A model generated the notes under the pieces. The model made no database searches and was not told the DNA's origin. It saw only the letters and a program-made list of their open reading frames with translations. A DNA stretch of 64,000 bases from Bacillota bacterium. Its GTDB lineage: Bacteria; Bacillota; SHA-98; UBA4971. The translations under genes were made by a program, and so were the position numbers. Each line of letters begins with the position of its first letter. Position 1 is the first letter of the stretch. The DNA lies in the NCBI GenBank assembly GCA_012516125.1, contig JAAYXB010000090.1, positions 1 through 64,000 of the forward strand, given 5' to 3'. Positions 1-64,000 of this stretch are shown here, piece by piece.

Positions 1-96
1 CTCGGGGTTGCGCTCGAGCAGGATGACCCGGGCCCCGCAGGTGGCCGCCATGATAGCGGCCATGAGGCCCGCGGGCCCGCCCCCTATCACGATCAC
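1..96 (-). CDS. FAD-dependent oxidoreductase, N-terminal fragment
   Basis: Only the first 32 codons lie in the window; the gene runs off the left edge. The fragment holds a dinucleotide-binding motif GGGPAGLMAA at residues 5-14 and the acidic end of the second strand (VILLERNPE). This is the FAD-binding Rossmann start seen in BaiN/HI0933-type flavoproteins. I chose the GTG at 96-94 because it gives the usual spacing to the glycine motif. A TTG ten codons upstream (126-124) is a possible alternative. The substrate cannot be told from this piece. It follows rluB on the same strand after 147 bp; that gap holds only a small hairpin (arms 172-177 and 183-188). Confidence 0.65.
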   Translation of the reverse strand, partial: MIVIGGGPAGLMAAIMAATCGARVILLERNPE

Positions 97-243
97 GCGT
101 CGTCCCCGGCCAGATCGATCGCTCAACCCTCAGAAGACCTCGCATTTCGTACCGAATACGCAGCCCCACACGTGCCCTCATGGGGCACACGCCACACTAT
201 TCTGTACACGCCCTCAGTATCCTGCATGCCGCGGACGGCGTCC

Positions 244-1044
244 TTACGCATCCGCCGGTCCCGTCGCCTGCGGCCCCCCGCCCTCGCCGCCGCTCGGCTC
301 CGGCTTCGTCCCCGGGCGACCTGCGCTCGTAGTCGCGACCCCTCGCACCCACCGGACTTCCTCGGGCGTCAGATGCCTACATGCTCCCCGCCGTAGATTA
401 CCCAGAGAGAGCATGCCGAGGCGTGTCCTTATCAGGTGCACCACCGGATGGCCCACGGCAGCCAGCATGTTCCGTACCTCGCGCTTCTTGCCCTCGTGGA
501 TCTCCACCTCCAGCACGGCTGACCCGGACTCACGCCGGAGAACCCTCACGCGCGCCGGTGCCGTGACAACGTCGCCCAGCCTCACGCCGCGTCTGAGCGC
601 GGCAAGCGCGGCCTCATCGGGCCCTCCTTGCACTGTCGCGACGTACGTCTTCGGTACCTCGAACCTGGGATGTGTCAGCGCGAAAGCGGCCTCGCCGTCG
701 TTTGTGAGGAGAAGGAGGCCTTCGGTATCGAGATCAAGCCTCCCCACGGGGAAAAGCCTGTGGCCGTGGTGTGGGACAAGATCTAGCACGGTCGGGCGCC
801 CCTGGGGGTCCCGAGCCGTGCAAAGATAACCTGCGGGTTTGTTCAGGAGCAAGTACACCTTCGTCTCATCCGTGACGATGCGTTTTCCGTCGACTCTGAT
901 CTCCGCGCGCGTCGGATCCACCCTTGCGCCCGGCTCTCGGACGACCACCCCGTCGACCTCGACCCTGCCCTGTCTGATGATGTCTGCGCTATGCCTTCTG
1001 GAAGCAACCCCCGCTTCCGCGAGGATCTTCTGAAGCCTCTCCAT
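244..1044 (-). CDS. rluB: 23S rRNA pseudouridine synthase, RluB/RsuA family
   Basis: This 266-aa protein converts a uridine in 23S rRNA to pseudouridine. An S4 RNA-binding domain occupies about residues 1-50 (MERLQKILAEAGVASRR). The catalytic domain follows, with the family motif GRLDLDTEGLLLLTND at about 100-115; the first Asp there is the expected nucleophile. The length is typical apart from a Gly/Pro/Ala-rich tail of about 25 residues. It is 20 bp downstream of the KtrA-like gene and probably co-transcribed with it. The exact target base is inferred from the family only; RluB and RluF types are hard to tell apart by eye. Confidence 0.9.
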   Translation of the reverse strand: MERLQKILAEAGVASRRHSADIIRQGRVEVDGVVVREPGARVDPTRAEIRVDGKRIVTDETKVYLLLNKPAGYLCTARDPQGRPTVLDLVPHHGHRLFPVGRLDLDTEGLLLLTNDGEAAFALTHPRFEVPKTYVATVQGGPDEAALAALRRGVRLGDVVTAPARVRVLRRESGSAVLEVEIHEGKKREVRNMLAAVGHPVVHLIRTRLGMLSLGNLRRGACRHLTPEEVRWVRGVATTSAGRPGTKPEPSGGEGGGPQATGPADA

Positions 1045-1064
1045 GGCAGGACCACCGGCCGAGG

Positions 1065-1715
1065 CTATCTCATCCGTTTCAGCCTCTCCAGGCTTTCGAC
1101 CGAACCGAGGATCACGAGGACGTCACCCTCACGAACTACATCGTCAGCGCCTGGTGAGACTTTCACCGCGTCGTCCCTGCGGATAGCGACGACATTGGCT
1201 CCGTACCGGGCGCGTAAGTTCAGTTCGCGCAACGTCTTGCCGCTGAACTCCTCAGTCGCTACGATCTCCGCCACTCCGTAGTCAGGGGACAACTCGATGT
1301 ACTCAAGGATGTTGGAGCACCCGAGGCTGTTGGCCAACCTGATGCCCATGTCTCGCTCAGGGTACACGACCCTGTCCACGCCCAGCTTCTCAAGGAGTTT
1401 GCCGTGAAGCTCATCCGTGGCCTTGGCGACCACGTATCCAACTCCGAGTTCTTTCAGGATCATGCACGCCAAAATGCTCGACCTGATGTCTTGACCGACA
1501 GTGACGACCGCCACGTCGACGTTGCGGATCCCGAGCGCCCGGAGCGCCTCCTCGTCGGTGGCGTCGGCTTGCACCGCGTGAGTCACGTCCGCGGCAAGAT
1601 GTTGCACCTTGTCGGGGTCTGTGTCGATGGCGAGGACCTCATGACCCATCTTGCTGAGAGCTCGAGCCACGCTGATACCGAAATTCCCGAGGCCTATCAC
1701 GGCAAACTGGCGCAT
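1065..1715 (-). CDS. ktrA: KtrA/TrkA-type potassium channel regulatory subunit
   Basis: This cytoplasmic gating subunit of a Ktr/Trk potassium uptake system is about 216 aa. The RCK-N domain starts with the nucleotide-binding motif GLGNFG and an acidic residue after the second strand (VLAIDTD). An RCK-C domain fills about residues 135-216 (FSGKTLRELNLRARYGANV...GDVLVILG). I start at ATG 1715 (MRQFAVIG), which has GGAG nine bases upstream. An in-frame TTG at 1730 would add five residues. No membrane subunit (KtrB/TrkH) is adjacent, so its partner must lie elsewhere. Confidence 0.85.
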   Translation of the reverse strand: MRQFAVIGLGNFGISVARALSKMGHEVLAIDTDPDKVQHLAADVTHAVQADATDEEALRALGIRNVDVAVVTVGQDIRSSILACMILKELGVGYVVAKATDELHGKLLEKLGVDRVVYPERDMGIRLANSLGCSNILEYIELSPDYGVAEIVATEEFSGKTLRELNLRARYGANVVAIRRDDAVKVSPGADDVVREGDVLVILGSVESLERLKRMR

Positions 1716-2087
1716 ATTCACCATCTCCAAGCCTGCTGTACACCAACTATGACGCCGCAGCTCTTCGCGCCCCCTACTCGACGGCGCTAGGGTCGCCGGT
1801 GCCGCGCTGCGGGGCGTGGAGAATTTGGCTAGTGCTCGCGCCGAATCCGAACGAGGCGCGTTCCGGGCGCGCCGACCCGCAGGGCAAGGCCGATAGCCCT
1901 AGGCATGGCCCCTACGCCGAAGAGCAGAGCAGACTCATGGCGATCTACCTGGTCAGCGGGTGGGCGGACGGGGCACACACAAGAGGGCCCGCCACCCCGT
2001 CCCCAAGCTGCATACGGCGTCTTGCGTCAGACAGATTTTACAGCACAACTGGGGAGAACGCAAGCCGGGCCTGGAGAGGAACGCGGC
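1716..2087. other. intergenic stretch between ytfJ and ktrA, no gene seen
   Basis: These 372 bp separate two minus-strand genes. Plus-strand ORFs run across it into ytfJ, but they have skewed Arg/Pro/Ser-rich composition and no clear ribosome-binding site, so I treat them as noise. I saw no tRNA, riboswitch core or convincing promoter hexamers. Confidence 0.4.
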
Positions 2088-2552
2088 TCACTGAGCGGCG
2101 CCTTGAACGTTTGGTCTCTCTGTTTGTGCGTCTGGCACGGTGGGATTCTGGCGCTTTCTGCCGGACATCTGTCCGAGAAGGGAAGGCACCACATCTATGA
2201 GCCTGTCGATGATGGCCCCTCCGTCAACGGGCAGCGCGCGGATCTGCCCCTGCCCCACTACAAGGAAGGCCACAGGCTGTACAGTTATTCCAGCTCCGGC
2301 GCCTCCACCGAAAGGCAAACCCGCGGCGGCGCCGTTTGCCGGGTTCTGCTGGGGCCCTCCGGCCCCCTCGCCTGCGCCTGGCTGGAACTCACTGCCGCCA
2401 GCAGCGAACCCGAACGTCACGCGCGACACCGGGAGAATAACGGTCCCGTCGGGGGTTTCCACGGGGTCTCCCAGAATCGTGTTGACGTCCACCATCTCTT
2501 TGATGCTGTCCATGGTGGTCTTCATGAGCGCTTCTATCGGGTGGTCGGGCAT
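2088..2552 (-). CDS. ytfJ: YtfJ/GerW family sporulation protein
   Basis: This 154-aa protein belongs to the GerW/YtfJ family, which affects spore germination in Bacillus. Visible family features are an N-terminal helix (LMKTTMDSIKEMVDVNTILG), a strand pair (PDGTVILPVSRVTFGFAAGG), a Gly/Pro-rich middle at about 55-85, and a conserved end (FLVVGQGQIRALPVDGG). The start overlaps the end of the DUF2953 gene by 19 bp, so the two are translationally coupled. The gene pair corresponds to ytfI-ytfJ. There is no signal peptide or membrane segment. Confidence 0.88.
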   Translation of the reverse strand: MPDHPIEALMKTTMDSIKEMVDVNTILGDPVETPDGTVILPVSRVTFGFAAGGSEFQPGAGEGAGGPQQNPANGAAAGLPFGGGAGAGITVQPVAFLVVGQGQIRALPVDGGAIIDRLIDVVPSLLGQMSGRKRQNPTVPDAQTERPNVQGAAQ

Positions 2553-3292
2553 GACCGCCGTCGCCTCCTGCGTGTAGTCTGGATGCCTCGCAGGATAATA
2601 TAACCTGGGGTGAGAGCCAGTATGCAGCGTATGGAGGCATCGAAGGCGGCCCGGTCGTATCGCGGAACGACGCTAATAGCTGGCCTGCCGCGCGGGAACC
2701 TAAGCGGCACTGGAAAAGCAGCTAGGGCCGTGTTGATCAAGGCGTACGCGAGCCCCACGCCGATGGCGCTCGTCGCTGCTTCTCCCGACCCGAGCTCGAG
2801 ACGTATACGGAGCTCTTGAACGTCAAGGCCCTCCGCCCTTATGGCCCTGTAGAAAAAGCGTGCCACACGTCTCCGCACCTCGTGCCAGCGCCGTGCCCCT
2901 CGCGACTCGTCGTTGCCCGGGCTCGCTCGCGCCCGCCTCAACCAGGCAGCCGGTCCGGCCCTCCGCCTCTCTCTTGGAGTGCCTTCCCCCTCGCCCGATT
3001 CCCCGATCGAGCGCAACAGCGTCTTGACGCGGGACACCCATTCCGCGAGACGCGACACACCATCTCGGGCCGTCACCGCGTCGCTGTCGCCGTTCTCATG
3101 CTCTGGTCGCGAGGACCTGGTGTAAACCGGAATCCACACGAGGCCCCAGAGAAGGCCCACGCGCACGCGGATGACGTTACGCCCGCGCGTCCTCACAAAG
3201 TGCGCTGACACTCTGAGCGGCAGCATTACAAGAAGGAGAGAGAGCGCCGCGACGCCCAGGACGCAAGCTACGCCTATGAGGAGCCAACGCAA
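2534..3292 (-). CDS. DUF2953 (YtfI-like) membrane protein
   Basis: This 252-aa protein has one N-terminal membrane segment (about residues 3-25) and a basic, Arg-rich body. The conserved C-terminal part (SAIGVGLAYALINTALAA, then VPRYDRAAFDASIRCIL) is typical of the DUF2953 family. The start is TTG 3292, supported by GGAGG seven bases upstream inside the preceding small ORF. Its partner ytfJ overlaps its 3' end, the usual arrangement for the ytfI-ytfJ pair. The gene ends in TAG (2536-2534), which shows that TAG is an ordinary stop here. The molecular function is not known. Confidence 0.75.
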   Translation of the reverse strand: MRWLLIGVACVLGVAALSLLLVMLPLRVSAHFVRTRGRNVIRVRVGLLWGLVWIPVYTRSSRPEHENGDSDAVTARDGVSRLAEWVSRVKTLLRSIGESGEGEGTPRERRRAGPAAWLRRARASPGNDESRGARRWHEVRRRVARFFYRAIRAEGLDVQELRIRLELGSGEAATSAIGVGLAYALINTALAAFPVPLRFPRGRPAISVVPRYDRAAFDASIRCILALTPGYIILRGIQTTRRRRRRSCPTTR

Positions 3293-3520
3293 CTAGCCCG
3301 CCTCCGTTCTCGCCCCCGAGTAGCCGGCCTCTTGGAGGGGCTCAAGCGCGACGCGCAAGGCCAAGGAGCTGGCACGGCCGCACGCTCGCCATCGGCAGCC
3401 CCTCCCCGCATCGTCCGGCGGCGCCGGCGCCATGAGACGACAGTCGCCGCCGACTGCGCGCGACGCACACGCCTTCGCAAAAAGCCAACCGCTTTCGTTA
3501 GGTAGTATCTCCAAGTTCAT
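3293..3520 (-). CDS. small hypothetical protein between scpB and the DUF2953 gene
   Basis: This 75-aa ORF starts with an ATG that overlaps the scpB stop (ATGA, 3520-3517). It ends with TAG directly before the TTG start of the next gene. The N-terminus (MNLEILPNESGWLFAKAC) looks protein-like, but the rest is Arg/Ala/Gly-rich with five Cys and could be random high-GC sequence. I do not recognise it. The tight coupling on both sides is the main reason to list it; it may only carry ribosomes from scpB to the next start. Confidence 0.4.
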   Translation of the reverse strand: MNLEILPNESGWLFAKACASRAVGGDCRLMAPAPPDDAGRGCRWRACGRASSLALRVALEPLQEAGYSGARTEAG

Positions 3521-4128
3521 CCACGGGCTGAGCCGCGGGTTGCCGGGGACACACCGTTGCCTGCGCGCGGAGATCGCCGCCGCGACTCAGAGCGAAGGCT
3601 GAATCCAGGCAGAGTCGCCGCGTCTCCTTCTATAGGCGGGAGATCATCGAGGGATGCCAAGCCGAACCAGCGGAGGAACTCGGGGGTGGTCCCGTAAAGC
3701 ACTGGCCGCCCGGGTGCCTTCTTGCGGCCCACCGGCCGCACCAGCCCGCGCTCGATTAAGGTTGTGAGCACGCCGTCCACGCGGACCCCGCGGATCGTCT
3801 CCAGCTCGGCTTTGGTGATGGGCTGTTTGTAAGCTATCATGGCCACGGTCTCCAGCGCAGGCCTGGAGAGCGCCTGTCTGGTGCCCACGTTCAACTTGGC
3901 TATGTATGCGGCGTGTGCAGGCCTGGTGGCCATCTGGTAGCCGCCGGCAACGAACACTATTTGCATGCCCCGCCTGTTCCGGTCATACTCCTGCCGGAGG
4001 TCGTCCACTATGGCGTTCACCGTGCGCGGATCTATGCCGAGGATCGCGCCCATCTCCTGCGAGGTAACCGGACGCGGCGATGCAAAAACCATGGCCTCGA
4101 TGACGGCCTTGGCCTCTTCATACTCCAT
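3517..4128 (-). CDS. scpB: segregation and condensation protein B
   Basis: ScpB is the dimeric winged-helix (kite) subunit of the SMC-ScpAB condensin, which organises and segregates the chromosome. The 203-aa protein shows two winged-helix domains: residues 1-90 (EEAKAVIEAMVFASPRPVTS) and about 90-165 with the signature ETVAMIAYKQPITKAELE followed by VLTTLIERGLVRPVGRK. The last 40 residues are a basic variable tail. The start overlaps the scpA end by 11 bp, so it is co-translated with its partner. Confidence 0.93.
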   Translation of the reverse strand: MEYEEAKAVIEAMVFASPRPVTSQEMGAILGIDPRTVNAIVDDLRQEYDRNRRGMQIVFVAGGYQMATRPAHAAYIAKLNVGTRQALSRPALETVAMIAYKQPITKAELETIRGVRVDGVLTTLIERGLVRPVGRKKAPGRPVLYGTTPEFLRWFGLASLDDLPPIEGDAATLPGFSLRSESRRRSPRAGNGVSPATRGSARG

Positions 4129-4915
4129 GGTCGGCGCCCCCGACCGCAGGCAGTATCAGTATCTCACCAAAGTGCGCGTCCTGGCGGACCACGGCCTTCG
4201 CGAGCCTGATGAGCTCCAGAAGCGCGAGAAACACGGCGATTACCTCGGAACGGGTCACAGTCGGGCCGTCGAAGAGCTCGCCGAACACCAGCTTTCCCTT
4301 CTGGCGCAATCGGGTGAGGATGACGTCCATCTTCTCCTCGATGGAGAGGTCGTCGGCCGGGACAGCGGTGAACTCGTCCTCCGGGATGCCTTCGAGCACG
4401 CGACGAAGGGCCTGAATGAGGTCGGATAGCCCCACACCCTCGGGAGGCAACGCGGCGCCCGTCCCTGGTGGAAGGGTATCTCGCAGGTACACCAGGCGCC
4501 ACGCCTCATCGCGCCTCGCAAGCTCCTCTACAGCCTCCTTGAAGATGCGGTACTTCATGAGATGGGCTATCAAGGCGCTGTTTCCATCACTCTCGCGGCT
4601 GTCATCTGCGGAGTTGCCGTCGTCTTCCGCCGAGCCCCCGCAGTCATCAGATCCACCGGCGGCCCCGTCGGCCTCCTCGGGCTCCGACGGCAGGAGAGCC
4701 CTCGACTTCGCTGCCACGAGAGTGCTTGCGGCCACAAGAAACCCACCGACCGCGTCGAGCCCGGTCCCCTCGGAGCGCTCCAGTTCCTCAAAACAAGCCC
4801 GAATGACCTCGTGAACGGACACTGTGCGAGCGTCGATCTCTCCCCTCTCGATCGCCCGCGCCAGCTCCTCGAGCGTGCCAGAAAACCCCTCGACCCTTAC
4901 GGGGATCACGTTCAA
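4118..4915 (-). CDS. scpA: segregation and condensation protein A
   Basis: ScpA is the kleisin that bridges the SMC heads in the condensin complex. The 265-aa protein has the N-terminal kleisin helix region (FSGTLEELARAIERGEIDA), a middle acidic linker (about 75-110, Asp/Ser/Gly-rich), and a C-terminal winged helix (VILTRLRQKGKLVFGELFDG, then VIAVFLALLELIRL). The start is TTG 4915, whose last two bases lie in the trpS stop (TTGA), which argues for coupling to trpS. GTG 4909 is an alternative. scpB follows with an overlap. Confidence 0.93.
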   Translation of the reverse strand: MNVIPVRVEGFSGTLEELARAIERGEIDARTVSVHEVIRACFEELERSEGTGLDAVGGFLVAASTLVAAKSRALLPSEPEEADGAAGGSDDCGGSAEDDGNSADDSRESDGNSALIAHLMKYRIFKEAVEELARRDEAWRLVYLRDTLPPGTGAALPPEGVGLSDLIQALRRVLEGIPEDEFTAVPADDLSIEEKMDVILTRLRQKGKLVFGELFDGPTVTRSEVIAVFLALLELIRLAKAVVRQDAHFGEILILPAVGGADHGV

Positions 4916-5892
4916 ATCCGCATCGCCTTCCTGACTTCCTCGAGGGTCGCCTCCGCGAGCACGCGCGCCCGCTTCGCCCCGTCGGCCAGTACGTCCTCGA
5001 CGAGGCCCGGCTCCCTTTCTACTGCCTTCCTCCGCTCCCGGATCGGCTCCAGGAATTCGTTCACCGCAAGAGCGAGCCGCCGCTTACACTCCACGCACCC
5101 GATACCGGCGTTTACGCACTCCCTCGTTATGTCGTCCAGCATGGTGCGGGAGAAGACCTTGTGAAACGCGTGCACGGAGCAAACCTCAGGATGGCCTGGA
5201 TCTGTCCGACGTACCCTCGCGGGGTCGGTGACCATGTTCTCTATGGCCCTCCGCACCTCGTCAGCGCTCGCGGACATCTCGATGACGTTGTTGTAACTCT
5301 TGCTCATCTTGCGCCCGTCGGTGCCCGGGAGCAGGACGACTTCATTCAGTTTGGCTTGAGGCTCCGGGAAGACCGGACCGTACAGGAAGTTGAACCGCCT
5401 CGCTATCTCCCTGGTAAGTTCGAGATGGGGCAGCTGGTCTTCACCCACTGGCACGGCATCGGCCTTGTACACAAGGATATCGGCGGCCATGAGAACGGGC
5501 TACCCAAGGAACCCGTGGGTCATGATCTCCCGGCCCTCGAGCTCGCGGAGCTGTTCCTTGTACGTCGGACAACGCTCGAGCCAGGAGAGAGGTGTGATCA
5601 TCGAGAAAAGGAGGGAAAGCTCGGCGTGTTGCTTCACGTCGGACTGCTTCATCACAATGCTCTTCTTGGGGTCTATCCCGGCCGCGAGGTAGTCCAAGAC
5701 AAGCTCTCTTGTATTTGACTTGATCTCGCTCGTGTCCTCGTACGCCGTGGTAAGCGCGTGCCAGTCCACGACCCCGTACACGCAGTCGTAATCGTCCTGA
5801 AGCCTGACCCAGTTTATGAGCGCACCGAAGAGGTTGCCCAGGTGTAGCTTTCCGGTTGGTCTCATACCGCTGAATATCCTTGGCTTTGGCAT
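4912..5892 (-). pseudogene. trpS: tryptophanyl-tRNA synthetase interrupted by an in-frame TAG
   Basis: The reading frame from ATG 5892 (good GAGGAGGA site upstream) to TGA 4912 encodes a complete class I TrpRS of 326 positions. It has KLHLGN (HIGH-type signature) near residue 17 and the KMSKS loop in GTDGRKMSKSYNN. Codon 131 (5502-5500) is TAG. It stands where the family sequence GFLG-Y-PVLMAADIL has tyrosine, and the frame is the same on both sides, so this is a nonsense codon and not a frameshift. One base (C at plus-strand 5500; G would give TAC) explains it. It may be a sequencing error, a real inactivation with a second trpS elsewhere, or readthrough. The operon neighbours (M50 protease upstream, scpA downstream) are intact. 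Confidence 0.85.
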
Positions 5893-6036
5893 GTCCCCGT
5901 CCTCCTCAACGATCCGTCGCGCGCCACTCCGTTCCGTGCTGCCCGGCAGGGCGCTACCTGCCCGGCCCGCTGTGAACCCTGTCAGCGGGCGACCCATCGC
6001 CTCATCCAACCGATCGCAACCAAGGGCCCCGTGCCG

Positions 6037-6642
6037 TCATAGAAGCCTCTGGCCCAGCACCAGGAGCGCCAGGAGGTTTATGATCGGCCCCATTATGATC
6101 CTAGTCGCCCCGCTGAACACGAGGAGCAAAAGGATGAACGACCCGTATGACTCCAACTGATGGTAGATGTAAAGATTCTTACCCCGCAGCACCCCCAGCA
6201 ACAACCTTGACCCGTCCAGTGGCGGGATGGGTATCAGATTGAAGGCAGCAAGCCCCAGGTTGATCCCGATGCCCGATATGACGAGACGCATCAGCCACAG
6301 CGGCATGTGGATCCCCAGCCTCAGCGGCAGTGCCATTAGGAAAGCCAAAGCCACGTTCGCAAGGGGACCGGCCACCCCCACGACCATCATCCCGCGTCGC
6401 CAATCCTTGAAATACGCGGGATTCACCGGCACGGGCTTCGCCCACCCGAACCTTTGCGTGAGGATCAACGCAAGAGTTCCGAACACGTCGAGATGGGCCA
6501 GGGGATTCAAGGTGAGCCTCCCCTGCCATTTCGCCGTGGGGTCGCCGAGAGCGTTCGCCGCCGCGGCATGAGCGTACTCATGCACGGTCAGGGACAGGAG
6601 TATGACGGGCAGCGTCACGAGGATGGAAGCAAGGTCGACCAT
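6037..6642 (-). CDS. site-2 protease (M50) family integral membrane peptidase
   Basis: This 201-aa polytopic zinc metallopeptidase has the metal-binding motif HEYAH at residues 21-25 in the first membrane helix region. The second family motif is NLIPIPPLDGSRLLLG at about 134-149, which supplies the third zinc ligand (Asp). Four to five hydrophobic helices are visible. It is of the short, PDZ-less SpoIVFB-like type common next to trpS-scpAB in Clostridia. The substrate is unknown. It is the first gene of the run M50-trpS-scpA-scpB-DUF2953-ytfJ. Confidence 0.88.
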   Translation of the reverse strand: MVDLASILVTLPVILLSLTVHEYAHAAAANALGDPTAKWQGRLTLNPLAHLDVFGTLALILTQRFGWAKPVPVNPAYFKDWRRGMMVVGVAGPLANVALAFLMALPLRLGIHMPLWLMRLVISGIGINLGLAAFNLIPIPPLDGSRLLLGVLRGKNLYIYHQLESYGSFILLLLVFSGATRIIMGPIINLLALLVLGQRLL

Positions 6643-6769
6643 CTATTCCCCTCCGTTACCATTCATGATCAGGCTATACTCCGCGTGGACGCCTGTTTCC
6701 TGCAGCCTGACACCCGCCGCCCGCTACCTTTAAGCCGATCGACAGTGTGGTGCAATGAGTCTTGGCCCT

Positions 6770-6793
6770 CAGTGTCCTCCCCCGAGGACGCTG
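6770..6793 (-). terminator. hairpin downstream of lysA
   Basis: CAGTGTCCTC at 6770-6779 pairs with GAGGACGCTG at 6784-6793 around a 4-nt loop; one pair is G-T. It lies 34 bp past the lysA stop on the lysA strand. There is no T-tract, so it is a weak intrinsic terminator or an mRNA 3' stabiliser. Confidence 0.4.
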
Positions 6794-6816
6794 GGGTTGC
6801 GCGTACTTGCACGACG
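6793..6816. repeat. solo end of the short inverted-repeat element (copy G)
   Basis: The sequence GGGGTTGCGCGTACTTGCAC followed by GAC matches the terminal repeat GGGGTTGCCGGTGCTTGCAC of the intergenic element family (best copy 25734-25845). It lies 10 bp beyond the lysA stop codon, right after the hairpin. Only one end is present. Confidence 0.45.
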
Positions 6817-6826
6817 GATTGACTGG

Positions 6827-8191
6827 TCACGCGCTGTCCGCGGCGCTCGCGCACGACGATGACGAGGCCTCGTAAGGAAGCTCCAGCCTTGCCGGGATAC
6901 GGTCACGGGCCGCAACGTCTTGATAGCTCTCCCTCGCGACGACCACGTCCGCCATCCCGCCTTTCACGAAAACCACCGCGGGCCTGGGATACCTATTGTA
7001 ATTGCTAGACATCGAGTAGTTGTACGCGCCGGTGGTCAACACAGCCAGGACATCGCCAGGTTGAAGGCGAGGAAGAGGGATGTCCCATATGAGCATGTCT
7101 CCGGACTCGCAGTGTCGGCCGGCGATCGACACTCTTTCCTCGGGAGGAGCGAGGACCCGCGTCACCACGACCGCCTCGTATGACGCCTGATAGAGCGCCA
7201 CCCTGGGGTTGTCAGCGAGGCCGCCGTCCACGGCGACGTACTTCCGCCCTCCAGGGACCTGCTTGATGGCGCCGACCGTGTACAACGTCGTGCCAGCCTC
7301 ACCCACTATGTATCGTCCCGGCTCCACCATGAGCCGCGGCATCTCAAGGCCGTGCGCAAGGCATTTCTCCCGGATGACTCTGGAGATCGCAGACGCGTAC
7401 TTCCCGAGGGGGATCCTTTCCTCCCCTGACCTGTATCTGACCCCGAGCCCGCCTCCGAGATTCACCTCGCGCACCATGCATCCCGTGTTTCTCTTGAGGT
7501 CGGATGCGAAGTCCATGATCGCCGCGGCCGCCATTCCAAAAGGCTCCACTGCAAGTATCTGGGAGCCGATGTGACAGTGCAGGCCCTCAAGGACGAGAAG
7601 CTCGCTGGCAAGCACCCTTCTTGCCGCGGCCATGGCCTCCCCGTTTACGATCGACAGCCCGAACTTGGAATCAAGCTGACCTGTGCGGATATACCCGTGG
7701 GTGTGCGCGTCCACGCCGGGAGTCAAGCGGAGTTGCACGTGGACCCTCTTGCGGAACCTGCGGGCTACTCCCTCAAGCAGGTCCAGCTCATACATGTTGT
7801 CCACGACAAACCTCAGCACCCCCGCGCGAACGCCCATCTCGACCTCATCAAGGGACTTGTTATTCCCGTGAAAAAGGATGCGTTCCGGAGGAAACCCCGC
7901 CTGGAGCGCGGTATACAACTCTCCGCCGGACGCCACGTCCAAGCCCAGGCCCTCTTGGTGGACGAGCCTGCACATGGCAAGCGTCGAAAATGCCTTGCTT
8001 GCGTAAGCGACAAACACATCAGGATACGCCCGGGAGAGCGTTCCTGCGATCTCGCGGCACCTCGCCCGGATGTCGTCCTCGTCCATGACGTAAAGCGGTG
8101 TGCCGAACTCCCGCGCCAGGCGGTCGCACGTCAAGCCGCCGATCTCAAGCCTTCCGTCATCCGTTATCCTCATCGTTCCGCGAAGGTCCAC
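6827..8191 (-). CDS. lysA: diaminopimelate decarboxylase
   Basis: LysA is a PLP enzyme of fold type III that decarboxylates meso-diaminopimelate to lysine in the cytoplasm. The PLP lysine is in VAYASKAFSTLAM; the phosphate-binding HIGSQ and GGGLG motifs and the second active-site segment CESGDMLIWD are all present. I use GTG 8191 (GGAG five bases upstream, about 50 nt from a good promoter), giving 454 aa. TTG 8218 and ATG 8173 are alternatives. The gene stands alone between its own promoter and a hairpin. Confidence 0.92.
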   Translation of the reverse strand: MDLRGTMRITDDGRLEIGGLTCDRLAREFGTPLYVMDEDDIRARCREIAGTLSRAYPDVFVAYASKAFSTLAMCRLVHQEGLGLDVASGGELYTALQAGFPPERILFHGNNKSLDEVEMGVRAGVLRFVVDNMYELDLLEGVARRFRKRVHVQLRLTPGVDAHTHGYIRTGQLDSKFGLSIVNGEAMAAARRVLASELLVLEGLHCHIGSQILAVEPFGMAAAAIMDFASDLKRNTGCMVREVNLGGGLGVRYRSGEERIPLGKYASAISRVIREKCLAHGLEMPRLMVEPGRYIVGEAGTTLYTVGAIKQVPGGRKYVAVDGGLADNPRVALYQASYEAVVVTRVLAPPEERVSIAGRHCESGDMLIWDIPLPRLQPGDVLAVLTTGAYNYSMSSNYNRYPRPAVVFVKGGMADVVVARESYQDVAARDRIPARLELPYEASSSSCASAADSA

Positions 8192-8246
8192 TCGTTCTCC
8201 GCTCCAATCCCCGCTCAAGCCGGCTCAGCATGTCACAGTTTCCTCC

Positions 8247-8275
8247 ATGATAGCACGCAGGCTGGGACGGGTCAA
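8247..8275 (-). promoter_or_regulatory. sigma-A type promoter for lysA
   Basis: On the minus strand a -35 TTGACC (8275-8270) and a -10 TATCAT (8252-8247) are separated by exactly 17 bp. This predicts transcription from about 8240 and a leader of about 50 nt. I see no lysine riboswitch in the 215 bp before the gene. Confidence 0.65.
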
Positions 8276-8406
8276 GGAAACGGTGACGCCGTGACGCCGC
8301 GGCGCGTGCCGCGCCCTGTGCCTCGCAAGCTCCGGTCACGATGCAAGTTTATTCTGCGCCGGGCTCGCTGGTGCTCGCAGCCACATGTGGGCCTCGCGGG
8401 CACGGG

Positions 8407-9366
8407 TCAGAACGAATCCCAACGACCGCACCGGGAACCCCATCTCGCGATGACCTCGTGCCCCATCCTTATGTTCACCACCTCGCACAGGTTCGGGCAA
8501 CCCTTGCACTCAAAAGTAGATGCGGCGTAGTCCATATCGAGCGCGTGGAACCCGCGGAAGTTTGAAGGGCCGCCGCGGCGTTCCACCTCCTCGGCAGCCA
8601 GAAGGGCCGCGCCGATGGCGCCCATGACGTTGTAATGCTCCGGGACGGTCACTGGGGTCCCGAGGGCCTTTTCGAAAGCCGCCTTCATCCCCACATTTGC
8701 CGCGACCCCGCCCTGGAAGACGATCGGCGGCTGGATGTCCTTGCCCTTGCCGACATTGTTGAGGTAGTTCCTGACGAGCGCCTCGCACAGGCCCGCAACG
8801 ATGTCTTCGATGCGGTGGCCCATCTGTTGCTTGTGAATCATGTCCGACTCTGCGAACACGGCACACCTTCCCGCGATCCTCACAGGCGTCTTGGACATGA
8901 GCGCGAGCTCGCCGAACCTCTCGATGGGCACTCCAAGCCTCGCAGCTTGCTGGTCAAGGAAGGAACCCGTTCCCGCAGCACACACCGTGTTCATGGCGAA
9001 GTCGATGACCGCGCCCTCCCTCAGGATGATTATCTTGGAGTCTTGCCCGCCGATCTCGATGACCGTCCGCACCTCGGGAACCACGTGCGCGGAGGCGACC
9101 GCGTGAGCCGTGATCTCGTTTTTCACGCAGTCGGCACCGACGATCACACCGGCAAGCCTCCTTCCACTGCCGGTGGTGCCCACCCCCGCGATCTCCGTTT
9201 CAGAGGCGGTGGGAGCAAGCATTCTCATGCCCTCCTGAATGGCGGCGATGGGCTCACCCTTGGTCCGGAGATACACTTTCTCCAGGACCTCCCCCTGTTC
9301 GTCCATGAGCACAAGGTTCGTGCTGACTGATCCGACATCCACACCGAGATACGCTCTACGAGCCAT
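8407..9366 (-). CDS. acyl-CoA dehydratase activase (HgdC/BcrA-like ATPase)
   Basis: This 319-aa ASKHA-fold ATPase is of the type that injects an electron into 2-hydroxyacyl-CoA dehydratases. Visible features are the phosphate-1 loop GVDVGSVSTN, the IGGQDSK motif, and the two cysteines expected to hold the inter-subunit [4Fe-4S] cluster (NTVCAAGTGSF and AGRCAVFAES). A C-terminal ECKGCPNLCE adds a further Cys cluster, as in the large activase fusions. I start at ATG 9366; GTG 9378, which overlaps the stop of the upstream gene, is the alternative. It is last in a three-gene set. Confidence 0.85.
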   Translation of the reverse strand: MARRAYLGVDVGSVSTNLVLMDEQGEVLEKVYLRTKGEPIAAIQEGMRMLAPTASETEIAGVGTTGSGRRLAGVIVGADCVKNEITAHAVASAHVVPEVRTVIEIGGQDSKIIILREGAVIDFAMNTVCAAGTGSFLDQQAARLGVPIERFGELALMSKTPVRIAGRCAVFAESDMIHKQQMGHRIEDIVAGLCEALVRNYLNNVGKGKDIQPPIVFQGGVAANVGMKAAFEKALGTPVTVPEHYNVMGAIGAALLAAEEVERRGGPSNFRGFHALDMDYAASTFECKGCPNLCEVVNIRMGHEVIARWGSRCGRWDSF

Positions 9367-9374
9367 ACATGCCC

Positions 9375-10502
9375 TCACCCCATCGTTCCGTCCCTCGCCC
9401 GCCGCCGGCGCCGAGACCGCTCAACGAGGTCCACGAACGCTTCGAGCCGCGTGAGCACTCCGGTGTCCGAGGAATGTTCGTCGAATACAAGGGTCATCAC
9501 AGGAATGCCCAGGTCTCGCGAAACCGCCGGAAGCACGTCTTGCGCCACGATCTCCGGCATGCACGTGAATGGAGCAAGCTGGATCACCCCGTCGAACCCT
9601 CTCCTCGCGTACTCCACTGTGTGGCCCACTGTCTCAACGCCGTGCCCGCCCACGAAATGGCACAGGTACGGCTTGGCGAGGTCGTACGGTCTCCTACTCT
9701 TGCGCAAGCGCATGAAGTCCTTGAAAACGTGTTCCTTGACCCAGTCTCCTATGTATATGGACCTCTCCACGAGCACCCCCATCTCTCCGAGACGGCGCTC
9801 GACCTCGAAATTGACAAAGGGCTCAAGGACCACGTAAACCTCTCCGACGATGCCTATCCTCGGGGGGCTCTCCGGGTTGCGCCTTGACGCGCCCGGCGTT
9901 GGATCCTGCACGCTACGAAGCATCTCCTGGCCCTCTTCGAGCGCCCGTCTCACCTGCGAGATGCCGGCTGCCTCATCGACCAGCTTCAGGGCAGACCCGA
10001 GCGCGGACGTCGCTGCTCCGCGCCGTCTCTCGAACGGCCGCGCTCGCTGCGCCGCCTTCTCTAGCTCGTCCACGGCCGTCATCTTGGCCCAGGCGAGTCT
10101 CACGGCGCCAACGTACTTTCGCATGGGGTTCCGCCCCACAAGTCGCCCTACCTGTTCCAACACGTGCCGGATCCTTCCCTGAGGAGGCTCGATGATGACC
10201 ATGTCGAACTCATACCCGAGGGCTTTTAGGATCTCGCGCTGTACCTCGCCATACATGCCGAACCGGCACGGCCCTACGCCCCCGGCCATGGCGATCGTGT
10301 CGGCCCCGAGCTCCAAGGCCTCCACGTAATTGCCGATGTTTACTTTGAGCGGCAGGCACGCGAATTCGGGCGAGTAGCGCGAGCCGATGGAGAGCGTGCG
10401 CTTGCTCGGCATGGGAGGCACGACCACCTCCGCCCCGAGGTCCTCGAGAAGCGCCTTAACGGTTATATAGAGATTGCCCATGTGAGCAAAGGTGATCTTC
10501 AT
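9375..10502 (-). CDS. acyl-CoA dehydratase activase-related protein (DUF2229/COG3581-like)
   Basis: This 375-aa protein resembles part of the large activase-related proteins. It contains PPMPSKRTLSIGSRYSPEFAC near the N-terminus and AGGVGPCRFGMYGEV at about residue 73, with conserved cysteines. The C-terminus (DEHSSDTGVLTRLEAF) is strikingly like that of the preceding gene, so the two are paralogous or share a domain. It sits 4 bp after the upstream gene, and its TGA overlaps a possible GTG of the activase. The role is probably in electron transfer to a dehydratase-like partner, inferred from context only. Confidence 0.72.
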   Translation of the reverse strand: MKITFAHMGNLYITVKALLEDLGAEVVVPPMPSKRTLSIGSRYSPEFACLPLKVNIGNYVEALELGADTIAMAGGVGPCRFGMYGEVQREILKALGYEFDMVIIEPPQGRIRHVLEQVGRLVGRNPMRKYVGAVRLAWAKMTAVDELEKAAQRARPFERRRGAATSALGSALKLVDEAAGISQVRRALEEGQEMLRSVQDPTPGASRRNPESPPRIGIVGEVYVVLEPFVNFEVERRLGEMGVLVERSIYIGDWVKEHVFKDFMRLRKSRRPYDLAKPYLCHFVGGHGVETVGHTVEYARRGFDGVIQLAPFTCMPEIVAQDVLPAVSRDLGIPVMTLVFDEHSSDTGVLTRLEAFVDLVERSRRRRRARDGTMG

Positions 10503-10506
10503 GGTA

Positions 10507-11538
10507 TCACTGCTTTCTCCTTCGCGTCACGACGTCTACGAACGCCTCGAGCCTCGTGAGGACGCCCGCCTCGCCCGTATGCTCGTCCACCGTTATGGTG
10601 GCGAATGGCACATCTCTGTGACGCACTGCTTCGCGCTCGAGGATGTCGCCAATGAGCGACTCTGGCCCGCACGCGAAGGCGCTCATGTGCAGGCAACCAT
10701 GGACCGTGCCCGACCTCAGGAAATGGAACCCCGCCCCGAGGAGCCTCCTCCCGATGGTCCAGAAGACCCTCTTCGGGAATCGCGCAGCTTCGCGCTCGGT
10801 CACAGCCCAGGGGAGCATGTCCGCCGTTATGACGGTCGCCCCCATCTCTCGTAGCCGGCGTATGACGTTCATGCTCACGAACGAGTCGTAGATGATGTAC
10901 GGATGTCCCACGAGCCCGATGACGACGTTCGCGGCCCCGCCACCGCCGCGTGCGACGCCGGACGTCGACGACGCAGCGGCCACGGCCCTCTGGGCGAGTT
11001 CATCAGAAAGAGGCGCAACGCCCATGAAGGCCATAGCCTCGTCGGGAGTCATCCCGCTCTCCAGGCACCGTCCGTACCGCGTGAGGGCAGCCCGCCCTCT
11101 CCTGTGCGCGGCCAAGATTCTAAGCGTGCTGCGCGTGAACATCCTTCCCGTGGCAAGGACGGCGCGGACATACTCTCTGGTGGTTCTGCTCAGGTTGATG
11201 CACGAGTCGATGATCCTCGGTGCGTCGCTGCAGTTGCACCGGATCATGTCAGGTAGGCCCATGAACTTCGGACAGATGAAGGCCCGTCTCTCAACGGACA
11301 CGAGCCTCGGCACAAACACGTAGTCGCACTTGCCCGCAAGCGCGAGCACGTGTCCGTGGAAGACCTTGACTGGAAGGCACGCCTCGTCCACCGTGACCTT
11401 TATGCCGGCGTCCAGAATCGCCCTTGTCGTCTCACCAGAGGTCACGACGGTCCCGCCCAGGGACTCGAAGAACGCCTTCCACATGGGGTAATAATGGTAG
11501 TAAAGAAGGGCACGAGGAATCCCCACGACCTCTCCCAC
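10507..11538 (-). CDS. acyl-CoA dehydratase activase-related protein (DUF2229/COG3580-like)
   Basis: This protein of about 343 aa begins MGEVVGIPRALLYYHYYP, the usual N-terminus of the COG3580/DUF2229 type. It carries conserved cysteines (DEACLPVKVFHGH, FICPKFMG, CNCSDAP) and ends in DEHTGEAGVLTRLEAF, shared with the next gene. I choose GTG 11538 because AGGGAGGTGG precedes it; an in-frame extension to 11607 lacks a site. It is first in the three-gene set. In many Firmicutes these parts are fused to the activase in one very long protein; here they are separate. Confidence 0.72.
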   Translation of the reverse strand: MGEVVGIPRALLYYHYYPMWKAFFESLGGTVVTSGETTRAILDAGIKVTVDEACLPVKVFHGHVLALAGKCDYVFVPRLVSVERRAFICPKFMGLPDMIRCNCSDAPRIIDSCINLSRTTREYVRAVLATGRMFTRSTLRILAAHRRGRAALTRYGRCLESGMTPDEAMAFMGVAPLSDELAQRAVAAASSTSGVARGGGGAANVVIGLVGHPYIIYDSFVSMNVIRRLREMGATVITADMLPWAVTEREAARFPKRVFWTIGRRLLGAGFHFLRSGTVHGCLHMSAFACGPESLIGDILEREAVRHRDVPFATITVDEHTGEAGVLTRLEAFVDVVTRRRKQ

Positions 11539-11625
11539 GACGATATGCCACCTCCCTTGCTTGAAACGCTTCGTCGATAGGTTCCCAAGTTCTCCTCTCC
11601 GGCCCACGGCGCGTGCCGGGCGCCG

Positions 11626-12189
11626 CTACATCTGCTGTTCATCGAGGATCTCACGGATCGCCCTCGTCGTGATGAGCGCACCCTTCTCGACGGCATCCTG
11701 GCTGTCCATCTTGCCGAGATCCCCCACCCCCACGATCTTCGGGATCTCGAGGCGAGAGAGGATCCCAACGGTATCGCCCTCAAGCCGCTTGTGCCCGGGC
11801 GGCTCCGGAGACCCCGACTTCCCGACGGGCCCGCCCGTCACCTCGCCCTCCTTCGTGACGGACTCGTCCACGGTCACGGGACGATCGCTCTTGGTGTTCG
11901 ATGCCACCGCGACCGCGCCGACTATCTCGATCTCAGGGTCGGCCGCAAACTCCTCAAGCGCGCGTTCTCCGAGTCCCTTGCCTTTCTTTCCGTGGTCATC
12001 AAACATCACTATGACGGGCTCCACGGGCGCCTGTTTCGCCATGGCGGCGAGCGCGGCCCCGCTTGCGAGGGTTGGAGTCCCTGCGGACCTCTCGATATAG
12101 TGCAGGCCGAGGTTCCGGGCCGCCTGTCTTGCGGCGGCCTTGGCCCTCCCATCGCCGTCGGTTACCACGATGACCCTCTTTTTCGCCAA
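11626..12189 (-). CDS. spoVAEA: stage V sporulation protein AE, soluble type (SpoVAEA)
   Basis: This 187-aa protein begins with the family signature KKRVIVVTDGDGRA, followed by RSAGTPTLASG, PVIVMFDDHGKKGKG and VGAVAVASNT. This is the soluble SpoVAEa protein of the spoVA operon, which moves dipicolinic acid into and out of the spore core. The start is TTG 12189 with GAGGG upstream. It follows spoVAEB by 15 bp and is the last spoVA gene of the run. Its precise biochemical role is not known. Confidence 0.88.
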   Translation of the reverse strand: MAKKRVIVVTDGDGRAKAAARQAARNLGLHYIERSAGTPTLASGAALAAMAKQAPVEPVIVMFDDHGKKGKGLGERALEEFAADPEIEIVGAVAVASNTKSDRPVTVDESVTKEGEVTGGPVGKSGSPEPPGHKRLEGDTVGILSRLEIPKIVGVGDLGKMDSQDAVEKGALITTRAIREILDEQQM

Positions 12190-12204
12190 GTGGCCCTCAC
12201 ATCC

Positions 12205-12555
12205 TCACGACTTTGGATTGGCGATGAGCGCGACCAGCGTCCCGAAAAACACGGCGACAGCTATGCCCATCCCTGTGTACTCGAAGACGCCGGTGAAAAG
12301 CCCAAGGATCCCCATGCGCTTCGCTTCCGCCAGCGCACCCCGGGCGATCGATGCCCCGAAGCCCGAGACGGGAACCAAGGCCCCGGCACCAGCGAACTTG
12401 AGCAGCGGCTCGTACAGGTCGAGTCCGCCCGCGATCGCTCCTGCCACGGTGAGTATGACCAGCATGTGACCAGGAGTGAGGTTCGTAAAGTCCAGGATGA
12501 GCTGGCCTATGGCGCATATGGCGCCGCCTACAAGGAACGCGTACAGGTACGTCAC
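12205..12555 (-). CDS. spoVAEB: stage V sporulation protein AE, membrane type (SpoVAEB)
   Basis: This 116-aa membrane protein has three to four hydrophobic segments and the family motifs GAICAIGQLILDFTNLTPGH and AGAGALVPVSGFG. It is part of the SpoVA channel for dipicolinic acid in the inner spore membrane. I start at GTG 12555, preceded by GGAGGAG at the right distance; an in-frame start at 12582 has none. It is homologous to SpoVAC (13688-14194), as expected for this pair. Confidence 0.9.
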   Translation of the reverse strand: MTYLYAFLVGGAICAIGQLILDFTNLTPGHMLVILTVAGAIAGGLDLYEPLLKFAGAGALVPVSGFGASIARGALAEAKRMGILGLFTGVFEYTGMGIAVAVFFGTLVALIANPKS

Positions 12556-12657
12556 AGATTCTCCTCCGTTCTTGAGTCGCACGTCTCATGCCCAATACAG
12601 GGCTCACGTCCTCGCAACGTCGAACCGGCCGGGCCGCCCGCCCCGCGTCTTTTCATG

Positions 12658-13668
12658 TCACGCTTCGATCACCACGGCATGCGCCACGCAGGGTATGGAT
12701 TCGCCCTGTTGGCAGCTGAGAGGGCTCATGAGAGCCCCGGTAGCAACGAGGAGCACATTCTTGTACGTGCCCTTCTCCATCTCCTTCAGGACGTGCCCAA
12801 ACGTCACCACCGCAGAGCACGCGCATCCACTGCCTCCTGCCCCGACATGCTGCGACTTGGTGTCAAACAGCATGAGGCCGCAGTCCCTGTAATTGGCGCC
12901 GAGCTCAACGCCGTTGTCTCTCACCAGCTCCTTCAGCATTTCACTTCCGAAGGACGCAAGATCGCCCGTGAGTATGAGGTCGTAATCCTTGGGGCCACGG
13001 CCGGTGTCGGCAAAGTGCGTGAGAAGCGTGTCAGCGGCAGCTGGCGCCATCGCGCCTCCCATATCATGCACGTCCTTGAGGCCGAGGTCTACCACCTTTC
13101 CAACAGTCGCGTGCGTCAGCTTCGGACCCGTTCCCGACGAAGCGAGCACCGCCGCTCCCGCGCCGGTGACCGTATACTGTGATGTGGTCTTGCGCTGGAT
13201 GTTCAATTCTATCGGATACCTGTACTGCCGCTCAGCGGTCTGGTAATGGCTCGAGCAAGCGACCAGGACGTAGTCGGCGAAGCCGCCATCGATCACCATC
13301 CCCGCGAGCGCGAGGCTCATCGCGCACGTGGAGCACGCGCCGTATAGGCCGAAGTATGGGATGGAAAGCTGCCTCGCCGAATAGCCTGCGGAGATTATCT
13401 GGTTGAGAAGATCGCCAGCCATGTAATAGTCCACCATGCTCTTCTCGATCTTAGCACGTTCGATGGCGATCTTCGCGGCTTGCTCCAGGATCTTCGTCTC
13501 ACTTTTCTCGGGCGTTCTCTCGCCGTACGCGTGGTCCGGCAGGACGACGTCGAAGTCGGAAGCCAGTGGCCCCTTGCCCTCTACCGGCCCCACGACCGTC
13601 CCTGTCCCCACGATGATCGGCGGGCTAGCGAACTTGACGGTGCTTCTGCCGAGCTTCTTGGCGGGCAC
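12658..13668 (-). CDS. spoVAD: stage V sporulation protein AD
   Basis: SpoVAD is a thiolase-fold protein that binds dipicolinic acid and plugs the SpoVA channel. The 336-aa protein shows the fold-typical GLYGACSTCAMSLALAG at about 115-130 and GAGGSGCACSAVVTFGH at about 275. The start is GTG 13668 with AAGGAGG upstream. It lies between spoVAC and spoVAEB in the usual order, with gaps of 19 and 102 bp. The length agrees with the family. Confidence 0.93.
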   Translation of the reverse strand: MPAKKLGRSTVKFASPPIIVGTGTVVGPVEGKGPLASDFDVVLPDHAYGERTPEKSETKILEQAAKIAIERAKIEKSMVDYYMAGDLLNQIISAGYSARQLSIPYFGLYGACSTCAMSLALAGMVIDGGFADYVLVACSSHYQTAERQYRYPIELNIQRKTTSQYTVTGAGAAVLASSGTGPKLTHATVGKVVDLGLKDVHDMGGAMAPAAADTLLTHFADTGRGPKDYDLILTGDLASFGSEMLKELVRDNGVELGANYRDCGLMLFDTKSQHVGAGGSGCACSAVVTFGHVLKEMEKGTYKNVLLVATGALMSPLSCQQGESIPCVAHAVVIEA

Positions 13669-13687
13669 GGTCCTCTGGCCTCCTTCA

Positions 13688-14194
13688 TCACGGCGAGGCT
13701 ATGAACTTGATGGCCGCCACCGCGACGCCTGCGAGAGTCGCGTAAACTATGACGGGCCCGGCGATGATGAACATCTTCGCGCCCATGCCGAGAACCCATC
13801 CCTCGCGTTTGAAATCCATGGCAGCAGCGACTATGGTATTGGCGAACCCGGTTATGGGCACGGCCGCCCCGGCGCCCGCGAATTCGCCGAGCTCATCATA
13901 GATCCCAAGGCCCGTCGCCACCACGCCCACGAGGGTCATGACAGCAAGGGTTGGAGCGGACGCAGCGTTGAGATCGAGGCCGCGGGATTTGAAGAACTCG
14001 AGCACGACCTGCCCGAGGATAGCTATGGCGCCGCCGACCACGAAGGCCACGAGCACGTTGCGCAGGTAACGCGGCCTCGGCTTCCTTTTCTGGACGAGCT
14101 CCTTGTAAGCCAGCTGCCGTCTCTTTTCTTCTTGTGAGGCTTGGGTCATGTGCGGCAGGTTCGACACCTGCTTCTTCGCTTTCTCCGACGCCAC
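13688..14194 (-). CDS. spoVAC: stage V sporulation protein AC
   Basis: SpoVAC is a mechanosensitive membrane component of the SpoVA channel. The 168-aa protein has a basic N-terminal region, four hydrophobic segments and the family motifs FVVGGAIAILGQVVLEFF and GEFAGAGAAVPITGFAN. I place the start at GTG 14194, preceded by GAGGAG; the longer frame to 14242 would overlap the dodecin gene. It is first of the spoVA genes and follows the dodecin gene by 28 bp. Confidence 0.92.
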   Translation of the reverse strand: MASEKAKKQVSNLPHMTQASQEEKRRQLAYKELVQKRKPRPRYLRNVLVAFVVGGAIAILGQVVLEFFKSRGLDLNAASAPTLAVMTLVGVVATGLGIYDELGEFAGAGAAVPITGFANTIVAAAMDFKREGWVLGMGAKMFIIAGPVIVYATLAGVAVAAIKFIASP

Positions 14195-14222
14195 CGTAGA
14201 TCTCTCCTCGCCGAGCTCGACA

Positions 14223-14435
14223 TCACGTCCCGTCCACCGCAAACGCGATGTGAACGTCGGCTTTGTACTTTGTGACCTTGCCGTCGTCCACGGACGCGGT
14301 CATGTTCGTTACCTCGACCCCAGTGATGTTCCTGATGGTCTGGGATGCGGCCCTGACAGCCTGGTTCACCGCGTCCTCCCAGCTCGTTGGGGACTCTCCC
14401 ATGAGCTCAACTATCTTCACTACTGGCACTCTCAA
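14223..14435 (-). CDS. dodecin family flavin-binding protein
   Basis: This small protein of about 70 aa forms dodecamers that store or buffer flavins in characterised homologues. The signature is clear: VVKIVELMGESPTSWEDAV, then RNITGVEVTNMTASVDDG and ADVHIAFAVD. The start is TTG 14435 or GTG 14429, both near AAGGGGG. It is immediately upstream of spoVAC and possibly under the same sporulation promoter, which is an unusual setting for a dodecin. Confidence 0.88.
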   Translation of the reverse strand: MRVPVVKIVELMGESPTSWEDAVNQAVRAASQTIRNITGVEVTNMTASVDDGKVTKYKADVHIAFAVDGT

Positions 14436-14455
14436 GCGACCCCCTTTCTCCCAAG

Positions 14456-14486
14456 TAATTATGCTCACAGCGTCAGGCTTTAATTC
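14456..14486 (-). promoter_or_regulatory. candidate forespore (sigma-G-like) promoter before dodecin-spoVA
   Basis: The minus strand reads GAATT, 18 bp, CATAATTA. This is close to the sigma-G consensus (GHATR, 17-18 bp, CATNNTA). spoVA is sigma-G dependent in Bacillus. The predicted start would leave a very short leader, so this is tentative. Confidence 0.35.
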
Positions 14487-14636
14487 CCGGGGTGCTTCGC
14501 CACCGCGGGTGCCCCGGCGAATGCCGCAGAGAAGCGCGAAGCCCCGCACCGTATGAGAAGGGCCAGTGCAGGGCGTTCCGTCGTCTGCGTGCCGCCACGT
14601 CTTCGCTTTTGCGGTCCAGGGTCGCTTGTACATATG

Positions 14637-14658
14637 CGCGCGGCTGCAGCGCCGCGCG
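14637..14658 (-). terminator. GC-rich hairpin downstream of sigF
   Basis: CGCGCGGC (14637-14644) pairs perfectly with GCCGCGCG (14651-14658) around a 6-nt loop, 25 bp past the sigF stop. There is no T-tract, so termination is uncertain. Confidence 0.4.
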
Positions 14659-14682
14659 TCTCAGCCGCCGTCCTCTTCGGGT

Positions 14683-15444
14683 TCAGGTCAGCTCTTGTCT
14701 CAAGCGGCGAAGAGCCCTCTGCTCGATCTTCGAGACCTGGGGCTGCGATATGCCCAAGGCCCGGGCGACCTCCACCTGTTTCATCTCGTCAAAGAACCTC
14801 AGCTTAAGCACGGCGCGTTCCGACGGGTTCAGCCTTGTCATGGCCTGCTCTAGAGCGATGGACTCGACCTTCTCGTCTGCGAAGGATTCACCCGTCGCAA
14901 TCTGCTCCTCGAGCGGGCCGGGGCTTTCTTCGGAGACAGCCTCTGAAAGGGACAGAACGGGTTGAAACGCCTCGCGGGTCTCCGCAACCTCTTCACGGGA
15001 CAAGCCGGTTTCGGTGGCGACTTCCTCCACGGTGGGCTCGCGGCCGAAAGACGCCCGGAGCCTTTCCCTGGCAGCCTCCACCCGGGCAGCTCGCTCCCGA
15101 AGGCTCCTTCCGACTCTCACAGCCCCGGTATCGCGCAGGTGACGCCTTATTTCCCCCATTATGACCGGAACCGCGTACGTCGAAAAGCGAACGCCGAGCG
15201 ATGGGTCGAACCTGTCAGCCGCATGCAGCAGCCCCAGGCAGCCCACCTGAAACAGGTCCTCTGGGTCGCTCGACCTCTGCGAGAACCGGCTGACTATGCT
15301 CATCACGAGCCGCAGGTTCCTCGAGACAAGCTCCTCGCGGGCCCCCGCGTCCCCGCCGCGGATACGCGCGGCAAGCTCGCGACCCTCCTCGTCGGACAGA
15401 AGAGGAGTATCGGGGAACCGCACACCTTCAAGACCGCGGTCCAT
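14683..15444 (-). CDS. sigF: RNA polymerase sporulation sigma factor SigF
   Basis: This 253-aa sigma-70 factor is the first forespore-specific sigma of sporulation. Region 2 shows LVSRNLRLVMSIVSRF and DPEDLFQVGCLGL; region 3 includes PTVEEVATETGLS; region 4 ends with the helix-turn-helix VARALGISQPQVSKIEQ. The ATG 15444 start lies inside the 3' end of spoIIAB (17-bp overlap), the normal spoIIA arrangement. It is held inactive by SpoIIAB until SpoIIAA is dephosphorylated. Confidence 0.95.
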   Translation of the reverse strand: MDRGLEGVRFPDTPLLSDEEGRELAARIRGGDAGAREELVSRNLRLVMSIVSRFSQRSSDPEDLFQVGCLGLLHAADRFDPSLGVRFSTYAVPVIMGEIRRHLRDTGAVRVGRSLRERAARVEAARERLRASFGREPTVEEVATETGLSREEVAETREAFQPVLSLSEAVSEESPGPLEEQIATGESFADEKVESIALEQAMTRLNPSERAVLKLRFFDEMKQVEVARALGISQPQVSKIEQRALRRLRQELT

Positions 15445-15880
15445 GCTCCTCGCTCCCTGCCATGCGCGGAGCCTTGGTCATGGTGACCCGAACTCCGGCC
15501 CCTGGCCTGGACCACACATCAAGGGTGTCGGACAGGGCCTCCATGATAGTGAACCCCATGCCCATTCGGTCGGGGGACGTCGTGAACGCAGGCCGGCGGG
15601 CCTGCTCGACGTCGGCGATTCCGCGGCCGCTATCCTCAACGGTGACCGTGAGCACCTCGCCGTCGATGGATGCGCGGATGCGCACGGGGCCGCCGGGGTT
15701 GTCATATCCATGGAGCACGACGTTGGAGACGGCTTCGGAGACTATGAGCTTGATGTCGTCTATCTCTTCCACTGTGAACGAGTCGATCTGCGATGCGAAG
15801 CACGCTACCGCTACCCTGGCAAACTCGACGTTCTGCGCGATGGCGGGAAACTCGAACGTCACATGGTTCGTCGCGCCCAT
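15428..15880 (-). CDS. spoIIAB: anti-sigma F factor SpoIIAB
   Basis: SpoIIAB is a GHKL-type serine kinase that binds sigma-F and phosphorylates SpoIIAA. The 150-aa protein has the N-box (IKLIVSEAVSNVVLHGY), the G1 box (VEDSGRGIADVEQA) and the G2 region (DRMGMGFTIMEAL). The true start is ATG 15880, four bases after the spoIIAA stop with GGGGGTG upstream; the longer frame to 16003 is noise over spoIIAA. It overlaps sigF at its end. Confidence 0.95.
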   Translation of the reverse strand: MGATNHVTFEFPAIAQNVEFARVAVACFASQIDSFTVEEIDDIKLIVSEAVSNVVLHGYDNPGGPVRIRASIDGEVLTVTVEDSGRGIADVEQARRPAFTTSPDRMGMGFTIMEALSDTLDVWSRPGAGVRVTMTKAPRMAGSEEHGPRS

Positions 15881-15884
15881 CCCG

Positions 15885-16232
15885 TCACACCCCCGATGCC
15901 CGCGCCCATGCCTCGTCCTCGGTCTCGCACACGGGGATGATGGTCGCCAGGCCCGAGAGCTCGAAGACCTTGCGAACCTGCGGAGACGGCGACACCGCGA
16001 CAAGGCTGCCGCCGCGGGCGCGAAGCCGCTTGTACCTGCCGAGGATGACGCCCAGGCCCGAGCTGTCGATGAACGTCACGTCGCGCAGCACCAGGAACAT
16101 ACAGGTGACGTCGGGCCTTGCGTCGAGCTCCTCCTCAACCCTTCCACGGAATTCGGGTGCAGTCCCAAGATCGAGCTCTCCCGAGAGGCGAACCACAAGA
16201 ACGTTTCCGATGGCCCTGGTCTCGGTCCTCAT
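15885..16232 (-). CDS. spoIIAA: anti-anti-sigma factor SpoIIAA
   Basis: This 115-aa STAS-domain protein frees sigma-F by binding SpoIIAB. The regulatory serine lies in DVTFIDSSGLGVILGRY at about residues 51-67. The start is ATG 16232 with GGGAGGG upstream. The preceding 60-85 bp hold a sequence close to the sigma-H consensus, consistent with control of spoIIA at the onset of sporulation. It is the first gene of spoIIAA-spoIIAB-sigF; dacF lies 289 bp upstream on the same strand. Confidence 0.95.
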   Translation of the reverse strand: MRTETRAIGNVLVVRLSGELDLGTAPEFRGRVEEELDARPDVTCMFLVLRDVTFIDSSGLGVILGRYKRLRARGGSLVAVSPSPQVRKVFELSGLATIIPVCETEDEAWARASGV

Positions 16233-16292
16233 GCGTAGCCCTCCCGCTACATCCTTCCATATACTGCCATTTGGACGCTCCCGACCGATTCT

Positions 16293-16317
16293 ATTCTACA
16301 GCTCTACCGCGAGTCCT
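16293..16317 (-). promoter_or_regulatory. candidate sigma-H promoter of the spoIIA operon
   Basis: The minus strand reads AGGACTC (16317-16311), 13 bp, AGAAT (16297-16293), near the sigma-H pattern AGGANNT, about 13-14 bp, HGAAT. A second AGAAT follows at 16292-16288. Bacillus spoIIA is a known sigma-H target. This was read by eye only. Confidence 0.5.
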
Positions 16318-16503
16318 CCCCGAGCAAGCAAAAACGCGCGGCGTCGCCTGTCGCCCGCCACGCGTTGTTTCCAACAGCTGAACCCGGCCAGCGGTTGGAT
16401 CGTTTGCAGCCTAAGCACATCGCCGGGAAGCCGCGGTCACCCTTCGCTTGAGGTAGATGCTGTCGGGGTTGCCAGGAAATCAGGCGAAAGCTCACAGCGC
16501 CAT

Positions 16504-16521
16504 ACCTAGATGAGCCTAGGT
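16504..16521 (-). terminator. palindrome directly after the dacF stop
   Basis: ACCTAG (16504-16509) and CTAGGT (16516-16521) form a perfect 6-bp stem with a 6-nt loop, beginning at the base after the dacF TGA. There is no T-run. It could weaken readthrough into spoIIA or act as a binding site. Confidence 0.3.
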
Positions 16522-17733
16522 TCAGTCCTTCCCCACCCGGAAGAGCGCTCTCAGCATGTTGCGGGTGGCACGAAACAGCACCCTGAACACGCTCCCGCGC
16601 TTCACATCCTCCGCAGCTACAAGGTCGACCCGTGCGACCTCGGTCCCGTCCTCCAGACGCGCAATGAGATCCCCGACCTTCTGTCCCTTCTGCACCGGGG
16701 CGTTGATCCTCTCCGGAAGGATCATCTCGCTCGTTACCTTGCCCTCCTCGCCGCGACGCACCACGGCAACAAGGGGATCCTTCGCGACGATGTCGACTTT
16801 CTCGACCACGCCGCGCGCCACGTCCAGTTGTGCCATGACCTGGCCCTGCGACGCGATCTCGACGCCGGCGTAATGTCTGAACCCGAAATCCAGGAGAGCC
16901 GACGCCTCCTTGAACCGGAGCTGAGAATCGGCCACGTTCAATACGACCGCTATGAGCCTTAGGCCTCCTCTCTTCGCCGTGGCTGACAGGCAGTACCCCG
17001 CTTCCTCCGTAAAACCGGTCTTGAGGCCATCAGCCCCCTCGTAGGACTTGATAAGCCTGTTGGTGTTCACGAGAATGTTCTTGCCGCCCCGCACGTAGTC
17101 GATCCAAGTAGTGAACCACTCGTGTACTTTCGGGTAGCGGAGCAGGGCGCGGGACATGATGGCGATGTCGCGCGCGGTCGTGTAATGGTCTCGCTGAGGA
17201 AGCCCGTGGCAATTGGCGAAATGGGTGCCAGTCATCCCCAGTTCGCGGGCGCGCTGGTTCATCATGTCCACGAAAGCCTCTTCGCTCCCGGCGATGTGCT
17301 CTGCCACAGCCACGCTCGCGTCATTCGCAGACACGATGGCGATGGCCTTCAAGAGGTCAGCGAGGCTCATCTCCTCCCCGACCTCGAGCCAGATCTGGGA
17401 CCCTCCCATCTCCATAGCGTGCTCGCTTGTGACCACCATGTCATCCAGGCTGACTTTCCCCTGCTCTATCGCTTCCATCGCGAGGAGCATGGTCATGATC
17501 TTTGTAATGCTCGCGGGCGCCATCCTCTTGTCGGGCTCCTTTTCAAAGAGAACCCTCCCTGACACGGCGTCCATGAGCACCGCCGAGCCAGCAGTGATCG
17601 ACACGCTTGGGGCCGGGCCTTGCTGTTTCTCCTGGGCTGCCACTTGAACGGGTAGCGCGGCGCTCCACACGTAGACCACGGCAACCGCGAGCGTCGCAAG
17701 AGCGATACCCGTCGGCACTCTCCGCGCATGCAT
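16522..17733 (-). CDS. dacF: D-alanyl-D-alanine carboxypeptidase DacF
   Basis: This 403-aa low-molecular-weight penicillin-binding protein (peptidase S11) trims peptidoglycan side chains. It has a signal peptide (about residues 1-33), the active-site SITK in MAPASITKIMTM, the second motif SANDASVAVAEH, and the KTG motif in ADGLKTGFTEEAG. A C-terminal beta domain (PBP5_C) follows. The position upstream of spoIIAA on the same strand matches Bacillus, where dacF is a forespore gene. The start is ATG 17733, 60 bp from a nested palindrome. Confidence 0.93.
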   Translation of the reverse strand: MHARRVPTGIALATLAVAVVYVWSAALPVQVAAQEKQQGPAPSVSITAGSAVLMDAVSGRVLFEKEPDKRMAPASITKIMTMLLAMEAIEQGKVSLDDMVVTSEHAMEMGGSQIWLEVGEEMSLADLLKAIAIVSANDASVAVAEHIAGSEEAFVDMMNQRARELGMTGTHFANCHGLPQRDHYTTARDIAIMSRALLRYPKVHEWFTTWIDYVRGGKNILVNTNRLIKSYEGADGLKTGFTEEAGYCLSATAKRGGLRLIAVVLNVADSQLRFKEASALLDFGFRHYAGVEIASQGQVMAQLDVARGVVEKVDIVAKDPLVAVVRRGEEGKVTSEMILPERINAPVQKGQKVGDLIARLEDGTEVARVDLVAAEDVKRGSVFRVLFRATRNMLRALFRVGKD

Positions 17734-17788
17734 CTTGCATCCCCTCCCGCACCCTCGAGGACCATCGAAAGCTCTCGATCAGGTACAT

Positions 17789-17824
17789 ATTCGGGCGGAT
17801 GCAGGTATATACCCGAATCCGCCC
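17789..17824. promoter_or_regulatory. nested palindrome upstream of dacF
   Basis: GGGCGGAT (17793-17800) pairs with ATCCGCCC (17817-17824). Enclosed at 17804-17813 is the perfect palindrome GGTATATACC. A competing pairing ATTCGGG/CCCGAAT (17789-17795 with 17812-17818) uses some of the same bases. It is a good candidate for a protein-binding site or a switchable RNA stem in the dacF leader or promoter. No known operator was recognised. Confidence 0.45.
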
Positions 17825-18075
17825 AGACGGGAAGACCCATGGCAGGATCGCAGCTCAGCGAGATACCCGGGGTGATGAACGTCGAAGGTTGCGCGTCTCG
17901 CGGCACTTAGGCGGCCGCACACGATGTAGGATGTAGACAGATCTCGTAAGCCCGCGCCGCTTCTCAGCGCCGCGGTGCCGTCAAAAGTGTCCGCCTCGGC
18001 CCCGCGCAGGGCATGCGTGCGCCGCGAAGCGGACCGCGCCAAGCCACAAGCGGAACCGCTCGTCACGCCGGGAAC

Positions 18076-18136
18076 GGGCTACCTGTGACTGCACGACGGG
18101 GCGTCAGAATCCGGCAACTTGCCTGATGGCCCTGAG
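18076..18136. repeat. partial copy of the short inverted-repeat element (copy A)
   Basis: The stretch TGCACGACGGGGCGTCAGAA and the following TCCGGCAACTTGCC match the left half of the element at 25734-25845 at about 40 of 50 positions. The copy stops 24 bp short of the pdp stop codon. The right half is not recognisable. Confidence 0.6.
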
Positions 18137-18159
18137 GACCTGCGAAGCCCCGCGCTGCG

Positions 18160-19473
18160 TCAGCGCTGGGCGCCGAAAACCCGTTTCACCAAGAGCGGCG
18201 GAGACGGAGGCGACTGGGAGATCGTATACGCCGATGACACAAGGCGCGACGCTTCCTCGATGCTGGCAGCGTTATTCGTATGCAGAAGAGCAAGCGGCTC
18301 CCCTGCGGCCACCTCCTGGCCGATCTTCTTCTCCACGACAAGCCCGGCCGCGGGGTCGATTGCCTCGTCCTTGACTCGCCGCCCCGCACCGAGTATCATC
18401 GCGGCGACGCCGACCCGCTCTGCGTCGATCGCGCTGACGTAGCCCGACGCATGACTCGGAACGGGCACGGTGTGCGCTGCGCGCGGAAGGATCTCAGGAC
18501 GTTCGCATACGGTCGCGTCTCCGCCTTGCGCCGCCACAAACTCGGCGAATTTGGCGAGAGCTGACCCGTTTTCAAGGAGCCTGCCAAGGAGCTCCCGGGC
18601 TCGGTCGGTGTCGGAAGCCGCCCCGCCCAGCACGAGCATGAGCGACCCAAGGGTCAGACAAAGCTCGATTAGATCGGGCGGCCCCTGCCCCCGAAGCGCA
18701 TCGATGGCCTCCCTGACCTCCAGCGCATTCCCCACAGCAAGCCCTAGAGGCTGGCTCATGTCGCTCACGACAGCCGCGGCCCTCCGGCCTGCCCCCTCCA
18801 CGATCTCCACCATCAAACGCGCCAGAGCCACTGCGTCCTCGTCCGACTTCATGAACGCCCCGCTGCCAGCCTTCACGTCGAACACGATGGCGTCGGAGCC
18901 GCAGGCCAGTTTCTTGCTGCACACGCTGCTCGCTATGAGCGGCATGCTGTCTACCGTGGCCGTGACATCGCGCAGCGCATACAGCTTCTTGTCGGCCGGC
19001 GCCACCGCCGCGGTCTGGCCGACCACGGCGACACCAATGGAGTTCACGTTGCGGACGAACGCGTCCTTGGAAAGGTCCACACGGAACCCGGGGATCGACT
19101 CAAGCTTGTCGAGGGTGCCGCCGGTATGCCCAAGCCCGCGACCGGACATCTTCGCCACCGGCACCCCCGCCGCAGCCACGAGGGGCGCCAGAACGAGCGT
19201 TGTCTTGTCGCCGACCCCGCCGGTGCTGTGTTTGTCCACCTTGACTCCGCGGATCGCCGAAAGGTCCACGGTCTCCCCTGACCTCGCCATGGCTATCGTG
19301 AGGTCGCGCGTTTCGCGCGCGCTCATCCCCTGGAAGAACACAGCCATGCACCACGCCGACATCTGGTAATCCGGGATATCCCCCCGCGTGAATCCGTCCA
19401 CGAGGAACGTTATCTCCTCACGGGAGAGTTCCTCGCCCCGCCTCTTCTTGAGGATGATGTCATACGGCCTCAT
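18160..19473 (-). CDS. pdp: pyrimidine-nucleoside (thymidine) phosphorylase
   Basis: This 437-aa enzyme cleaves thymidine, deoxyuridine and uridine with phosphate to base and (deoxy)ribose-1-phosphate for salvage. The family signature is SGRGLGHTGGTLDKLE at about 109-124. The phosphate-binding KHSTGGVGDKTT and KAGSGAFM are present. The C-terminal domain ends in EEASRLVSSAYTIS. It overlaps the end of xerD by 14 bp. In Bacillus the order is spoIIM-xerD-deoB-pdp-dacF; deoB (drm) is missing here. Confidence 0.92.
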   Translation of the reverse strand: MRPYDIILKKRRGEELSREEITFLVDGFTRGDIPDYQMSAWCMAVFFQGMSARETRDLTIAMARSGETVDLSAIRGVKVDKHSTGGVGDKTTLVLAPLVAAAGVPVAKMSGRGLGHTGGTLDKLESIPGFRVDLSKDAFVRNVNSIGVAVVGQTAAVAPADKKLYALRDVTATVDSMPLIASSVCSKKLACGSDAIVFDVKAGSGAFMKSDEDAVALARLMVEIVEGAGRRAAAVVSDMSQPLGLAVGNALEVREAIDALRGQGPPDLIELCLTLGSLMLVLGGAASDTDRARELLGRLLENGSALAKFAEFVAAQGGDATVCERPEILPRAAHTVPVPSHASGYVSAIDAERVGVAAMILGAGRRVKDEAIDPAAGLVVEKKIGQEVAAGEPLALLHTNNAASIEEASRLVSSAYTISQSPPSPPLLVKRVFGAQR

Positions 19474-20530
19474 CGCGCGTTTTCCCTCCTCGTGATCGCG
19501 CCAACGCGGGAGCCGGCGCCTTCCTCTGCGCCCCCGCGGCAGCGTTCACGCTCGTGGATCCGAACGGACGCGGCTCTCCGACGGCGGAATCGTCGCCGGC
19601 CACGTCTCCGGGACGATCCGTCGACGCTGCTGGCGCGCCCTCTACTCTTGCCCTCGGGTGCGCAGAGTCGTATATCTCCTTAAGCTTGCCCTTGGCAAGG
19701 TGCGTATAGACCTGCGTCGTCGCGATGTCGACATGTCCCAGCATCTCCTGGACCGACCGAAGGTCGGCACCGTTCTCGAGAAGATGGGTCGCGAAGCAGT
19801 GACGCAGCGTATGAGGGGTCACGTGCTTCTGAATGCCCGCCTTCGCCGCGTAAGCCTTGATTATCTTCCAGAAGCCCTGTCTTGTCATCCTCCTGCCACG
19901 CGCGTTCACGAAGAGGGCGTTCTCAACGCGGCTTCTCACCAGCTTTGGCCTGGCGGAGCGAAGGTAGGCCTCCACCCATCCCGACGCCACGCGGCCCACG
20001 GGGATGATCCTCTCCTTCGACCCCTTCCCCAGGCACCTGACGTACCCCATCTCCACGTTCAGGTCGCCGATGTCGAGCGACACCAGCTCCGACACGCGCA
20101 TGCCGGTGGCGTACAGCACCTCCAGCATCGCCCTGTCGCGCACTCCCGCCGGAGTGTGCGTGCCAGGCATCTCGAGAAGCCGCCCAACCTCGTCCAGGCT
20201 GAGAACCCCTGGCAGGCGCCGCTCCTGCTTCGGAGACCCCAGGTTCACTGTGGGGTCGTGCTGGATCCTTCCCTCGCGGTCGAGGAACCTGTAAAGCCCC
20301 CTGATGGCCGCAAGCTGCCTGCATATGCTCGACGTGGCTTTTCCTTGCTGCCTGAGGTGCGCAAGGTATGCCATGATGGTGTCCTGGGTGACCTCGTCGA
20401 GGCCGCTGCCCTCGACCTCCTCCACAAACTTCGCGAACTGGTTGAGGTCTCTGGCGTACGATTCCAGGCTGTTCTGTGCAAGCCCCCGCTCCACTCCGAG
20501 GTATGCGAGGAACTCGTCCAAAAGGACCAT
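19460..20530 (-). CDS. xerD: site-specific tyrosine recombinase XerD
   Basis: This tyrosine recombinase resolves chromosome dimers at dif together with XerC. The 356-aa protein has the SAM-like N-terminal domain (1-85) and the catalytic residues Arg in ATGMRVSELV, His and Arg in HTLRHCFATHLL, His in GHVDIATTQ and the nucleophile in QVYTHLAKG. The core ends near residue 295. An extra tail of about 60 low-complexity residues (Ala/Pro/Arg/Asp) runs to the stop and into pdp. It has its own sigma-A-like promoter. Confidence 0.93.
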   Translation of the reverse strand: MVLLDEFLAYLGVERGLAQNSLESYARDLNQFAKFVEEVEGSGLDEVTQDTIMAYLAHLRQQGKATSSICRQLAAIRGLYRFLDREGRIQHDPTVNLGSPKQERRLPGVLSLDEVGRLLEMPGTHTPAGVRDRAMLEVLYATGMRVSELVSLDIGDLNVEMGYVRCLGKGSKERIIPVGRVASGWVEAYLRSARPKLVRSRVENALFVNARGRRMTRQGFWKIIKAYAAKAGIQKHVTPHTLRHCFATHLLENGADLRSVQEMLGHVDIATTQVYTHLAKGKLKEIYDSAHPRARVEGAPAASTDRPGDVAGDDSAVGEPRPFGSTSVNAAAGAQRKAPAPALARSRGGKTRDEAV

Positions 20531-20588
20531 GCCGCCCCGCCTCCGCCGCCGGACGAATCCAGACCTACCATGCTATCCCGCTGTTTCC

Positions 20589-20617
20589 AGTATAGCACGC
20601 TGGAGCGGCATCCGCAA
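20589..20617 (-). promoter_or_regulatory. sigma-A type promoter for xerD
   Basis: On the minus strand, -35 TTGCGG (20617-20612) and -10 TATACT (20594-20589) are separated by 17 bp. The leader to the ATG at 20530 is about 52 nt. This suggests xerD-pdp can be transcribed independently of spoIIM. Confidence 0.55.
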
Positions 20618-20796
20618 TTTCCCAGGACTTGCAGGCGGGATTTCGTCAAAGCTCATCCCGCTCGGGGAGCCGTTCGCGGACCCCTCACCTGAGCCTGGCG
20701 GCGCCAATGTCAATCCCTCTGGATAACCGACGCGGACTTCTGAATCCGCTGCTTACGTCGCCCACGTGAGGGTGCGGCAATCCCGGCGAGTGTGAG

Positions 20797-20919
20797 AGGG
20801 GCCCGCAGCGATTGCACGAGGCAAGTGAGTCAATACGCGGCCACCAGCCTTGCGGGCCGGATCTTGCCGAGGCGCGCCCGGCTTGGGGCGCCGTCACCGA
20901 GTGCAACACCGGCAACCCC
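20797..20919. repeat. copy of the short inverted-repeat element (copy C)
   Basis: This 123-bp copy is alignable over its length with the element at 25734-25845 (about 70-75% by eye). Shared blocks are TTGCACGA, CGGCCAC, GGCCGGAT, TGCCGAGGC and GGGGCGCC. The right end GTGCAACACCGGCAACCCC (20901-20919) is the inverted form of the left end of copy B. This marks the repeats as terminal and inverted. Confidence 0.65.
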
Positions 20920-20959
20920 GCAGCTGCCGGAGAATGGAGAAGAATCAATGAACCCTGAC

Positions 20960-21601
20960 TCAGAGCAGGTACCTCGACACGAGTTTCATGAACACAGGGG
21001 CCACGTAGGTCTCCACGGCGCTCCCGAGGACGAGGAGGAGTGCGGCACCGGCGGACACGATGACCGTGAAGAGGAACTGCGGGTAAATGGGGGCGCGCTT
21101 GTGGCTCAGCCTGTCCTGGGCGAGGGCCACTGCAAATGCGAGCGACACCTCGCACCCCGCGAGTATCGCGGGGATTATGAAGACGTTCTGGGGAAGCACC
21201 GACACCGCGGCGAGCACAACGCCTCTCGCGGCCATCTCGTCGACGAGAAATCCCACAGTGAACCCGATGACGAAACCCCTGAGGAAGAGGAGCACCAGGA
21301 TACCAGGGGCGCCGATGACCGAAAGCCCCAGCACCAGCGCGAGGAAGATGGTCTTGAGGTTGTTGTACAGCGCCCGCCGCGAGGCAGCCGCTCCACCTAC
21401 CTGCCCGGATCCGCCGAACCCCCTGAAAAATACCATGAGGTCTTCCGCGAGCTCGGCCTTCTGGCTCCCAGGAAGCACCTTCACCGAAAGCGAACCGAAG
21501 ATGACGCCCATCAGGAAGATGAGCATGACCAGGACGAGGACGGGTAGATGCCGCCTCAGGGAATCGCTGGAAGGCACCAGGGAGCGGGAGTCGTCCAGCA
21601 T
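20960..21601 (-). CDS. spoIIM: stage II sporulation protein M
   Basis: SpoIIM is a polytopic membrane protein of the SpoIIDMP machine that drives septal thinning and engulfment. The 213-aa protein has five hydrophobic segments and the conserved N-terminal core (MLIFLMGVIFGSLSV) with FLRGFVIGFTVGFLV and LPQNVFIIPAILAG. The ATG 21601 start has AAGGAGG upstream. A sigma-E-like promoter lies just upstream, matching the known mother-cell expression of spoIIM. xerD follows in the conserved order. Confidence 0.93.
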   Translation of the reverse strand: MLDDSRSLVPSSDSLRRHLPVLVLVMLIFLMGVIFGSLSVKVLPGSQKAELAEDLMVFFRGFGGSGQVGGAAASRRALYNNLKTIFLALVLGLSVIGAPGILVLLFLRGFVIGFTVGFLVDEMAARGVVLAAVSVLPQNVFIIPAILAGCEVSLAFAVALAQDRLSHKRAPIYPQFLFTVIVSAGAALLLVLGSAVETYVAPVFMKLVSRYLL

Positions 21602-21633
21602 CGCACGATCCTCCTTCGGACCACCTCCTTAGA

Positions 21634-21662
21634 TATGTATGTCCACCATGCTTCCATTATTC
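21634..21662 (-). promoter_or_regulatory. candidate sigma-E promoter of spoIIM
   Basis: The minus strand reads GAATAAT (21662-21656), 14 bp, CATACATA (21641-21634). The sigma-E pattern is close to KMATATT, 14-15 bp, CATACANT. The leader is short (about 25 nt) with a strong ribosome-binding site. spoIIM is a sigma-E gene in Bacillus. Confidence 0.55.
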
Positions 21663-21776
21663 TCAGCCTGCAATAACCTCGCGCCCCGCGAGTGGACGCG
21701 AGGTTCCCCGTCCACCGTCGTCGCAGTCGTCGTACGGACAAACCGTCGCACCGCCCCCAGACCGGTCCCCGTTGTT

Positions 21777-22043
21777 ATGAGATGGAACGCCATCCCCGAA
21801 GAAGCGGGACTCTCGAAAGGCACCAGTCCACGGAAAACTGTCGAGCAGTCATGGCACGAAGCGCTTGAGGAGCTGTGGCTCCGAGTGGCTCTCCCCTTTC
21901 GAGCTGACTCGACGAACTACGAGGACATGCTGGACGCCGCAGAACATGTAAGAGAGCTGGCCATGGGTCTTGGCGCGGGCGACCTTGTTGAGAAAGCCGA
22001 GGAGTACGTGGAGCTCTTGAGACAGAAGAGAGCAACCAACTGA
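21777..22043 (+). CDS. hypothetical protein
   Basis: This 88-aa ORF is one of the few on the plus strand here, divergent from spoIIM. The C-terminal 65 residues look like a real helical protein: EALEELWLRVALPFRADS, then MLDAAEHVRELAMGLGAGDL and EKAEEYVELLRQKR. Composition is acidic and balanced, unlike chance ORFs in this GC-rich sequence. The start is uncertain: ATG 21777 lacks a strong Shine-Dalgarno, and the open frame extends up to 21639 over the spoIIM promoter. I do not recognise a family. Confidence 0.5.
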   Translation: MRWNAIPEEAGLSKGTSPRKTVEQSWHEALEELWLRVALPFRADSTNYEDMLDAAEHVRELAMGLGAGDLVEKAEEYVELLRQKRATN

Positions 22044-22064
22044 CATTGCACGTACCCGGGAACA

Positions 22065-22088
22065 GGGGCTGCCGGTGCTTGCACGACT
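22065..22088. repeat. solo end of the short inverted-repeat element (copy E)
   Basis: GGGGCTGCCGGTGCTTGCAC followed by GAC matches the terminal repeat of the element (25734-25845) with one mismatch. It lies about 50 bp past the stop of the EndoQ-type gene. The rest of the element is not recognisable. Confidence 0.5.
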
Positions 22089-22137
22089 ATGCCCTCCCCG
22101 ATGGGATTCGGCTGCTCGCGCGGCAAAGCGGTAGTAC

Positions 22138-23337
22138 TCAGTCGCCATCCGCCACGGCCTTTCCGTAGCGCCCGCCTCCGCCAGCGAGGAGGGGCAGGGT
22201 GCCTTCGCGCGCCCGGATGATGAGACGCGCGGCCTTCCCCCCGACCACGGCGGCTATGTCCTCCTCGCTCGCGTCGTGGAGGATGGCCATTTCGCTTCCG
22301 AACTCCCGGATGAGCTTGTCTATGGATCTCGGGCCTATCCCCGGCACGAACTCCAGCGGCACCTGGTACTGATATGGAGGCCTGTGTGCCGGGTGTCTGG
22401 GCTCGGGGTAGTCCTGGATCTGGACGATCCGGTCGAGCACGCCCATGACCACGGGCGAGTCGGGGCAGCGCGGGCACGAAACCGCCGGGGGGTCCACGTC
22501 GCGCAGCGTCTCGTCGCATGCAGGGCAGTATGTGCGATGGTACTTGCCAAGCCTGGGGTCGAGGCCGAAGTTGCGCCGAACGCGCCTCCCGTCCTTCCGG
22601 GCGAGCGCCTTCATGACCTCGTCGAAGCTGGGGGCATCGAGGAGCATCTCGTTGTATTCCCTGCCGATCTTGGGCAGCGAATGGCAGTCCGAGTTCGAGA
22701 GGAACGTGAGGTCCCCGAGCTCGGCGATGGTGTCTGCGAGGTCAGTGTCAGCAGAAAGGCCAAGCTCGATGGCGGGGATACGCGCCAGGATCTCCGGCGG
22801 AAAAGCCTCGGAGAGCCTCCGAACGCAGTTGCCGTAGATGCTCTTGTGCGGCGAGAACGCATGGGCCGGGAGCGGCACTCCGCCATCCTCGCGTGCCATC
22901 TCGTAAAGGCCCCGGGCTGGCATGCCGCACCTCGGAGTGCTCATGTTGATGTTCGCCACGCACTTCGCAAGGCGCTTGGAGAACCGCTTGACCCGGGCGA
23001 GATCCCTGAAAAACACCAAATGATGGCTGCTCCCGCCATCCTCCTCCCTCGTTTCGACCTCGCTTGCGAGAAGCACCGTGACCCTGTCGCGGTAGCCCAC
23101 ACCCCCGCCCGGGATCTCGGCCATCTCGCCGGAATCGAGGAGCCTTTCGATGTCCTCGATGACCCGAGGGGACGCAGCGTCGGCGATGCCCACCACATCG
23201 ATTCCTTTCCGGTAGAAGCACTCCTTCGCTATGTTCCCAAAGGTGAGGTTCCTGGCGCCGGACACCTTCACAGGGCGGCCGCGGCTATCGCGGCCGATGT
23301 GCACATGGAGGTCAACGAAAAACCGCTTCAACTCCAC
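22138..23337 (-). CDS. PHP-domain nuclease, endonuclease Q-like (YqxK)
   Basis: This 399-aa protein combines a PHP metal-dependent phosphoesterase domain (FVDLHVHIGRDS at 8-19, SEVETREE, GLPAHAF-type and SNSDCHSL metal ligands) with a zinc ribbon (CPACDE ... CPRCPD at about 272-293). A helix-hairpin-helix tail follows (FVPGIGPRSIDKLIREFG). This order is that of EndoQ, which nicks DNA 5' of deaminated bases. The gene is adjacent to nudF, as yqxK is in Bacillus. Its ATG directly follows the nudF stop, so the two form an operon. Confidence 0.82.
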   Translation of the reverse strand: MELKRFFVDLHVHIGRDSRGRPVKVSGARNLTFGNIAKECFYRKGIDVVGIADAASPRVIEDIERLLDSGEMAEIPGGGVGYRDRVTVLLASEVETREEDGGSSHHLVFFRDLARVKRFSKRLAKCVANINMSTPRCGMPARGLYEMAREDGGVPLPAHAFSPHKSIYGNCVRRLSEAFPPEILARIPAIELGLSADTDLADTIAELGDLTFLSNSDCHSLPKIGREYNEMLLDAPSFDEVMKALARKDGRRVRRNFGLDPRLGKYHRTYCPACDETLRDVDPPAVSCPRCPDSPVVMGVLDRIVQIQDYPEPRHPAHRPPYQYQVPLEFVPGIGPRSIDKLIREFGSEMAILHDASEEDIAAVVGGKAARLIIRAREGTLPLLAGGGGRYGKAVADGD

Positions 23338-23883
23338 CTAAATGATCCCCCTCGACATCGCCACGAATAGCCCTAGGAGGGTCTTGCCATCGCGGATCTC
23401 CCCCCTCGCTATCATTTCATCCAGCCCGGCGCGGGGCACCCGCCTGGTCTCGATGATCTCATCCTCCTCCGGCCTGTCCTCTCCCGCGGCAAGATCCCTC
23501 GCGATGAAAAGGTGCAGCACCTCGTCGCAGAAACCAGGGGATGTGTAGAACGGTACAACTTCCTCGAGGACCGCCGCCCGGTAGCCGGTTTCTTCTTCGA
23601 GCTCGCGCGCGGCGCACTCACGCGGGTCCTCGCCCGGGTCGAGCTTTCCGGCGGGAATTTCCCAGAGGGCCGACCGCACGGGGTACCTGTATTGCCGGAC
23701 GAGGATCACCGAACCGTCGCGGTGCACCGCAACCACCGCGACCCCGCCCGGGTGCTCCACCACCTCGCGCCGCGAGCGCTTGCCCGAGGAAAGCTCGACG
23801 TCGTCAACGCGCAAGGTCAGGATGTTCCCCCGATACACCACGGTCGATCCCACTTGCTTCTCCACAAGGTTCGACTCGTCCAA
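23338..23883 (-). CDS. nudF: ADP-ribose pyrophosphatase (Nudix)
   Basis: This 181-aa Nudix hydrolase is predicted to cleave ADP-ribose to AMP and ribose-5-phosphate. The Nudix box runs GKLDPGEDPRECAARELEEE plus TGY at about residues 79-101. Upstream strands RREVVEHPGGVAVVAV and ILVRQYRYPV are typical of the ADPRase group. The start is TTG 23883 with GGGGGAA upstream. It is the first gene of a pair with the EndoQ-like gene. Confidence 0.92.
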   Translation of the reverse strand: MDESNLVEKQVGSTVVYRGNILTLRVDDVELSSGKRSRREVVEHPGGVAVVAVHRDGSVILVRQYRYPVRSALWEIPAGKLDPGEDPRECAARELEEETGYRAAVLEEVVPFYTSPGFCDEVLHLFIARDLAAGEDRPEEDEIIETRRVPRAGLDEMIARGEIRDGKTLLGLFVAMSRGII

Positions 23884-24001
23884 CGCAATTCCCCCTAAAT
23901 CTCGGGCCCCATGGCATCAGATGGCCCAAAGGTGCGTATCCTGTTACTAGATCGGGCATGGGCCAACCCGCGCCCTGTTTCGCAGGACCGCGCAGGATAT
24001 T

Positions 24002-24144
24002 GCCTCGCCTGAGGCCAGACGGCCCGGTGCTCGCGCCTCTCTCAGGCGCCGCGCGCATTTCCTGGGCCCTGGGCGCCTCAGTCGAGGCACCAGGCACCGC
24101 CGCGCAGCCCGCCCGAAGGCCCCAGTGCTGGTGCACGGCACCAG
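24002..24144. other. cluster of four perfect short hairpins
   Basis: Within the 328-bp gap between nudF and the small ORF at 24212 there are four perfect stems: GCCTC/GAGGC (24002-24015, 4-nt loop), GCGCCT/AGGCGC (24033-24049, 5-nt loop), GCCTC/GAGGC again (24075-24088, 4-nt loop) and CTGGTGC/GCACCAG (24128-24144, 3-nt loop). There is no T-tract. This could be a structured leader for the small ORF, an RNA, or a REP-like repeat. The rest of the gap (23884-24001, 24145-24211) shows nothing else. Confidence 0.4.
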
Positions 24145-24211
24145 TAGCCCGCCGGATGCTGGCGAACCGGGAGGGACCGGCGAACCGTCACTCGAGGAGG
24201 TATGTCCGGGC

Positions 24212-24352
24212 ATGAACATAATCATCCAAAGGCGCGCCATCTGGATCACTGGAAATCCGCGGGAGATCCTCTGGGCCCTTGCCCTTCTGGCCAGGGACCA
24301 CACCACCCTCGGTGACCTGCTCGCTTCGCCCGCAGAGCGTCCGGACCGTTGA
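24212..24352 (+). CDS. possible MciZ-like peptide (FtsZ inhibitor)
   Basis: This 46-aa ORF has a strong ribosome-binding site (GAGGAGGT about 10 bases upstream of ATG 24212). Its core RAIWITGNPREILWALALLA followed by RDHTTLGDLL has the layout of Bacillus MciZ: a short hydrophobic strand, Gly, then an amphipathic helix with E-I and a downstream acidic-hydrophobic turn. MciZ is a 40-aa mother-cell peptide that caps FtsZ filaments and, as I recall, is encoded beside nudF. The assignment is by pattern and neighbourhood; identity is low in such short peptides. Confidence 0.55.
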   Translation: MNIIIQRRAIWITGNPREILWALALLARDHTTLGDLLASPAERPDR

Positions 24353-24371
24353 GATCCTCCTCATTCCGCCC

Positions 24372-25586
24372 TCACGGGTGCCGGCTATCGGTACCGCTTG
24401 CGTGCTGCGCTCCGCGCGTCCGTGCATCGTCCCATCCCGGGAGTGCCTCCTGCTCCACCACCTCCGCCGCGCCGCAGCGGCGGCGGTGCGGTCCGGCTGC
24501 GGCGACCGCGGACACGATCTTGCCCGCCAACACGCCCGCTGCGCCCGCCGCCAGGAAGAAGGCGGGGTCCTCATCTAGTCCCCGCCCCATCGTGCTGACG
24601 CGGACGTCCTCGCGCCCAAGTCTCTCCACGGCGGGACGCCCGTCCTCAACTAGGACGACGTGCCGCCGGTCTATCCCGTCCTCGGCAAGCTGAAGCCTGA
24701 GGCGGCGCCACTCATCGCGGTCTAGCTCCGGCAGGACTACGAGGCACCTTGCCAGGGCCACCCTGGAAAGGACCGTGAGGGTGTGATGGCTCACCCCAAA
24801 GTGCCTCGCCCGCCCGTCGGAGAAGCTCACCCGCGGCGCGATCACCGGGGTCCCTCCCAGAGAATACGCCGCGTTGGCCGCTTCTCCCTGCTGGATCCCG
24901 GAAAACCCGTACTTCGTCCCCGTCCCGGCCTGCCCGGGGCCCATGGCGACGATGATGGCGTCGCCCTGCGCGCACGCCCGCGCCGCGGCGAGGGCCGAGT
25001 AAAGGCTCACCGCCTCGAGGTCTCCGCCGAACGCGTGGCCACAGGTGATGACGGAGTCGAGAAGGCCCTTTTCACGCAGCTCGGGCACGAGCCTGCTGTA
25101 CGCAAGGGGCAGGGCTCCGCCATCTGTCATCACGTACACGACCCGCATCCTCTCGCCGACGATCTCCTTTATCCCGGCGGCGACCGGCGCTATCATGCTG
25201 TGGAGCTCGCAGGCCACCACGGGGGCGCCCTCCAGCGATGAGAAGGCCTCCACCGCCTGACGGTGGGGGCTTGCCTCCTCCTCCACGGCGAGGCACCGAA
25301 CCTGCATCGGCGTGTAGCGGACCTTCATTATGTGGCCCGGGCCCGGCCCCATGTCAAGACCCTCCCTGCCGGCCACCCACATGACGAAATGGTGACCTCC
25401 AGTGCCGAGGCCGAGCTCGACCGCGGTCGTGTTCAGGACGACCTCATCGCCCGGCGCGCACGGGCCGGTCAACGCCTCGTAGCATAAGGCCTCGGTTGCC
25501 TTCCCCTCGCACACGACGTCGGCCTTCACCACACCCGGGCCGAACGGCGTCACCGATTTCACCACGCCCGTCCTCACCCTTATCAT
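24372..25586 (-). CDS. DUF3866 family protein
   Basis: This protein of about 404 aa has the conserved DUF3866 features: TGVVKSVTPFGPGVVKADVV, NTTAVELGLGTGGHHFVMW, MTDGGALPLAYSRLV and AMGPGQAGTGTKYGFSG. The last 40 residues are Arg/Ala/His-rich and probably variable. I use ATG 25586 (MIRVRTG); AAGGAGG lies about 17 bases upstream, so GTG 25589 is equally possible. The longer frame to 25676 has no support. The function is unknown. It neighbours nudF and the EndoQ-like gene. Confidence 0.8.
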   Translation of the reverse strand: MIRVRTGVVKSVTPFGPGVVKADVVCEGKATEALCYEALTGPCAPGDEVVLNTTAVELGLGTGGHHFVMWVAGREGLDMGPGPGHIMKVRYTPMQVRCLAVEEEASPHRQAVEAFSSLEGAPVVACELHSMIAPVAAGIKEIVGERMRVVYVMTDGGALPLAYSRLVPELREKGLLDSVITCGHAFGGDLEAVSLYSALAAARACAQGDAIIVAMGPGQAGTGTKYGFSGIQQGEAANAAYSLGGTPVIAPRVSFSDGRARHFGVSHHTLTVLSRVALARCLVVLPELDRDEWRRLRLQLAEDGIDRRHVVLVEDGRPAVERLGREDVRVSTMGRGLDEDPAFFLAAGAAGVLAGKIVSAVAAAGPHRRRCGAAEVVEQEALPGWDDARTRGAQHASGTDSRHP

Positions 25587-25733
25587 CACCGCGCCGCCAA
25601 CGAACCTCCTTGAAGGGATGCGCCATTTTCTGTCGTATCTCGCATTAGAATATGTTCCCCGGTCCGGGGGCAGCATACCCTATAAGTCGAGGGACCCAGG
25701 TCCGCGTCATTTAGGGGACTGGCATTCTGTGTC

Positions 25734-25845
25734 GGGTTGCCGGTGCTTGCACGACCGGGCGTCAAAATCCGGCCACTTGCCGCAAGGCCGGATTTTGTCG
25801 AGGCTCCCCGCTCGGGGCGCCCACGGGAGTTCAACACCGCAAGCC
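25734..25845. repeat. short inverted-repeat element, best copy (copy B)
   Basis: This element of about 112 bp lies between divergent genes. The left end is GGGTTGCCGGTGCTTGCACG; the right end (25829-25844) is a degenerate inverted copy. The centre holds a perfect 12-bp stem, CAAAATCCGGCC (25763-25774) with GGCCGGATTTTG (25786-25797), and further small stems such as CCCCG/CGGGG at about 25807-25818. Related copies are at 20797-20919 and 18076-18136, with solo ends at 6793, 22065 and 37526. There is no ORF, so it is MITE-like and non-autonomous if mobile. Confidence 0.65.
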
Positions 25846-25911
25846 GGTGGAGGCATGCGAGCGACCTCTGAACACAAAGCTACACAAAGCCAATGACCAG
25901 GGGGAATCAGC

Positions 25912-26523
25912 GTGAGCAGATGGCAATTCTGGATCGCTATCTTCATCGCCCTCGCGCTCGCAGGGTGGTCGGTGGGGGTGTCCACGAGGCTCACCCGCGA
26001 CCTTGCGCGCGTGGAGAAGGACCTCGACCGCGCCTTTACGGACCTTGCGGCGCTGTCGAAGCGGGTCTCCGAGACGAAGGCAGCCGTCCAGCCCCGCCCG
26101 GCTGCTGAGGTGACTGTGTATTACGGGCGCACCACGCAAACCGACTCCTATCTCGTTCCCGTCAGGATGACTGTGCCTGCAGGAACCGACGCCATGCGGG
26201 GAGCACTCGAGCTCCTCGTCCAGGGGCCTGCGCCCGGGACAGGCCTCGAAAGGCTCATCCCGGAAGGAACCCGAGTGCTCGGCGTCACGACAAGCGGCGA
26301 CCTGGCCACAGCTGACTTCAGCAGCGAGATCCGCACGCGCTTCCCAGGGGGCAGCCGCACCGAGGAGCTTCTGGTCTGGTCCATCGTCAACACTCTTACG
26401 GAGTTCCCGGGGATCGCGAGGGTGCAGATCCTTGTGGATGGCAAGAAGGAGGAGAGCATCGGCGGCCATGTAGGCGTCGATGCCCCCCTGGAAAGGAACG
26501 CTAACCTAATAAGGTCTGAGTAA
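25912..26523 (+). CDS. GerMN domain lipoprotein-like/secreted protein
   Basis: This 203-aa protein has an N-terminal membrane anchor (about residues 5-25), a short coiled region (LARVEKDLDRAFTDLAALSK) and a GerMN domain. The domain shows VTVYYGRTTQTDSYLVPV, RGALELLVQGPAPGTGLERL and LVWSIVNTLTEFPGIARV. GerM-type proteins act in spore formation and germination. There is no lipobox Cys, so it is a membrane-anchored type. The start is GTG 25912 with GGGGGAA upstream. It reads divergently from the DUF3866 gene. Confidence 0.85.
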   Translation: MSRWQFWIAIFIALALAGWSVGVSTRLTRDLARVEKDLDRAFTDLAALSKRVSETKAAVQPRPAAEVTVYYGRTTQTDSYLVPVRMTVPAGTDAMRGALELLVQGPAPGTGLERLIPEGTRVLGVTTSGDLATADFSSEIRTRFPGGSRTEELLVWSIVNTLTEFPGIARVQILVDGKKEESIGGHVGVDAPLERNANLIRSE

Positions 26524-26552
26524 GCTTGCCGTTCCCGGCATTGGTGGTCGCC

Positions 26553-26572
26553 GGTATCATGGCTCCGATACC
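26553..26572. terminator. hairpin after the GerMN gene
   Basis: GGTATC (26553-26558) and GATACC (26567-26572) form a perfect stem with an 8-nt loop, 30 bp past the stop. There is no T-run. It lies in the 226-bp convergent gap between the GerMN gene and the VOR operon. Confidence 0.35.
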
Positions 26573-26749
26573 AGGGCGCCGCGCTCGCCGCCATGTGCGA
26601 GGTAGCGAGTGGGCAACGAACTCCGGTGTTCCAGAGACGGTCGGATGTTGCAGTGTGTGCGCCGGTCCGCTATGTCTCGTCCGACGCACATAGCCTGGCA
26701 CATACCCTGGAGCTTGGTCATCCAAGGGACCGCCAGCTAATGTCGCGGC

Positions 26750-27304
26750 TCACCTCGCTGCAGACGCCGAGACGGCGATCTCCATCCCACGAGCGATAGC
26801 CTGTTGGTTGAGCGGGATCAGACCGTGGCGGCGCTCCGGCAGCACCTTCTTCATCGCCTCCAGCACCGTATCCACGCCAACCACCCTGGTTACGCCGAGG
26901 TACGCCCCGAGCGCGACCATGTTCGCGACCCTGACGTCCCCGATCTCGTCGGCTATCTGGTTGGCCGGCACAGCAACGACCCTGACATCGTTCCTCGCCG
27001 GCTTCACGTCCACAAGAGACCTGTTATAGATGATGAGACCGCCCGGTCTCACCATCCCCTGGAACTTCTCCAGGGACGGCCTGTTCATCGCAACCACGCT
27101 CGTGGGCTCGCTCACGAGGGGTGAGGCGATCTCCTTCTCTGACACGACCACACCGCAGTTGGCGGTGCCACCGCGCATCTCAGGGCCGTACGAAGGCATC
27201 CATGTCACGTTACGGCCCTCCATCATCCCGGCGTATGTGACGAGCTGCCCCATGAGGAGCACGCCCTGCCCACCGAACCCTGCGAAGATGACCTCCTCGT
27301 GCAT
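26750..27304 (-). CDS. 2-oxoacid:ferredoxin oxidoreductase, gamma subunit
   Basis: This 184-aa gamma subunit of a four-part 2-oxoacid:ferredoxin oxidoreductase begins MHEEVIFAGFGGQGVLLMGQ. Family motifs WMPSYGPEMRGGTANC and MVRPGGLIIYNRSLV follow. I start at ATG 27304, right after the beta-subunit stop (TAG at 27309-27307); the frame extension to 27376 lies in the beta gene. It is the last gene of the operon. Given leucine dehydrogenase and Ptb/Buk nearby, the likely substrates are branched-chain 2-oxo acids. Confidence 0.9.
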   Translation of the reverse strand: MHEEVIFAGFGGQGVLLMGQLVTYAGMMEGRNVTWMPSYGPEMRGGTANCGVVVSEKEIASPLVSEPTSVVAMNRPSLEKFQGMVRPGGLIIYNRSLVDVKPARNDVRVVAVPANQIADEIGDVRVANMVALGAYLGVTRVVGVDTVLEAMKKVLPERRHGLIPLNQQAIARGMEIAVSASAAR

Positions 27305-27306
27305 GG

Positions 27307-28053
27307 CTAGCCCACCTCCGGAACCCTGGTGTATTCCCCGAGCGGGTAGTATACGGCCATCTTGTCGTCCACCCACTTGAGAGCCTCAACGGGGGTCATC
27401 CCCCAGTTCGTGGGGCACGTGGACAGGAACTCCACCAGGCTGAAACCCTTTCCCTCGAGCTGCGTCTCGAACGCCTTCTTCACAGCGCGCCTGGCCTTGG
27501 CAACGTTGGCGGGGCTCGTCACGGACACCCGGGCGATGTACGCAGCCCCTGAGAGCGACGATAAGAGCTCGCAGACCCTTATGGGATGGCCGGCCACCTC
27601 AGGATCCCGTCCCCTCGGAGATGTGGTGGTCTTCTGACCTGGGAGGGTCGTGGGGGCCATCTGACCGCCGGTCATGCCGTATATGGCGTTGTTCACGAAG
27701 ATGACCGTAATCTTCTCGCCCCTCGATGCCGCGTGCACTATCTCGCCGGCTCCAATGGAGGCGAGATCGCCATCCCCCTGGTAGGTGAAGACGACGGAAT
27801 TGGGCGACGCACGCTTGATCCCAGTCGCCACCGCCGGCGCTCTCCCATGGGAAGCCTCAACGAAATCGCAATTGAAGTAGTCGTAGGCCAGCACCGCGCA
27901 GCCCACCGGCGAGATGCCCACGGTGCGTTCACGCACGCCCAGCTCGTCGATGACCTCGGCGATGAGCCGGTGAATGATGCCGTGGGTGCACCCTGGGCAG
28001 TAATGAGTCGGCACGTCGGCCAGCGCCTCGGGCCGCCCGAACACTTTCTGCAT
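27307..28053 (-). CDS. 2-oxoacid:ferredoxin oxidoreductase, beta (TPP) subunit
   Basis: This 248-aa thiamine-diphosphate subunit carries the catalytic Cys region [15 protein letters not shown] and the TPP motif from [17 protein letters not shown] to [18 protein letters not shown]. It oxidatively decarboxylates the 2-oxo acid bound at the interface with the alpha subunit. It is 3 bp after the alpha gene and 2 bp before gamma, so the operon is tightly packed. The length is normal. Confidence 0.92.
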
Positions 28054-28056
28054 TCC

Positions 28057-29121
28057 TCACGCCCCCCTTTCCACGATCTTGACGATGTCGTCCAATATCT
28101 CCCTGGGCGAGGGGCTCATGCCTCCGGTCCTCCCGTAGAAGTGCACCGGCTTCGTCTCGCCGAGGGCCAGCCTCACGTCTTCCACCATTTGGCCGAGGCT
28201 CATCTCCACTACCAGCACGTGCGCTGCACCCGCCGCTGCGGTAGCAAGCGCCTCGTACGGGAACGGCCACAGGCTTATCGGTCTGAAAAGGCCGACCCGC
28301 AGGCCCCGCTCTCTGGCCCTGTCCAGCGCGGCGCGGGCGATACGGGCCGTGGTGCCGTAAGCCACCAGCACCACGTCGGCGTCCTCTGTCATGTGCGTGG
28401 CATAACGCACCTCTTCCGCGGCCATGCGTTTGTACTTCTCCGCCAGGCGCAGGTTATGCTTCTCCAGCTTCGCCGGGTCAAGGTAGAGGGATGTTATGAC
28501 GTTCTTCGGCCGCCCCGCCGCGCCGGTGGTGGCCCAGGTCTTGGGCGGGAGATCCGCCCTCGGCGGCCGCTTCCGCATCTCCACCGGCTCCATCATCTGG
28601 CCGAGGATCGCGTCGCCGAGGATCATGACGGGGTTGCGATACATGTCGGCGAGGTCGAACGCCTCCATTGTGAGGTCCACGAGCTCCTGCACCGTGGACG
28701 GGCCGAGCACCAGGAGGTGATAGTCGCCATGGCCGCCCCCCTTCGTCGCCTGGAAGTAGTCGGATTGCGCTCCCTGAATGCCCCCGAGACCTGGGCCGCC
28801 GCGCACGATATTCACAACCACGCACGGAAGCTCGGCACCGGCCATATACGAGATGGCCTCCTGCATGAGGCTTATCCCCGGGCTCGACGAGGTGGTCATG
28901 ACGCGAGCCCCAGCGCACGCGGCGCCGTACACCATGTTGCTTCCGGCGACCTCGCTCTCGGCTTGCAGGAACACCCCTCCCACCTCTGGCATACGCCTTG
29001 ACATGTACTCGGGAATCTCGTTCTGGGGGGTTATCGGGTACCCGAAAAAACACCTGCATCCGGCCATTATGGCCGCCTCGGCCACCGCTTCGTTACCCTT
29101 CATCAGGACCTTCTCTCCCAT
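28057..29121 (-). CDS. vorB: 2-oxoacid:ferredoxin oxidoreductase, alpha subunit (VorB type)
   Basis: This 354-aa alpha subunit has the PFOR domain I signature [20 protein letters not shown] followed by [13 protein letters not shown], the [15 protein letters not shown] loop, and a domain II core ([17 protein letters not shown]). It resembles VorB, the branched-chain (3-methyl-2-oxobutanoate) type, more than KorA, mainly by genetic context. Substrate preference is inferred. It lies between the ferredoxin subunit and the beta subunit. Confidence 0.9.
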
Positions 29122-29136
29122 GCGCGCCCTGCCTCC

Positions 29137-29340
29137 CTATCGGTAAACTTCGATGGCCACTTCAGGGCACATCCGGGCGCAGGCGGTGCAGGAGTTGCAC
29201 CGCTCCTCGTCTACTATGGTGGCCGGATGAAACCCCTTGCTGTTGAAGTGCTCAGCCATTGTGAGGATCTTCCTCGGACAGAAGGTCACGCAAAGCTCGC
29301 ACCCCTTGCACCTCTCCTCGTTGAACACGACCTTCGGCAT
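29137..29340 (-). CDS. ferredoxin-like delta subunit, two [4Fe-4S] clusters
   Basis: This 67-aa protein has two cluster motifs, CKGCELCVTFCP and CNSCTACARMCP. It is the electron-carrying delta subunit of the VOR complex and passes electrons from the TPP site to free ferredoxin. It is 12 bp after the butyrate kinase gene and 15 bp before vorB. The length is typical for 2-oxoacid oxidoreductase delta subunits. Confidence 0.93.
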   Translation of the reverse strand: MPKVVFNEERCKGCELCVTFCPRKILTMAEHFNSKGFHPATIVDEERCNSCTACARMCPEVAIEVYR

Positions 29341-29352
29341 GTTGCAAACCTC

Positions 29353-30471
29353 CTACTTGTACGCCTTGGCCTCCTCCTCGCCCCGCAGGACCCGGAGGCA
29401 GGCCTCGGCGAGCGCCTGCATCTCGTTCTCGCCCGGGTACACGATCACCGGTGCTATAAAGCCCACCCTGTCCTGTATCCATTCCACCAGGCGGCGCGAG
29501 TGCGCAAGGCCCCCCGTGAGGATTATGGCATCGATGTCCCCCGAAAGCACTGTCGCGTACGCCCCTATCTCCTTGGCCACCTGGTAGGCCATGGCCTCGT
29601 AGATCAGTCTCGCGTGTTCGTCCCCTGCATCGATGCGCCTCTCAATCTCGACTGCGTCGCTCGTCCCGAGGTGTGCCACGAGCCCCCCACCGCCGACCAG
29701 TTTCCTCATCATGTCGTCCTCACTGTATTTGCCCGAGAAACACAGGCCAACCACGCCGAGGGCGGGAAGCGCTCCCGCCCTCTCGGGGGTGAAGGGACCC
29801 TCTCCGTCGAGCCCGTTGCTCACATCGACCACCCGCCCCTTGAGATGGGCGCCGACGGTGATCCCGCCACCTAAATGCGCGACGACGAGGTTTACATCCT
29901 CGTAGCGCATACCCATGTCTCTCGCCGCCCGCCTCGCAACGGCCTTCTGATTGAGGGCGTGGAAAATGCTTCGTCGCGGGATCTCCGGAAGTCCCGAGAG
30001 CCTCGCCACCTCCCACATCTCATCGACAACGATCGGGTCAGCGATGTACGCTCGCACACTCGCTCGAGCCGCGATTTCTCGCGCCAGAGGCGCGCCGAGG
30101 TTCGAGGCATGGGGCACCGAGCCGTTACCGACGAGGTCGTGCACCATCTCGTCGTTTACCTCGTACACCCCGCCCTCGACAGGCTTCAGGAGGCCCCCGC
30201 GCCCGACGACCGCGTCAAACCTGCTCACGGTCTCCCCATGTCTCTCAAGGGCCTCAAGGATCGCATCGAGCCTCAACCGATACTGCTCAAGGACACCGCC
30301 GAGCCTCGCCAGCTCTCTGCTGTCATGGGATATGGTCTCCTGGAAGACTATATCATCGTCAAAGTACACAGCGATCTTGGTCGACGTGGACCCGGGGTTG
30401 ATCACTAGGATCCGGAAGCCGTCACGGCGACGAGCTACGGGCCCAGGAGTACCGCCTTCGGTGCAAGTCAT
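29353..30471 (-). CDS. buk: butyrate kinase (branched-chain fatty-acid kinase), copy 1
   Basis: This 372-aa acetokinase-family enzyme makes ATP from acyl phosphate. Motifs are VINPGSTSTKIAVYF (adenosine/phosphate loop), VAHLGGGITVGAHLKG and ILTGGLAHSRRLVEWI. Compared with copy 2 (32656-33726) it has about 15 extra N-terminal residues. The two copies are clearly paralogous, sharing for example HLGTSDAVEIERRIDAGDEH versus HLGTSDAV-type blocks. In this operon the likely substrates are isovaleryl-, isobutyryl- or butyryl-phosphate. Confidence 0.92.
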   Translation of the reverse strand: MTCTEGGTPGPVARRRDGFRILVINPGSTSTKIAVYFDDDIVFQETISHDSRELARLGGVLEQYRLRLDAILEALERHGETVSRFDAVVGRGGLLKPVEGGVYEVNDEMVHDLVGNGSVPHASNLGAPLAREIAARASVRAYIADPIVVDEMWEVARLSGLPEIPRRSIFHALNQKAVARRAARDMGMRYEDVNLVVAHLGGGITVGAHLKGRVVDVSNGLDGEGPFTPERAGALPALGVVGLCFSGKYSEDDMMRKLVGGGGLVAHLGTSDAVEIERRIDAGDEHARLIYEAMAYQVAKEIGAYATVLSGDIDAIILTGGLAHSRRLVEWIQDRVGFIAPVIVYPGENEMQALAEACLRVLRGEEEAKAYK

Positions 30472-30613
30472 AAGCTACGTCCCCTCTTCGTTTCGTGTTT
30501 AGCGCACGCGGTCTTTCTCCATCAGGGAGCCCGGGGGAGCGCACATAGCCTTTCGGTCACAGGCGTGCGGGCGGCCGCGCCGCGCTCACCGGCCCTGCAT
30601 CACCCTGGCCGCC

Positions 30614-31684
30614 TTACGCCGGCACGTAGACCTTGTGAATCCTCCCCAGCTTCGCTATCCTTTCCTCGGCGAGCCAGGCCGCTGCCTTGTAGGTGGGGAT
30701 CCTCTCCCGTTTCGCTATCCCGATGACCCTGAGTACGTTCTCGTAGATGCCCGCCGCCTTGCGCAGAGCCCTCTCCCTGTTGTAACCGTAGAATTCGTCA
30801 GCGACGTTTATGACTCCTCCCGCGTTGATGATGTAATCGGGAGCGTAGAGTATTCCCATGTCTTCCAGGGCGTCGCCGTGCCGCTCCTCCTTGAGCTGGT
30901 TGTTCGCGGCACCCGCCACGATCTTGCATTTCAACTTCGGAAGAGTCTCATCGTTTATCACCGCGCCCAGGGCGCACGGGCAGAACACGTCGCACTCGAT
31001 GTCGAACACTTTGTCCGGAGCCACCGGCTTCGCCCCGAAGTCGTCGGCCGCCTTCTTCACCCGGTCCTCATAGATGTCTGTGACATACACCTTCGCCCCT
31101 TCTTCGGTAAGGTATCTCACGACGTTGTAGCCCACGTGGCCCGCGCCCTGGACAACGACGGTCCTGTCTTTGAGGGAGTCGCTCCCGAACACCTCCAGCG
31201 CACACGCCTTCATGCCGCGCACGACCCCGAACGCGGTCACAGGAGACGGGTCGCCGCTGGACCCAGCCGCCGCAGAGAGGCCCAGCACATGGTCGGTCTC
31301 GGTGTGGACGATCTCCATGTCCTCCACGCTCACCCCAACATCCTCGGCTGTAAGATACCGGCCGCCCAGGGTGTCCACGAACCTCCCGAACGCGCGGAAG
31401 AGCGCCTCAGACTTGTCCTTGCGCGGGTCGCCGATGATGACGGACTTGCCTCCGCCGAAGTCGAGGCCGGCGGCGGCATTCTTATACGTCATCCCCCGGG
31501 CAAGCCGCAGGGCGTCGACTATGGCTTCCTCCTCCGACGGATAAGGCCACATCCTGCACCCGCCGAGAGCAGGGCCGAGCGTCGTGTCGTGGATGGCTAT
31601 GATGGCCCGCAGCCCCGACGCCTCGTCGTTTGCGAAAACCACCTGCTCGAACCCGTACCGCCCCATCTCTTCAAAGATCTTCAT
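30614..31684 (-). CDS. leucine (branched-chain amino acid) dehydrogenase
   Basis: This 356-aa Glu/Leu/Phe/Val dehydrogenase deaminates branched-chain amino acids to 2-oxo acids with NAD+. The catalytic lysine region is [19 protein letters not shown]; the second substrate motif is [14 protein letters not shown]; the NAD fold is [33 protein letters not shown] follows. The length and the gene neighbours fit leucine dehydrogenase (bcd/ldh). The start is ATG 31684 with GGAGGAGGT upstream; the frame extension to 32134 runs antisense-like through ptb and is rejected. Confidence 0.9.
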
Positions 31685-31727
31685 CTTCGGACCTCCTCCT
31701 TCGCCGTGCCCATGTTTCTCCAGGCCG

Positions 31728-32627
31728 TCACTTAGACAGAAGCACCCCGAGAGCAAGGGAATACACCTTCGCCATGTGCGAGTCGGACCTCGACGTAACC
31801 ACAACAGGCGCCTTTGCACCCACCACCACGCTGGCGGCGCACCCACCTGCCAGGTAAACCAGGGTCTTATAGAACACGTTCCCCGCCTCGATGTCAGGTA
31901 CGATGAGTATATCGGCACGCCCGGCCACAGGGCTCGAGATCCCCTTGTGGCTGGCGGCCGCAGAGGATATGGCGTTATCCAGCGCGAGCGGCCCGTCCAC
32001 GATGCCCCCCTTGATCTGGCCGCGCTCCGACATTTTCGCAAGACACGCGGCATCAATGGTGGCAGGCATATCAGGGTTGACGGTCTCGACGGCCGCGAGG
32101 GCCGCAACGCGCGGCTCTGAGACCCCAAGCGCACGTGCCACGTCTATGGCGTTCTGGGTGATCTGCGCCTTCTCGGCCAGGCCAGGCGCGATGTTCATCG
32201 CCCCATCGCTGAAGATGAGGAGGCGATCGAGCCGTGGCGCCTCAAACACCGACAGGTGCGAGAGCAGCCGCCCCGTGCGAAGGCCGATCTCCTTGTCGAG
32301 CACCGCCCGAAGCACGTCCGCCGTGCTCACAAGGCCCTTCATCAGCAGGTCCGCCCTCCCGGAGCTCACCATCGCAACACCTGTGCGGGCGGCAGCAGCA
32401 GCGTCCCTCTCCTCCACGACGTCGTACCCCGAGAGATCCAGGCCAACCTCGGAGGCAGCCTTACCTATCGCGACAGGGTCGCCAATGAGCACGCACCTTG
32501 CGATCCCCCGTCGCGCGGCCTCGTCCGCAGCGAGAAGCACTTCAGGATCGGCAGCGGCCACTACCGCGCATGTCCTCGGACCCGCATCCTGCGCCATTTC
32601 CACGAGGTCATCCAGGCTTCTCACCAT
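31728..32627 (-). CDS. ptb: phosphate butyryltransferase
   Basis: This 299-aa acyltransferase converts acyl-CoA and phosphate to acyl phosphate. Conserved blocks are [40 protein letters not shown] and [16 protein letters not shown] choose ATG 32627 ([12 protein letters not shown]) because GGGGAG precedes it and it gives the usual length of about 300 aa. ATG 32663, overlapping the buk stop, is the alternative. It is paired with buk as in the Bacillus bkd operon. Confidence 0.92.
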
Positions 32628-32655
32628 TCCGGCTCCCCATCCTCCGCTCGCTCCG

Positions 32656-33726
32656 TCATTCATAGGTTCTCGCCTCTTCCTCACCCTGAAGCACTCTGAA
32701 GGCCCCCATTGCGAGGGCCTCCATCTCCTCCTCACCCGGGTAAACCCTGACCTCAGCAGCGAACTCGACCCGGCTCCGGATCATGTCCACAAGGCGCGCC
32801 GCGTTGGCAAGGCCCCCGGTTATCAGGATGGCCTGCACGTCACCCCCGAGCACACACGCCATCGCGCCGATCTCCTTGGCCACCTGGTAGGCCATTGCCT
32901 CGTACACCAGTCGGGCGTGCTCGTCCCCCTGTGCGATTCGCCTCTCCACCTCCACGGCATCGGACGTCCCCAGATAAGCCACAAGGCCGCCGCGGCCGAC
33001 CAGCTTCTTCGTGAGTTCCTCTTTTGTGTACTCGCCGGAGAAGGCAAGGCGCACAAGCCCGGCCGCAGGCACCCCGCCCGCCCGCTCGGGGCTGAACGGC
33101 CCCTGCTCGTTGGCGTTGTTCACGTCGATGATGCGCCCGGCACGGCACGCAGCCACGGATATGCCACCGCCGAGGTGAGCGACGACGTAGTTCGCGGACG
33201 CGAGGTCCACCCCCATCTCTCGCGAGGCCCGCCTCACCGCGGCCTTGATGTTCAGCGCGTGGCTCAGGCTGCGCCTGGGCAACTCCGGGAGGCCCGACAC
33301 CCTGGCAAGCGGCTCGAACTCGTCACACGACACCGGGTCCACCACGTAGGCCGGCACACCCCACCTGTCCGCGATGGCCCGAGCGATGATGCCTCCGAGG
33401 TTGGAGGCGTGAGGCCCCTGCACCTGGTTGCGCAGGTCCTCGAGCATCCTTTCGTTCACGAGGTAAGTGCCGCCGCCAACAGGGCGCAGGAGACCGCCGC
33501 GGGCCACGACCGCTGCGATACAGGCAGGCTCGATGCGCGCCTCTTCGAGAGCCTTCGTGATTTCTGATAACCTGTACTCGAACTGGTCCATGATGCTGGG
33601 AAACGATGTAATCGCCTTGTGGTCGTGGGCTAGCTTTCTTTCAAAGAGCGTGCCGGAGGGAGTGTACAGGGCAATCCTGGTGGAAGTGGAGCCGGGATTG
33701 ATGACGAGCACCTGCAACGTTTCCAC
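32656..33726 (-). CDS. buk: butyrate kinase (branched-chain fatty-acid kinase), copy 2
   Basis: This 356-aa kinase is the first gene of the eight-gene operon. Motifs are VINPGSTSTRIALY, VAHLGGGISVAACRAG, NEQGPFSPERAGGVPAAGLV and ILITGGLANAARLVDM. It is paralogous to the copy at 29353-30471. Two kinases with one phosphotransbutyrylase suggest different chain preferences, but the sequence alone does not show which. The 5' leader contains a 13-bp tandem duplication downstream of a sigma-54 promoter. Confidence 0.92.
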   Translation of the reverse strand: METLQVLVINPGSTSTRIALYTPSGTLFERKLAHDHKAITSFPSIMDQFEYRLSEITKALEEARIEPACIAAVVARGGLLRPVGGGTYLVNERMLEDLRNQVQGPHASNLGGIIARAIADRWGVPAYVVDPVSCDEFEPLARVSGLPELPRRSLSHALNIKAAVRRASREMGVDLASANYVVAHLGGGISVAACRAGRIIDVNNANEQGPFSPERAGGVPAAGLVRLAFSGEYTKEELTKKLVGRGGLVAYLGTSDAVEVERRIAQGDEHARLVYEAMAYQVAKEIGAMACVLGGDVQAILITGGLANAARLVDMIRSRVEFAAEVRVYPGEEEMEALAMGAFRVLQGEEEARTYE

Positions 33727-33822
33727 CTCAGATCGTCTCCCGCTGCAGACCCGGGCAGGCCTGCCAGGTTTTCAGCGTGCCGCCGCGCTGCCGGCATATT
33801 CTCAAGGCTCTTGCGTGCCTCT

Positions 33823-33848
33823 ATTCCATGCTAGTATTCCATGCTAGA
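33823..33848. repeat. 13-bp perfect tandem duplication
   Basis: TATTCCATGCTAG occurs twice in direct succession (33823-33835, 33836-33848). It overlaps the predicted transcription start of the sigma-54 promoter and the first bases of the buk leader. Confidence 0.85.
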
Positions 33849-33854
33849 TGGGTA

Positions 33855-33870
33855 GCAAATGTCGTGCCAC
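33855..33870 (-). promoter_or_regulatory. sigma-54 promoter of the branched-chain fermentation operon
   Basis: The minus strand reads TGGCACGACATTTGCT, a full match to TGGCAC-N5-TTGCW with 10 bp between the GG and GC dinucleotides. It is about 130 bp upstream of the buk start and directs transcription into buk-ptb-ldh-buk-vor. A PAS/sigma-54 activator gene is nearby at 37606. Together these strongly suggest enhancer-dependent, amino-acid-responsive expression. Confidence 0.8.
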
Positions 33871-33940
33871 CCATCCCCCCGGAGCCAGCTCCGCGTCAGT
33901 GCTGGTACCCTGGGCACCCCGGCGCCGCGACGCTCACGAG

Positions 33941-33989
33941 TGCGCAATTGTATGCAGTATCCCGATGGAGATGTGTGCAATATCTTGCA
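33941..33989. promoter_or_regulatory. paired upstream activator sites
   Basis: TGCGCAATTGTATGCA (33941-33956) and TGTGCAATATCTTGCA (33974-33989) share the pattern TGYGCAAT-N4-TGCA and are 33 bp apart, about three helical turns. They lie roughly 100-140 bp upstream of the sigma-54 transcription start, the normal place for enhancer-binding proteins. The likely binder is the Fis-type HTH of the activator at 37606. Confidence 0.6.
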
Positions 33990-34219
33990 TGGATCCCGCA
34001 CAGCCCCGGCTGGTGCCCCCGCAGGACCGTCCTCGCGAGCGGCGTTCCCGTTCGCGGGAACTGCGAGTCTTAGTACCGCCCCGCTACAGATGCTAGGATG
34101 TGGCCGCCTGGGAGCGTGGTGTTGGCGCGACCAGGTGTCGGGTTATTGAAGGGATCTGGTCCTACGTGAAGAAAGATTTACTTGCCTTGTGAGGATTCTG
34201 AACCGGGAGGGATGCGCGC

Positions 34220-35383
34220 GTGGACTTCAGCCTTACAGAAGAGCAGGAAGCCATAAGGCAGATGGCCGCCGAGCTCGCCGACAAGGAGCTTGCGCCACAC
34301 GCCCGCGAGCTCGACGCCAAAGGCGAGTACCCGTGGGATAACCTCCGCAAACTGGCGCGGTACGGTTACCTCGGAATGATGCTTCCGGCGGAGTTCGGCG
34401 GCTCGGGAGCTGACGTTCTCTCGCACACGCTCTGCGTTGAGGAAGTCTCCCGGGCGTGCGCCGCAACAGGCGTCATCATGGAGATCCACAACAGCCTCAC
34501 ATGTGACGGGATCTACCGTTTCGGAACCGACGAGCAAAAGGCTCGCTACCTCCCGGCCCTTGCGCGGGGCGAAAAGGTCGGCGCATTCGCGCTCACCGAG
34601 CCTGGAGCCGGGTCCGACGCCTCGGGTATCAGGACCGTGGCGGTGCGGGACGGCAATGATTTCGTCATAAACGGCACCAAGCACTTCATAACCGGCGCCG
34701 GCCAGGCCCACGTGTACCTTCTGTTCGCCATGACCGATCCGTCGAAGGGTACGAAGGGGATCTCCGCCTTCATCGTGGAGAAGGGGATGCCGGGTCTTTC
34801 GTTCGGCCCTCCCGAGGACAAGATGGGGATCAGGGCGTCTCACACCGGCGAACTCATCTTCAGCGACTGCCGCGTCCCCGCGGAGAACCTCGTCGGGTCC
34901 GAGGGCGAGGGGTACAAGATCGCGCTTACGCTCCTCGACGGCGGACGCATCGGCATCGGCGCTCAGGCCGTCGGAATAGCGCGGGCGGCCTTCGATGCTG
35001 CGCTGAGATACTCGCAGGAGAGGGTCCAGTTCGGCCAGGCCATCTCGGGCTTCCAGGCCGTCCAGTGGATGCTCGCGGATATGGCCACCGAGATCGAGGC
35101 TGCCCGCCTCCTGGTATACAGAGCAGCCTACCTGCGCGGCAAGGGCGTGCGTTGCACAAAGGAAGTGGCCATGGCAAAACTCTTCGCGTCCGAGGTTGCG
35201 ATGAGAACCACCATCAAGGCCGTGCAGATCCACGGCGGGTACGGGTACATGCGGGAGTACAACGTTGAGCGGTACATGCGCGACGCCAAGATCACCGAGA
35301 TATACGAGGGTACCAGCGAGATCATGAGGCTCCTCATCGCGTCCGCCCTTCTCAAGGAAAGCAAGGAAAGCAAGGAGAGGTGA
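34220..35383 (+). CDS. acyl-CoA dehydrogenase (short-chain/butyryl-CoA type)
   Basis: This 387-aa FAD enzyme interconverts acyl-CoA and enoyl-CoA. Signatures are GAFALTEPGAGSDASGI (FAD/substrate loop), QVHGG-like VQIHGGYGYMREY, and the catalytic Glu in EIYEGTSEIMR. The C-terminus ends in a 9-bp DNA repeat encoding Lys-Glu-Ser units. The start is GTG 34220. It is first of a three-gene operon with thiolase and 3-hydroxyacyl-CoA dehydrogenase; no etfAB or crotonase is next to it. Chain length is inferred. Confidence 0.92.
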   Translation: MDFSLTEEQEAIRQMAAELADKELAPHARELDAKGEYPWDNLRKLARYGYLGMMLPAEFGGSGADVLSHTLCVEEVSRACAATGVIMEIHNSLTCDGIYRFGTDEQKARYLPALARGEKVGAFALTEPGAGSDASGIRTVAVRDGNDFVINGTKHFITGAGQAHVYLLFAMTDPSKGTKGISAFIVEKGMPGLSFGPPEDKMGIRASHTGELIFSDCRVPAENLVGSEGEGYKIALTLLDGGRIGIGAQAVGIARAAFDAALRYSQERVQFGQAISGFQAVQWMLADMATEIEAARLLVYRAAYLRGKGVRCTKEVAMAKLFASEVAMRTTIKAVQIHGGYGYMREYNVERYMRDAKITEIYEGTSEIMRLLIASALLKESKESKER

Positions 35384-35389
35384 GCGATT

Positions 35390-36601
35390 GTGATCGGTGG
35401 GAAAAACACCCTGCGTTCGTCGGTGCTGGTAAGCGCCGCGAGGACTCCCTTCGGCGGCTTCGGCCGAACCCTGCGTGACATGAAGGCGACCCAGCTTGGC
35501 GCGATTGCGATCCGCGCAGCGGTAGAGCGGGCCGGCATCAAGCCTGGTGATGTGGACTATCTCCTCATGGGCATGGTGGTGCAGGCAGGCGCGGGGCAGA
35601 TCCCGTCTAGGCAGGCGGGGATTGCGGCAGGCCTCCCGGTGACAGTCCCGTCGGATACCATCAACAAGGTGTGCGCCTCGGGCCTCCGGGCCGTGAACAT
35701 CGCTGACATGATGATCCGCGCGGGTGAGGCACAGGTGGTCGTTGCCGGCGGTATGGAAAGCATGAGCCAGGCCCCCTACCTCATGGACAGGGCCAGATGG
35801 GGGGGCTTGCGCCTCGGTCACGGCACACTCATCGACGGCGTCATCAAGGACGGGCTCTGGTGCCCGTTCGGCGACGTGCACATGGGAGCACTTGGCGATG
35901 CCGCCGCGAAGAAGCACGGGGTCTCCCGCGAGGAGCAGGACAGGTGGGCGCTGCGCAGCCACCAGCGTGCACTAGCCGCGATCCGCGAAGGCCGCCTGCG
36001 CGAGGAGATCGTCCCGGTGGAGATCCCCAAAAAGGACGGCCCACCTCTCATCTTCGACACCGACGAGGCGCCGCGACCCGATACGTCCCTTGAGAAGCTC
36101 GCGCGGCTTCGCCCGGCTTTCACACCGGACGGCACCATCACCGCGGGTAACGCCCCGGGCCTCAACGACGGTGCCGGAGCGCTCGTGGTCATGGAGGAGG
36201 CGAAGGCCCGCGCCCTCGGCATTAAGCGGCTCGCCCGGATCGTGTCCCACGGAGTGGCATCAGTAGAGCCCGCGGACATGCCGGAGGTGCCAGCGCTCGC
36301 TGCGAAAGTCGCCCTCGATAAAGCGGGTCTCTCCATAAACGACATCGGGCTCATCGAGGTAAACGAGGCGTTCGCAGCGGTGGCACTCATCAGCATGAAG
36401 CTGGGTGGCTGGGACGAAGAGAAAGTCAACGTGAACGGCGGAGCCGTCGCCCTCGGCCACCCCATCGGGGCAAGCGGCGCGAGGATACTCATGACGCTGG
36501 TCTTCGAGATGCGAAGACGAGGCGTCAAATTCGGGCTTGCGACGATATGCAGCGGCGCGGCCCAGGGTGAGGCAACCATCGTGGAGCTGTGTGAAGGCTG
36601 A
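35390..36601 (+). CDS. acetyl-CoA C-acetyltransferase (thiolase)
   Basis: This 403-aa thiolase carries the nucleophilic Cys in NKVCASGLRAVNIADM, the His in NGGAVALGHPIGASGAR and the second Cys in LATICSGAAQGEA. It joins or splits acetoacetyl-CoA units. The start is GTG 35390 with GGAGAGGTGAG upstream, six bases after the acyl-CoA dehydrogenase stop. With the neighbouring dehydrogenases it covers three of the four steps between acetyl-CoA and butyryl-CoA. Confidence 0.94.
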   Translation: MIGGKNTLRSSVLVSAARTPFGGFGRTLRDMKATQLGAIAIRAAVERAGIKPGDVDYLLMGMVVQAGAGQIPSRQAGIAAGLPVTVPSDTINKVCASGLRAVNIADMMIRAGEAQVVVAGGMESMSQAPYLMDRARWGGLRLGHGTLIDGVIKDGLWCPFGDVHMGALGDAAAKKHGVSREEQDRWALRSHQRALAAIREGRLREEIVPVEIPKKDGPPLIFDTDEAPRPDTSLEKLARLRPAFTPDGTITAGNAPGLNDGAGALVVMEEAKARALGIKRLARIVSHGVASVEPADMPEVPALAAKVALDKAGLSINDIGLIEVNEAFAAVALISMKLGGWDEEKVNVNGGAVALGHPIGASGARILMTLVFEMRRRGVKFGLATICSGAAQGEATIVELCEG

Positions 36602-36639
36602 CGCCCACTGTGAAGCAGATTGGGAAAGGAGGCTCGTCT

Positions 36640-37488
36640 ATGGACGTCTCCAGGCTGGCAGTTATCGGCGCAGGGCAGATGGGATCCGGGATAGCGCAGG
36701 TGGCGGCTACGGCCGGGCTTTCCGTGACGCTTCTGGATGTGTCGGAGGACCTTGCGAGAAAAGGCCTCGCCGCCGTGGAGAAGGGGCTTTCCCGCGCCAT
36801 CGAGAAAGGCAAGCTGGACCCCGTGGAGAAGGATGCAGTGCTCGCGAGGATCCGCATCGGGGCGGATCTTTCCCTGGCGTCCGACGCAGATATGGTGATA
36901 GAGGCCGTGGTTGAGAACGTTGATGTCAAGAAGGACGTATTCCGAAAGCTTGACGCTCTCCTCGCCCCCGACGCTATCATCGCCTCTAACACGTCCTCCA
37001 TATCCATCACGCGGCTCGCAGCAGCCACCGGGCGGCCTGAGAAGGTCATCGGCATGCATTTCATGAACCCCGTCCCTGCCATGAAGCTGGTGGAGATCAT
37101 ATCCGGCCAGGCCACCTCCGACGAGACGCGCGAGGTCACCTGGGCGCTTGCCGAAAGGATGAGCAAGACCCCGGTGGCGGTCTCCGACTACCCAGGGTTT
37201 GTCTCAAACAGACTGCTCATGCCCATGATCAACGAGGCAGCCTATTGCCTCATGGAGGGTGTTGCCTCACGCGAAGACATCGACACCGTGATGAGGCTGG
37301 GCATGAACCACCCGATGGGCCCGCTGGCCCTCGCTGACCTCATCGGGCTCGATACCTGCCTCTACATCATGGAGGTGCTCTATGAGGGCTTCAAGGACTC
37401 CAAGTACAGGCCATGCCCCCTGCTCCGCCGGATGGTGGACGCCGGTTACCTGGGCAAGAAGGTCGGAAAGGGGTTCTATACGTACTGA
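36640..37488 (+). CDS. hbd: 3-hydroxybutyryl-CoA dehydrogenase
   Basis: This 282-aa NAD(P)-dependent enzyme reduces acetoacetyl-CoA to 3-hydroxybutyryl-CoA or works in reverse. It has the Rossmann motif VIGAGQMGSGIAQVAA, the catalytic His region KVIGMHFMNPVPAMKLVEI, and GFVSNRLLMPMINEA with NHPMGPLALADLIGLDT. I start at ATG 36640, preceded by AAAGGAGG at ideal spacing; a GTG at 36610 is less likely. It is the last gene of the three-gene set. Confidence 0.94.
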   Translation: MDVSRLAVIGAGQMGSGIAQVAATAGLSVTLLDVSEDLARKGLAAVEKGLSRAIEKGKLDPVEKDAVLARIRIGADLSLASDADMVIEAVVENVDVKKDVFRKLDALLAPDAIIASNTSSISITRLAAATGRPEKVIGMHFMNPVPAMKLVEIISGQATSDETREVTWALAERMSKTPVAVSDYPGFVSNRLLMPMINEAAYCLMEGVASREDIDTVMRLGMNHPMGPLALADLIGLDTCLYIMEVLYEGFKDSKYRPCPLLRRMVDAGYLGKKVGKGFYTY

Positions 37489-37509
37489 GTAAGTGATGGC
37501 TCAGAAATG

Positions 37510-37526
37510 CTCCCGGCTTTCGGGAG
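37510..37526 (+). terminator. hairpin after hbd
   Basis: CTCCCG (37510-37515) and CGGGAG (37521-37526) form a perfect stem with a 5-nt GCTTT loop, 22 bp past the hbd stop. There is no T-run; it runs directly into a repeat end (37526-37540). Confidence 0.45.
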
Positions 37527-37540
37527 GGGTTGCCGGTGAC
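37526..37540. repeat. solo end of the short inverted-repeat element (copy L)
   Basis: GGGGTTGCCGGTGAC matches the first 13 bases of the element's terminal repeat exactly (copy B at 25734). It sits at the foot of the hairpin after hbd. It is short, so chance similarity is possible. Confidence 0.35.
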
Positions 37541-37605
37541 TCAAAGAGAGAGTGGAGTATAGGTTCGAGGACCACTGCCACCTCTACAGTCAAGGAAGGG
37601 ATTCG

Positions 37606-39372
37606 ATGGCGCGACCTGAGAGGCTTCATCTATCCAACAGGGAACTCGAAGTAATCCTGAACTCCACGCACGACGGCATGATCGCTTGCGACCGCGACGG
37701 GTTCATCACGATCTTCAACGCCGCCGCAGCCCGTATCACGGGGCTCGACCCGGAGGACATGATAGGCAAGCGAGCACAGGACGTGATCCCCAACACCAGG
37801 CTCCATGTCGTGCTCGAAACTGGACAGGCCGAACTCAACCAGCAGCAGGTCCTGGGTGGCGTAAAGATCATCACCAACCGTGTGCCGGTCCGGGACGCCG
37901 ACGGCAACGTCATCGGCGCCGTCGCGGTCTTCAGGGACATCAGCGAAGTCATCTCGCTCGCAGAGGAGATCACCAACCTCCGCCAGATCCAGAGCCTCCT
38001 GGAAGCCATCATCAACTCAACACAGGACGCCATCTCGGTCGTGGACGAGAACGGCATGGGGCTTCTCATCAACCCCGCCTACACCAGGCTGACCGGCCTC
38101 ACTGAGGAGGACGTCATCGGCAAGCCCGCCACCACCGACATCGCCGAGGGTGAGAGCATGCACATGAAGGTGCTTCGCACGCGGCTTCCCGTGCGGGGCG
38201 CCCGCATGAAGGTGGGCCCTCGAAAGAAAGAGGTCATAGTCCATGCCGCGCCGATCATCGTTGATGATGAGCTCAAGGGCAGCGTCGCTGTGATCCACGA
38301 CACTTCGGAGATCCGGCGGCTCACCGAGGAGCTTGATAGGGCGAAGAGGCTCATCAGGCGGCTCGAGGCCAAGTACACCTTCGATGACATAGTCGGGGTA
38401 AGTCCCAAAATGGCGCGCGCAATCGAACAGGCCAGGCGCGTGGCGGCGACGCCGGTGACCGTCCTCCTCAGGGGGGAGAGTGGGACCGGAAAGGAGCTTT
38501 TCGCGCACGCCATCCACAACGCAAGCGATCGGGCGCGTGGCCAGTTCATCAGGGTGAACTGCACCGCCATCGTGGATACGCTCCTTGAATCGGAGCTTTT
38601 CGGCTATGAAGAGGGCGCGTTCACCGGTGCAAGGCGAGGCGGGAAGCGCGGCCTCTTCGAGGAGGCAAACGGCGGGACCATTTTCCTGGATGAGGTAGGG
38701 GCGACGAACCTCGCGCTTCAAGCCAAGCTGCTGCGCGTCCTTCAAGAGAAGGAAGTCGTGCGGGTTGGCGACACACGGCCGATACCCGTGGACGTGCGCG
38801 TGATAGCCGCCACCAACACCGACCTTGAGAAAGCCGTCCGCGAGGGGCGCATGCGGGAAGACCTCTACTACCGCCTCAATGTGGTGCCCATCTTCATCCC
38901 GCCGCTGCGGGAGCGCATCGAGGACATACCGCTCCTGTGCCACAGCCTGATACGCCGGTTCAACCAGGCTTACGGGCGGAACGTCAGCCGCATCTCCGAG
39001 GAGGCTCTCGACATCCTCACCGAGTATGACTGGCCCGGCAACGTCAGGGAATTGGAGAACGTCCTGAGCCGGGCCATCATCAACATGCACTACAGCGAGG
39101 TGGAGATCCTACCAGGCCATTTGCCTGCCCTGGGCAGGTTCCAACAGGGGCCGCAGGCAACACAGGTGAACGCTCAAACCGAGATCCTGACTGGCGAAAA
39201 GCGATCCGCACAAGGTATCCCCAGGCTACGCGAAGCCGTCGAGCGCGCAGAGAGGCGGGCCATCCTGCGCGCCCTCGAGGCGGCCGGAGGCAACAAGACC
39301 GCAGCAGCGAAGCTGCTTGGAGTAGGCCTGCGCAGCCTCTACTACAAGATCAAGCGCTATGGGATCTCGTGA
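37606..39372 (+). CDS. PAS-domain sigma-54 transcriptional activator (BkdR-like)
   Basis: This 588-aa enhancer-binding protein has two PAS sensor domains (about 12-115 and 132-240), an AAA+ ATPase domain with Walker A GESGTGKE (290-297), the sigma-54 contact loop GAFTGA (337-342) and Walker B TIFLDEV (358-364). It ends in a Fis-type helix-turn-helix (AAAKLLGVGLRSLYYKIKRYG). The architecture matches BkdR of Bacillus, which activates the branched-chain keto acid operon. A sigma-54 promoter with paired upstream sites lies at 33855-33989. The start is ATG 37606 (AAGGAAGG upstream); GTG 37552 is in frame too. Confidence 0.9.
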   Translation: MARPERLHLSNRELEVILNSTHDGMIACDRDGFITIFNAAAARITGLDPEDMIGKRAQDVIPNTRLHVVLETGQAELNQQQVLGGVKIITNRVPVRDADGNVIGAVAVFRDISEVISLAEEITNLRQIQSLLEAIINSTQDAISVVDENGMGLLINPAYTRLTGLTEEDVIGKPATTDIAEGESMHMKVLRTRLPVRGARMKVGPRKKEVIVHAAPIIVDDELKGSVAVIHDTSEIRRLTEELDRAKRLIRRLEAKYTFDDIVGVSPKMARAIEQARRVAATPVTVLLRGESGTGKELFAHAIHNASDRARGQFIRVNCTAIVDTLLESELFGYEEGAFTGARRGGKRGLFEEANGGTIFLDEVGATNLALQAKLLRVLQEKEVVRVGDTRPIPVDVRVIAATNTDLEKAVREGRMREDLYYRLNVVPIFIPPLRERIEDIPLLCHSLIRRFNQAYGRNVSRISEEALDILTEYDWPGNVRELENVLSRAIINMHYSEVEILPGHLPALGRFQQGPQATQVNAQTEILTGEKRSAQGIPRLREAVERAERRAILRALEAAGGNKTAAAKLLGVGLRSLYYKIKRYGIS

Positions 39373-39577
39373 GTCTCGACTCGGGGATTGCTGCGCTGTC
39401 GCTCGCAGGGCGGACAAGGCCGCCACAAACCTCGAAGGTGTCAGGGAAATTGGCAATACAAGCGAGCTTCGGGAAGTAATGCCGGCACCGCTGCGCGCCC
39501 CTTGTCAAGACACCAGCGTCCGGGCAAGGCGGGCGCGCGAGTACCAGATCTCGGCGCCTGCGTCCCTACCTCCCACC

Positions 39578-41749
39578 CTACCTTCGGCGCCTGTACCCGC
39601 CGTACTCGTCTGGTCGCCTGGGCGCGCCCTGGCGTCGCCCGACCTCCAGTGCGTGATCCCTCGGGAGCACGTCCTTGCGTGACAGGTTTATCCTGCCCTG
39701 CCTGTCTATCTCCGTGACCTTGACCTCGATGGTGTCGCCCACCTTGACGACGTCCTCCACCCTGGGCACCCGCGTGTGGGCAAGCTCAGAGATGTGCACG
39801 AGGCCCTCCTTGCCCGGCAGGATCTCCACAAACGCTCCGAAGTTCATTATGCGAGTAACTGTGCCCGTGTAAACCTTGCCGACCTCGACCTCGGCCGTGA
39901 GGTTTTCGATCATCTTCTTCGCCTTCGTGCCGGCGCTTTCGTCAACCGCTGCGATGAAGACCCGCCCGTCATCCTCGATATCGATCTTCGCGCCGGTCTC
40001 GTCGATGATGTGCCTTATGACCTTGCCGCCAGGGCCGATGACATCGCGAATCTTATCGGGATCGATGGTCATCCGTATGATCCTCGGAGCGTAACGCGAA
40101 AGCTCCTTGCGCGGCTCCGGTATGACCTCAAGCATCTTGCCAAGGATGAAAAGCCGCCCTTCTCTGGCCTGGGCGAGGGCCTTCTCGAGAATGTCCCTCG
40201 TTATGCCGGGGATTTTGATATCCATCTGGATAGCCGTGACCCCGCGCTCGGTGCCGGCAACCTTGAAATCCATGTCGCCAAGGGCGTCCTCGATGCCCTG
40301 GATGTCTGAGAGGATGGCGACCCTGTCGCCCTCTTTCACGAGGCCCATGGCGATGCCTGCCACCGGACGCTTGATGGGAACACCGGCGTCCATGAGCGCC
40401 AGCGTGGACCCGCACACACTCGCCTGCGACGTGGAGCCGTTTGACTCCAGCACCTCCGACACAAGCCGGATGGTATACGGAAACGTCTCCTCGTCGGGGA
40501 TCATCGCCGCAAGCGCCCTTTCAGCAAGCGCTCCATGCCCTATCTCGCGCCGGCCCGGACCCCTTATGGGCCGCACCTCGCCCACGCTGTACGGCGGGAA
40601 ATTGTAGTGGTGCATGTATCGCTTGGACTCCTCCTCGCCCAGCCCGTCGAGGAGCTGTTCCTCCCCAATAGCTCCAAGCGTCACGCTGGTGAGCACCTGC
40701 GTCTGGCCACGGGTGAAGAGGCCGGACCCGTGCACCCTCGGAAGCACGCTCACCTCGCAGGATATGGGCCGGATCTCGTTGAACTTCCGCCCGTCGGGTC
40801 GATAGCCCTCCTCAAGGATCATCTTCCTTACCTCTTCCTTGACGATCTTGTCAAGGACGATGGTGATATCCTTCTCATAGAGCGCGAAATCGTCGCCGAG
40901 GCTCGTCCTCATCTCCTCGACAACCGTCATCTTGACAGCGTCGGTGCGCTCCTCACGCGTGAGCTTATCCTCGCTCTTGAGCGCCTCCCGGAGGTCGGCC
41001 GTCGCACGCTCCCTCACCTTGGCCTCGATATCCGGGTTGGGCCTGTACAGCGTTACCTCCCGCTTGGGCTTGCCGCACACGGCCACAAGTCCTTCGATGA
41101 ACTCCACGATCCCCCGAATGGCCTCGTGGCCAAAAGATATCGCCTCCAGGATGACGTCCTCGGGCACCTCGCTCGCGCCCGCCTCGACCATGAGGATGGC
41201 ATCTTTTGTGCCTGCAACCACAAGCGAGAGATCGCTCTTGAGGGATTGTTCGAGGGTTGGGTTAATGACAAGCTGGCCATCGACCCTGCCGACTCGCACT
41301 CCGCCGATGGGTCCCCGGAACGGTATGTCAGATATGCTGAGGGCGGCGGACGCGCCGATCATTGCCGTCACGTCGGGTTCGCAATCCTGCTCGACTGACA
41401 TCACGGTGCAGACCACCTGCACGTCGTGTCTGAACCCTTCGGGAAAGAGCGGCCTTATGGGTCTGTCGATCATGCGAGCCGAAAGGGTGGCGGCCTCGGA
41501 AGGCCTTCCTTCTCTCTTTATCCACCCGCCGGGGATCTTGCCCACAGCGTAAAGCCTTTCCTCGTAGTCCACGAGAAGCGGGAAGAAGTCGATCCCTTCC
41601 CGCGGCTCTTTAGACATGCACGCTGTGACCAGCACCACCGTGTCGCCGTACCGAACCAGGACCGACCCGTTAGCCTGCTTTGCAACCTTCCCGACCTCAA
41701 GCGAAAGTCTCCTCCCGCCCAGAATCATATCCAGGCAGTGGTGTTCCAT
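39578..41749 (-). CDS. pnp: polyribonucleotide nucleotidyltransferase
   Basis: PNPase is a phosphorolytic 3'-5' exoribonuclease. The 723-aa protein contains two RNase PH domains (about 10-235 and 320-550) around a helical domain, then a KH domain ([20 protein letters not shown]) and an S1 domain ([21 protein letters not shown]) with a basic Arg-rich tail. The first PH domain has the family-typical [13 protein letters not shown]. It is 30 bp after rpsO, the usual partner, and ends in TAG. Confidence 0.96.
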
Positions 41750-41779
41750 GCCAAATCGTTCCTCCTCAAGCTATCGCTG

Positions 41780-42049
41780 CTACTTCCTGAGGCCGAGCCT
41801 ATCGATGATAGCGCGATACCTTTCGATATCCTTCTCCTTGAGGTAGTTAAGGAGATTGCGCCTCTGACCGACCATTTTCAGCAGCCCTCGTCGCGAGTGA
41901 TGATCCTTCCTGTGCTCCTTGAGGTGCTCGGTCAGACTGTTGATCCTCTCGGTGAGGATCGCGATCTGCACCTCTGGAGAGCCTGTGTCATTCTCGTGAA
42001 GCCTGTACTTCTCGATAATCGCTTGTTTCTCGCCGGCGGGTAGAGCCAC
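41780..42049 (-). CDS. rpsO: 30S ribosomal protein S15
   Basis: This 89-aa small-subunit protein binds the 16S rRNA central domain. The whole sequence matches S15: [40 protein letters not shown] and [14 protein letters not shown]. The start is GTG 42049 with AAGGAGGTGG. It has its own promoter and a leader with a long-range stem next to the ribosome-binding site, consistent with S15 autoregulation. Confidence 0.96.
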
Positions 42050-42066
42050 GCCGTTCCACCTCCTTG

Positions 42067-42122
42067 AGCGCTATCCCCCCATCGCCAAGAAACCCGTCGG
42101 AGGAGCGAGGAATCCTAGCGCT
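42067..42122 (-). promoter_or_regulatory. possible S15 autoregulatory leader structure
   Basis: AGCGCTA (42067-42073) and TAGCGCT (42116-42122) can pair in the rpsO leader. The 3' arm in the RNA ends three bases before AAGGAGG. The enclosed 42 nt may fold further. S15 commonly represses its own translation through leader structures that differ between bacteria. The assignment is inferred. Confidence 0.35.
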
Positions 42123-42170
42123 GGGTTCATCTTTGCTTCGCGGCGGTATCGGGATTGCCGTCACGCACCA

Positions 42171-42199
42171 ATTCTATCACACAACCGATCCATTGTAAA
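42171..42199 (-). promoter_or_regulatory. sigma-A type promoter for rpsO-pnp
   Basis: On the minus strand, -35 TTTACA (42199-42194) and -10 TAGAAT (42176-42171) are 17 bp apart, with TG one base before the -10 (extended -10). It lies between ribF and rpsO and predicts a leader of about 115 nt. Confidence 0.65.
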
Positions 42200-42241
42200 C
42201 GACGGCGGGCGCCCCGGCCCCACCCTTGACAGCTTTGCGGG

Positions 42242-43240
42242 TCAGCGCAACGCCGCCGTGCCCGTGCGCCCAACGGTCGCGTGCAAACCACACTTAGTAT
42301 GCCCTGCGTGGCAGGAGGCGAGCACCTTTTGAGCCTTCCTGACGTCGTCCGCGATCTGGGACGCCAGGGCCGCCGCAGAACCGAACCTCATTTCGTCGCG
42401 CAGTCTCTCGATGAAGGACACCCTCACCGTCTCCCCGTAGATGTCGCCTGTGAAATCCATGACAAACACCTCGATGCCAGGGACCCTGCCCTCGAATGTC
42501 GGCCGCACCCCCACGTTTGCCACGGCATGAAGTTGCAGGCGTCGGACCTGGGCGATCGCCGCATACACTCCCCTCGCCGGCACGGCCATATCCCGGCTCA
42601 CCTTGATGTTCGCCGTAGGATATCCAATGGTCCTCCCGCGTCCTTCCCCTGGGACGACCGTGCCTTTTATGGAGAAGGGCCTGCCAAGCATAGCGCACGC
42701 TCCCGCCACATCACCCCGCGCGAGGCGCGCCCGAATCTCCGTGCTGCCGACCGGCACTCCCCCGACGACGACCGGCTCCGCAACCTCCACGTCGAAACCG
42801 TGCTTCTTGCCCAACTCCACCAGGATTGCCGCGGTGCCACGGGCCCTCCATCCAAAGGTGTAATTGAAGCCGACGACGGCCTTCGCCGCCCGCAGGCCGT
42901 CGAGCAGCACCTCGCGCACGAATTCCTCAGGCGTCGCACGGGCGAACGCCTCATCGAAGTGCGCCACGACCGCAACCTCGATCCCCGTCGCCTCAATGAG
43001 CGCAAGCTTGTCCTCGACGTCTGTGAGCTGCGGAGGAGCGAACTGCGGCCGGATGACCTGGAGCGGGTGTCTATCGAAAGTGAACGCCACGGCGCGTGCC
43101 CCGGCGCCCTTTGCGTAGGCCGCACATCTTCTGAGAATCTCCTGGTGCCCGAGGTGCACTCCGTCAAACGTCCCGAGAGCGACCACGGATCTGGGTATAT
43201 CCACAGCGTCAACCTTTGCAAGATCGCTTATGACCTTCAC
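42242..43240 (-). CDS. ribF: bifunctional riboflavin kinase/FAD synthetase
   Basis: RibF makes FMN and FAD from riboflavin. The 332-aa protein has the N-terminal nucleotidyltransferase domain (VVALGTFDGVHLGHQEILRR, FTFDRHPLQV, VVGFNYTFGWRARGT) and the C-terminal kinase domain (GRTIGYPTANIKV). The start is GTG 43240 with AGGAGG seven bases upstream; the longer frame to 43390 overlaps truB. The last 20 residues are atypical. It is in the conserved position between truB and rpsO. Confidence 0.94.
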   Translation of the reverse strand: MKVISDLAKVDAVDIPRSVVALGTFDGVHLGHQEILRRCAAYAKGAGARAVAFTFDRHPLQVIRPQFAPPQLTDVEDKLALIEATGIEVAVVAHFDEAFARATPEEFVREVLLDGLRAAKAVVGFNYTFGWRARGTAAILVELGKKHGFDVEVAEPVVVGGVPVGSTEIRARLARGDVAGACAMLGRPFSIKGTVVPGEGRGRTIGYPTANIKVSRDMAVPARGVYAAIAQVRRLQLHAVANVGVRPTFEGRVPGIEVFVMDFTGDIYGETVRVSFIERLRDEMRFGSAAALASQIADDVRKAQKVLASCHAGHTKCGLHATVGRTGTAALR

Positions 43241-43275
43241 GAGAGACCTCCTAATTCCAGGGTCATATAACGGCC

Positions 43276-44232
43276 TCAACCCACAAACATCCTGACGGGG
43301 CGAAGACGCGCCCGCTTCCCGGATCTCTCGACGCGCGCAACACCGAGAAGCTCGCCGGTGTCCCGGTGTACCCTTACAAGCCCGGCGCAACGCTCGTCCC
43401 CGGGAACCGCACCCGCCTCCGACAGGCTGCCGGGATCACACTCGTTGACAGGAAAATCAGCCGGCGCCCCGCTGGATACCCTCCTTGCGTCCTCGCCGCT
43501 CACCACCACGGCCGGTAGATGGGATAGCCCCGCGGCGATGGGCAGCACCAGAGCCTCCAGGCGGTTCTCCCTCGCAGACGCCTCGATTTCATCCAGAGTG
43601 TGCGCATCTGACAGCCGGAAGGGCCCCACACGAGTTCGCACCAGCGACCCAAGATGCGCTCCGCACCCCAGCGACTCGCCGATGTCCGCCGCAAGCTGCC
43701 GTACATACGTCCCTGAGGAGCAGACGACGTTCACCGCTATCCTGCTCCCCACAACAAACGGTTCATCGGGCCACGACTCGACGTTGATCTCATATATCGT
43801 CACACGCCTGGGCGCACGCTCGACCTCGATTCCCTTGCGAGCAAGCTCGTAGAGGCGGCGCCCTTCGTGGTGGACCGCGGAGACCATCGGGGGCACCTGA
43901 AGGATCTCTCCTGTATACCTCGCGAGCACCTCGCGGAACAGGCCCCTCGACACCCCGACCTCGTCCGCCATGCGGACCACCGTGCCCGACGCGTCGTGCG
44001 TATCGGTGACTATCCCGAGAACTATCTCCGCCCTGTAGGCCTTCGGCAGCCCCAGCATGAACTGCATGGCAGCTGTGGCCCTACCGAGGAGGACCACGAG
44101 AACGCCGGTGGCATCGGGATCAAGCGTCCCTGCGTGCCCGACCTTCTTTTCCCCCGTAGTTCGCCTGATGCGCGCAACCACGTCATGGGATGTCATCCCG
44201 CCAGGTTTCGCCACCACCAGGATGCCGTCCAT
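43276..44232 (-). CDS. truB: tRNA pseudouridine-55 synthase
   Basis: TruB makes pseudouridine 55 in the T-loop of tRNAs. The 318-aa protein begins GILVVAKPGGMTSHDVV. The catalytic Asp is in VGHAGTLDPDATGVLVVLLG, and CSSGTYVRQLAADIGESLG follows. A C-terminal PUA-like region covers about 240-318. It is 11 bp after nrnA and 35 bp before ribF, in the standard order. Confidence 0.95.
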   Translation of the reverse strand: MDGILVVAKPGGMTSHDVVARIRRTTGEKKVGHAGTLDPDATGVLVVLLGRATAAMQFMLGLPKAYRAEIVLGIVTDTHDASGTVVRMADEVGVSRGLFREVLARYTGEILQVPPMVSAVHHEGRRLYELARKGIEVERAPRRVTIYEINVESWPDEPFVVGSRIAVNVVCSSGTYVRQLAADIGESLGCGAHLGSLVRTRVGPFRLSDAHTLDEIEASARENRLEALVLPIAAGLSHLPAVVVSGEDARRVSSGAPADFPVNECDPGSLSEAGAVPGDERCAGLVRVHRDTGELLGVARVERSGKRARLRPVRMFVG

Positions 44233-44243
44233 GGCCCACGGAC

Positions 44244-45218
44244 CTACCTCGCCGCTGCCATCATCTCGTATACCTTGCGAAGCACGGCCTGCCTCGCGTC
44301 CTCCAGTGAGGTGGCCTCCACGCTACAACCCGCGGCCCTCGAGTGGCCGCCGCCGTTGAATACTTCGGCGAGCGCGCTTACATCGAAATCTCCTCTGGAC
44401 CTCATGCCCACGCGGATCTTGCCTTCGGCGCTCTCTCTGAACAGCAGGGCCACCTCGACGCCCTTCACCATGCGAGGGTAATTCACAAAACCCTCGGTCT
44501 GCCCTTCATCGACCCCAAATTCCGACAGCCACTCGCGCCTTACCTCGACCCACGCAACCTTTCCGGCCTCATCAGTCTGCAAAGTATCGAGCACGCGGCC
44601 GAGGAGTTTCAGGCTGCCCAGGGTCTTGGTCTCGTAGACCTGCTCGGAGATCCTGAACGGCTCAGCACCCTTTTCCACGAGCCTGGCGGCGATGCGGAGC
44701 GTGGTCGGGCTCGTGTTGGAGAATCGAAAGAACCCCGAGTCAGTCCCCACAGCCGTAAAGAGGCAGGTCGCCATGTCCCTGTCCACTGGCACTCGCATGG
44801 CTGTCAGGATCCTATAGACCTGCTCACCCACGGCGGCCGCGCCCGGGTCAACGTAATTGTACGTGCCGAACATCTTGTTGGTAACGTGATGGTCCACGTT
44901 GATCACAGGCACCCCCGAGGGGATCCTGCCGGCGATCCCCTCGATGCGGTCGAGGTCGCTCGAGTCGAGGATCACGGCCGCGTCGAACTCCCCAGAGATG
45001 TGGTCAGGCGTGACTATCCTGTTTGAGCCCGGCAGGAAGCTCAGGCTGTCAGGCACGCCCCCGGGACAGGCAAGAACCACACGCCTTCCGGTCTTTTGGA
45101 GTCCGAAGCCAAGGCCGAGAGTGGATCCGATAGCATCTCCATCGGGCAACACGTGAGTTGCTATGAGAAACGCACGGTACCGCAGGAGGATGCGCGCGAT
45201 GTCCTCATGGCTCTCCAC
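44244..45218 (-). CDS. nrnA: DHH/DHHA1 phosphoesterase (NrnA)
   Basis: This nanoRNase degrades short oligoribonucleotides and can dephosphorylate pAp. The 324-aa protein has DHH-family motifs ATHVLPDGDAIGSTLGLG, VILDSSDLDR, INVDHHVTN and FTAVGTDSGFFRFSNTS. The DHHA1 domain ends in VFNGGGHSRAAGC. The GTG 45218 start shares one base with the rbfA stop. It is in its conserved place between rbfA and truB. Confidence 0.93.
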   Translation of the reverse strand: MESHEDIARILLRYRAFLIATHVLPDGDAIGSTLGLGFGLQKTGRRVVLACPGGVPDSLSFLPGSNRIVTPDHISGEFDAAVILDSSDLDRIEGIAGRIPSGVPVINVDHHVTNKMFGTYNYVDPGAAAVGEQVYRILTAMRVPVDRDMATCLFTAVGTDSGFFRFSNTSPTTLRIAARLVEKGAEPFRISEQVYETKTLGSLKLLGRVLDTLQTDEAGKVAWVEVRREWLSEFGVDEGQTEGFVNYPRMVKGVEVALLFRESAEGKIRVGMRSRGDFDVSALAEVFNGGGHSRAAGCSVEATSLEDARQAVLRKVYEMMAAAR

Positions 45219-45595
45219 TACTCCCGGCCTCCCTTTTCGTTCGCCATCTCTTTCTCGCCCTGGATCTCCTTCAGGAGCTCGAATACCCGCGCTCCACGCT
45301 TTATCGACGTATCGTAGCGGAAGATGATCTCCGGGGTATGACGCAGCCTGATGCGCCGGCCTATCTCGCTGCGAACGAACCCGGTGGCGCTCTCAAGAGC
45401 AGCCATGGTCTCATCCACCTGGGCCTTATCACCCATGACGCTTACGAAGACCTTCACGTGTCGCAGATCGTCTGACACCTCCACGTCGGTAACGGTGGCA
45501 AACCCCAGCCGCGGGTCCTTGATCTCGCGAGCCAGGATCTCTGCCACCTCGGAACGGATCGCCTCCGCAACCCTCTCAACCCTGAGTCGAGCCAT
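45218..45595 (-). CDS. rbfA: ribosome-binding factor A
   Basis: RbfA is a KH-like 30S maturation factor. The 125-aa protein starts ARLRVERVAEAIRSEVAEIL and contains KDPRLGFATVTDVEVSDDLR with HVKVFVSVMG, which are diagnostic. It follows ylxP by 33 bp; the gap contains part of a 14-bp tandem duplication. Its stop overlaps the nrnA start. Confidence 0.95.
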   Translation of the reverse strand: MARLRVERVAEAIRSEVAEILAREIKDPRLGFATVTDVEVSDDLRHVKVFVSVMGDKAQVDETMAALESATGFVRSEIGRRIRLRHTPEIIFRYDTSIKRGARVFELLKEIQGEKEMANEKGGRE

Positions 45596-45616
45596 ATCCC
45601 ATCACCTTCCGACGCT

Positions 45617-45644
45617 AAACGATGGTCCTCAAACGATGGTCCTC
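45617..45644. repeat. 14-bp perfect tandem duplication at the ylxP 3' end
   Basis: AAACGATGGTCCTC occurs twice in succession (45617-45630, 45631-45644). The ylxP stop codon (45631-45629) spans the junction, so the duplication changed the stop from TAG to TGA without altering the last coded residues. Confidence 0.85.
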
Positions 45645-45910
45645 TCGCAACTGGTCACCTCGAGATCCGCCTCCGTCTCGATATCGCGCAGCACGCGTGA
45701 AAGCACGCTCTCCACGAGCCTCATCTCGTTGGAGACACACGCGACTCCGAGCGTGGAGCGCTGCCACAGGTCACAGTCGGCAACCTCGGCGATGGCCACG
45801 TTGTACCTGGCCCTTACTCTGTCGCAGACTCTCTTGACGACGCGCCGCTTGTCCTTGAGAGACGTGGCCCCGCCTATGAAGACCTCGACCTTCAGAACAC
45901 CGACTACCAT
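45629..45910 (-). CDS. ylxP: DUF503 family protein YlxP
   Basis: This 93-aa protein has the DUF503 pattern: VVGVLKVEVFIGGATSLKDK, then RRVVKRVCDRVRARYNVAIAE and WQRSTLGVACVSNE. YlxP is a ribosome-associated or ribosome-assembly protein encoded between infB and rbfA in Firmicutes. The start is ATG 45910; the longer frame overlaps infB. A tandem duplication covers the stop. Confidence 0.9.
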   Translation of the reverse strand: MVVGVLKVEVFIGGATSLKDKRRVVKRVCDRVRARYNVAIAEVADCDLWQRSTLGVACVSNEMRLVESVLSRVLRDIETEADLEVTSCERTIV

Positions 45911-45935
45911 CGCTCTGTGCCTTCTCCACACATCT

Positions 45936-48900
45936 CTATAATTCGCGGCGGGTTTCCTCGACCTTGAAGGCCTCGATGACGTCGCCTTCCTTGATGTCCT
46001 GGAAGTTCGCGAGGCCAATCCCGCATTCGTACCCCGCCGCAACCTCGGAGACGTCATCCTTGAACCTCTTCAGCGACTCGATCCTGCCTTCGTGGACGAC
46101 CACGTTGTCGCGGAGGACACGCACCAGCGCGTCTCGCGTGACCTTGCCCTCGCTCACCTTGCACCCGGCCACAACTCCAACCTTCGGAACGTGGAAGGTG
46201 GCCATCACGTCGGCTCGCCCGATGGTTACCTCGCGCTTCTCCGGCTCCAGCAAGCCTTCCATTGCGCCCTTCACGTCGGCCGTGGCGTCGTAGATGATCC
46301 TGTAAAGGCGGATGTCCACCCGGTCCCGCTCGGCCATCTTCTTCGCGTTGACGTCCGGCCGCACCTGGAACCCGATGATGATGGCCCCCGACGCGGACGC
46401 CAGCATGACGTCGCTCTCGGTGATGGCACCTACGCCTGCATGGATCACGTTCACCTTGACCTCGTCGGTGGAGAGGTTCTCAAGCGACTGCCTGAGCGCC
46501 TCCACGGACCCCTGGACGTCAGCTTTGATGATCAGATTGAGTTCCTTGACCTCACCCTCTTTGATCTTGCCAAAGAGGGCCTCCAGGCTGACCGCGCGTG
46601 CCCCCTGGATTTCCTCGGCCCGCTTTCTCTCAGAGCGCCTTGCGGCAAGCTGCTTCGCGAGCTTGTCTTCGGGCACAACGTGGAGCACGTCGCCAGCCTG
46701 CGGCACCTCGGAGAACCCGAGCACCTCCACAGGCATGGACGGCCCTGCGGCTTCAACGGGTCTGCCCTGGTCGTCGGTCATGGCACGGACCTTGCCGAAC
46801 ACCTCGCCGGCAACGATGGCATCGCCCACCCGGAGCGTACCCTTTTCGACCAGGACCGTGGCAATCGGTCCCCTCCCCCTGTCGAGCCTCGCCTCTATTA
46901 CAGTGCCCTTCGCCGGCCGGTCAGGATTGGCTCTGAGCTCCCTCATATCGGCGACGAGCAGGAGCATCTCCAGGAGTTCCTGGATGCCCTGCTTGCGAAG
47001 GGCGGATATCTCGACTGTGACCGTGTCCCCGCCCCACTCCTCAGGCACGAGACCTTGTTGGGCGAGCTCCTGCTTGACCCTGTCAGGCTGGGCGTTTGCC
47101 TTGTCTATCTTGTTTATCGCGACGACGATCGGCACCTTCGCGGCCCGGGCGTGATTGATAGCCTCTATGGTCTGCGGCATCACGCCGTCGTCTGCGGCAA
47201 CCACGAGAACCGCGATGTCTGTCACTTGGGCACCGCGGGCCCGCATCGCCGTGAACGCTTCGTGGCCCGGCGTATCTATGAAGGTGATCTTCCTGCCACC
47301 AAGCTCCACCTGGTAGGCCCCGATGTGCTGAGTAATGCCTCCGGCCTCCTGCGCGGTGACGTTGGTCTGGCGTATGGCGTCGAGAAGCGACGTCTTTCCG
47401 TGGTCGACGTGCCCGAGCACCGTGACCACGGGCGGCCTCGGCTTGAGAGCCTCCGGCGCGTCCCGAACGTCCTCGATTCCAAACTCGCGCGCCTCCTTCT
47501 GCTCGAAAGGCTCCACGTCAAAGCCATGCTCGTCGGCAACGAGGCTCGCGGCATCGAAGTCGATCTCCTGGTTGATGGTGGCTAGAACCCCCATGGACAT
47601 CAGAGACTTAATGACCTCGGCAGAGCCAACGCCCAGCTTCTCCGCGAGTTCCCCTACGGTGATGCTAGGAGGCAGCGCGATCTTCGTTTGTTTCTTCGGA
47701 TGCTCCCGCTTCCTGGTAGTAACGGCGGCCGGCTGCGTTGCAGCCGCGCGCCTGGGCATCCTCGCCCTGATGATGGCTTCGGCCCGCGCTTCCCGCAGTT
47801 TCTCGGCGCCTTTGCCGCTCTTTATCAACTCCAGCCTGCCCTCCGGACGGCGCTCCTTCTGCTCCCTGCGCTCTTCCTTGCGTTCCCTCCTGGCCTCAGC
47901 CTTCTGGGGACGATCGGCAGAAGGCTTCTTCGCCTCTGGAACCGGAGCATGAACCGGTCGCGGTCGCGCGCCGGTTGCAGCACCCGGCGCCGGGTGACCA
48001 GCGCCAGGGTGCCTCACAGCGGGCCGCGCCGCAGCGGGTTGCCTTGCGGGGTCCAGAGCGACGGCTGGTGCCTTCTCCGCCTCCTCGGCTCGCCGGACGG
48101 CGCCCGCCTCGTGGGCCCGAGCCTCCCCAGGATGTGCAACCCTGGCCACGGATGGGGCGGTCGGGGCAGCCTCTTCATCCGGTCGCAGCGAGACTTCGGC
48201 CGGCGCTGCTTCCACGGACCGTGCCTGCGCACCCGCGGCACCCGTTCCTGCACCCACAGCCTTCGCAGCTGCAGCCTCCGGTGTGGCCTCCGGAGCTTTC
48301 TCCGGCACCTTTGCAGCAACCTCCGCTGCCTCATCAGGCGCTACCACTCCTGCACCCGCAGCCTGGGGAGTAGGCTTCTGTGGCTGGCGCACAACGGAAA
48401 TGGCCTCAGGTGGCGCAGAAGGCGTCCGCTCCGCCTCTGGTGCAACCCGTTCCGGCGGAGCCGGAAGCACCGCTGGACGGATCTGCCTGGGCCTCTCAAG
48501 GACCCGAGGCCTACCTTCCGTAGCCCCTGCCGCTCCAGGGGTCCTGGCCGCAACACCCGCTCCCCCTGGACCAGAACGAGCGGGCCGGGCTTGGGCCCTC
48601 GTTCGCGCAGGCGGTATGGTCGGAGCGATCTGCGTCGGCCAGTGCTTCTTCGCCACGGAGCGCTGTCCAGCGGGGGATGTGCCTGCCGGGGCCCACCTTC
48701 GCTCCTGACGCTCCCGGGACTGCGGGTAAGCAGCAGCCGGCCTGCCGTCGACCACAGGTTTCGGGCCCTGGGCGAGCCTCTGCCCGGATCCAGGCGGAGT
48801 GCCGGGACGCGACGCCCTGACATCGCCGGCAGCGGGACGGGGTCTTCCCGCACCATGCCCCGGGACCGTCCCCCGCGATTGGGTCGGCCTCGGCAGCGGA

Positions 48901-49187
48901 ACGGGCTTCGGCTTTGGCTTCGGCTTCTCGCGGGGCGGCGGTGTCTCCTTCGCCGCGGGTTTCTCCTGTTCCACAGCAGGCTGGGCGCGCCCGATAGCAG
49001 TGCTCTCGGGCTCCTTGCGCCCTTCCTTCTCGGCAAACCTGTTCTTTATAAACCTGACTACGTTATCCTCCAGGGCGCTCATGTGGTTCTTGTCGCGCAC
49101 GCCGGACTCGGCCAGGAGGTCAAGGATCTCCTTGCTGTTCTTGCCAAGCTCGCGTGCGAGCTCGTATACCCTGGTCTTCTTCCCCAT
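45936..49187 (-). CDS. infB: translation initiation factor IF-2
   Basis: IF-2 is the GTPase that positions fMet-tRNA on the 30S subunit. The 1083-aa protein starts [20 protein letters not shown] (IF2 N domain). A long Pro/Ala/Arg/Glu-rich linker runs to about residue 470, then a second IF2 N domain ([20 protein letters not shown]). The G domain has [27 protein letters not shown] and NKIDK, followed by beta-barrel domains and C-terminal domains. The start is ATG 49187. The linker makes it longer than most homologues. Confidence 0.95.
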
Positions 49188-49216
49188 ATACCCACCACCT
49201 TCAAAGCTTCGCGGTC

Positions 49217-49525
49217 TCAGGCGGGAGGCTTTGCACCCGCGCATGAGGAGATTTGACGCATGAGACCATCCACCACTTCTTCGGGCACGGCCGCCTCAAG
49301 GGCCGCGTCCAGCCTCTTTCCCTTCAATGCCAGTTCCAGGCACCTGGGATCAGGGCAAACGTAAGCCCCCCGCCCTGAGCGCTTCCCGGTCGGGTCCACT
49401 TCAACGAGACCCTCCGGCGTGCGCACGATCCTGACAAGTTCCTTCTTGGGCCGGACCTGCCTGCACCCCACGCATGTGCGCTGTGGGACTTTCTTCACTT
49501 TCTGACGGGCCTTGCCTCTCGCCAT
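49217..49525 (-). CDS. ylxR: YlxR (DUF448) RNA-binding protein
   Basis: This 102-aa protein has the DUF448 core [20 protein letters not shown] followed by [20 protein letters not shown]. YlxR homologues bind RNA and have been linked to RNase P regulation. It lies between nusA and infB, its conserved site. The L7Ae-like ylxQ gene that usually follows is absent. Confidence 0.93.
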
Positions 49526-49580
49526 TCCTGAAAGCCACCCGCTTTCACCTTTTCCAGGCGCAATCCCTTGCTATAGGTCG

Positions 49581-51206
49581 CTACAGATCGATGTCCACGT
49601 CGAGATCGTCGTCGAAATCTAACTCACGCCTCGACTTCTTCGGAACTCGTCCTTTTCTCGGAAGCCCTTCGTCCAGATCTTCGCCCTTCTTCGCCTTGTC
49701 CTTCTTCTTGCGCCGGCCCACAGCCTCGCCCGGAGCTTCCCTGTCCGTTTCGACAAGTCCTTCAGGCTTCTCCTTGCCCGCCCTGGCAGCAAGCCCTGCC
49801 TTTTCCGCCGGGACCGCGTCACCGAAAGCCTCCACCTCATCCGCTCCAGCGGGGACGAGGGCCTGGGTTTCGACCTCTTCTGGCATGCCCCTGTCGCCAC
49901 CCATCGGCTGAGCGGCCTCGCGATCCGCCTGTGCCACTTCGTAGACCAGGGCGCGGCCCGCGTCCTCCCCGGTCTCGGCCCACTCATTCACGATTGGTTC
50001 GTCCACTGCGATAGGTTCATCCACCGCGGGGGCTGCCGGAGATGCGGTTTCGGTCTCGGTCTCGATCTCGATCTCGATCTCGTCCTCTGGCTCCTCCCCA
50101 GCCTCAACCGTGCGGGCCTCTTGTTCCTGCGCGGCTCTCCCCGCGGCCAGCCGCTCCTCTTCCTCCTCCAGCGCCCGCGCCTGCGAGTCGCTCTTGATGT
50201 CGATCTTCCAGCCTGTGAGCTTGGCCGCAAGCCGCACGTTCTGGCCTTCCTTCCCGATGGCCAGCGACAGCTGGTTGTCCGGTACTATCGCCCTCGCCAC
50301 GTGGTTCGCCTCGTCCACACGCGTCAGAATGACCCGCGCAGGACTGAGCGCGTTGGACACGTATATGCCGGGGTCGTCATGCCACTGGATGATGTCTATC
50401 TTCTCGCCCCGGAGCTCAGCAACGATCTTCTGTACCCGCATTCCACGAGGACCTACGCAGGCGCCGACTGCATCCACGTTCGGGTCGTAGGAAAGCACTG
50501 CCACCTTGGACCTGCTACCGGCCTCCCTGGCGATGCCCTTTATCTCGACGGTCCCATCATATACCTCCGGAACTTCAAGCTCCAGAAGCCTCTTGAGGAG
50601 ACCGGGATGGCTCCGGGAGACGACCACCTGCGGCCCTTTCGGCGTCTTGCGTGCCTCTACGATGTAGACCTTTATCCTGTCGCCGAATGAGTAGCTCTCC
50701 CGCTGCACCTGCTCGGACGGAGGCATGATGGCCTCCACCCGGCCGAGGTCGACGATGACGTTGCGCATCTCGCGCCGCTGCACGATTCCCGTCACGACGT
50801 CGCCTTCCCTGTTGCTGTATTCTTCGTATATTACGCCCCGCTCGGCCTCGCGGATCTTTTGGACCACCACCTGCTTGGCAGTCTGCGCGGCTATCCGCCC
50901 GAACTCACGGGGCGTCACCTCCACCTCGAAGACATCGCCGATCTGGTGCGTGGGGTCCACCGCTCGAGCCTCATCCAGCGATATCTCCTGCCTGGGGTCC
51001 CGCGGCACCTCCACGACGTTCTTGTGCGCATAGACGTTGATATCACCGGTCTCAGGGTCTATCTTCACCCTGACGTTCTGGGAAGAGCCGTAGTTCCGCT
51101 TGAAAGCAGAGACCAGCGCCGTCTCTATGGCCTCAAGCAGCGCAGCGCGCGGGATCCCCCGCTCCTTTTCAAGTTGTGTAAGCGCCTGAATGACCTCGGA
51201 ATTCAT
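49581..51206 (-). CDS. nusA: transcription termination/antitermination factor NusA
   Basis: NusA binds RNA polymerase and modulates pausing and termination. The 541-aa protein has the N-terminal domain (MNSEVIQALTQLEKERGIPR), the S1 domain (GDVVTGIVQRREMRNVIVDL) and two KH domains (VDAVGACVGPRGMRVQKIV and LSLAIGKEGQNVRLAAKLTG). The C-terminal 170 residues or so are low complexity, with alternating Glu/Ile and Glu/Thr units and then Lys/Asp-rich blocks. The start is ATG 51206 with GAGGAGGG. Confidence 0.95.
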   Translation of the reverse strand: MNSEVIQALTQLEKERGIPRAALLEAIETALVSAFKRNYGSSQNVRVKIDPETGDINVYAHKNVVEVPRDPRQEISLDEARAVDPTHQIGDVFEVEVTPREFGRIAAQTAKQVVVQKIREAERGVIYEEYSNREGDVVTGIVQRREMRNVIVDLGRVEAIMPPSEQVQRESYSFGDRIKVYIVEARKTPKGPQVVVSRSHPGLLKRLLELEVPEVYDGTVEIKGIAREAGSRSKVAVLSYDPNVDAVGACVGPRGMRVQKIVAELRGEKIDIIQWHDDPGIYVSNALSPARVILTRVDEANHVARAIVPDNQLSLAIGKEGQNVRLAAKLTGWKIDIKSDSQARALEEEEERLAAGRAAQEQEARTVEAGEEPEDEIEIEIETETETASPAAPAVDEPIAVDEPIVNEWAETGEDAGRALVYEVAQADREAAQPMGGDRGMPEEVETQALVPAGADEVEAFGDAVPAEKAGLAARAGKEKPEGLVETDREAPGEAVGRRKKKDKAKKGEDLDEGLPRKGRVPKKSRRELDFDDDLDVDIDL

Positions 51207-51322
51207 CGTAACCCTCCTCGCCACCCGGCGAATTATCCCGTTATCCCGTATCATGGGCTGCAAAATGCGGGCATTTCGCCCGCCTGCCGAAAACCAGGAG
51301 ACCCTCGGGCAGCCCGCCGACC

Positions 51323-51781
51323 CTAGATCTCCACGACAAGCCTCGCATGGCTTATCTTCTCGCGGGGCACCTCAACGGTGCGCCCGTCCAGGTCGAGCCT
51401 GACCTTTCCGTCGGCCATGCCGAGAAGCCTGCCCTCAAACGACTTCCTGCCGTCAACCGGAGCATACGTAGTTACAAGCACCGTGCGTCCGCGGAACCGC
51501 TCGTAGTCGGCATCGCGCCTCAAGGGTTTCTCCCCCGAGGATGACACCTCCAGCACGTAGCTCTGGGGAATCGGATCGAGCTCATCCAGCTTGCGGCCGA
51601 GTTCGTTGTTGACCCACTCGCAGTCGTCCATGGAGACTCCCTCAGGGCGATCGATATACACCCTGAGGTACCACTGGCCACCCTCCCGGACATATTCCAC
51701 GTCCACAAGATCGATCCCTCTTCCATCCATCATCGGTCGCAGGATCTTCGTGACCAGGTTCTCGATGTCCTGAGGCTTCAC
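51323..51781 (-). CDS. rimP: ribosome maturation factor RimP
   Basis: RimP assists late 30S assembly. The 152-aa protein has ENLVTKILRPMMDGRGIDLV, LRVYIDRPEGVSMDDCEWVN and VSSSGEKPLRRDADYERFRG, followed by an SH3-like C-terminal domain. The start is GTG 51781 with GAGGAGGAG upstream. It is the first gene of the rimP-nusA-infB operon; the promoter is at 51952-51980, and the leader of about 160 nt contains a 9-bp hairpin. Confidence 0.93.
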   Translation of the reverse strand: MKPQDIENLVTKILRPMMDGRGIDLVDVEYVREGGQWYLRVYIDRPEGVSMDDCEWVNNELGRKLDELDPIPQSYVLEVSSSGEKPLRRDADYERFRGRTVLVTTYAPVDGRKSFEGRLLGMADGKVRLDLDGRTVEVPREKISHARLVVEI

Positions 51782-51886
51782 GTAATCTCCTCCTCTACTT
51801 AAGCGCACAATGCAACCCTCTGGGCTGGGCCGTAACCCGGCTCCGCCGACCCGCACAGGATAAAGCCAAACCGCGTCACAACATGA

Positions 51887-51908
51887 GAGAGTGGGTTTCC
51901 CCACTCTC
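51887..51908 (-). promoter_or_regulatory. hairpin in the rimP-nusA leader
   Basis: GAGAGTGGG (51887-51895) and CCCACTCTC (51900-51908) form a perfect 9-bp stem with a 4-nt loop, about 35-55 nt into the transcript. There is no T-tract. NusA operons are often autoregulated, so a pause or attenuator role is possible but not shown. Confidence 0.45.
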
Positions 51909-51951
51909 CACAGTTGGCGCAGCGTTGCCGACTCGAAGGCTCTACGCTGAC

Positions 51952-51980
51952 AGTATAACATACCAGACACCGCCGTGCAA
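51952..51980 (-). promoter_or_regulatory. sigma-A type promoter of the rimP-nusA-infB operon
   Basis: On the minus strand, -35 TTGCAC (51980-51975) and -10 TATACT (51957-51952) are separated by 17 bp. TG precedes the -10 by one base (extended -10). This is one of the best promoters in the window. Confidence 0.7.
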
Positions 51981-52024
51981 TAACAGAAAACGATAAACGG
52001 AAACATGGAGACGCCCCTCCAGGG

Positions 52025-52032
52025 CATACAAT
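52025..52032 (+). promoter_or_regulatory. possible mother-cell sigma -10 element
   Basis: CATACAAT is identical to the sigma-E -10 consensus and lies 32 bp before the ATG of the YqhV-like gene. No good -35 was seen at the expected spacing, so this is weak evidence. Confidence 0.25.
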
Positions 52033-52063
52033 CGTTTTGACAAACGACGGGAGGCTTCCTGAA

Positions 52064-52330
52064 ATGACAGGGGAAGAGAGAGTGGTGGCAGCGATGGCCT
52101 GCCTCAGGGCGGCCGGCGCGATGGTCGAGGTTTTCGGTGCGCTTCTGATGCTCAGGTGCAGCCGCATCTCCGCAGCACTGAAGATCAACGCGGCCCTCGG
52201 GATCCTCGGTCCCGCCGTCCTCGTGCTGGTGTGTGCGTTAGGGTTCTCGGGCATCGTGGGCCGCGTGTCCTGGGTGAAGCTCTTCATTATCCTCTGCGGC
52301 ACGATGCTGACCGTGGCAGGCACGAGGTAG
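52064..52330 (+). CDS. YqhV-like (DUF2619) small membrane protein
   Basis: This 88-aa protein has two to three hydrophobic segments. The stretch MVEVFGALLMLRCSRISAAL followed by KINAALGILGP and CGTMLTVAGTR fits the DUF2619/YqhV family. YqhV lies beside spoIIIA in Bacillus, and its role is unknown. The start is ATG 52064 with GGGAGG nine bases upstream; an upstream in-frame TTG (52037) has no site. It is divergent from rimP. Confidence 0.7.
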   Translation: MTGEERVVAAMACLRAAGAMVEVFGALLMLRCSRISAALKINAALGILGPAVLVLVCALGFSGIVGRVSWVKLFIILCGTMLTVAGTR

Positions 52331-52366
52331 GTGTGAGGTGGCGAGGCGCGCGGGCGTGTCATTCTC

Positions 52367-52395
52367 TTGAAATCGGGCGGGTGCAAGTGTAGAAT
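52367..52395 (+). promoter_or_regulatory. sigma-A type promoter for the EF-G paralogue
   Basis: -35 TTGAAA (52367-52372) and -10 TAGAAT (52390-52395) are separated by 17 bp. The predicted start near 52402 gives a 60-nt leader that contains a 13-bp tandem duplication. Confidence 0.65.
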
Positions 52396-52421
52396 AAGGA
52401 AGGCAACACAAGACTGGACGA

Positions 52422-52447
52422 GCGTTTGATAACAGCGTTTGATAACA
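52422..52447. repeat. 13-bp perfect tandem duplication in the fusA-like leader
   Basis: GCGTTTGATAACA is repeated exactly (52422-52434, 52435-52447) just before the ribosome-binding site AAGGAGG. It is comparable in length to the duplications at 33823 and 45617. Confidence 0.85.
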
Positions 52448-52461
52448 AGGAGGAGATGTTT

Positions 52462-54552
52462 TTGAAGAGATACCGGACGGAGGATCTCCGGAACGTGGCC
52501 CTCATCGCCCATGGCGGGGCAGGAAAGACCAGCCTTGCCGAGGCGATTTTGTATGATGCCGGCGCGATCGATAGGCTCGGCAGGGTGGACGAGGGAACCA
52601 GCACAATGGACTATGACGCCGATGAAATCAAGCGCAAGATCTCTATTTCCACCTCGGTCGCCCCGTTCGAGTGGAAGGGTGTAAAGGTCAACCTCATTGA
52701 TACCCCCGGATACGCGGACTTCGTCGGCGAGGTGAAAAGCGGGCTACGCGTGGCGGATTCCGCGCTCGTCGTGGTTTGCGCGGTTTCCGGTGTCGAAGTG
52801 GGAACGGAGAACGTGTGGAAGTTCGCAGACGAGCGCGAGCTTCCCAGGGCCATCGTCGTCACGAAGCTGGATCGCGAGAACGCCGACTTCTTCAAGACGG
52901 TTGATGCCGTGCGCAGCACTTTCGGAAACCGCTGCGTCCCCGTGCAGATCCCCATTGGCTCGCAGGACGGCTTTCGTGGCGTGGTGGACCTCATCAGGAT
53001 GAAAGCCATCGTGTACGAGGACGGAGCCGGCGCGAAGTTTAAGGAGGCGGACGTTCCCGGAGATCTCGTTGGGCGAGCACAGGAGCTACGCGACGCACTC
53101 GTGGAGATCGCCGCGGAAAGCGACGACGAACTCATCGAAAAATACCTCGAAGGTAATGAGTTGACGCAAGAAGAGATCGTAAAGGGCCTCCGGGCCGGGA
53201 TCATCCAGGGAAAGGCGTACCCGATCCTGTGCGCTTCTGCGCTCCGGAACATCGGTGTGCAGCCCCTCATTGACGCCATCGTATCGCTTCTGCCTTCGCC
53301 GGTGGACGCAGGTGCCGTGGAAGGCACGGTTCCCGGGTCTGAAGAGAAGACCGAGAGGGCTCCCGAGGACGGCGCACCGCTCGCAGCGCTCGTGTTCAAA
53401 ACCACGGCAGACCCCTTCGTCGGCAAGATCAGCATGTTCCGGGTATACTCCGGCACGCTCAGGTCCGACTCGCAGGTATACAACATCACCCGCGATGCCC
53501 AGGAGCGCATCGGCCAGGTTTTCTTCATGAAGGGGAAGCAGCAGGAACCTGCCGGTGAGGTAGGCGCCGGGGACATCGCCGCCGTGGCGAAGCTTTCGGT
53601 GACGGCGACGGGCGACACGTTCACAGACAAAGCCAACCCCGTAGTGCTGCCTGGCATAGAGTTCCCCAGGCCTACCTTGGCGATGGCCATGAAGCCGAAG
53701 AGCAAGGGCGACGAGGAGAAGATCAGCAGCGGCCTTGCGAGGCTCTCGGAGGAAGACCCCACCGTCGTCGTGAGACGAGATGTGGAGACATCTGAGACCA
53801 TAGTCGAGGGTATGGGAGAGGTCCACATCGAGGTCATTGCAGACAAGCTGAAGCGCAAGTTCGGAACCGACGTGGTCCTCGAGACCCCGAAGGTGCCATA
53901 CCGCGAGACCATTCGCGGAACCACAAAGGTTGAAGGGAAGCACAAGAAGCAGACCGGCGGGCGCGGCCAGTATGGCCACGTGTTCCTTGAGCTTGAGCCA
54001 CTCGCGCCTGGGGGCGGCTTCGAATTCGTCGACAAGATATTCGGCGGCGCTGTGCCGCGGCAGTACATCCCGGCGGTAGAGAAAGGCGTGAGAGAGGCCC
54101 TTCAGGAGGGGGTGCTTGCAGGCTATCCGGTGGTTGATGTCAAGGTCACCCTCTACGACGGCTCATACCACCCTGTGGACTCATCCGAAATGGCGTTCAA
54201 GATCGCCGCATCGATGGCGTTCAAGAAGGGAGCCATGGAAGCGCACCCAGTGCTGCTCGAGCCCATAATGAACGTACAGGTTGTAGTGCCGGAGAACCAA
54301 ATGGGAGACGTCATGGGCGACCTGAACAAGAGGCGCGGAAGGATCATGGGCATGGAGCCTCACGGCAAATACCAGGTCATCAAGGCGCAGGTACCCATGG
54401 CGGAGATGTTCAAGTACGCCATAGATCTCCGCTCCATCACAGGCGGGCGCGGATCGTACTCGATGGAGTTCTCCCACTACGAGGAGGTCCCTGCCCAGAT
54501 CAGCCAGCAGATAATCGAGAAGGCAAAGAAGGAGAAGGAGCAGCAGGCCTGA
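52462..54552 (+). CDS. elongation factor G-like GTPase (EF-G paralogue)
   Basis: This 696-aa translational GTPase has EF-G domain order. G1 is LIAHGGAGKTSLAEAIL; EF-G proper has AHIDAGKTT there. The G domain also shows DTPGYADF, VTKLDRENADF and a SAL-type motif (CASALRNIG). Domain IV contains TGGRGQYGHVFLELEPL and domain V MGMEPHGKYQVIKAQ. These differences, and its position outside the str operon, place it with the EF-G2/FusA2 group of uncertain function. The start is TTG 52462 (AAGGAGG eight bases upstream); ATG 52456 is too close to that site. Confidence 0.9.
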   Translation: MKRYRTEDLRNVALIAHGGAGKTSLAEAILYDAGAIDRLGRVDEGTSTMDYDADEIKRKISISTSVAPFEWKGVKVNLIDTPGYADFVGEVKSGLRVADSALVVVCAVSGVEVGTENVWKFADERELPRAIVVTKLDRENADFFKTVDAVRSTFGNRCVPVQIPIGSQDGFRGVVDLIRMKAIVYEDGAGAKFKEADVPGDLVGRAQELRDALVEIAAESDDELIEKYLEGNELTQEEIVKGLRAGIIQGKAYPILCASALRNIGVQPLIDAIVSLLPSPVDAGAVEGTVPGSEEKTERAPEDGAPLAALVFKTTADPFVGKISMFRVYSGTLRSDSQVYNITRDAQERIGQVFFMKGKQQEPAGEVGAGDIAAVAKLSVTATGDTFTDKANPVVLPGIEFPRPTLAMAMKPKSKGDEEKISSGLARLSEEDPTVVVRRDVETSETIVEGMGEVHIEVIADKLKRKFGTDVVLETPKVPYRETIRGTTKVEGKHKKQTGGRGQYGHVFLELEPLAPGGGFEFVDKIFGGAVPRQYIPAVEKGVREALQEGVLAGYPVVDVKVTLYDGSYHPVDSSEMAFKIAASMAFKKGAMEAHPVLLEPIMNVQVVVPENQMGDVMGDLNKRRGRIMGMEPHGKYQVIKAQVPMAEMFKYAIDLRSITGGRGSYSMEFSHYEEVPAQISQQIIEKAKKEKEQQA

Positions 54553-54597
54553 CGGACCACACGGAACACGTTCGGCTGGATCGTCGCACGACAGCAC

Positions 54598-54626
54598 GAG
54601 GGAGCTTGCGCAACGCAAGCTCCCTC
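54598..54626 (+). terminator. strong hairpin terminator after the EF-G paralogue
   Basis: GAGGGAGCTTGCG (54598-54610) and CGCAAGCTCCCTC (54614-54626) form a perfect 13-bp stem with a 3-nt CAA loop, 45 bp past the stop. The following TCTGC is only mildly T-rich. Confidence 0.7.
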
Positions 54627-54704
54627 TCTGCATAATGGCAAGCTGCACGGGGAATACGAAGACTAAGTGTGGGTTGTGTATCTGGATCTGGGAGGTCAGG
54701 ATCC

Positions 54705-55916
54705 ATGCCGCTCCTTACTTATGACTCGCCCAACACCACCAGGGTCTTCGGCAGGGGACCGTATCAAACCAACGCTGCCGTAACACAGCTCGTCTTCGGG
54801 CGCCGGTCGAATGCAGTCATCCTTGCAAGCTCCGAGCACCCCTTGGACACCATCGCCGCCCTCTCACTCGTGCACCAGCCCATCGACGGGCCGGTGCTCC
54901 TCAGTCCGCCGGGCGGTCTCGACCCAGTTGTCCTGGACGAGGTTCGCAGGCTGGCGCCGATGGGCGCAGAGGGTCTTGCGCAGGTCATCATCGTTGGAGC
55001 GCTCGGCAATGCCGTTGAGCAGCAGGTGGCCTCGCTGGGGTTCTCGGTGATGAGGCTAACCGGAATGAACGCCTACCACACCGCGGCGGAGATCGCAAGG
55101 TTCCTCGGTTACCCCAGAGACATCATGCTGCTATCGGGTGAGCATCCTCTCTCAGGCCTCTGCGCGGGAGCCATGGCCGTGCACGCCGGAATACCCGTGC
55201 TCTTCACCCTGAAGGATACCCTTCCCCAGGAGACAGCCGGAGCGATCCGCGCCTCCGGAAAGTCTGTGAACGTGTTCATCGTGGGCAGCCGCAGCCTCAT
55301 CTCGGACGAGGTGGAAGAGGCGGTCCGCGACCTCACCTCAGGCACGGTCGGGAGGATCTCCGCGGAGGACCCCTTCGAGCTCTCCGTGAAATTCGCAAAG
55401 TACCGCTCCGCGGACGGAAGGTTCGGGTTTAGCAAGACCGAGAAGCGGGGCCACGCGTTCACCTTTGTCAACCCTGGGAGATGGCAGGACGCGATATCCG
55501 CTGCGCTCCTTGCGCACACGGGCAAGCACACGCCGATTCTCTTCTGCCGTCGGGACGACCTTCCGGCGGTCGTCCGCGATTACCTCCTCCAAGTGAACCC
55601 GGCGCACGGAAGGCCCGAGCCCCCGTTCATGCACGCATTCATCGTTGGTGATTTCGACGCCATATCCGCCTCAGTGCAACTCGACATAGACGACACCATA
55701 TCCATAGACAGGAAAGCCGATCATGAAGTCGTGCACACCGTCGCCCCCGGCGACAGCCTCCTTCATATCGCAAGGCGCTACGGCGTGCCGATACGAGATA
55801 TCGTCGGCGCGAACCAGCTGTCGGCTGAAACGGGCCTTGCGCCCGGGTCGAGGCTCCTCATCCCATACACCGTCACCGGAGCGCCCCCGCCCCCGTCGCA
55901 ACAGGAACTTCACTGA
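54705..55916 (+). CDS. cell wall-binding (CWB2-like) and LysM domain protein
   Basis: This 403-aa protein has CWB2-like repeats: RVFGRGPYQTNAAVTQLVFG at about 9-28 and RLTGMNAYHTAAEIARFLG at about 110-130, plus a weaker third repeat near 215-235. Each is followed by a VILAS/IMLLSGEHP-type strand and a VIIVGALG-type strand. A LysM domain (HTVAPGDSLLHIARRYGVP with IRDIVGANQL) occupies about 345-392. No signal peptide is visible from ATG 54705, although GGGAGG precedes it. It may bind peptidoglycan or spore cortex; its place of action is unclear. Confidence 0.78.
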   Translation: MPLLTYDSPNTTRVFGRGPYQTNAAVTQLVFGRRSNAVILASSEHPLDTIAALSLVHQPIDGPVLLSPPGGLDPVVLDEVRRLAPMGAEGLAQVIIVGALGNAVEQQVASLGFSVMRLTGMNAYHTAAEIARFLGYPRDIMLLSGEHPLSGLCAGAMAVHAGIPVLFTLKDTLPQETAGAIRASGKSVNVFIVGSRSLISDEVEEAVRDLTSGTVGRISAEDPFELSVKFAKYRSADGRFGFSKTEKRGHAFTFVNPGRWQDAISAALLAHTGKHTPILFCRRDDLPAVVRDYLLQVNPAHGRPEPPFMHAFIVGDFDAISASVQLDIDDTISIDRKADHEVVHTVAPGDSLLHIARRYGVPIRDIVGANQLSAETGLAPGSRLLIPYTVTGAPPPPSQQELH

Positions 55917-55963
55917 CCCGTGGATACCGGTTGACGCACCGCGGCTGCCGCATGCTCCAGGGT

Positions 55964-57241
55964 TCAGAACCTGTAGACCAGGGTGACCCCGGACTTGAAC
56001 CTGTGAGTGTTCTTCGTCTCCCTGAGCGGGTACTCTCGGCGCTTGATCTCGGCCTCATAAGTGATGTCGATGTCCTGAGAGAGGTCATAGGTAAGCTTCC
56101 ATGCGACCTCTGTCTCGCTGTAATCTTCATCCCTCTCCTCCGGGTCCGCGTAAGCCCTGCGGGACAGCACGCACCCCGCGCAAAGCGCAAGCCTGTCACC
56201 CGCCGAAAACTCTGCCTCTGCGCCGATGCTCTGGGCTCTGTACTCCTTCTTCGTGGACGCGGGCACCTTCCGCTCGAACACCGTCCCCTCAAGGGTCAGT
56301 GTGCCCACGACGGTCCCTCCCATCGACAGCGACGCAGCAAGTTCCCGGTCGCGAAGGTCCTTTTCGCGGGCGAACGGAAACTCCTTGTCTACGTGAGAGA
56401 GTATCAGGCCCACAGAGAGACGTGGTCTGGGATCCCATGACAGCGTAATCTCACGGGTGTGCTGGTCATACGTTTTGTTGCGGGACCCGGGGTAAGCCGC
56501 ATGCTTTCGCTCGAGCCTGACCTTTCCTCCCAGCTTCTCGGTTTGCTTGACGCCCAGTTCAAACCAAGACACACTTGTGGTCGAGCTTTTGTACGGCGCG
56601 ATGCGGTACTCCCTGTCGATGAGGTTGAGGCCTACCAGAGCGGACGTTCGCGGCCCGGGAACCACCCTGACCTCGCCCGAGACCTCCCGGCAGTCATGGT
56701 CGCTCGCGGGCCGATATGGATAGGTCGCCCCTTCTTTCTCCCAGGCAACTTTCGTAGACATTCGCCCGGAAGGCGATCTCCATGACACCGCAGCCCTGAG
56801 GATAGACGAGACGCGTTCCGTTGCCAGCTCGCCGGCGTCCTCGGACTCAAACGTCCTGCTCCTTCTGGCGTCCAGGTCGAGCCTGAGCCCTCCTCCCGCC
56901 TTTGCTGCAAGTCCTATCGCAGCGTACCCCAGGGCACCGCACCCGGCAGGGTGAGGTCTCGCGCCTGCCGTGATATCACACGATATCCCTCCCCCGGCCG
57001 GCAGGTGCAGCTTACCGTCGAACGCCATGCCGAGCCTCATCCCATCACCCCCGGAATCCGCGTAAGATGACGAGAATTCCAGCGTAAGCTTGCCGCTCAG
57101 GCGCGCTGCCGCCGTGCCCCCGCCGCGCTCGGCGTCTCCACTGGCAGCCGTGAGCCCTTCTGGAAGGAAGACCCACGATACTGCGAGCACATACACGAAC
57201 ACCCCGACCAGCCTGCCGAAAGCCGTCCTCCTGCCCCCCAT
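55964..57241 (-). CDS. putative secreted beta-barrel (outer-membrane-like) protein
   Basis: This 425-aa protein has a signal peptide (basic start, hydrophobic core FVYVLAVSWVFLP, cut near residue 33). The rest is almost entirely amphipathic strands separated by short polar turns, many with Arg/Glu/Lys alternation, and it ends in VTLVYRF. A C-terminal aromatic residue preceded by alternating hydrophobics is the signature of BAM-inserted outer-membrane barrels. I recognise no named family. It has its own promoter and lies between a CWB2/LysM gene and the ornithine operon. If real, it implies a diderm envelope. Confidence 0.6.
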   Translation of the reverse strand: MGGRRTAFGRLVGVFVYVLAVSWVFLPEGLTAASGDAERGGGTAAARLSGKLTLEFSSSYADSGGDGMRLGMAFDGKLHLPAGGGISCDITAGARPHPAGCGALGYAAIGLAAKAGGGLRLDLDARRSRTFESEDAGELATERVSSILRAAVSWRSPSGRMSTKVAWEKEGATYPYRPASDHDCREVSGEVRVVPGPRTSALVGLNLIDREYRIAPYKSSTTSVSWFELGVKQTEKLGGKVRLERKHAAYPGSRNKTYDQHTREITLSWDPRPRLSVGLILSHVDKEFPFAREKDLRDRELAASLSMGGTVVGTLTLEGTVFERKVPASTKKEYRAQSIGAEAEFSAGDRLALCAGCVLSRRAYADPEERDEDYSETEVAWKLTYDLSQDIDITYEAEIKRREYPLRETKNTHRFKSGVTLVYRF

Positions 57242-57324
57242 ACGCGCATTTCCTCCCCGAAAGCGTGCAAGTCTGCCCGGCGCGGAGCCGGTGCCAATCC
57301 TCACGCCAGCACACAGGCATCTCC

Positions 57325-57353
57325 ATGATACCATGTCCTGCCATGGCGGACAA
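57325..57353 (-). promoter_or_regulatory. sigma-A type promoter for the beta-barrel gene
   Basis: On the minus strand, -35 TTGTCC (57353-57348) and -10 TATCAT (57330-57325) are separated by 17 bp. It lies just downstream of a terminator for the ornithine operon and gives a leader of about 77 nt. Confidence 0.6.
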
Positions 57354-57387
57354 TCCCACTTTCGGGTGATCCTCCCTCCGGCCAGCG

Positions 57388-57437
57388 TCAAAACAAGAAA
57401 GCCCCCTGGCACGACACTCACGTGCATGCCAGAGGGC
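57388..57437 (-). terminator. intrinsic terminator of the ornithine operon
   Basis: In the minus-strand transcript GCCCTCTGGCA (57437-57427) pairs with TGCCAGGGGGC (57411-57401), with one mismatch. It is followed by TTTCTTGTTTTG (57400-57389). Stem plus T-tract make this the clearest Rho-independent terminator in the window. Confidence 0.8.
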
Positions 57438-57620
57438 GTCTCAATACGCCGGTTTGCCGCCCGGGCTTGATACCTGACCGAGCCGGCGGGCTCCTCGCGA
57501 ATCCCACCGGATCCTGGTCTGATAAAACGCCCCATTCCGCCCTCATAGGCCGGCGGACCCGGCGAAGCCTCGCCCGCGGGCAGGTTGTTCCACGACGTCG
57601 AGGCCGCTCCAGGGCGATAT
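57438..57620. other. 183-bp untranslated stretch before the terminator
   Basis: This lies between the Cys-rich gene and its terminator. It is GC-rich with several short inverted repeats such as GGCGT/ACGCC near 57436-57451. An open frame crosses it from the beta-barrel side but has no start support. I compared it with c-di-GMP riboswitch cores and found only fragmentary resemblance. It could be a long structured 3' UTR. Confidence 0.35.
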
Positions 57621-57863
57621 CTACTTCCGCTTCTTGACAAGCCCCAGGGAGACAGCTTTCGCGTAATCCTTACAGTTCTCGCAATCCCTCCAGCAGTCCA
57701 GACAGCCTTCCTCCGAGTCCCAGCAATTGTCATGCCTTGCATATACCGGGCAAATAAGGTAAAGGCTCGCAGGGCATCCCCTGAGCTGGCGGCAGCTTCT
57801 CAGGCTCGCAACGGATACGCCCTCCGGAAGCTCGACCTCGGCCACGCGGCACCACTCCTTCAT
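57621..57863 (-). CDS. small cysteine-rich protein
   Basis: This 80-aa protein has nine cysteines. Two are near the front (EWCRVAEVELP, RSCRQL), two in the middle (RGCPASLYLICPVYARHD), and a dense cluster lies at about 50-66 (NCWDSEEGCLDCWRDCENCK). The spacing suggests a metal or Fe-S site. I do not recognise the family. ATG 57863 has GGAG eight bases upstream. It follows the COG2403 gene by 97 bp and precedes the operon terminator, so it is probably co-expressed with the ornithine genes. Confidence 0.65.
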   Translation of the reverse strand: MKEWCRVAEVELPEGVSVASLRSCRQLRGCPASLYLICPVYARHDNCWDSEEGCLDCWRDCENCKDYAKAVSLGLVKKRK

Positions 57864-57960
57864 GGCAGTTGCTCCAGCTATTCCCCTGACGTCCAGAGTG
57901 TACCACACGGTCCCGGACGAGTCAACTTCGCTGGCTCGGTCTCCCAGTTTAGACTCCCGG

Positions 57961-59304
57961 TCAAAAGAGCCTCCCTTTGAACCTCTCCACGATGATCTCT
58001 TCCAGGGTCGGATGGCCGATCTCCTCAAGCTCATAGCGGACGCGCAGCGCCGGCTTGGTGATGTTTATCACGCGGCGCAGGTCGATAGGCGTGCCGATGA
58101 TGACAACTTCAGCAGGAGTCCTGTTTATCGTTTCCTCGAGCTCCCGTATCTGCTCTCTGCCGTACCCCATAGCGGGCAGGAGTGGCTCGAGGTCGGGGTA
58201 TTTCTTCAAGGTCGCCTTGATGGAGCCCACGGCGTAAGGCTCTGGGTCCACGAGCTCTGCCGCTCCGTGACGCCTCGCTGCGATCACCCCGGCTCCGTAG
58301 GTCATGCCGCCGTGGGTCAGCGTCGGGCCGTCCTCAACCACAAGGGCTCTCTTGCCCCTTATCATATCGCCCTGCTCGAGCACAACCGGGGAAGCTGCCC
58401 GGATGACGATCGCGCCTGGATTGATCCTCTTCACCGCGCTCTCGACCCTGTCCACGTCCTCAGGTTTCGCAGTGTCCACCTTGTTCAGGATGACCACATC
58501 CGCCATCCGGAGATTGGTCTCGCCGGGGTGGAACGAGGTTTCGTGGCCCGGCCTGTGCGGGTCTGCAAGGGTGATGTGGAGATCAGGCTGATAGAACGGC
58601 ATGTCGTTGTTACCGCCGTCCCAGAGGACGACCTCCGCCTCTTTCTCGGCCTCCATGAGGATCGCGCCGTAATCGACCCCCGCATAGACCACAAATCCCC
58701 TCGAGATGTGCGGCTCGTACTCCTCGCGCTCCTCTATCGTAGTGTCGTACCTATCCAGGTCCTCGAACGTCGCGAATCTCTGAACCTTCTGCTTTATGAG
58801 GTCCCCGTACGGCATGGGATGGCGGACGACCACGGCTTTCTTGCCGTGCTTCTTCATGATATCCGTCACCCTGCGCGTCGTCTGGCTCTTGCCGACACCG
58901 GTCCTGACGGCCGTGACAGCGATGACCGGCACCTTCGATTTCAGCATCGTGGTGCCTGGACCCATAAGGCGGAAATCCGGCCCCTTCGCCAGAGCGACGG
59001 ACGCCCTGTGCATCACGTCGAGATGGGAGACGTCGCTGTATGCGAACACCACCTGATCCACGCCATGCTTTTCTATGATGGCGGGGAGCTCCTCCTCGGC
59101 AAGGATGGGAATGCCGTCGGGGTAGCCCTTGCCCGCAAGCTCGGGCGGGTAGCGCCTCCCTTCGATATTGGGGATCTGCGTCGCCGTGAACGCCACCACC
59201 TCGTACCCGTCGTTGTCGCGGAAGAACGTGTTGAAGTTGTGGAAATCGCGTCCCGCAGCGCCCATGATCACTACCTTCGTCTTCCTCGCCACTTGAGACC
59301 TCAC
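57961..59304 (-). CDS. COG2403 GTPase, cyclic 2,3-diphosphoglycerate synthetase-like
   Basis: This protein of about 447 aa has an N-terminal Rossmann-like part (KVVIMGAAGRDFHNFNTFFR) and a P-loop domain (TAVRTGVGKSQTTRRV) with LWDGGNNDMPFY and VILNKVDTAKPEDV. The family includes archaeal cyclic 2,3-diphosphoglycerate synthetase and many uncharacterised bacterial GTPases. GTG 59304 or GTG 59292 could be the start. It follows the GlmL-like gene by 32 bp at the end of the ornithine aminomutase cluster, so a role linked to amino-acid degradation is as likely as cDPG synthesis. Confidence 0.82.
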   Translation of the reverse strand: MRSQVARKTKVVIMGAAGRDFHNFNTFFRDNDGYEVVAFTATQIPNIEGRRYPPELAGKGYPDGIPILAEEELPAIIEKHGVDQVVFAYSDVSHLDVMHRASVALAKGPDFRLMGPGTTMLKSKVPVIAVTAVRTGVGKSQTTRRVTDIMKKHGKKAVVVRHPMPYGDLIKQKVQRFATFEDLDRYDTTIEEREEYEPHISRGFVVYAGVDYGAILMEAEKEAEVVLWDGGNNDMPFYQPDLHITLADPHRPGHETSFHPGETNLRMADVVILNKVDTAKPEDVDRVESAVKRINPGAIVIRAASPVVLEQGDMIRGKRALVVEDGPTLTHGGMTYGAGVIAARRHGAAELVDPEPYAVGSIKATLKKYPDLEPLLPAMGYGREQIRELEETINRTPAEVVIIGTPIDLRRVINITKPALRVRYELEEIGHPTLEEIIVERFKGRLF

Positions 59305-59336
59305 TCCCGTCCTCTCATGAATGATGTTGCCTTGCG

Positions 59337-60695
59337 TCACCCGGCAAGCCCGAGGCTCCGTAGCATTATGGCAGTGGCCGCCTCCGGATGCGATCTCGCG
59401 AGCACGCCGCATGACGCCATCACATAGTCCCGATCTATCGCGCACATCGCGTCCGGCGGCGGAAGAAGCCGCATGTCCCCACGTCGTCCCTTCACGGCTT
59501 CCAGTATGCGCCCGCCTTCAGGTAGCCTAGTCGCGGCACCGCCTGTGCCGATGATCCACCTGACCCTTGTCAGGTCCTTTCCCTCCGCCACCGTGATCCT
59601 GCCAAGCGGGCCATAGAGGTGCCGAACATCCCCCGCGTGGCGCATGACGGCAATCCGCGCCGCCTCTACCGCGAGGGCCCGCGCAAGGCGCAGCCCCCTT
59701 TCGGTTGAAGGGACCGGCTCGAGCTCGGCCAGCGCCTCGGCCGGGTCGAAGCCGAGGTTTTGCGCAACCCTCTCCCGGCCCACGAGGTCCACGATGTTAC
59801 CGGCATTCACGAATACACCGAGGTCGCCCTCGACGGTGCGCTTTGCGACAGGCTCCGGGCTCGTGAGGATCTTCGCGATCTCCTCCGACCCCTCGGTCAC
59901 CGAGTGGACGTCGGTGGTGGCGCCCCCCACGTCGATGACCACGAGGTCCCCTATCGCATCGTAGAGCAGCTTCGCCGCGGCCATCACGGCACCGGGCGTC
60001 GGCATGATTCCACCGTGCGCCATCTCGCGCACGCGGTCCATTCCCGGAGCGGTCACGATGTGCTCTTCGAAGACTCTCTGGATCGCACGCCTCGCAGGCT
60101 CGATGTTGAGGACGTCCACCCGGGGGTACACGTTCTCAACGACCGTGACCGCGGTCCCGGCGCCCTCGAGAATGGCCTTCACCTCATCCTGAACAGCCCT
60201 GTTGCCAGCGTATATCACAGGGGCCTCCACACGTGCGCCCGCGATGAGCCTCGCGTTTTCAAGGACCGTCTCTCTCTCGCCGAAGTCCACGCCACCCGCG
60301 AGAAGGATGATGTTGGGACGTATGGCCCGGAGCCTCGCGAGGTCAGCCTCGGACAGGCGCCCGGCGGTCACCATCTTCAGGACGGCCCCAGCCCCGAGCG
60401 CCGCCTCCTTCGCGGCCTTGACCGTCATGTCGTACACCAGCCCGTGGACGGTCATCCGAAGCCCGCCTGCCGCGCTCGACGTCGCGAGGAGCGCCCCATA
60501 TTCAACGCGCGCCGTTCCAAGAGCGTGTCCGAGGTCCTCAATGGCCCTCTCGAGACCCAGCCCGACGTCGCCTTCCTGCACAGTCGTGAGCGCCTTGCCC
60601 TGCCCCAGAAACATCGGGTTCGGGCCGTCCACCCCATCGAAGGCGTTCACCAGGGTTGTAGTGCTGCCGATCTCGGCAACCAGCACGTCCATCAC
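59337..60695 (-). CDS. GlmL/MutL-type ATPase associated with ornithine aminomutase
   Basis: This 452-aa ASKHA-fold protein has VAEIGSTTTLVNAF (phosphate loop), LLATSSAAGGLRMTVHGL, VVIDVGGATTDVHSV and WIIGTGGAATRLPEGG. GlmL proteins accompany B12-dependent aminomutases and probably reactivate or protect the cofactor. The ATG overlaps the oraE stop by four bases. Its role with OraSE is inferred from position. Confidence 0.88.
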   Translation of the reverse strand: MMDVLVAEIGSTTTLVNAFDGVDGPNPMFLGQGKALTTVQEGDVGLGLERAIEDLGHALGTARVEYGALLATSSAAGGLRMTVHGLVYDMTVKAAKEAALGAGAVLKMVTAGRLSEADLARLRAIRPNIILLAGGVDFGERETVLENARLIAGARVEAPVIYAGNRAVQDEVKAILEGAGTAVTVVENVYPRVDVLNIEPARRAIQRVFEEHIVTAPGMDRVREMAHGGIMPTPGAVMAAAKLLYDAIGDLVVIDVGGATTDVHSVTEGSEEIAKILTSPEPVAKRTVEGDLGVFVNAGNIVDLVGRERVAQNLGFDPAEALAELEPVPSTERGLRLARALAVEAARIAVMRHAGDVRHLYGPLGRITVAEGKDLTRVRWIIGTGGAATRLPEGGRILEAVKGRRGDMRLLPPPDAMCAIDRDYVMASCGVLARSHPEAATAIMLRSLGLAG

Positions 60696-63055
60696 CCGGC
60701 AGCCCCCGCGCCTGGTTCTGCACCTGCGTCCGCCCCTGTGGCCGCGCCTTCCCCTGCCCTCGCCCTTGCCCTTGCCCTTGCTCCTTCGCCTTCGCCCGCA
60801 CCTGCGCCTGCTCCTGCTCCGGGTCCGGTTCTATTTCCCGCTCCGGCCTCCTTCTCGCGAAGCTTTCGCACGAGGAAACTCGCCACATCTATGCCCCGGG
60901 TCCCCCTTCCGAACCCGCCGTCCATCCCCGACTCCGCCGCGATGTCCCACGTCACCTGGGTGCCTCCGGCGACCAGGAGCACCTTGTCACGGATGCCCTT
61001 CTCGACGCACAGGTCGGCAAGTTTCTTCATGTTCATCCTGTGGACGTCAGCGTGGGTGATTATCGTGCTGATCAGGATGGCGTCGGCGCCCACCTCGATT
61101 GCCGCGTTCACCAGCTTCTCAACAGGACAGGACGTGCCGAGGTAGTGGCATTCGATGCCGAACCCCTCGATGCCGCCGTGCTTTATGTCTAGTATCTCCC
61201 GGAGGCCCACGGAGTGCTCGTCCTGGCCCACGGTCGCCGCAACCACTTTGACGCCCCGTTCCTTGACGAACCCCCTGATCTCGTCGGGCGAAAGGGTCTT
61301 ATGCTCCTCAGGGATCCTCAGGCTCGCAAGCTCGATCCCGAAGGGCACCTTGCCCTTCACCTCGACCAGGGTGCCCTCCGCAGGATGCATGACCTCCTTG
61401 TGGATAGCCTTCGGCTCCTCGAGGCCGAGCCTGCGCGCGGTCTCGAGCGCCGCAGCCTCTGCCCGGGCCTCGTCAAGAGGCCAGAACATGGTCATGGTCA
61501 CGACCCGGTCTTGGGCCCACTCGACCTCGGGGTAAACCACGCCCGGGGGGCCAGCCTCGAGCGCAGCCAGCCTGGACTCGACGTTGTCGGTCGGGTCAAG
61601 CTCGTCGATGTACACGATCTTCTCCGGGTTACACAGGGTGCACCCACCGATGAGATCGCAGGGCTGGTCAGCCCTGGTTCCTTCAGGAAGGTGGTTTTCA
61701 CCGAAGTGAGCGCAGACAGGGGCCATGTAGTCCGGATCGCGTGGCACTATGGTCCCCGCCGCCACGCCCCCCTCCGGGTCCCGCGCTATACCGTCGCCGT
61801 TGCGCTCGGGGTACATCCCCGAGTCAACGAAGAACCCGCGCCGCACGGCCTCGAAGTACCCGCCGACATCGAGGATCTCCTCGAGGAACAGGACGGCGCG
61901 CTCCGTGATCTCCCGCGCTTTTCTCTCGAGCTCACCATCGGGGCTGTCGTCGAGCCTCACCATGCTCCGCAGGCCGTCGAGCCCGACCAGCAACTGCTTT
62001 GCAGTGTCCAGCGCCGCGATGTTGTTATAGTGCCAGGGGACGTTCCGCCCTTCGTCAGGGGTGATGGTGCTCTGGATGTCCGCGCTCGTGAGCCTCGACA
62101 ACATGAGGTTCAGAGCATGGGTGACCGTTGCCTCGCGCGTGGAGGACTCGATGTACTTGGTGTTCATCTGCGCCCGGAACCTGTACCCTGCGAACAGCCT
62201 GCGAAGGGCCACGGCGTAGGGAAGGTCGAGGCGCATCTCCGGGGCGGGCGGCGCCGTCGGGGGAACGGTGGACAGACATATGTTTTCCTTCGCCATGCCC
62301 ACCTTCACCGAGTACACGCAGTTGATGGCGTGCTGGACCATCAGCTCGGGCATGACCTTCCACGCCTCGCGCGCGGTGGCGTTGGCGTTGTGCGCCCCGT
62401 CGATCTGCGCCATCCCCGCCCATTGCATCAGGGTCTTGGCCACCGCGGCGTCTACGAAAGACCTGTACATGTTGACGTTCCTGTAAAGGACGTTGTACTG
62501 CGGGTCCTGGTGGGCACCGTTCACGCCTTCCTCGGCGAAGAGGACGGCGATCTCCGGGCCTGCGACCCCGCTCACGTAGGAGTGGAAATTGATTGGCCGC
62601 CCCACCTCGTCCTCGATGAGGTCGAGGGCCTTGCGCGTCGCGCGCACCTGCTTGCGCGTGATGGGGACCCCACCGACCCCTTCGGGCGTGCCCTCGATGA
62701 GCCCGTCGAAGTGACTCTGGCCGGTGGTGCGGATGACCATTATGTGGTCCGCCCCGTGCCAGGCGGCCATCCTCATCCGCCTTATGTCGTCCTCGAAGCG
62801 ACCGGACGCGATCTCCGTGGTTACCACCATCTCCGGCTGCGGGTCTATGCCGCGGAAGTGCTTGGCCGCAGGAAGCGGCACGGACCGTTCCAGGGGGCGC
62901 GATATCTGCTGGTACTCAAACGGCCCGAGGCTCGTTCCCGGCGGCAGCTTCTCGCGCCAAACCCAGCCGCGTCGCCTCGGCCTGTAATGCTCGAGGTCCC
63001 GCAGGATTTCCCGCACATCCAGCTTCTCGTCGGGGCAAAGCTTCCTCCCGCCCAC
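60692..63055 (-). CDS. oraE: D-ornithine 4,5-aminomutase, large subunit
   Basis: OraE, with OraS, moves the delta-amino group of D-ornithine to C4, giving 2,4-diaminopentanoate, using adenosylcobalamin and PLP. The 787-aa protein has a TIM-barrel region (about 80-560) and a Rossmann B12 domain with the cobalt-ligating DEHSVG at 612-617. Lys 625 (LDIKHGG) corresponds to the PLP lysine of characterised OraE. The natural end is near residue 737; the last 50 residues are Gly/Ala/Glu/Arg repeats coded by simple-sequence DNA (60695-60844). Confidence 0.93.
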   Translation of the reverse strand: MGGRKLCPDEKLDVREILRDLEHYRPRRRGWVWREKLPPGTSLGPFEYQQISRPLERSVPLPAAKHFRGIDPQPEMVVTTEIASGRFEDDIRRMRMAAWHGADHIMVIRTTGQSHFDGLIEGTPEGVGGVPITRKQVRATRKALDLIEDEVGRPINFHSYVSGVAGPEIAVLFAEEGVNGAHQDPQYNVLYRNVNMYRSFVDAAVAKTLMQWAGMAQIDGAHNANATAREAWKVMPELMVQHAINCVYSVKVGMAKENICLSTVPPTAPPAPEMRLDLPYAVALRRLFAGYRFRAQMNTKYIESSTREATVTHALNLMLSRLTSADIQSTITPDEGRNVPWHYNNIAALDTAKQLLVGLDGLRSMVRLDDSPDGELERKAREITERAVLFLEEILDVGGYFEAVRRGFFVDSGMYPERNGDGIARDPEGGVAAGTIVPRDPDYMAPVCAHFGENHLPEGTRADQPCDLIGGCTLCNPEKIVYIDELDPTDNVESRLAALEAGPPGVVYPEVEWAQDRVVTMTMFWPLDEARAEAAALETARRLGLEEPKAIHKEVMHPAEGTLVEVKGKVPFGIELASLRIPEEHKTLSPDEIRGFVKERGVKVVAATVGQDEHSVGLREILDIKHGGIEGFGIECHYLGTSCPVEKLVNAAIEVGADAILISTIITHADVHRMNMKKLADLCVEKGIRDKVLLVAGGTQVTWDIAAESGMDGGFGRGTRGIDVASFLVRKLREKEAGAGNRTGPGAGAGAGAGEGEGARARARARAGEGAATGADAGAEPGAGAAG

Positions 63056-63061
63056 CCCGCC

Positions 63062-63427
63062 TCACCTCCCGGCCCCAAAGAGGCCCGCCACCTCATCCCA
63101 CATCCTGCCCTCGGCAAGGGCAACCCCGGCCTCGCGCACGCTCATCCCGCGGGCGCTGGCAAGCTTCCAGACCACATGGCCCGCACCCTTGCCGAGAAGG
63201 CCCTTCTCAACGCACTTATCCACGATGGCCTTCGCCTCCAGGCTCGAAAACCCCATCCGGAGGAGCACAGACCTCTCAATGGAAGGGGACGTGTGGGTGC
63301 GCGCGAGATCCACCAGGGGCTGCACCACCCTGTCGGCAAGCTCCCAAAAGTACCTTGCAAGCTCCTCATCGCTCATGCCGGCAAGATGCCGGCGCCTCTC
63401 CTCGAAATCATCTGGCCGCATCATCAC
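63062..63427 (-). CDS. oraS: D-ornithine 4,5-aminomutase, small subunit
   Basis: This 121-aa alpha subunit of ornithine aminomutase contains RPDDFEERRRHLAGMSDEEL, ERSVLLRMGFSSLEAKAIVD and GHVVWKLASARGMSVREAG, which match OraS. The GTG 63427 start overlaps the ortB stop (GTGA) with GGGAGGG upstream. It is 6 bp before oraE, as expected for subunits made together. Confidence 0.9.
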   Translation of the reverse strand: MMMRPDDFEERRRHLAGMSDEELARYFWELADRVVQPLVDLARTHTSPSIERSVLLRMGFSSLEAKAIVDKCVEKGLLGKGAGHVVWKLASARGMSVREAGVALAEGRMWDEVAGLFGAGR

Positions 63428-64000
63428 GCTCGGCCCTCCCCTCCCCCAAGCTCGCGCATAGTCTCCTCGACAAATGCCACGGTGGAGTTTGTGTCCTCGG
63501 CAAGGAACCTGATATCCTCCGTTGATATCTGCCGGCCTTTCGCGTGGGACAGGGCGTTTCGTATGTAGGACCTCCGGATGTCAACAAGGGGCACCTCCTT
63601 CACATGGATCTGCGAGGGGTGCTCCGGTATGACTATCCGTTTCCCGGGCACGTTCTCACGGGGATCGCCGCGCCTCACCTCGACTCCCATCTCTCGCGCG
63701 AACGAGAGCTGCGCGTACGGGTGCTTGCCGGCGCCTGTGTACTCGGTCTCCTGGACCACCACCACCTGGTCGCGGTCCATCTCGCGCGCGATGGCGATGG
63801 CGGCCGCAAGAGACGTGTTTCCGGCGGGGCCTCGCTCCATGCCTTCCAGCTTCGCCAGCATCTCGGTAACGTAGAAGACCTCCCCCTGCGTCACGGTGAC
63901 GTACCTGTCCATGTAGCGAAGGGGTCTCGCAGCGTTGCGAGGCACGTCCGCCCTATCGGGCCACGTCGCGAACGGAATGCCGAAGCCCGTGTGCCCGGTG
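63424..64000 (-). CDS. ortB: 2-amino-4-oxopentanoate thiolase, PLP subunit (OrtB), C-terminal part
   Basis: About 191 codons are present with no start before the right edge, so this is the C-terminal part of a longer gene. Visible are RGPAGNTSLAAAIAIAREM, VVVQETEYTGAGKHPYAQL and VPGKRIVIPEHPSQIHVKE, which fit the PLP fold-type II subunit of OrtAB. OrtAB cleaves 2-amino-4-oxopentanoate with CoA to acetyl-CoA and alanine, the step after OraSE and the diaminopentanoate dehydrogenase. The next gene, oraS, overlaps its stop. Confidence 0.88.
   Translation of the reverse strand, partial: TGHTGFGIPFATWPDRADVPRNAARPLRYMDRYVTVTQGEVFYVTEMLAKLEGMERGPAGNTSLAAAIAIAREMDRDQVVVVQETEYTGAGKHPYAQLSFAREMGVEVRRGDPRENVPGKRIVIPEHPSQIHVKEVPLVDIRRSYIRNALSHAKGRQISTEDIRFLAEDTNSTVAFVEETMRELGGGEGRA

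Follow-up and report, generated by a model that had tools for sequence, protein, structure and literature searches.

We analyzed a window of 64,000 nucleotides (the whole stretch of contig JAAYXB010000090.1 that was examined) from a Bacillota bacterium and found that its gene P0001, on the minus strand at positions 55964 to 57241 (425 aa plus stop), very probably encodes an outer-membrane beta-barrel protein of an LPS-containing, diderm and sporulating member of this phylum; this degree of confidence applies to the barrel assignment itself. The assignment is based on an export signal, the amphipathicity of the predicted strands, hairpin repeats, conservation within a family, co-occurrence with Omp85 and the presence of an outer-membrane machinery in the same genome.

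The first-pass annotation of this DNA had described a barrel-like gene with a signal peptide, a strand-rich body and a C-terminal Tyr-Arg-Phe. Its coordinates proved exact for a minus-strand open reading frame of 425 residues, and all three features were recovered. A ribosome site (GGGGAGG) lies directly 5' of the ATG at 57241; the frame is open beyond this ATG, and the upstream extension is not kept in relatives. The N terminus, MGGRRTAFGRLVGVFVYVLAVSWVFLPEGLTA-AS, reads by inspection as a type I signal peptide covering approximately residues 1 to 34 (MGGRR...GLTAAS; 57140..57241, minus strand), the h-region of which is kept in congeners. The mature barrel region (residues 44 to 425; 55967..57112, minus strand), as delineated by low-confidence models, a strand-dyad test and self-alignment, is predicted to comprise 18 to 20 strands arranged in about 10 hairpin repeats, each of 38 residues, the first beginning at about residue 47. 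It ends with the putative beta-signal SGVTLVYRF (55967..55993, minus strand), in which hydrophobic residues alternate at positions -1, -3, -5, and -7. The same kind of ending, VVYRF or LVYRF, is seen in all five congeners, and a terminal F is likewise found in the genome's BamA, LptD-like protein, three SLH-porins and two small barrels, while the four class-level relatives all lack a terminal aromatic residue (the last residue is I or L in two of them, and the other two finish with FD).

Strongly alternating 10-residue windows made up 14.7% of the mature protein versus 3.2% in shuffles, and in the strand-dyad test none of 2000 shuffles of the mature part reached the observed value (z 6.5), in good agreement with the strand-rich body noted at first pass. 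The dyad z was -1.2 to 0.4 for six cytosolic proteins of the window, used as controls, and -1.3 to 0.3 for LpxA, LpxC, LpxD, and LptF, the inner-membrane or cytosolic products of the outer-membrane cluster described below; for the genome's BamA, its LptD-like protein, an SLH-porin and the two small barrels it was 2.2 to 7.6. Because periplasmic LptA scored 2.5, the test marks strand-rich envelope proteins and not barrels alone. Self-alignment of the protein gave repeat offsets near 38, 76, 78, 114, 116, and 152 (0/200 shuffles). AlphaFold2 models of the full-length and mature protein, built from four-sequence alignments, were of low confidence (pTM 0.35 and 0.44, mean pLDDT 37.6 to 42.6). Foldseek run on the better of these low-confidence models returned no significant PDB match, and a sequence profile search of the PDB with the barrel protein yielded nothing meaningful.

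In the mechanism that we propose, the protein would be exported by the Sec system, and its C-terminal aromatic beta-signal would be recognized by the genome's own BamA. It would then fold as an up-and-down barrel of about 18 to 20 strands, connected on one side by short turns and on the opposite side by recurring YP..P...Y loops, each about 10 to 12 residues long. These loops are probably outside, since the final strand has to terminate on the periplasmic side. Closure of the barrel, its topology and the number of strands are what we infer from this pattern. The protein harbors no plug, passenger, SLH tether or periplasmic domain, which makes a pore its most likely role; we see about an even chance that, alongside the SLH-tethered OmpM porins, it works on its own as a diffusion pore or a gated channel. 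As for cargo, neither a functional domain nor a consistent metabolic partner gave a clue.

The assembly holding the window (3.24 Mb in 98 contigs, 98.5% complete) contains a BamA/Omp85 protein (E 5.2e-54) with POTRA repeats. This finding is the more relevant in that the first-pass annotation had named the absence of bamA from the genome as evidence against its reading; the gene is present, and it lies inside an LPS/outer-membrane cluster. On contig C89, genes in one direction encode BamA, a Skp-like ORF, an OmpH-like coiled-coil protein, LpxD and YjbH-like and OMPP1-like barrels, and the same stretch continues with LptF/G, an LptD-like protein, an LptC-like ORF, LptA, LpxC, LpxA, and an LpxI-like ORF. 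BamA, LptA, LptD-like, LptF, LpxA, LpxC, and LpxD were assigned by Pfam, while the LpxI-like and Skp-like genes are ORFs. Approximately 12 kb past the far end of the cluster, the same contig carries a tandem array of three OmpM-type genes, whose products combine an SLH domain with a barrel ending in F. The search for lptD, lpxC and OmpM-type SLH porins suggested at first pass thus returned all three, the first as an LptD-like gene. Two Spo0A_C matches were also found in the genome (best 1.9e-41), supporting the prediction that the bacterium is a spore former.

The occurrence of BamA, the LPS/outer-membrane cluster, the SLH-porins and Spo0A in one genome supports the diderm inference, and by its predicted gene content the bacterium really is equipped for a second membrane containing LPS. 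The earlier claim that the barrel gene alone suggests a diderm organism was therefore right in its conclusion but overstated what one gene can tell; about ten other genes now support it. Negativicutes and Halanaerobiales have been reported to carry the same gene complement (PMC5007114), which, going by what is cited in PMC10628300 and PMC10665443, has been extended to Limnochordia. Diderm, LPS-making, sporulating Bacillota are rare but previously documented.

Two features of the cluster may be recorded here. The YjbH-like and OMPP1-like small barrel genes lie between LpxD and LptF (L002:13331-15102). The LptD-like gene lies inside the cluster (L002:9887-12250), and its N-terminal domain scores above the Pfam cut-off, while its barrel domain is just under it (18.9 versus 22.4); no clear LptD was found in Negativicutes and Halanaerobiales (PMC5007114).

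We then looked at the distribution of the barrel family. The protein shares 54 to 88% identity with its congeners (n = 5) and about 20% with proteins from class-level genomes (n = 4), and a profile search of the phylum recovered relatives in 20 of 399 genomes. Omp85 was present in all 20 barrel-positive genomes (all 17 that fall in the shared sample and, in addition, G015, G016, and G396), compared to 78 of 300 sampled genomes overall, a co-occurrence with a Fisher p of 3e-11 by genome and of about 1e-4 by family, the family counts having been read by hand. There is no curated model for this family, the window protein matches no Pfam model, and a plasmid search with the gene gave no match. In one genome of a sister genus (G006), the EF-G and GTPase genes lie about 100 bases apart (L062:10097-10310) and the barrel gene is gone, while BamA is kept. 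The barrel gene has been cleanly lost in at least one sister-genus genome, and an outer membrane can therefore exist without the protein.

Across several families, the gene occupies one conserved locus, with a P-loop GTPase gene on one side and an EF-G-like gene on the other. In f63, f74, and f3 genomes it again adjoins the same GTPase and/or EF-G-like gene, and this shared position, together with a profile-profile match (98.8% for f63/f74), supports the homology of the distant members. Beside the gene in the window we observed a small Cys-rich ORF (C..W....CLDCWRDCENC; 57621-58034, minus strand) without a Pfam match, which is also kept next to the barrel gene in the genus, G013, and G015. On the other side, a gene for a CWB2 and LysM protein with no obvious signal peptide (54669-55916, plus strand) is convergent with the barrel gene and, among the loci compared, was seen only in the genus.

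Within the genus, the barrel gene appears to have its own vegetative-type promoter, a predicted sigma-70-type element (TTGTCC-17-TATCAT; 57325..57353, minus strand) kept in five of six members. A 20-mer, ATCACCCGAAAGTGGGATTG, lies just upstream of and overlaps the -35 box (57351..57370, minus strand) and is kept in 5/6 congeners; it was considered as a regulon box and rejected, being single copy in the genome. An Rfam search around the gene found nothing.

We tentatively propose, at somewhat below even confidence, that these proteins form an ancient, SLH-free channel family specific to diderm Bacillota, whose P-loop GTPase/barrel/EF-G-like locus has been kept across several families at about 15 to 20% identity and which has been lost in some lineages that keep their outer membrane. 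If so, the family would have descended vertically from the ancestral Firmicutes outer-membrane proteome, as a remnant located outside the known cluster. Diderm, LPS-making Bacillota bear on the question of whether the ancestor of the phylum was two-membraned, and an SLH-free family that tracks Omp85 at a fixed position outside the cluster would provide a second marker of vertical outer-membrane inheritance.

Alternatively, the gene could encode a channel that specifically takes up ornithine or other amino acids and is linked to the D-ornithine aminomutase operon directly upstream. The window does contain a D-ornithine 4,5-aminomutase cluster (OraS, OraE, a MutL-like protein, a cobW-like GTPase and an OrtB-like ORF; 57961-63945, minus strand), and the barrel gene comes after MutL/GTPase/OraE/OraS in 6/6 genus members and after MutL/GTPase/OraE in G128, from another family. 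However, family f63 and G013 to G015 keep the GTPase and/or EF-G neighbor, and no aminomutase genes were found nearby. Moreover, because the gene has its own predicted promoter in the genus, the ornithine neighborhood may be mere inherited gene order. The tie to this cluster is thus suggestive in the genus and G128 but not general, and we consider a dedicated ornithine channel unlikely.

A somewhat less probable explanation still is a barrel functioning like EpsL, the outer-membrane protein associated with XrtB/PEP-CTERM (TIGR03014), and letting or helping exopolysaccharide or surface polysaccharide across the outer membrane. Indeed, EpsL is the best named relative by profile and is similar in length; the match covers a stretch of some 200 residues within the hairpin-repeat barrel (142 to 344; E 2.3e-7), and 8 of 10 barrel-family members match it, more distant relatives doing so weakly. 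The score of the window protein is nevertheless about a tenth of the cut-off (30.2 versus 275 bits), the genome has no match to exosortase (PF09721), and no polysaccharide genes were recognized beside the barrel gene in the lineages examined, the neighbors being the GTPase, EF-G and the ornithine aminomutase cluster. A secreted strand-rich protein of the cell wall or spore envelope, a reading that Spo0A and the CWB2/LysM cell-wall-binding protein encoded next door might favor, is very improbable given that the family is confined to Omp85-positive genomes and given the C-terminal beta-signal, the matches to outer-membrane barrel families and the vegetative-type promoter.

Returning to the outer-membrane barrel, we compared the family with known systems. 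An MtrB-like electron conduit was rejected: the decaheme-associated barrel MtrB/PioB (TIGR03509) matched one relative at a nonsignificant E of 0.045, the barrel protein is shorter, and no cytochrome genes were recognized beside the gene. The putative beta-barrel porin 2 family, BBP2_2 (PF10082), matched relative L068 at 7e-6, above the Pfam cut-off, and one A1 member at 9e-4, while the window protein itself gave no match. For an SLH-free barrel in a diderm Firmicute there is a precedent in Vpar_1106 (PMC5491611). The known pores of diderm Bacillota are mostly OmpM, and the OmpM paralogues of Veillonella have been argued to be its sole porins (PMC10628300). OmpM, of which the genome has three genes, is likewise an outer-membrane barrel of diderm Bacillota; unlike it, the protein described here has no SLH domain or coiled-coil stalk, is about half as long and is encoded outside the outer-membrane cluster. 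Judged by sequence, the family is distantly related to the EpsL and BBP2 barrels and is neither EpsL nor OmpM, and it represents a second candidate channel beside OmpM.
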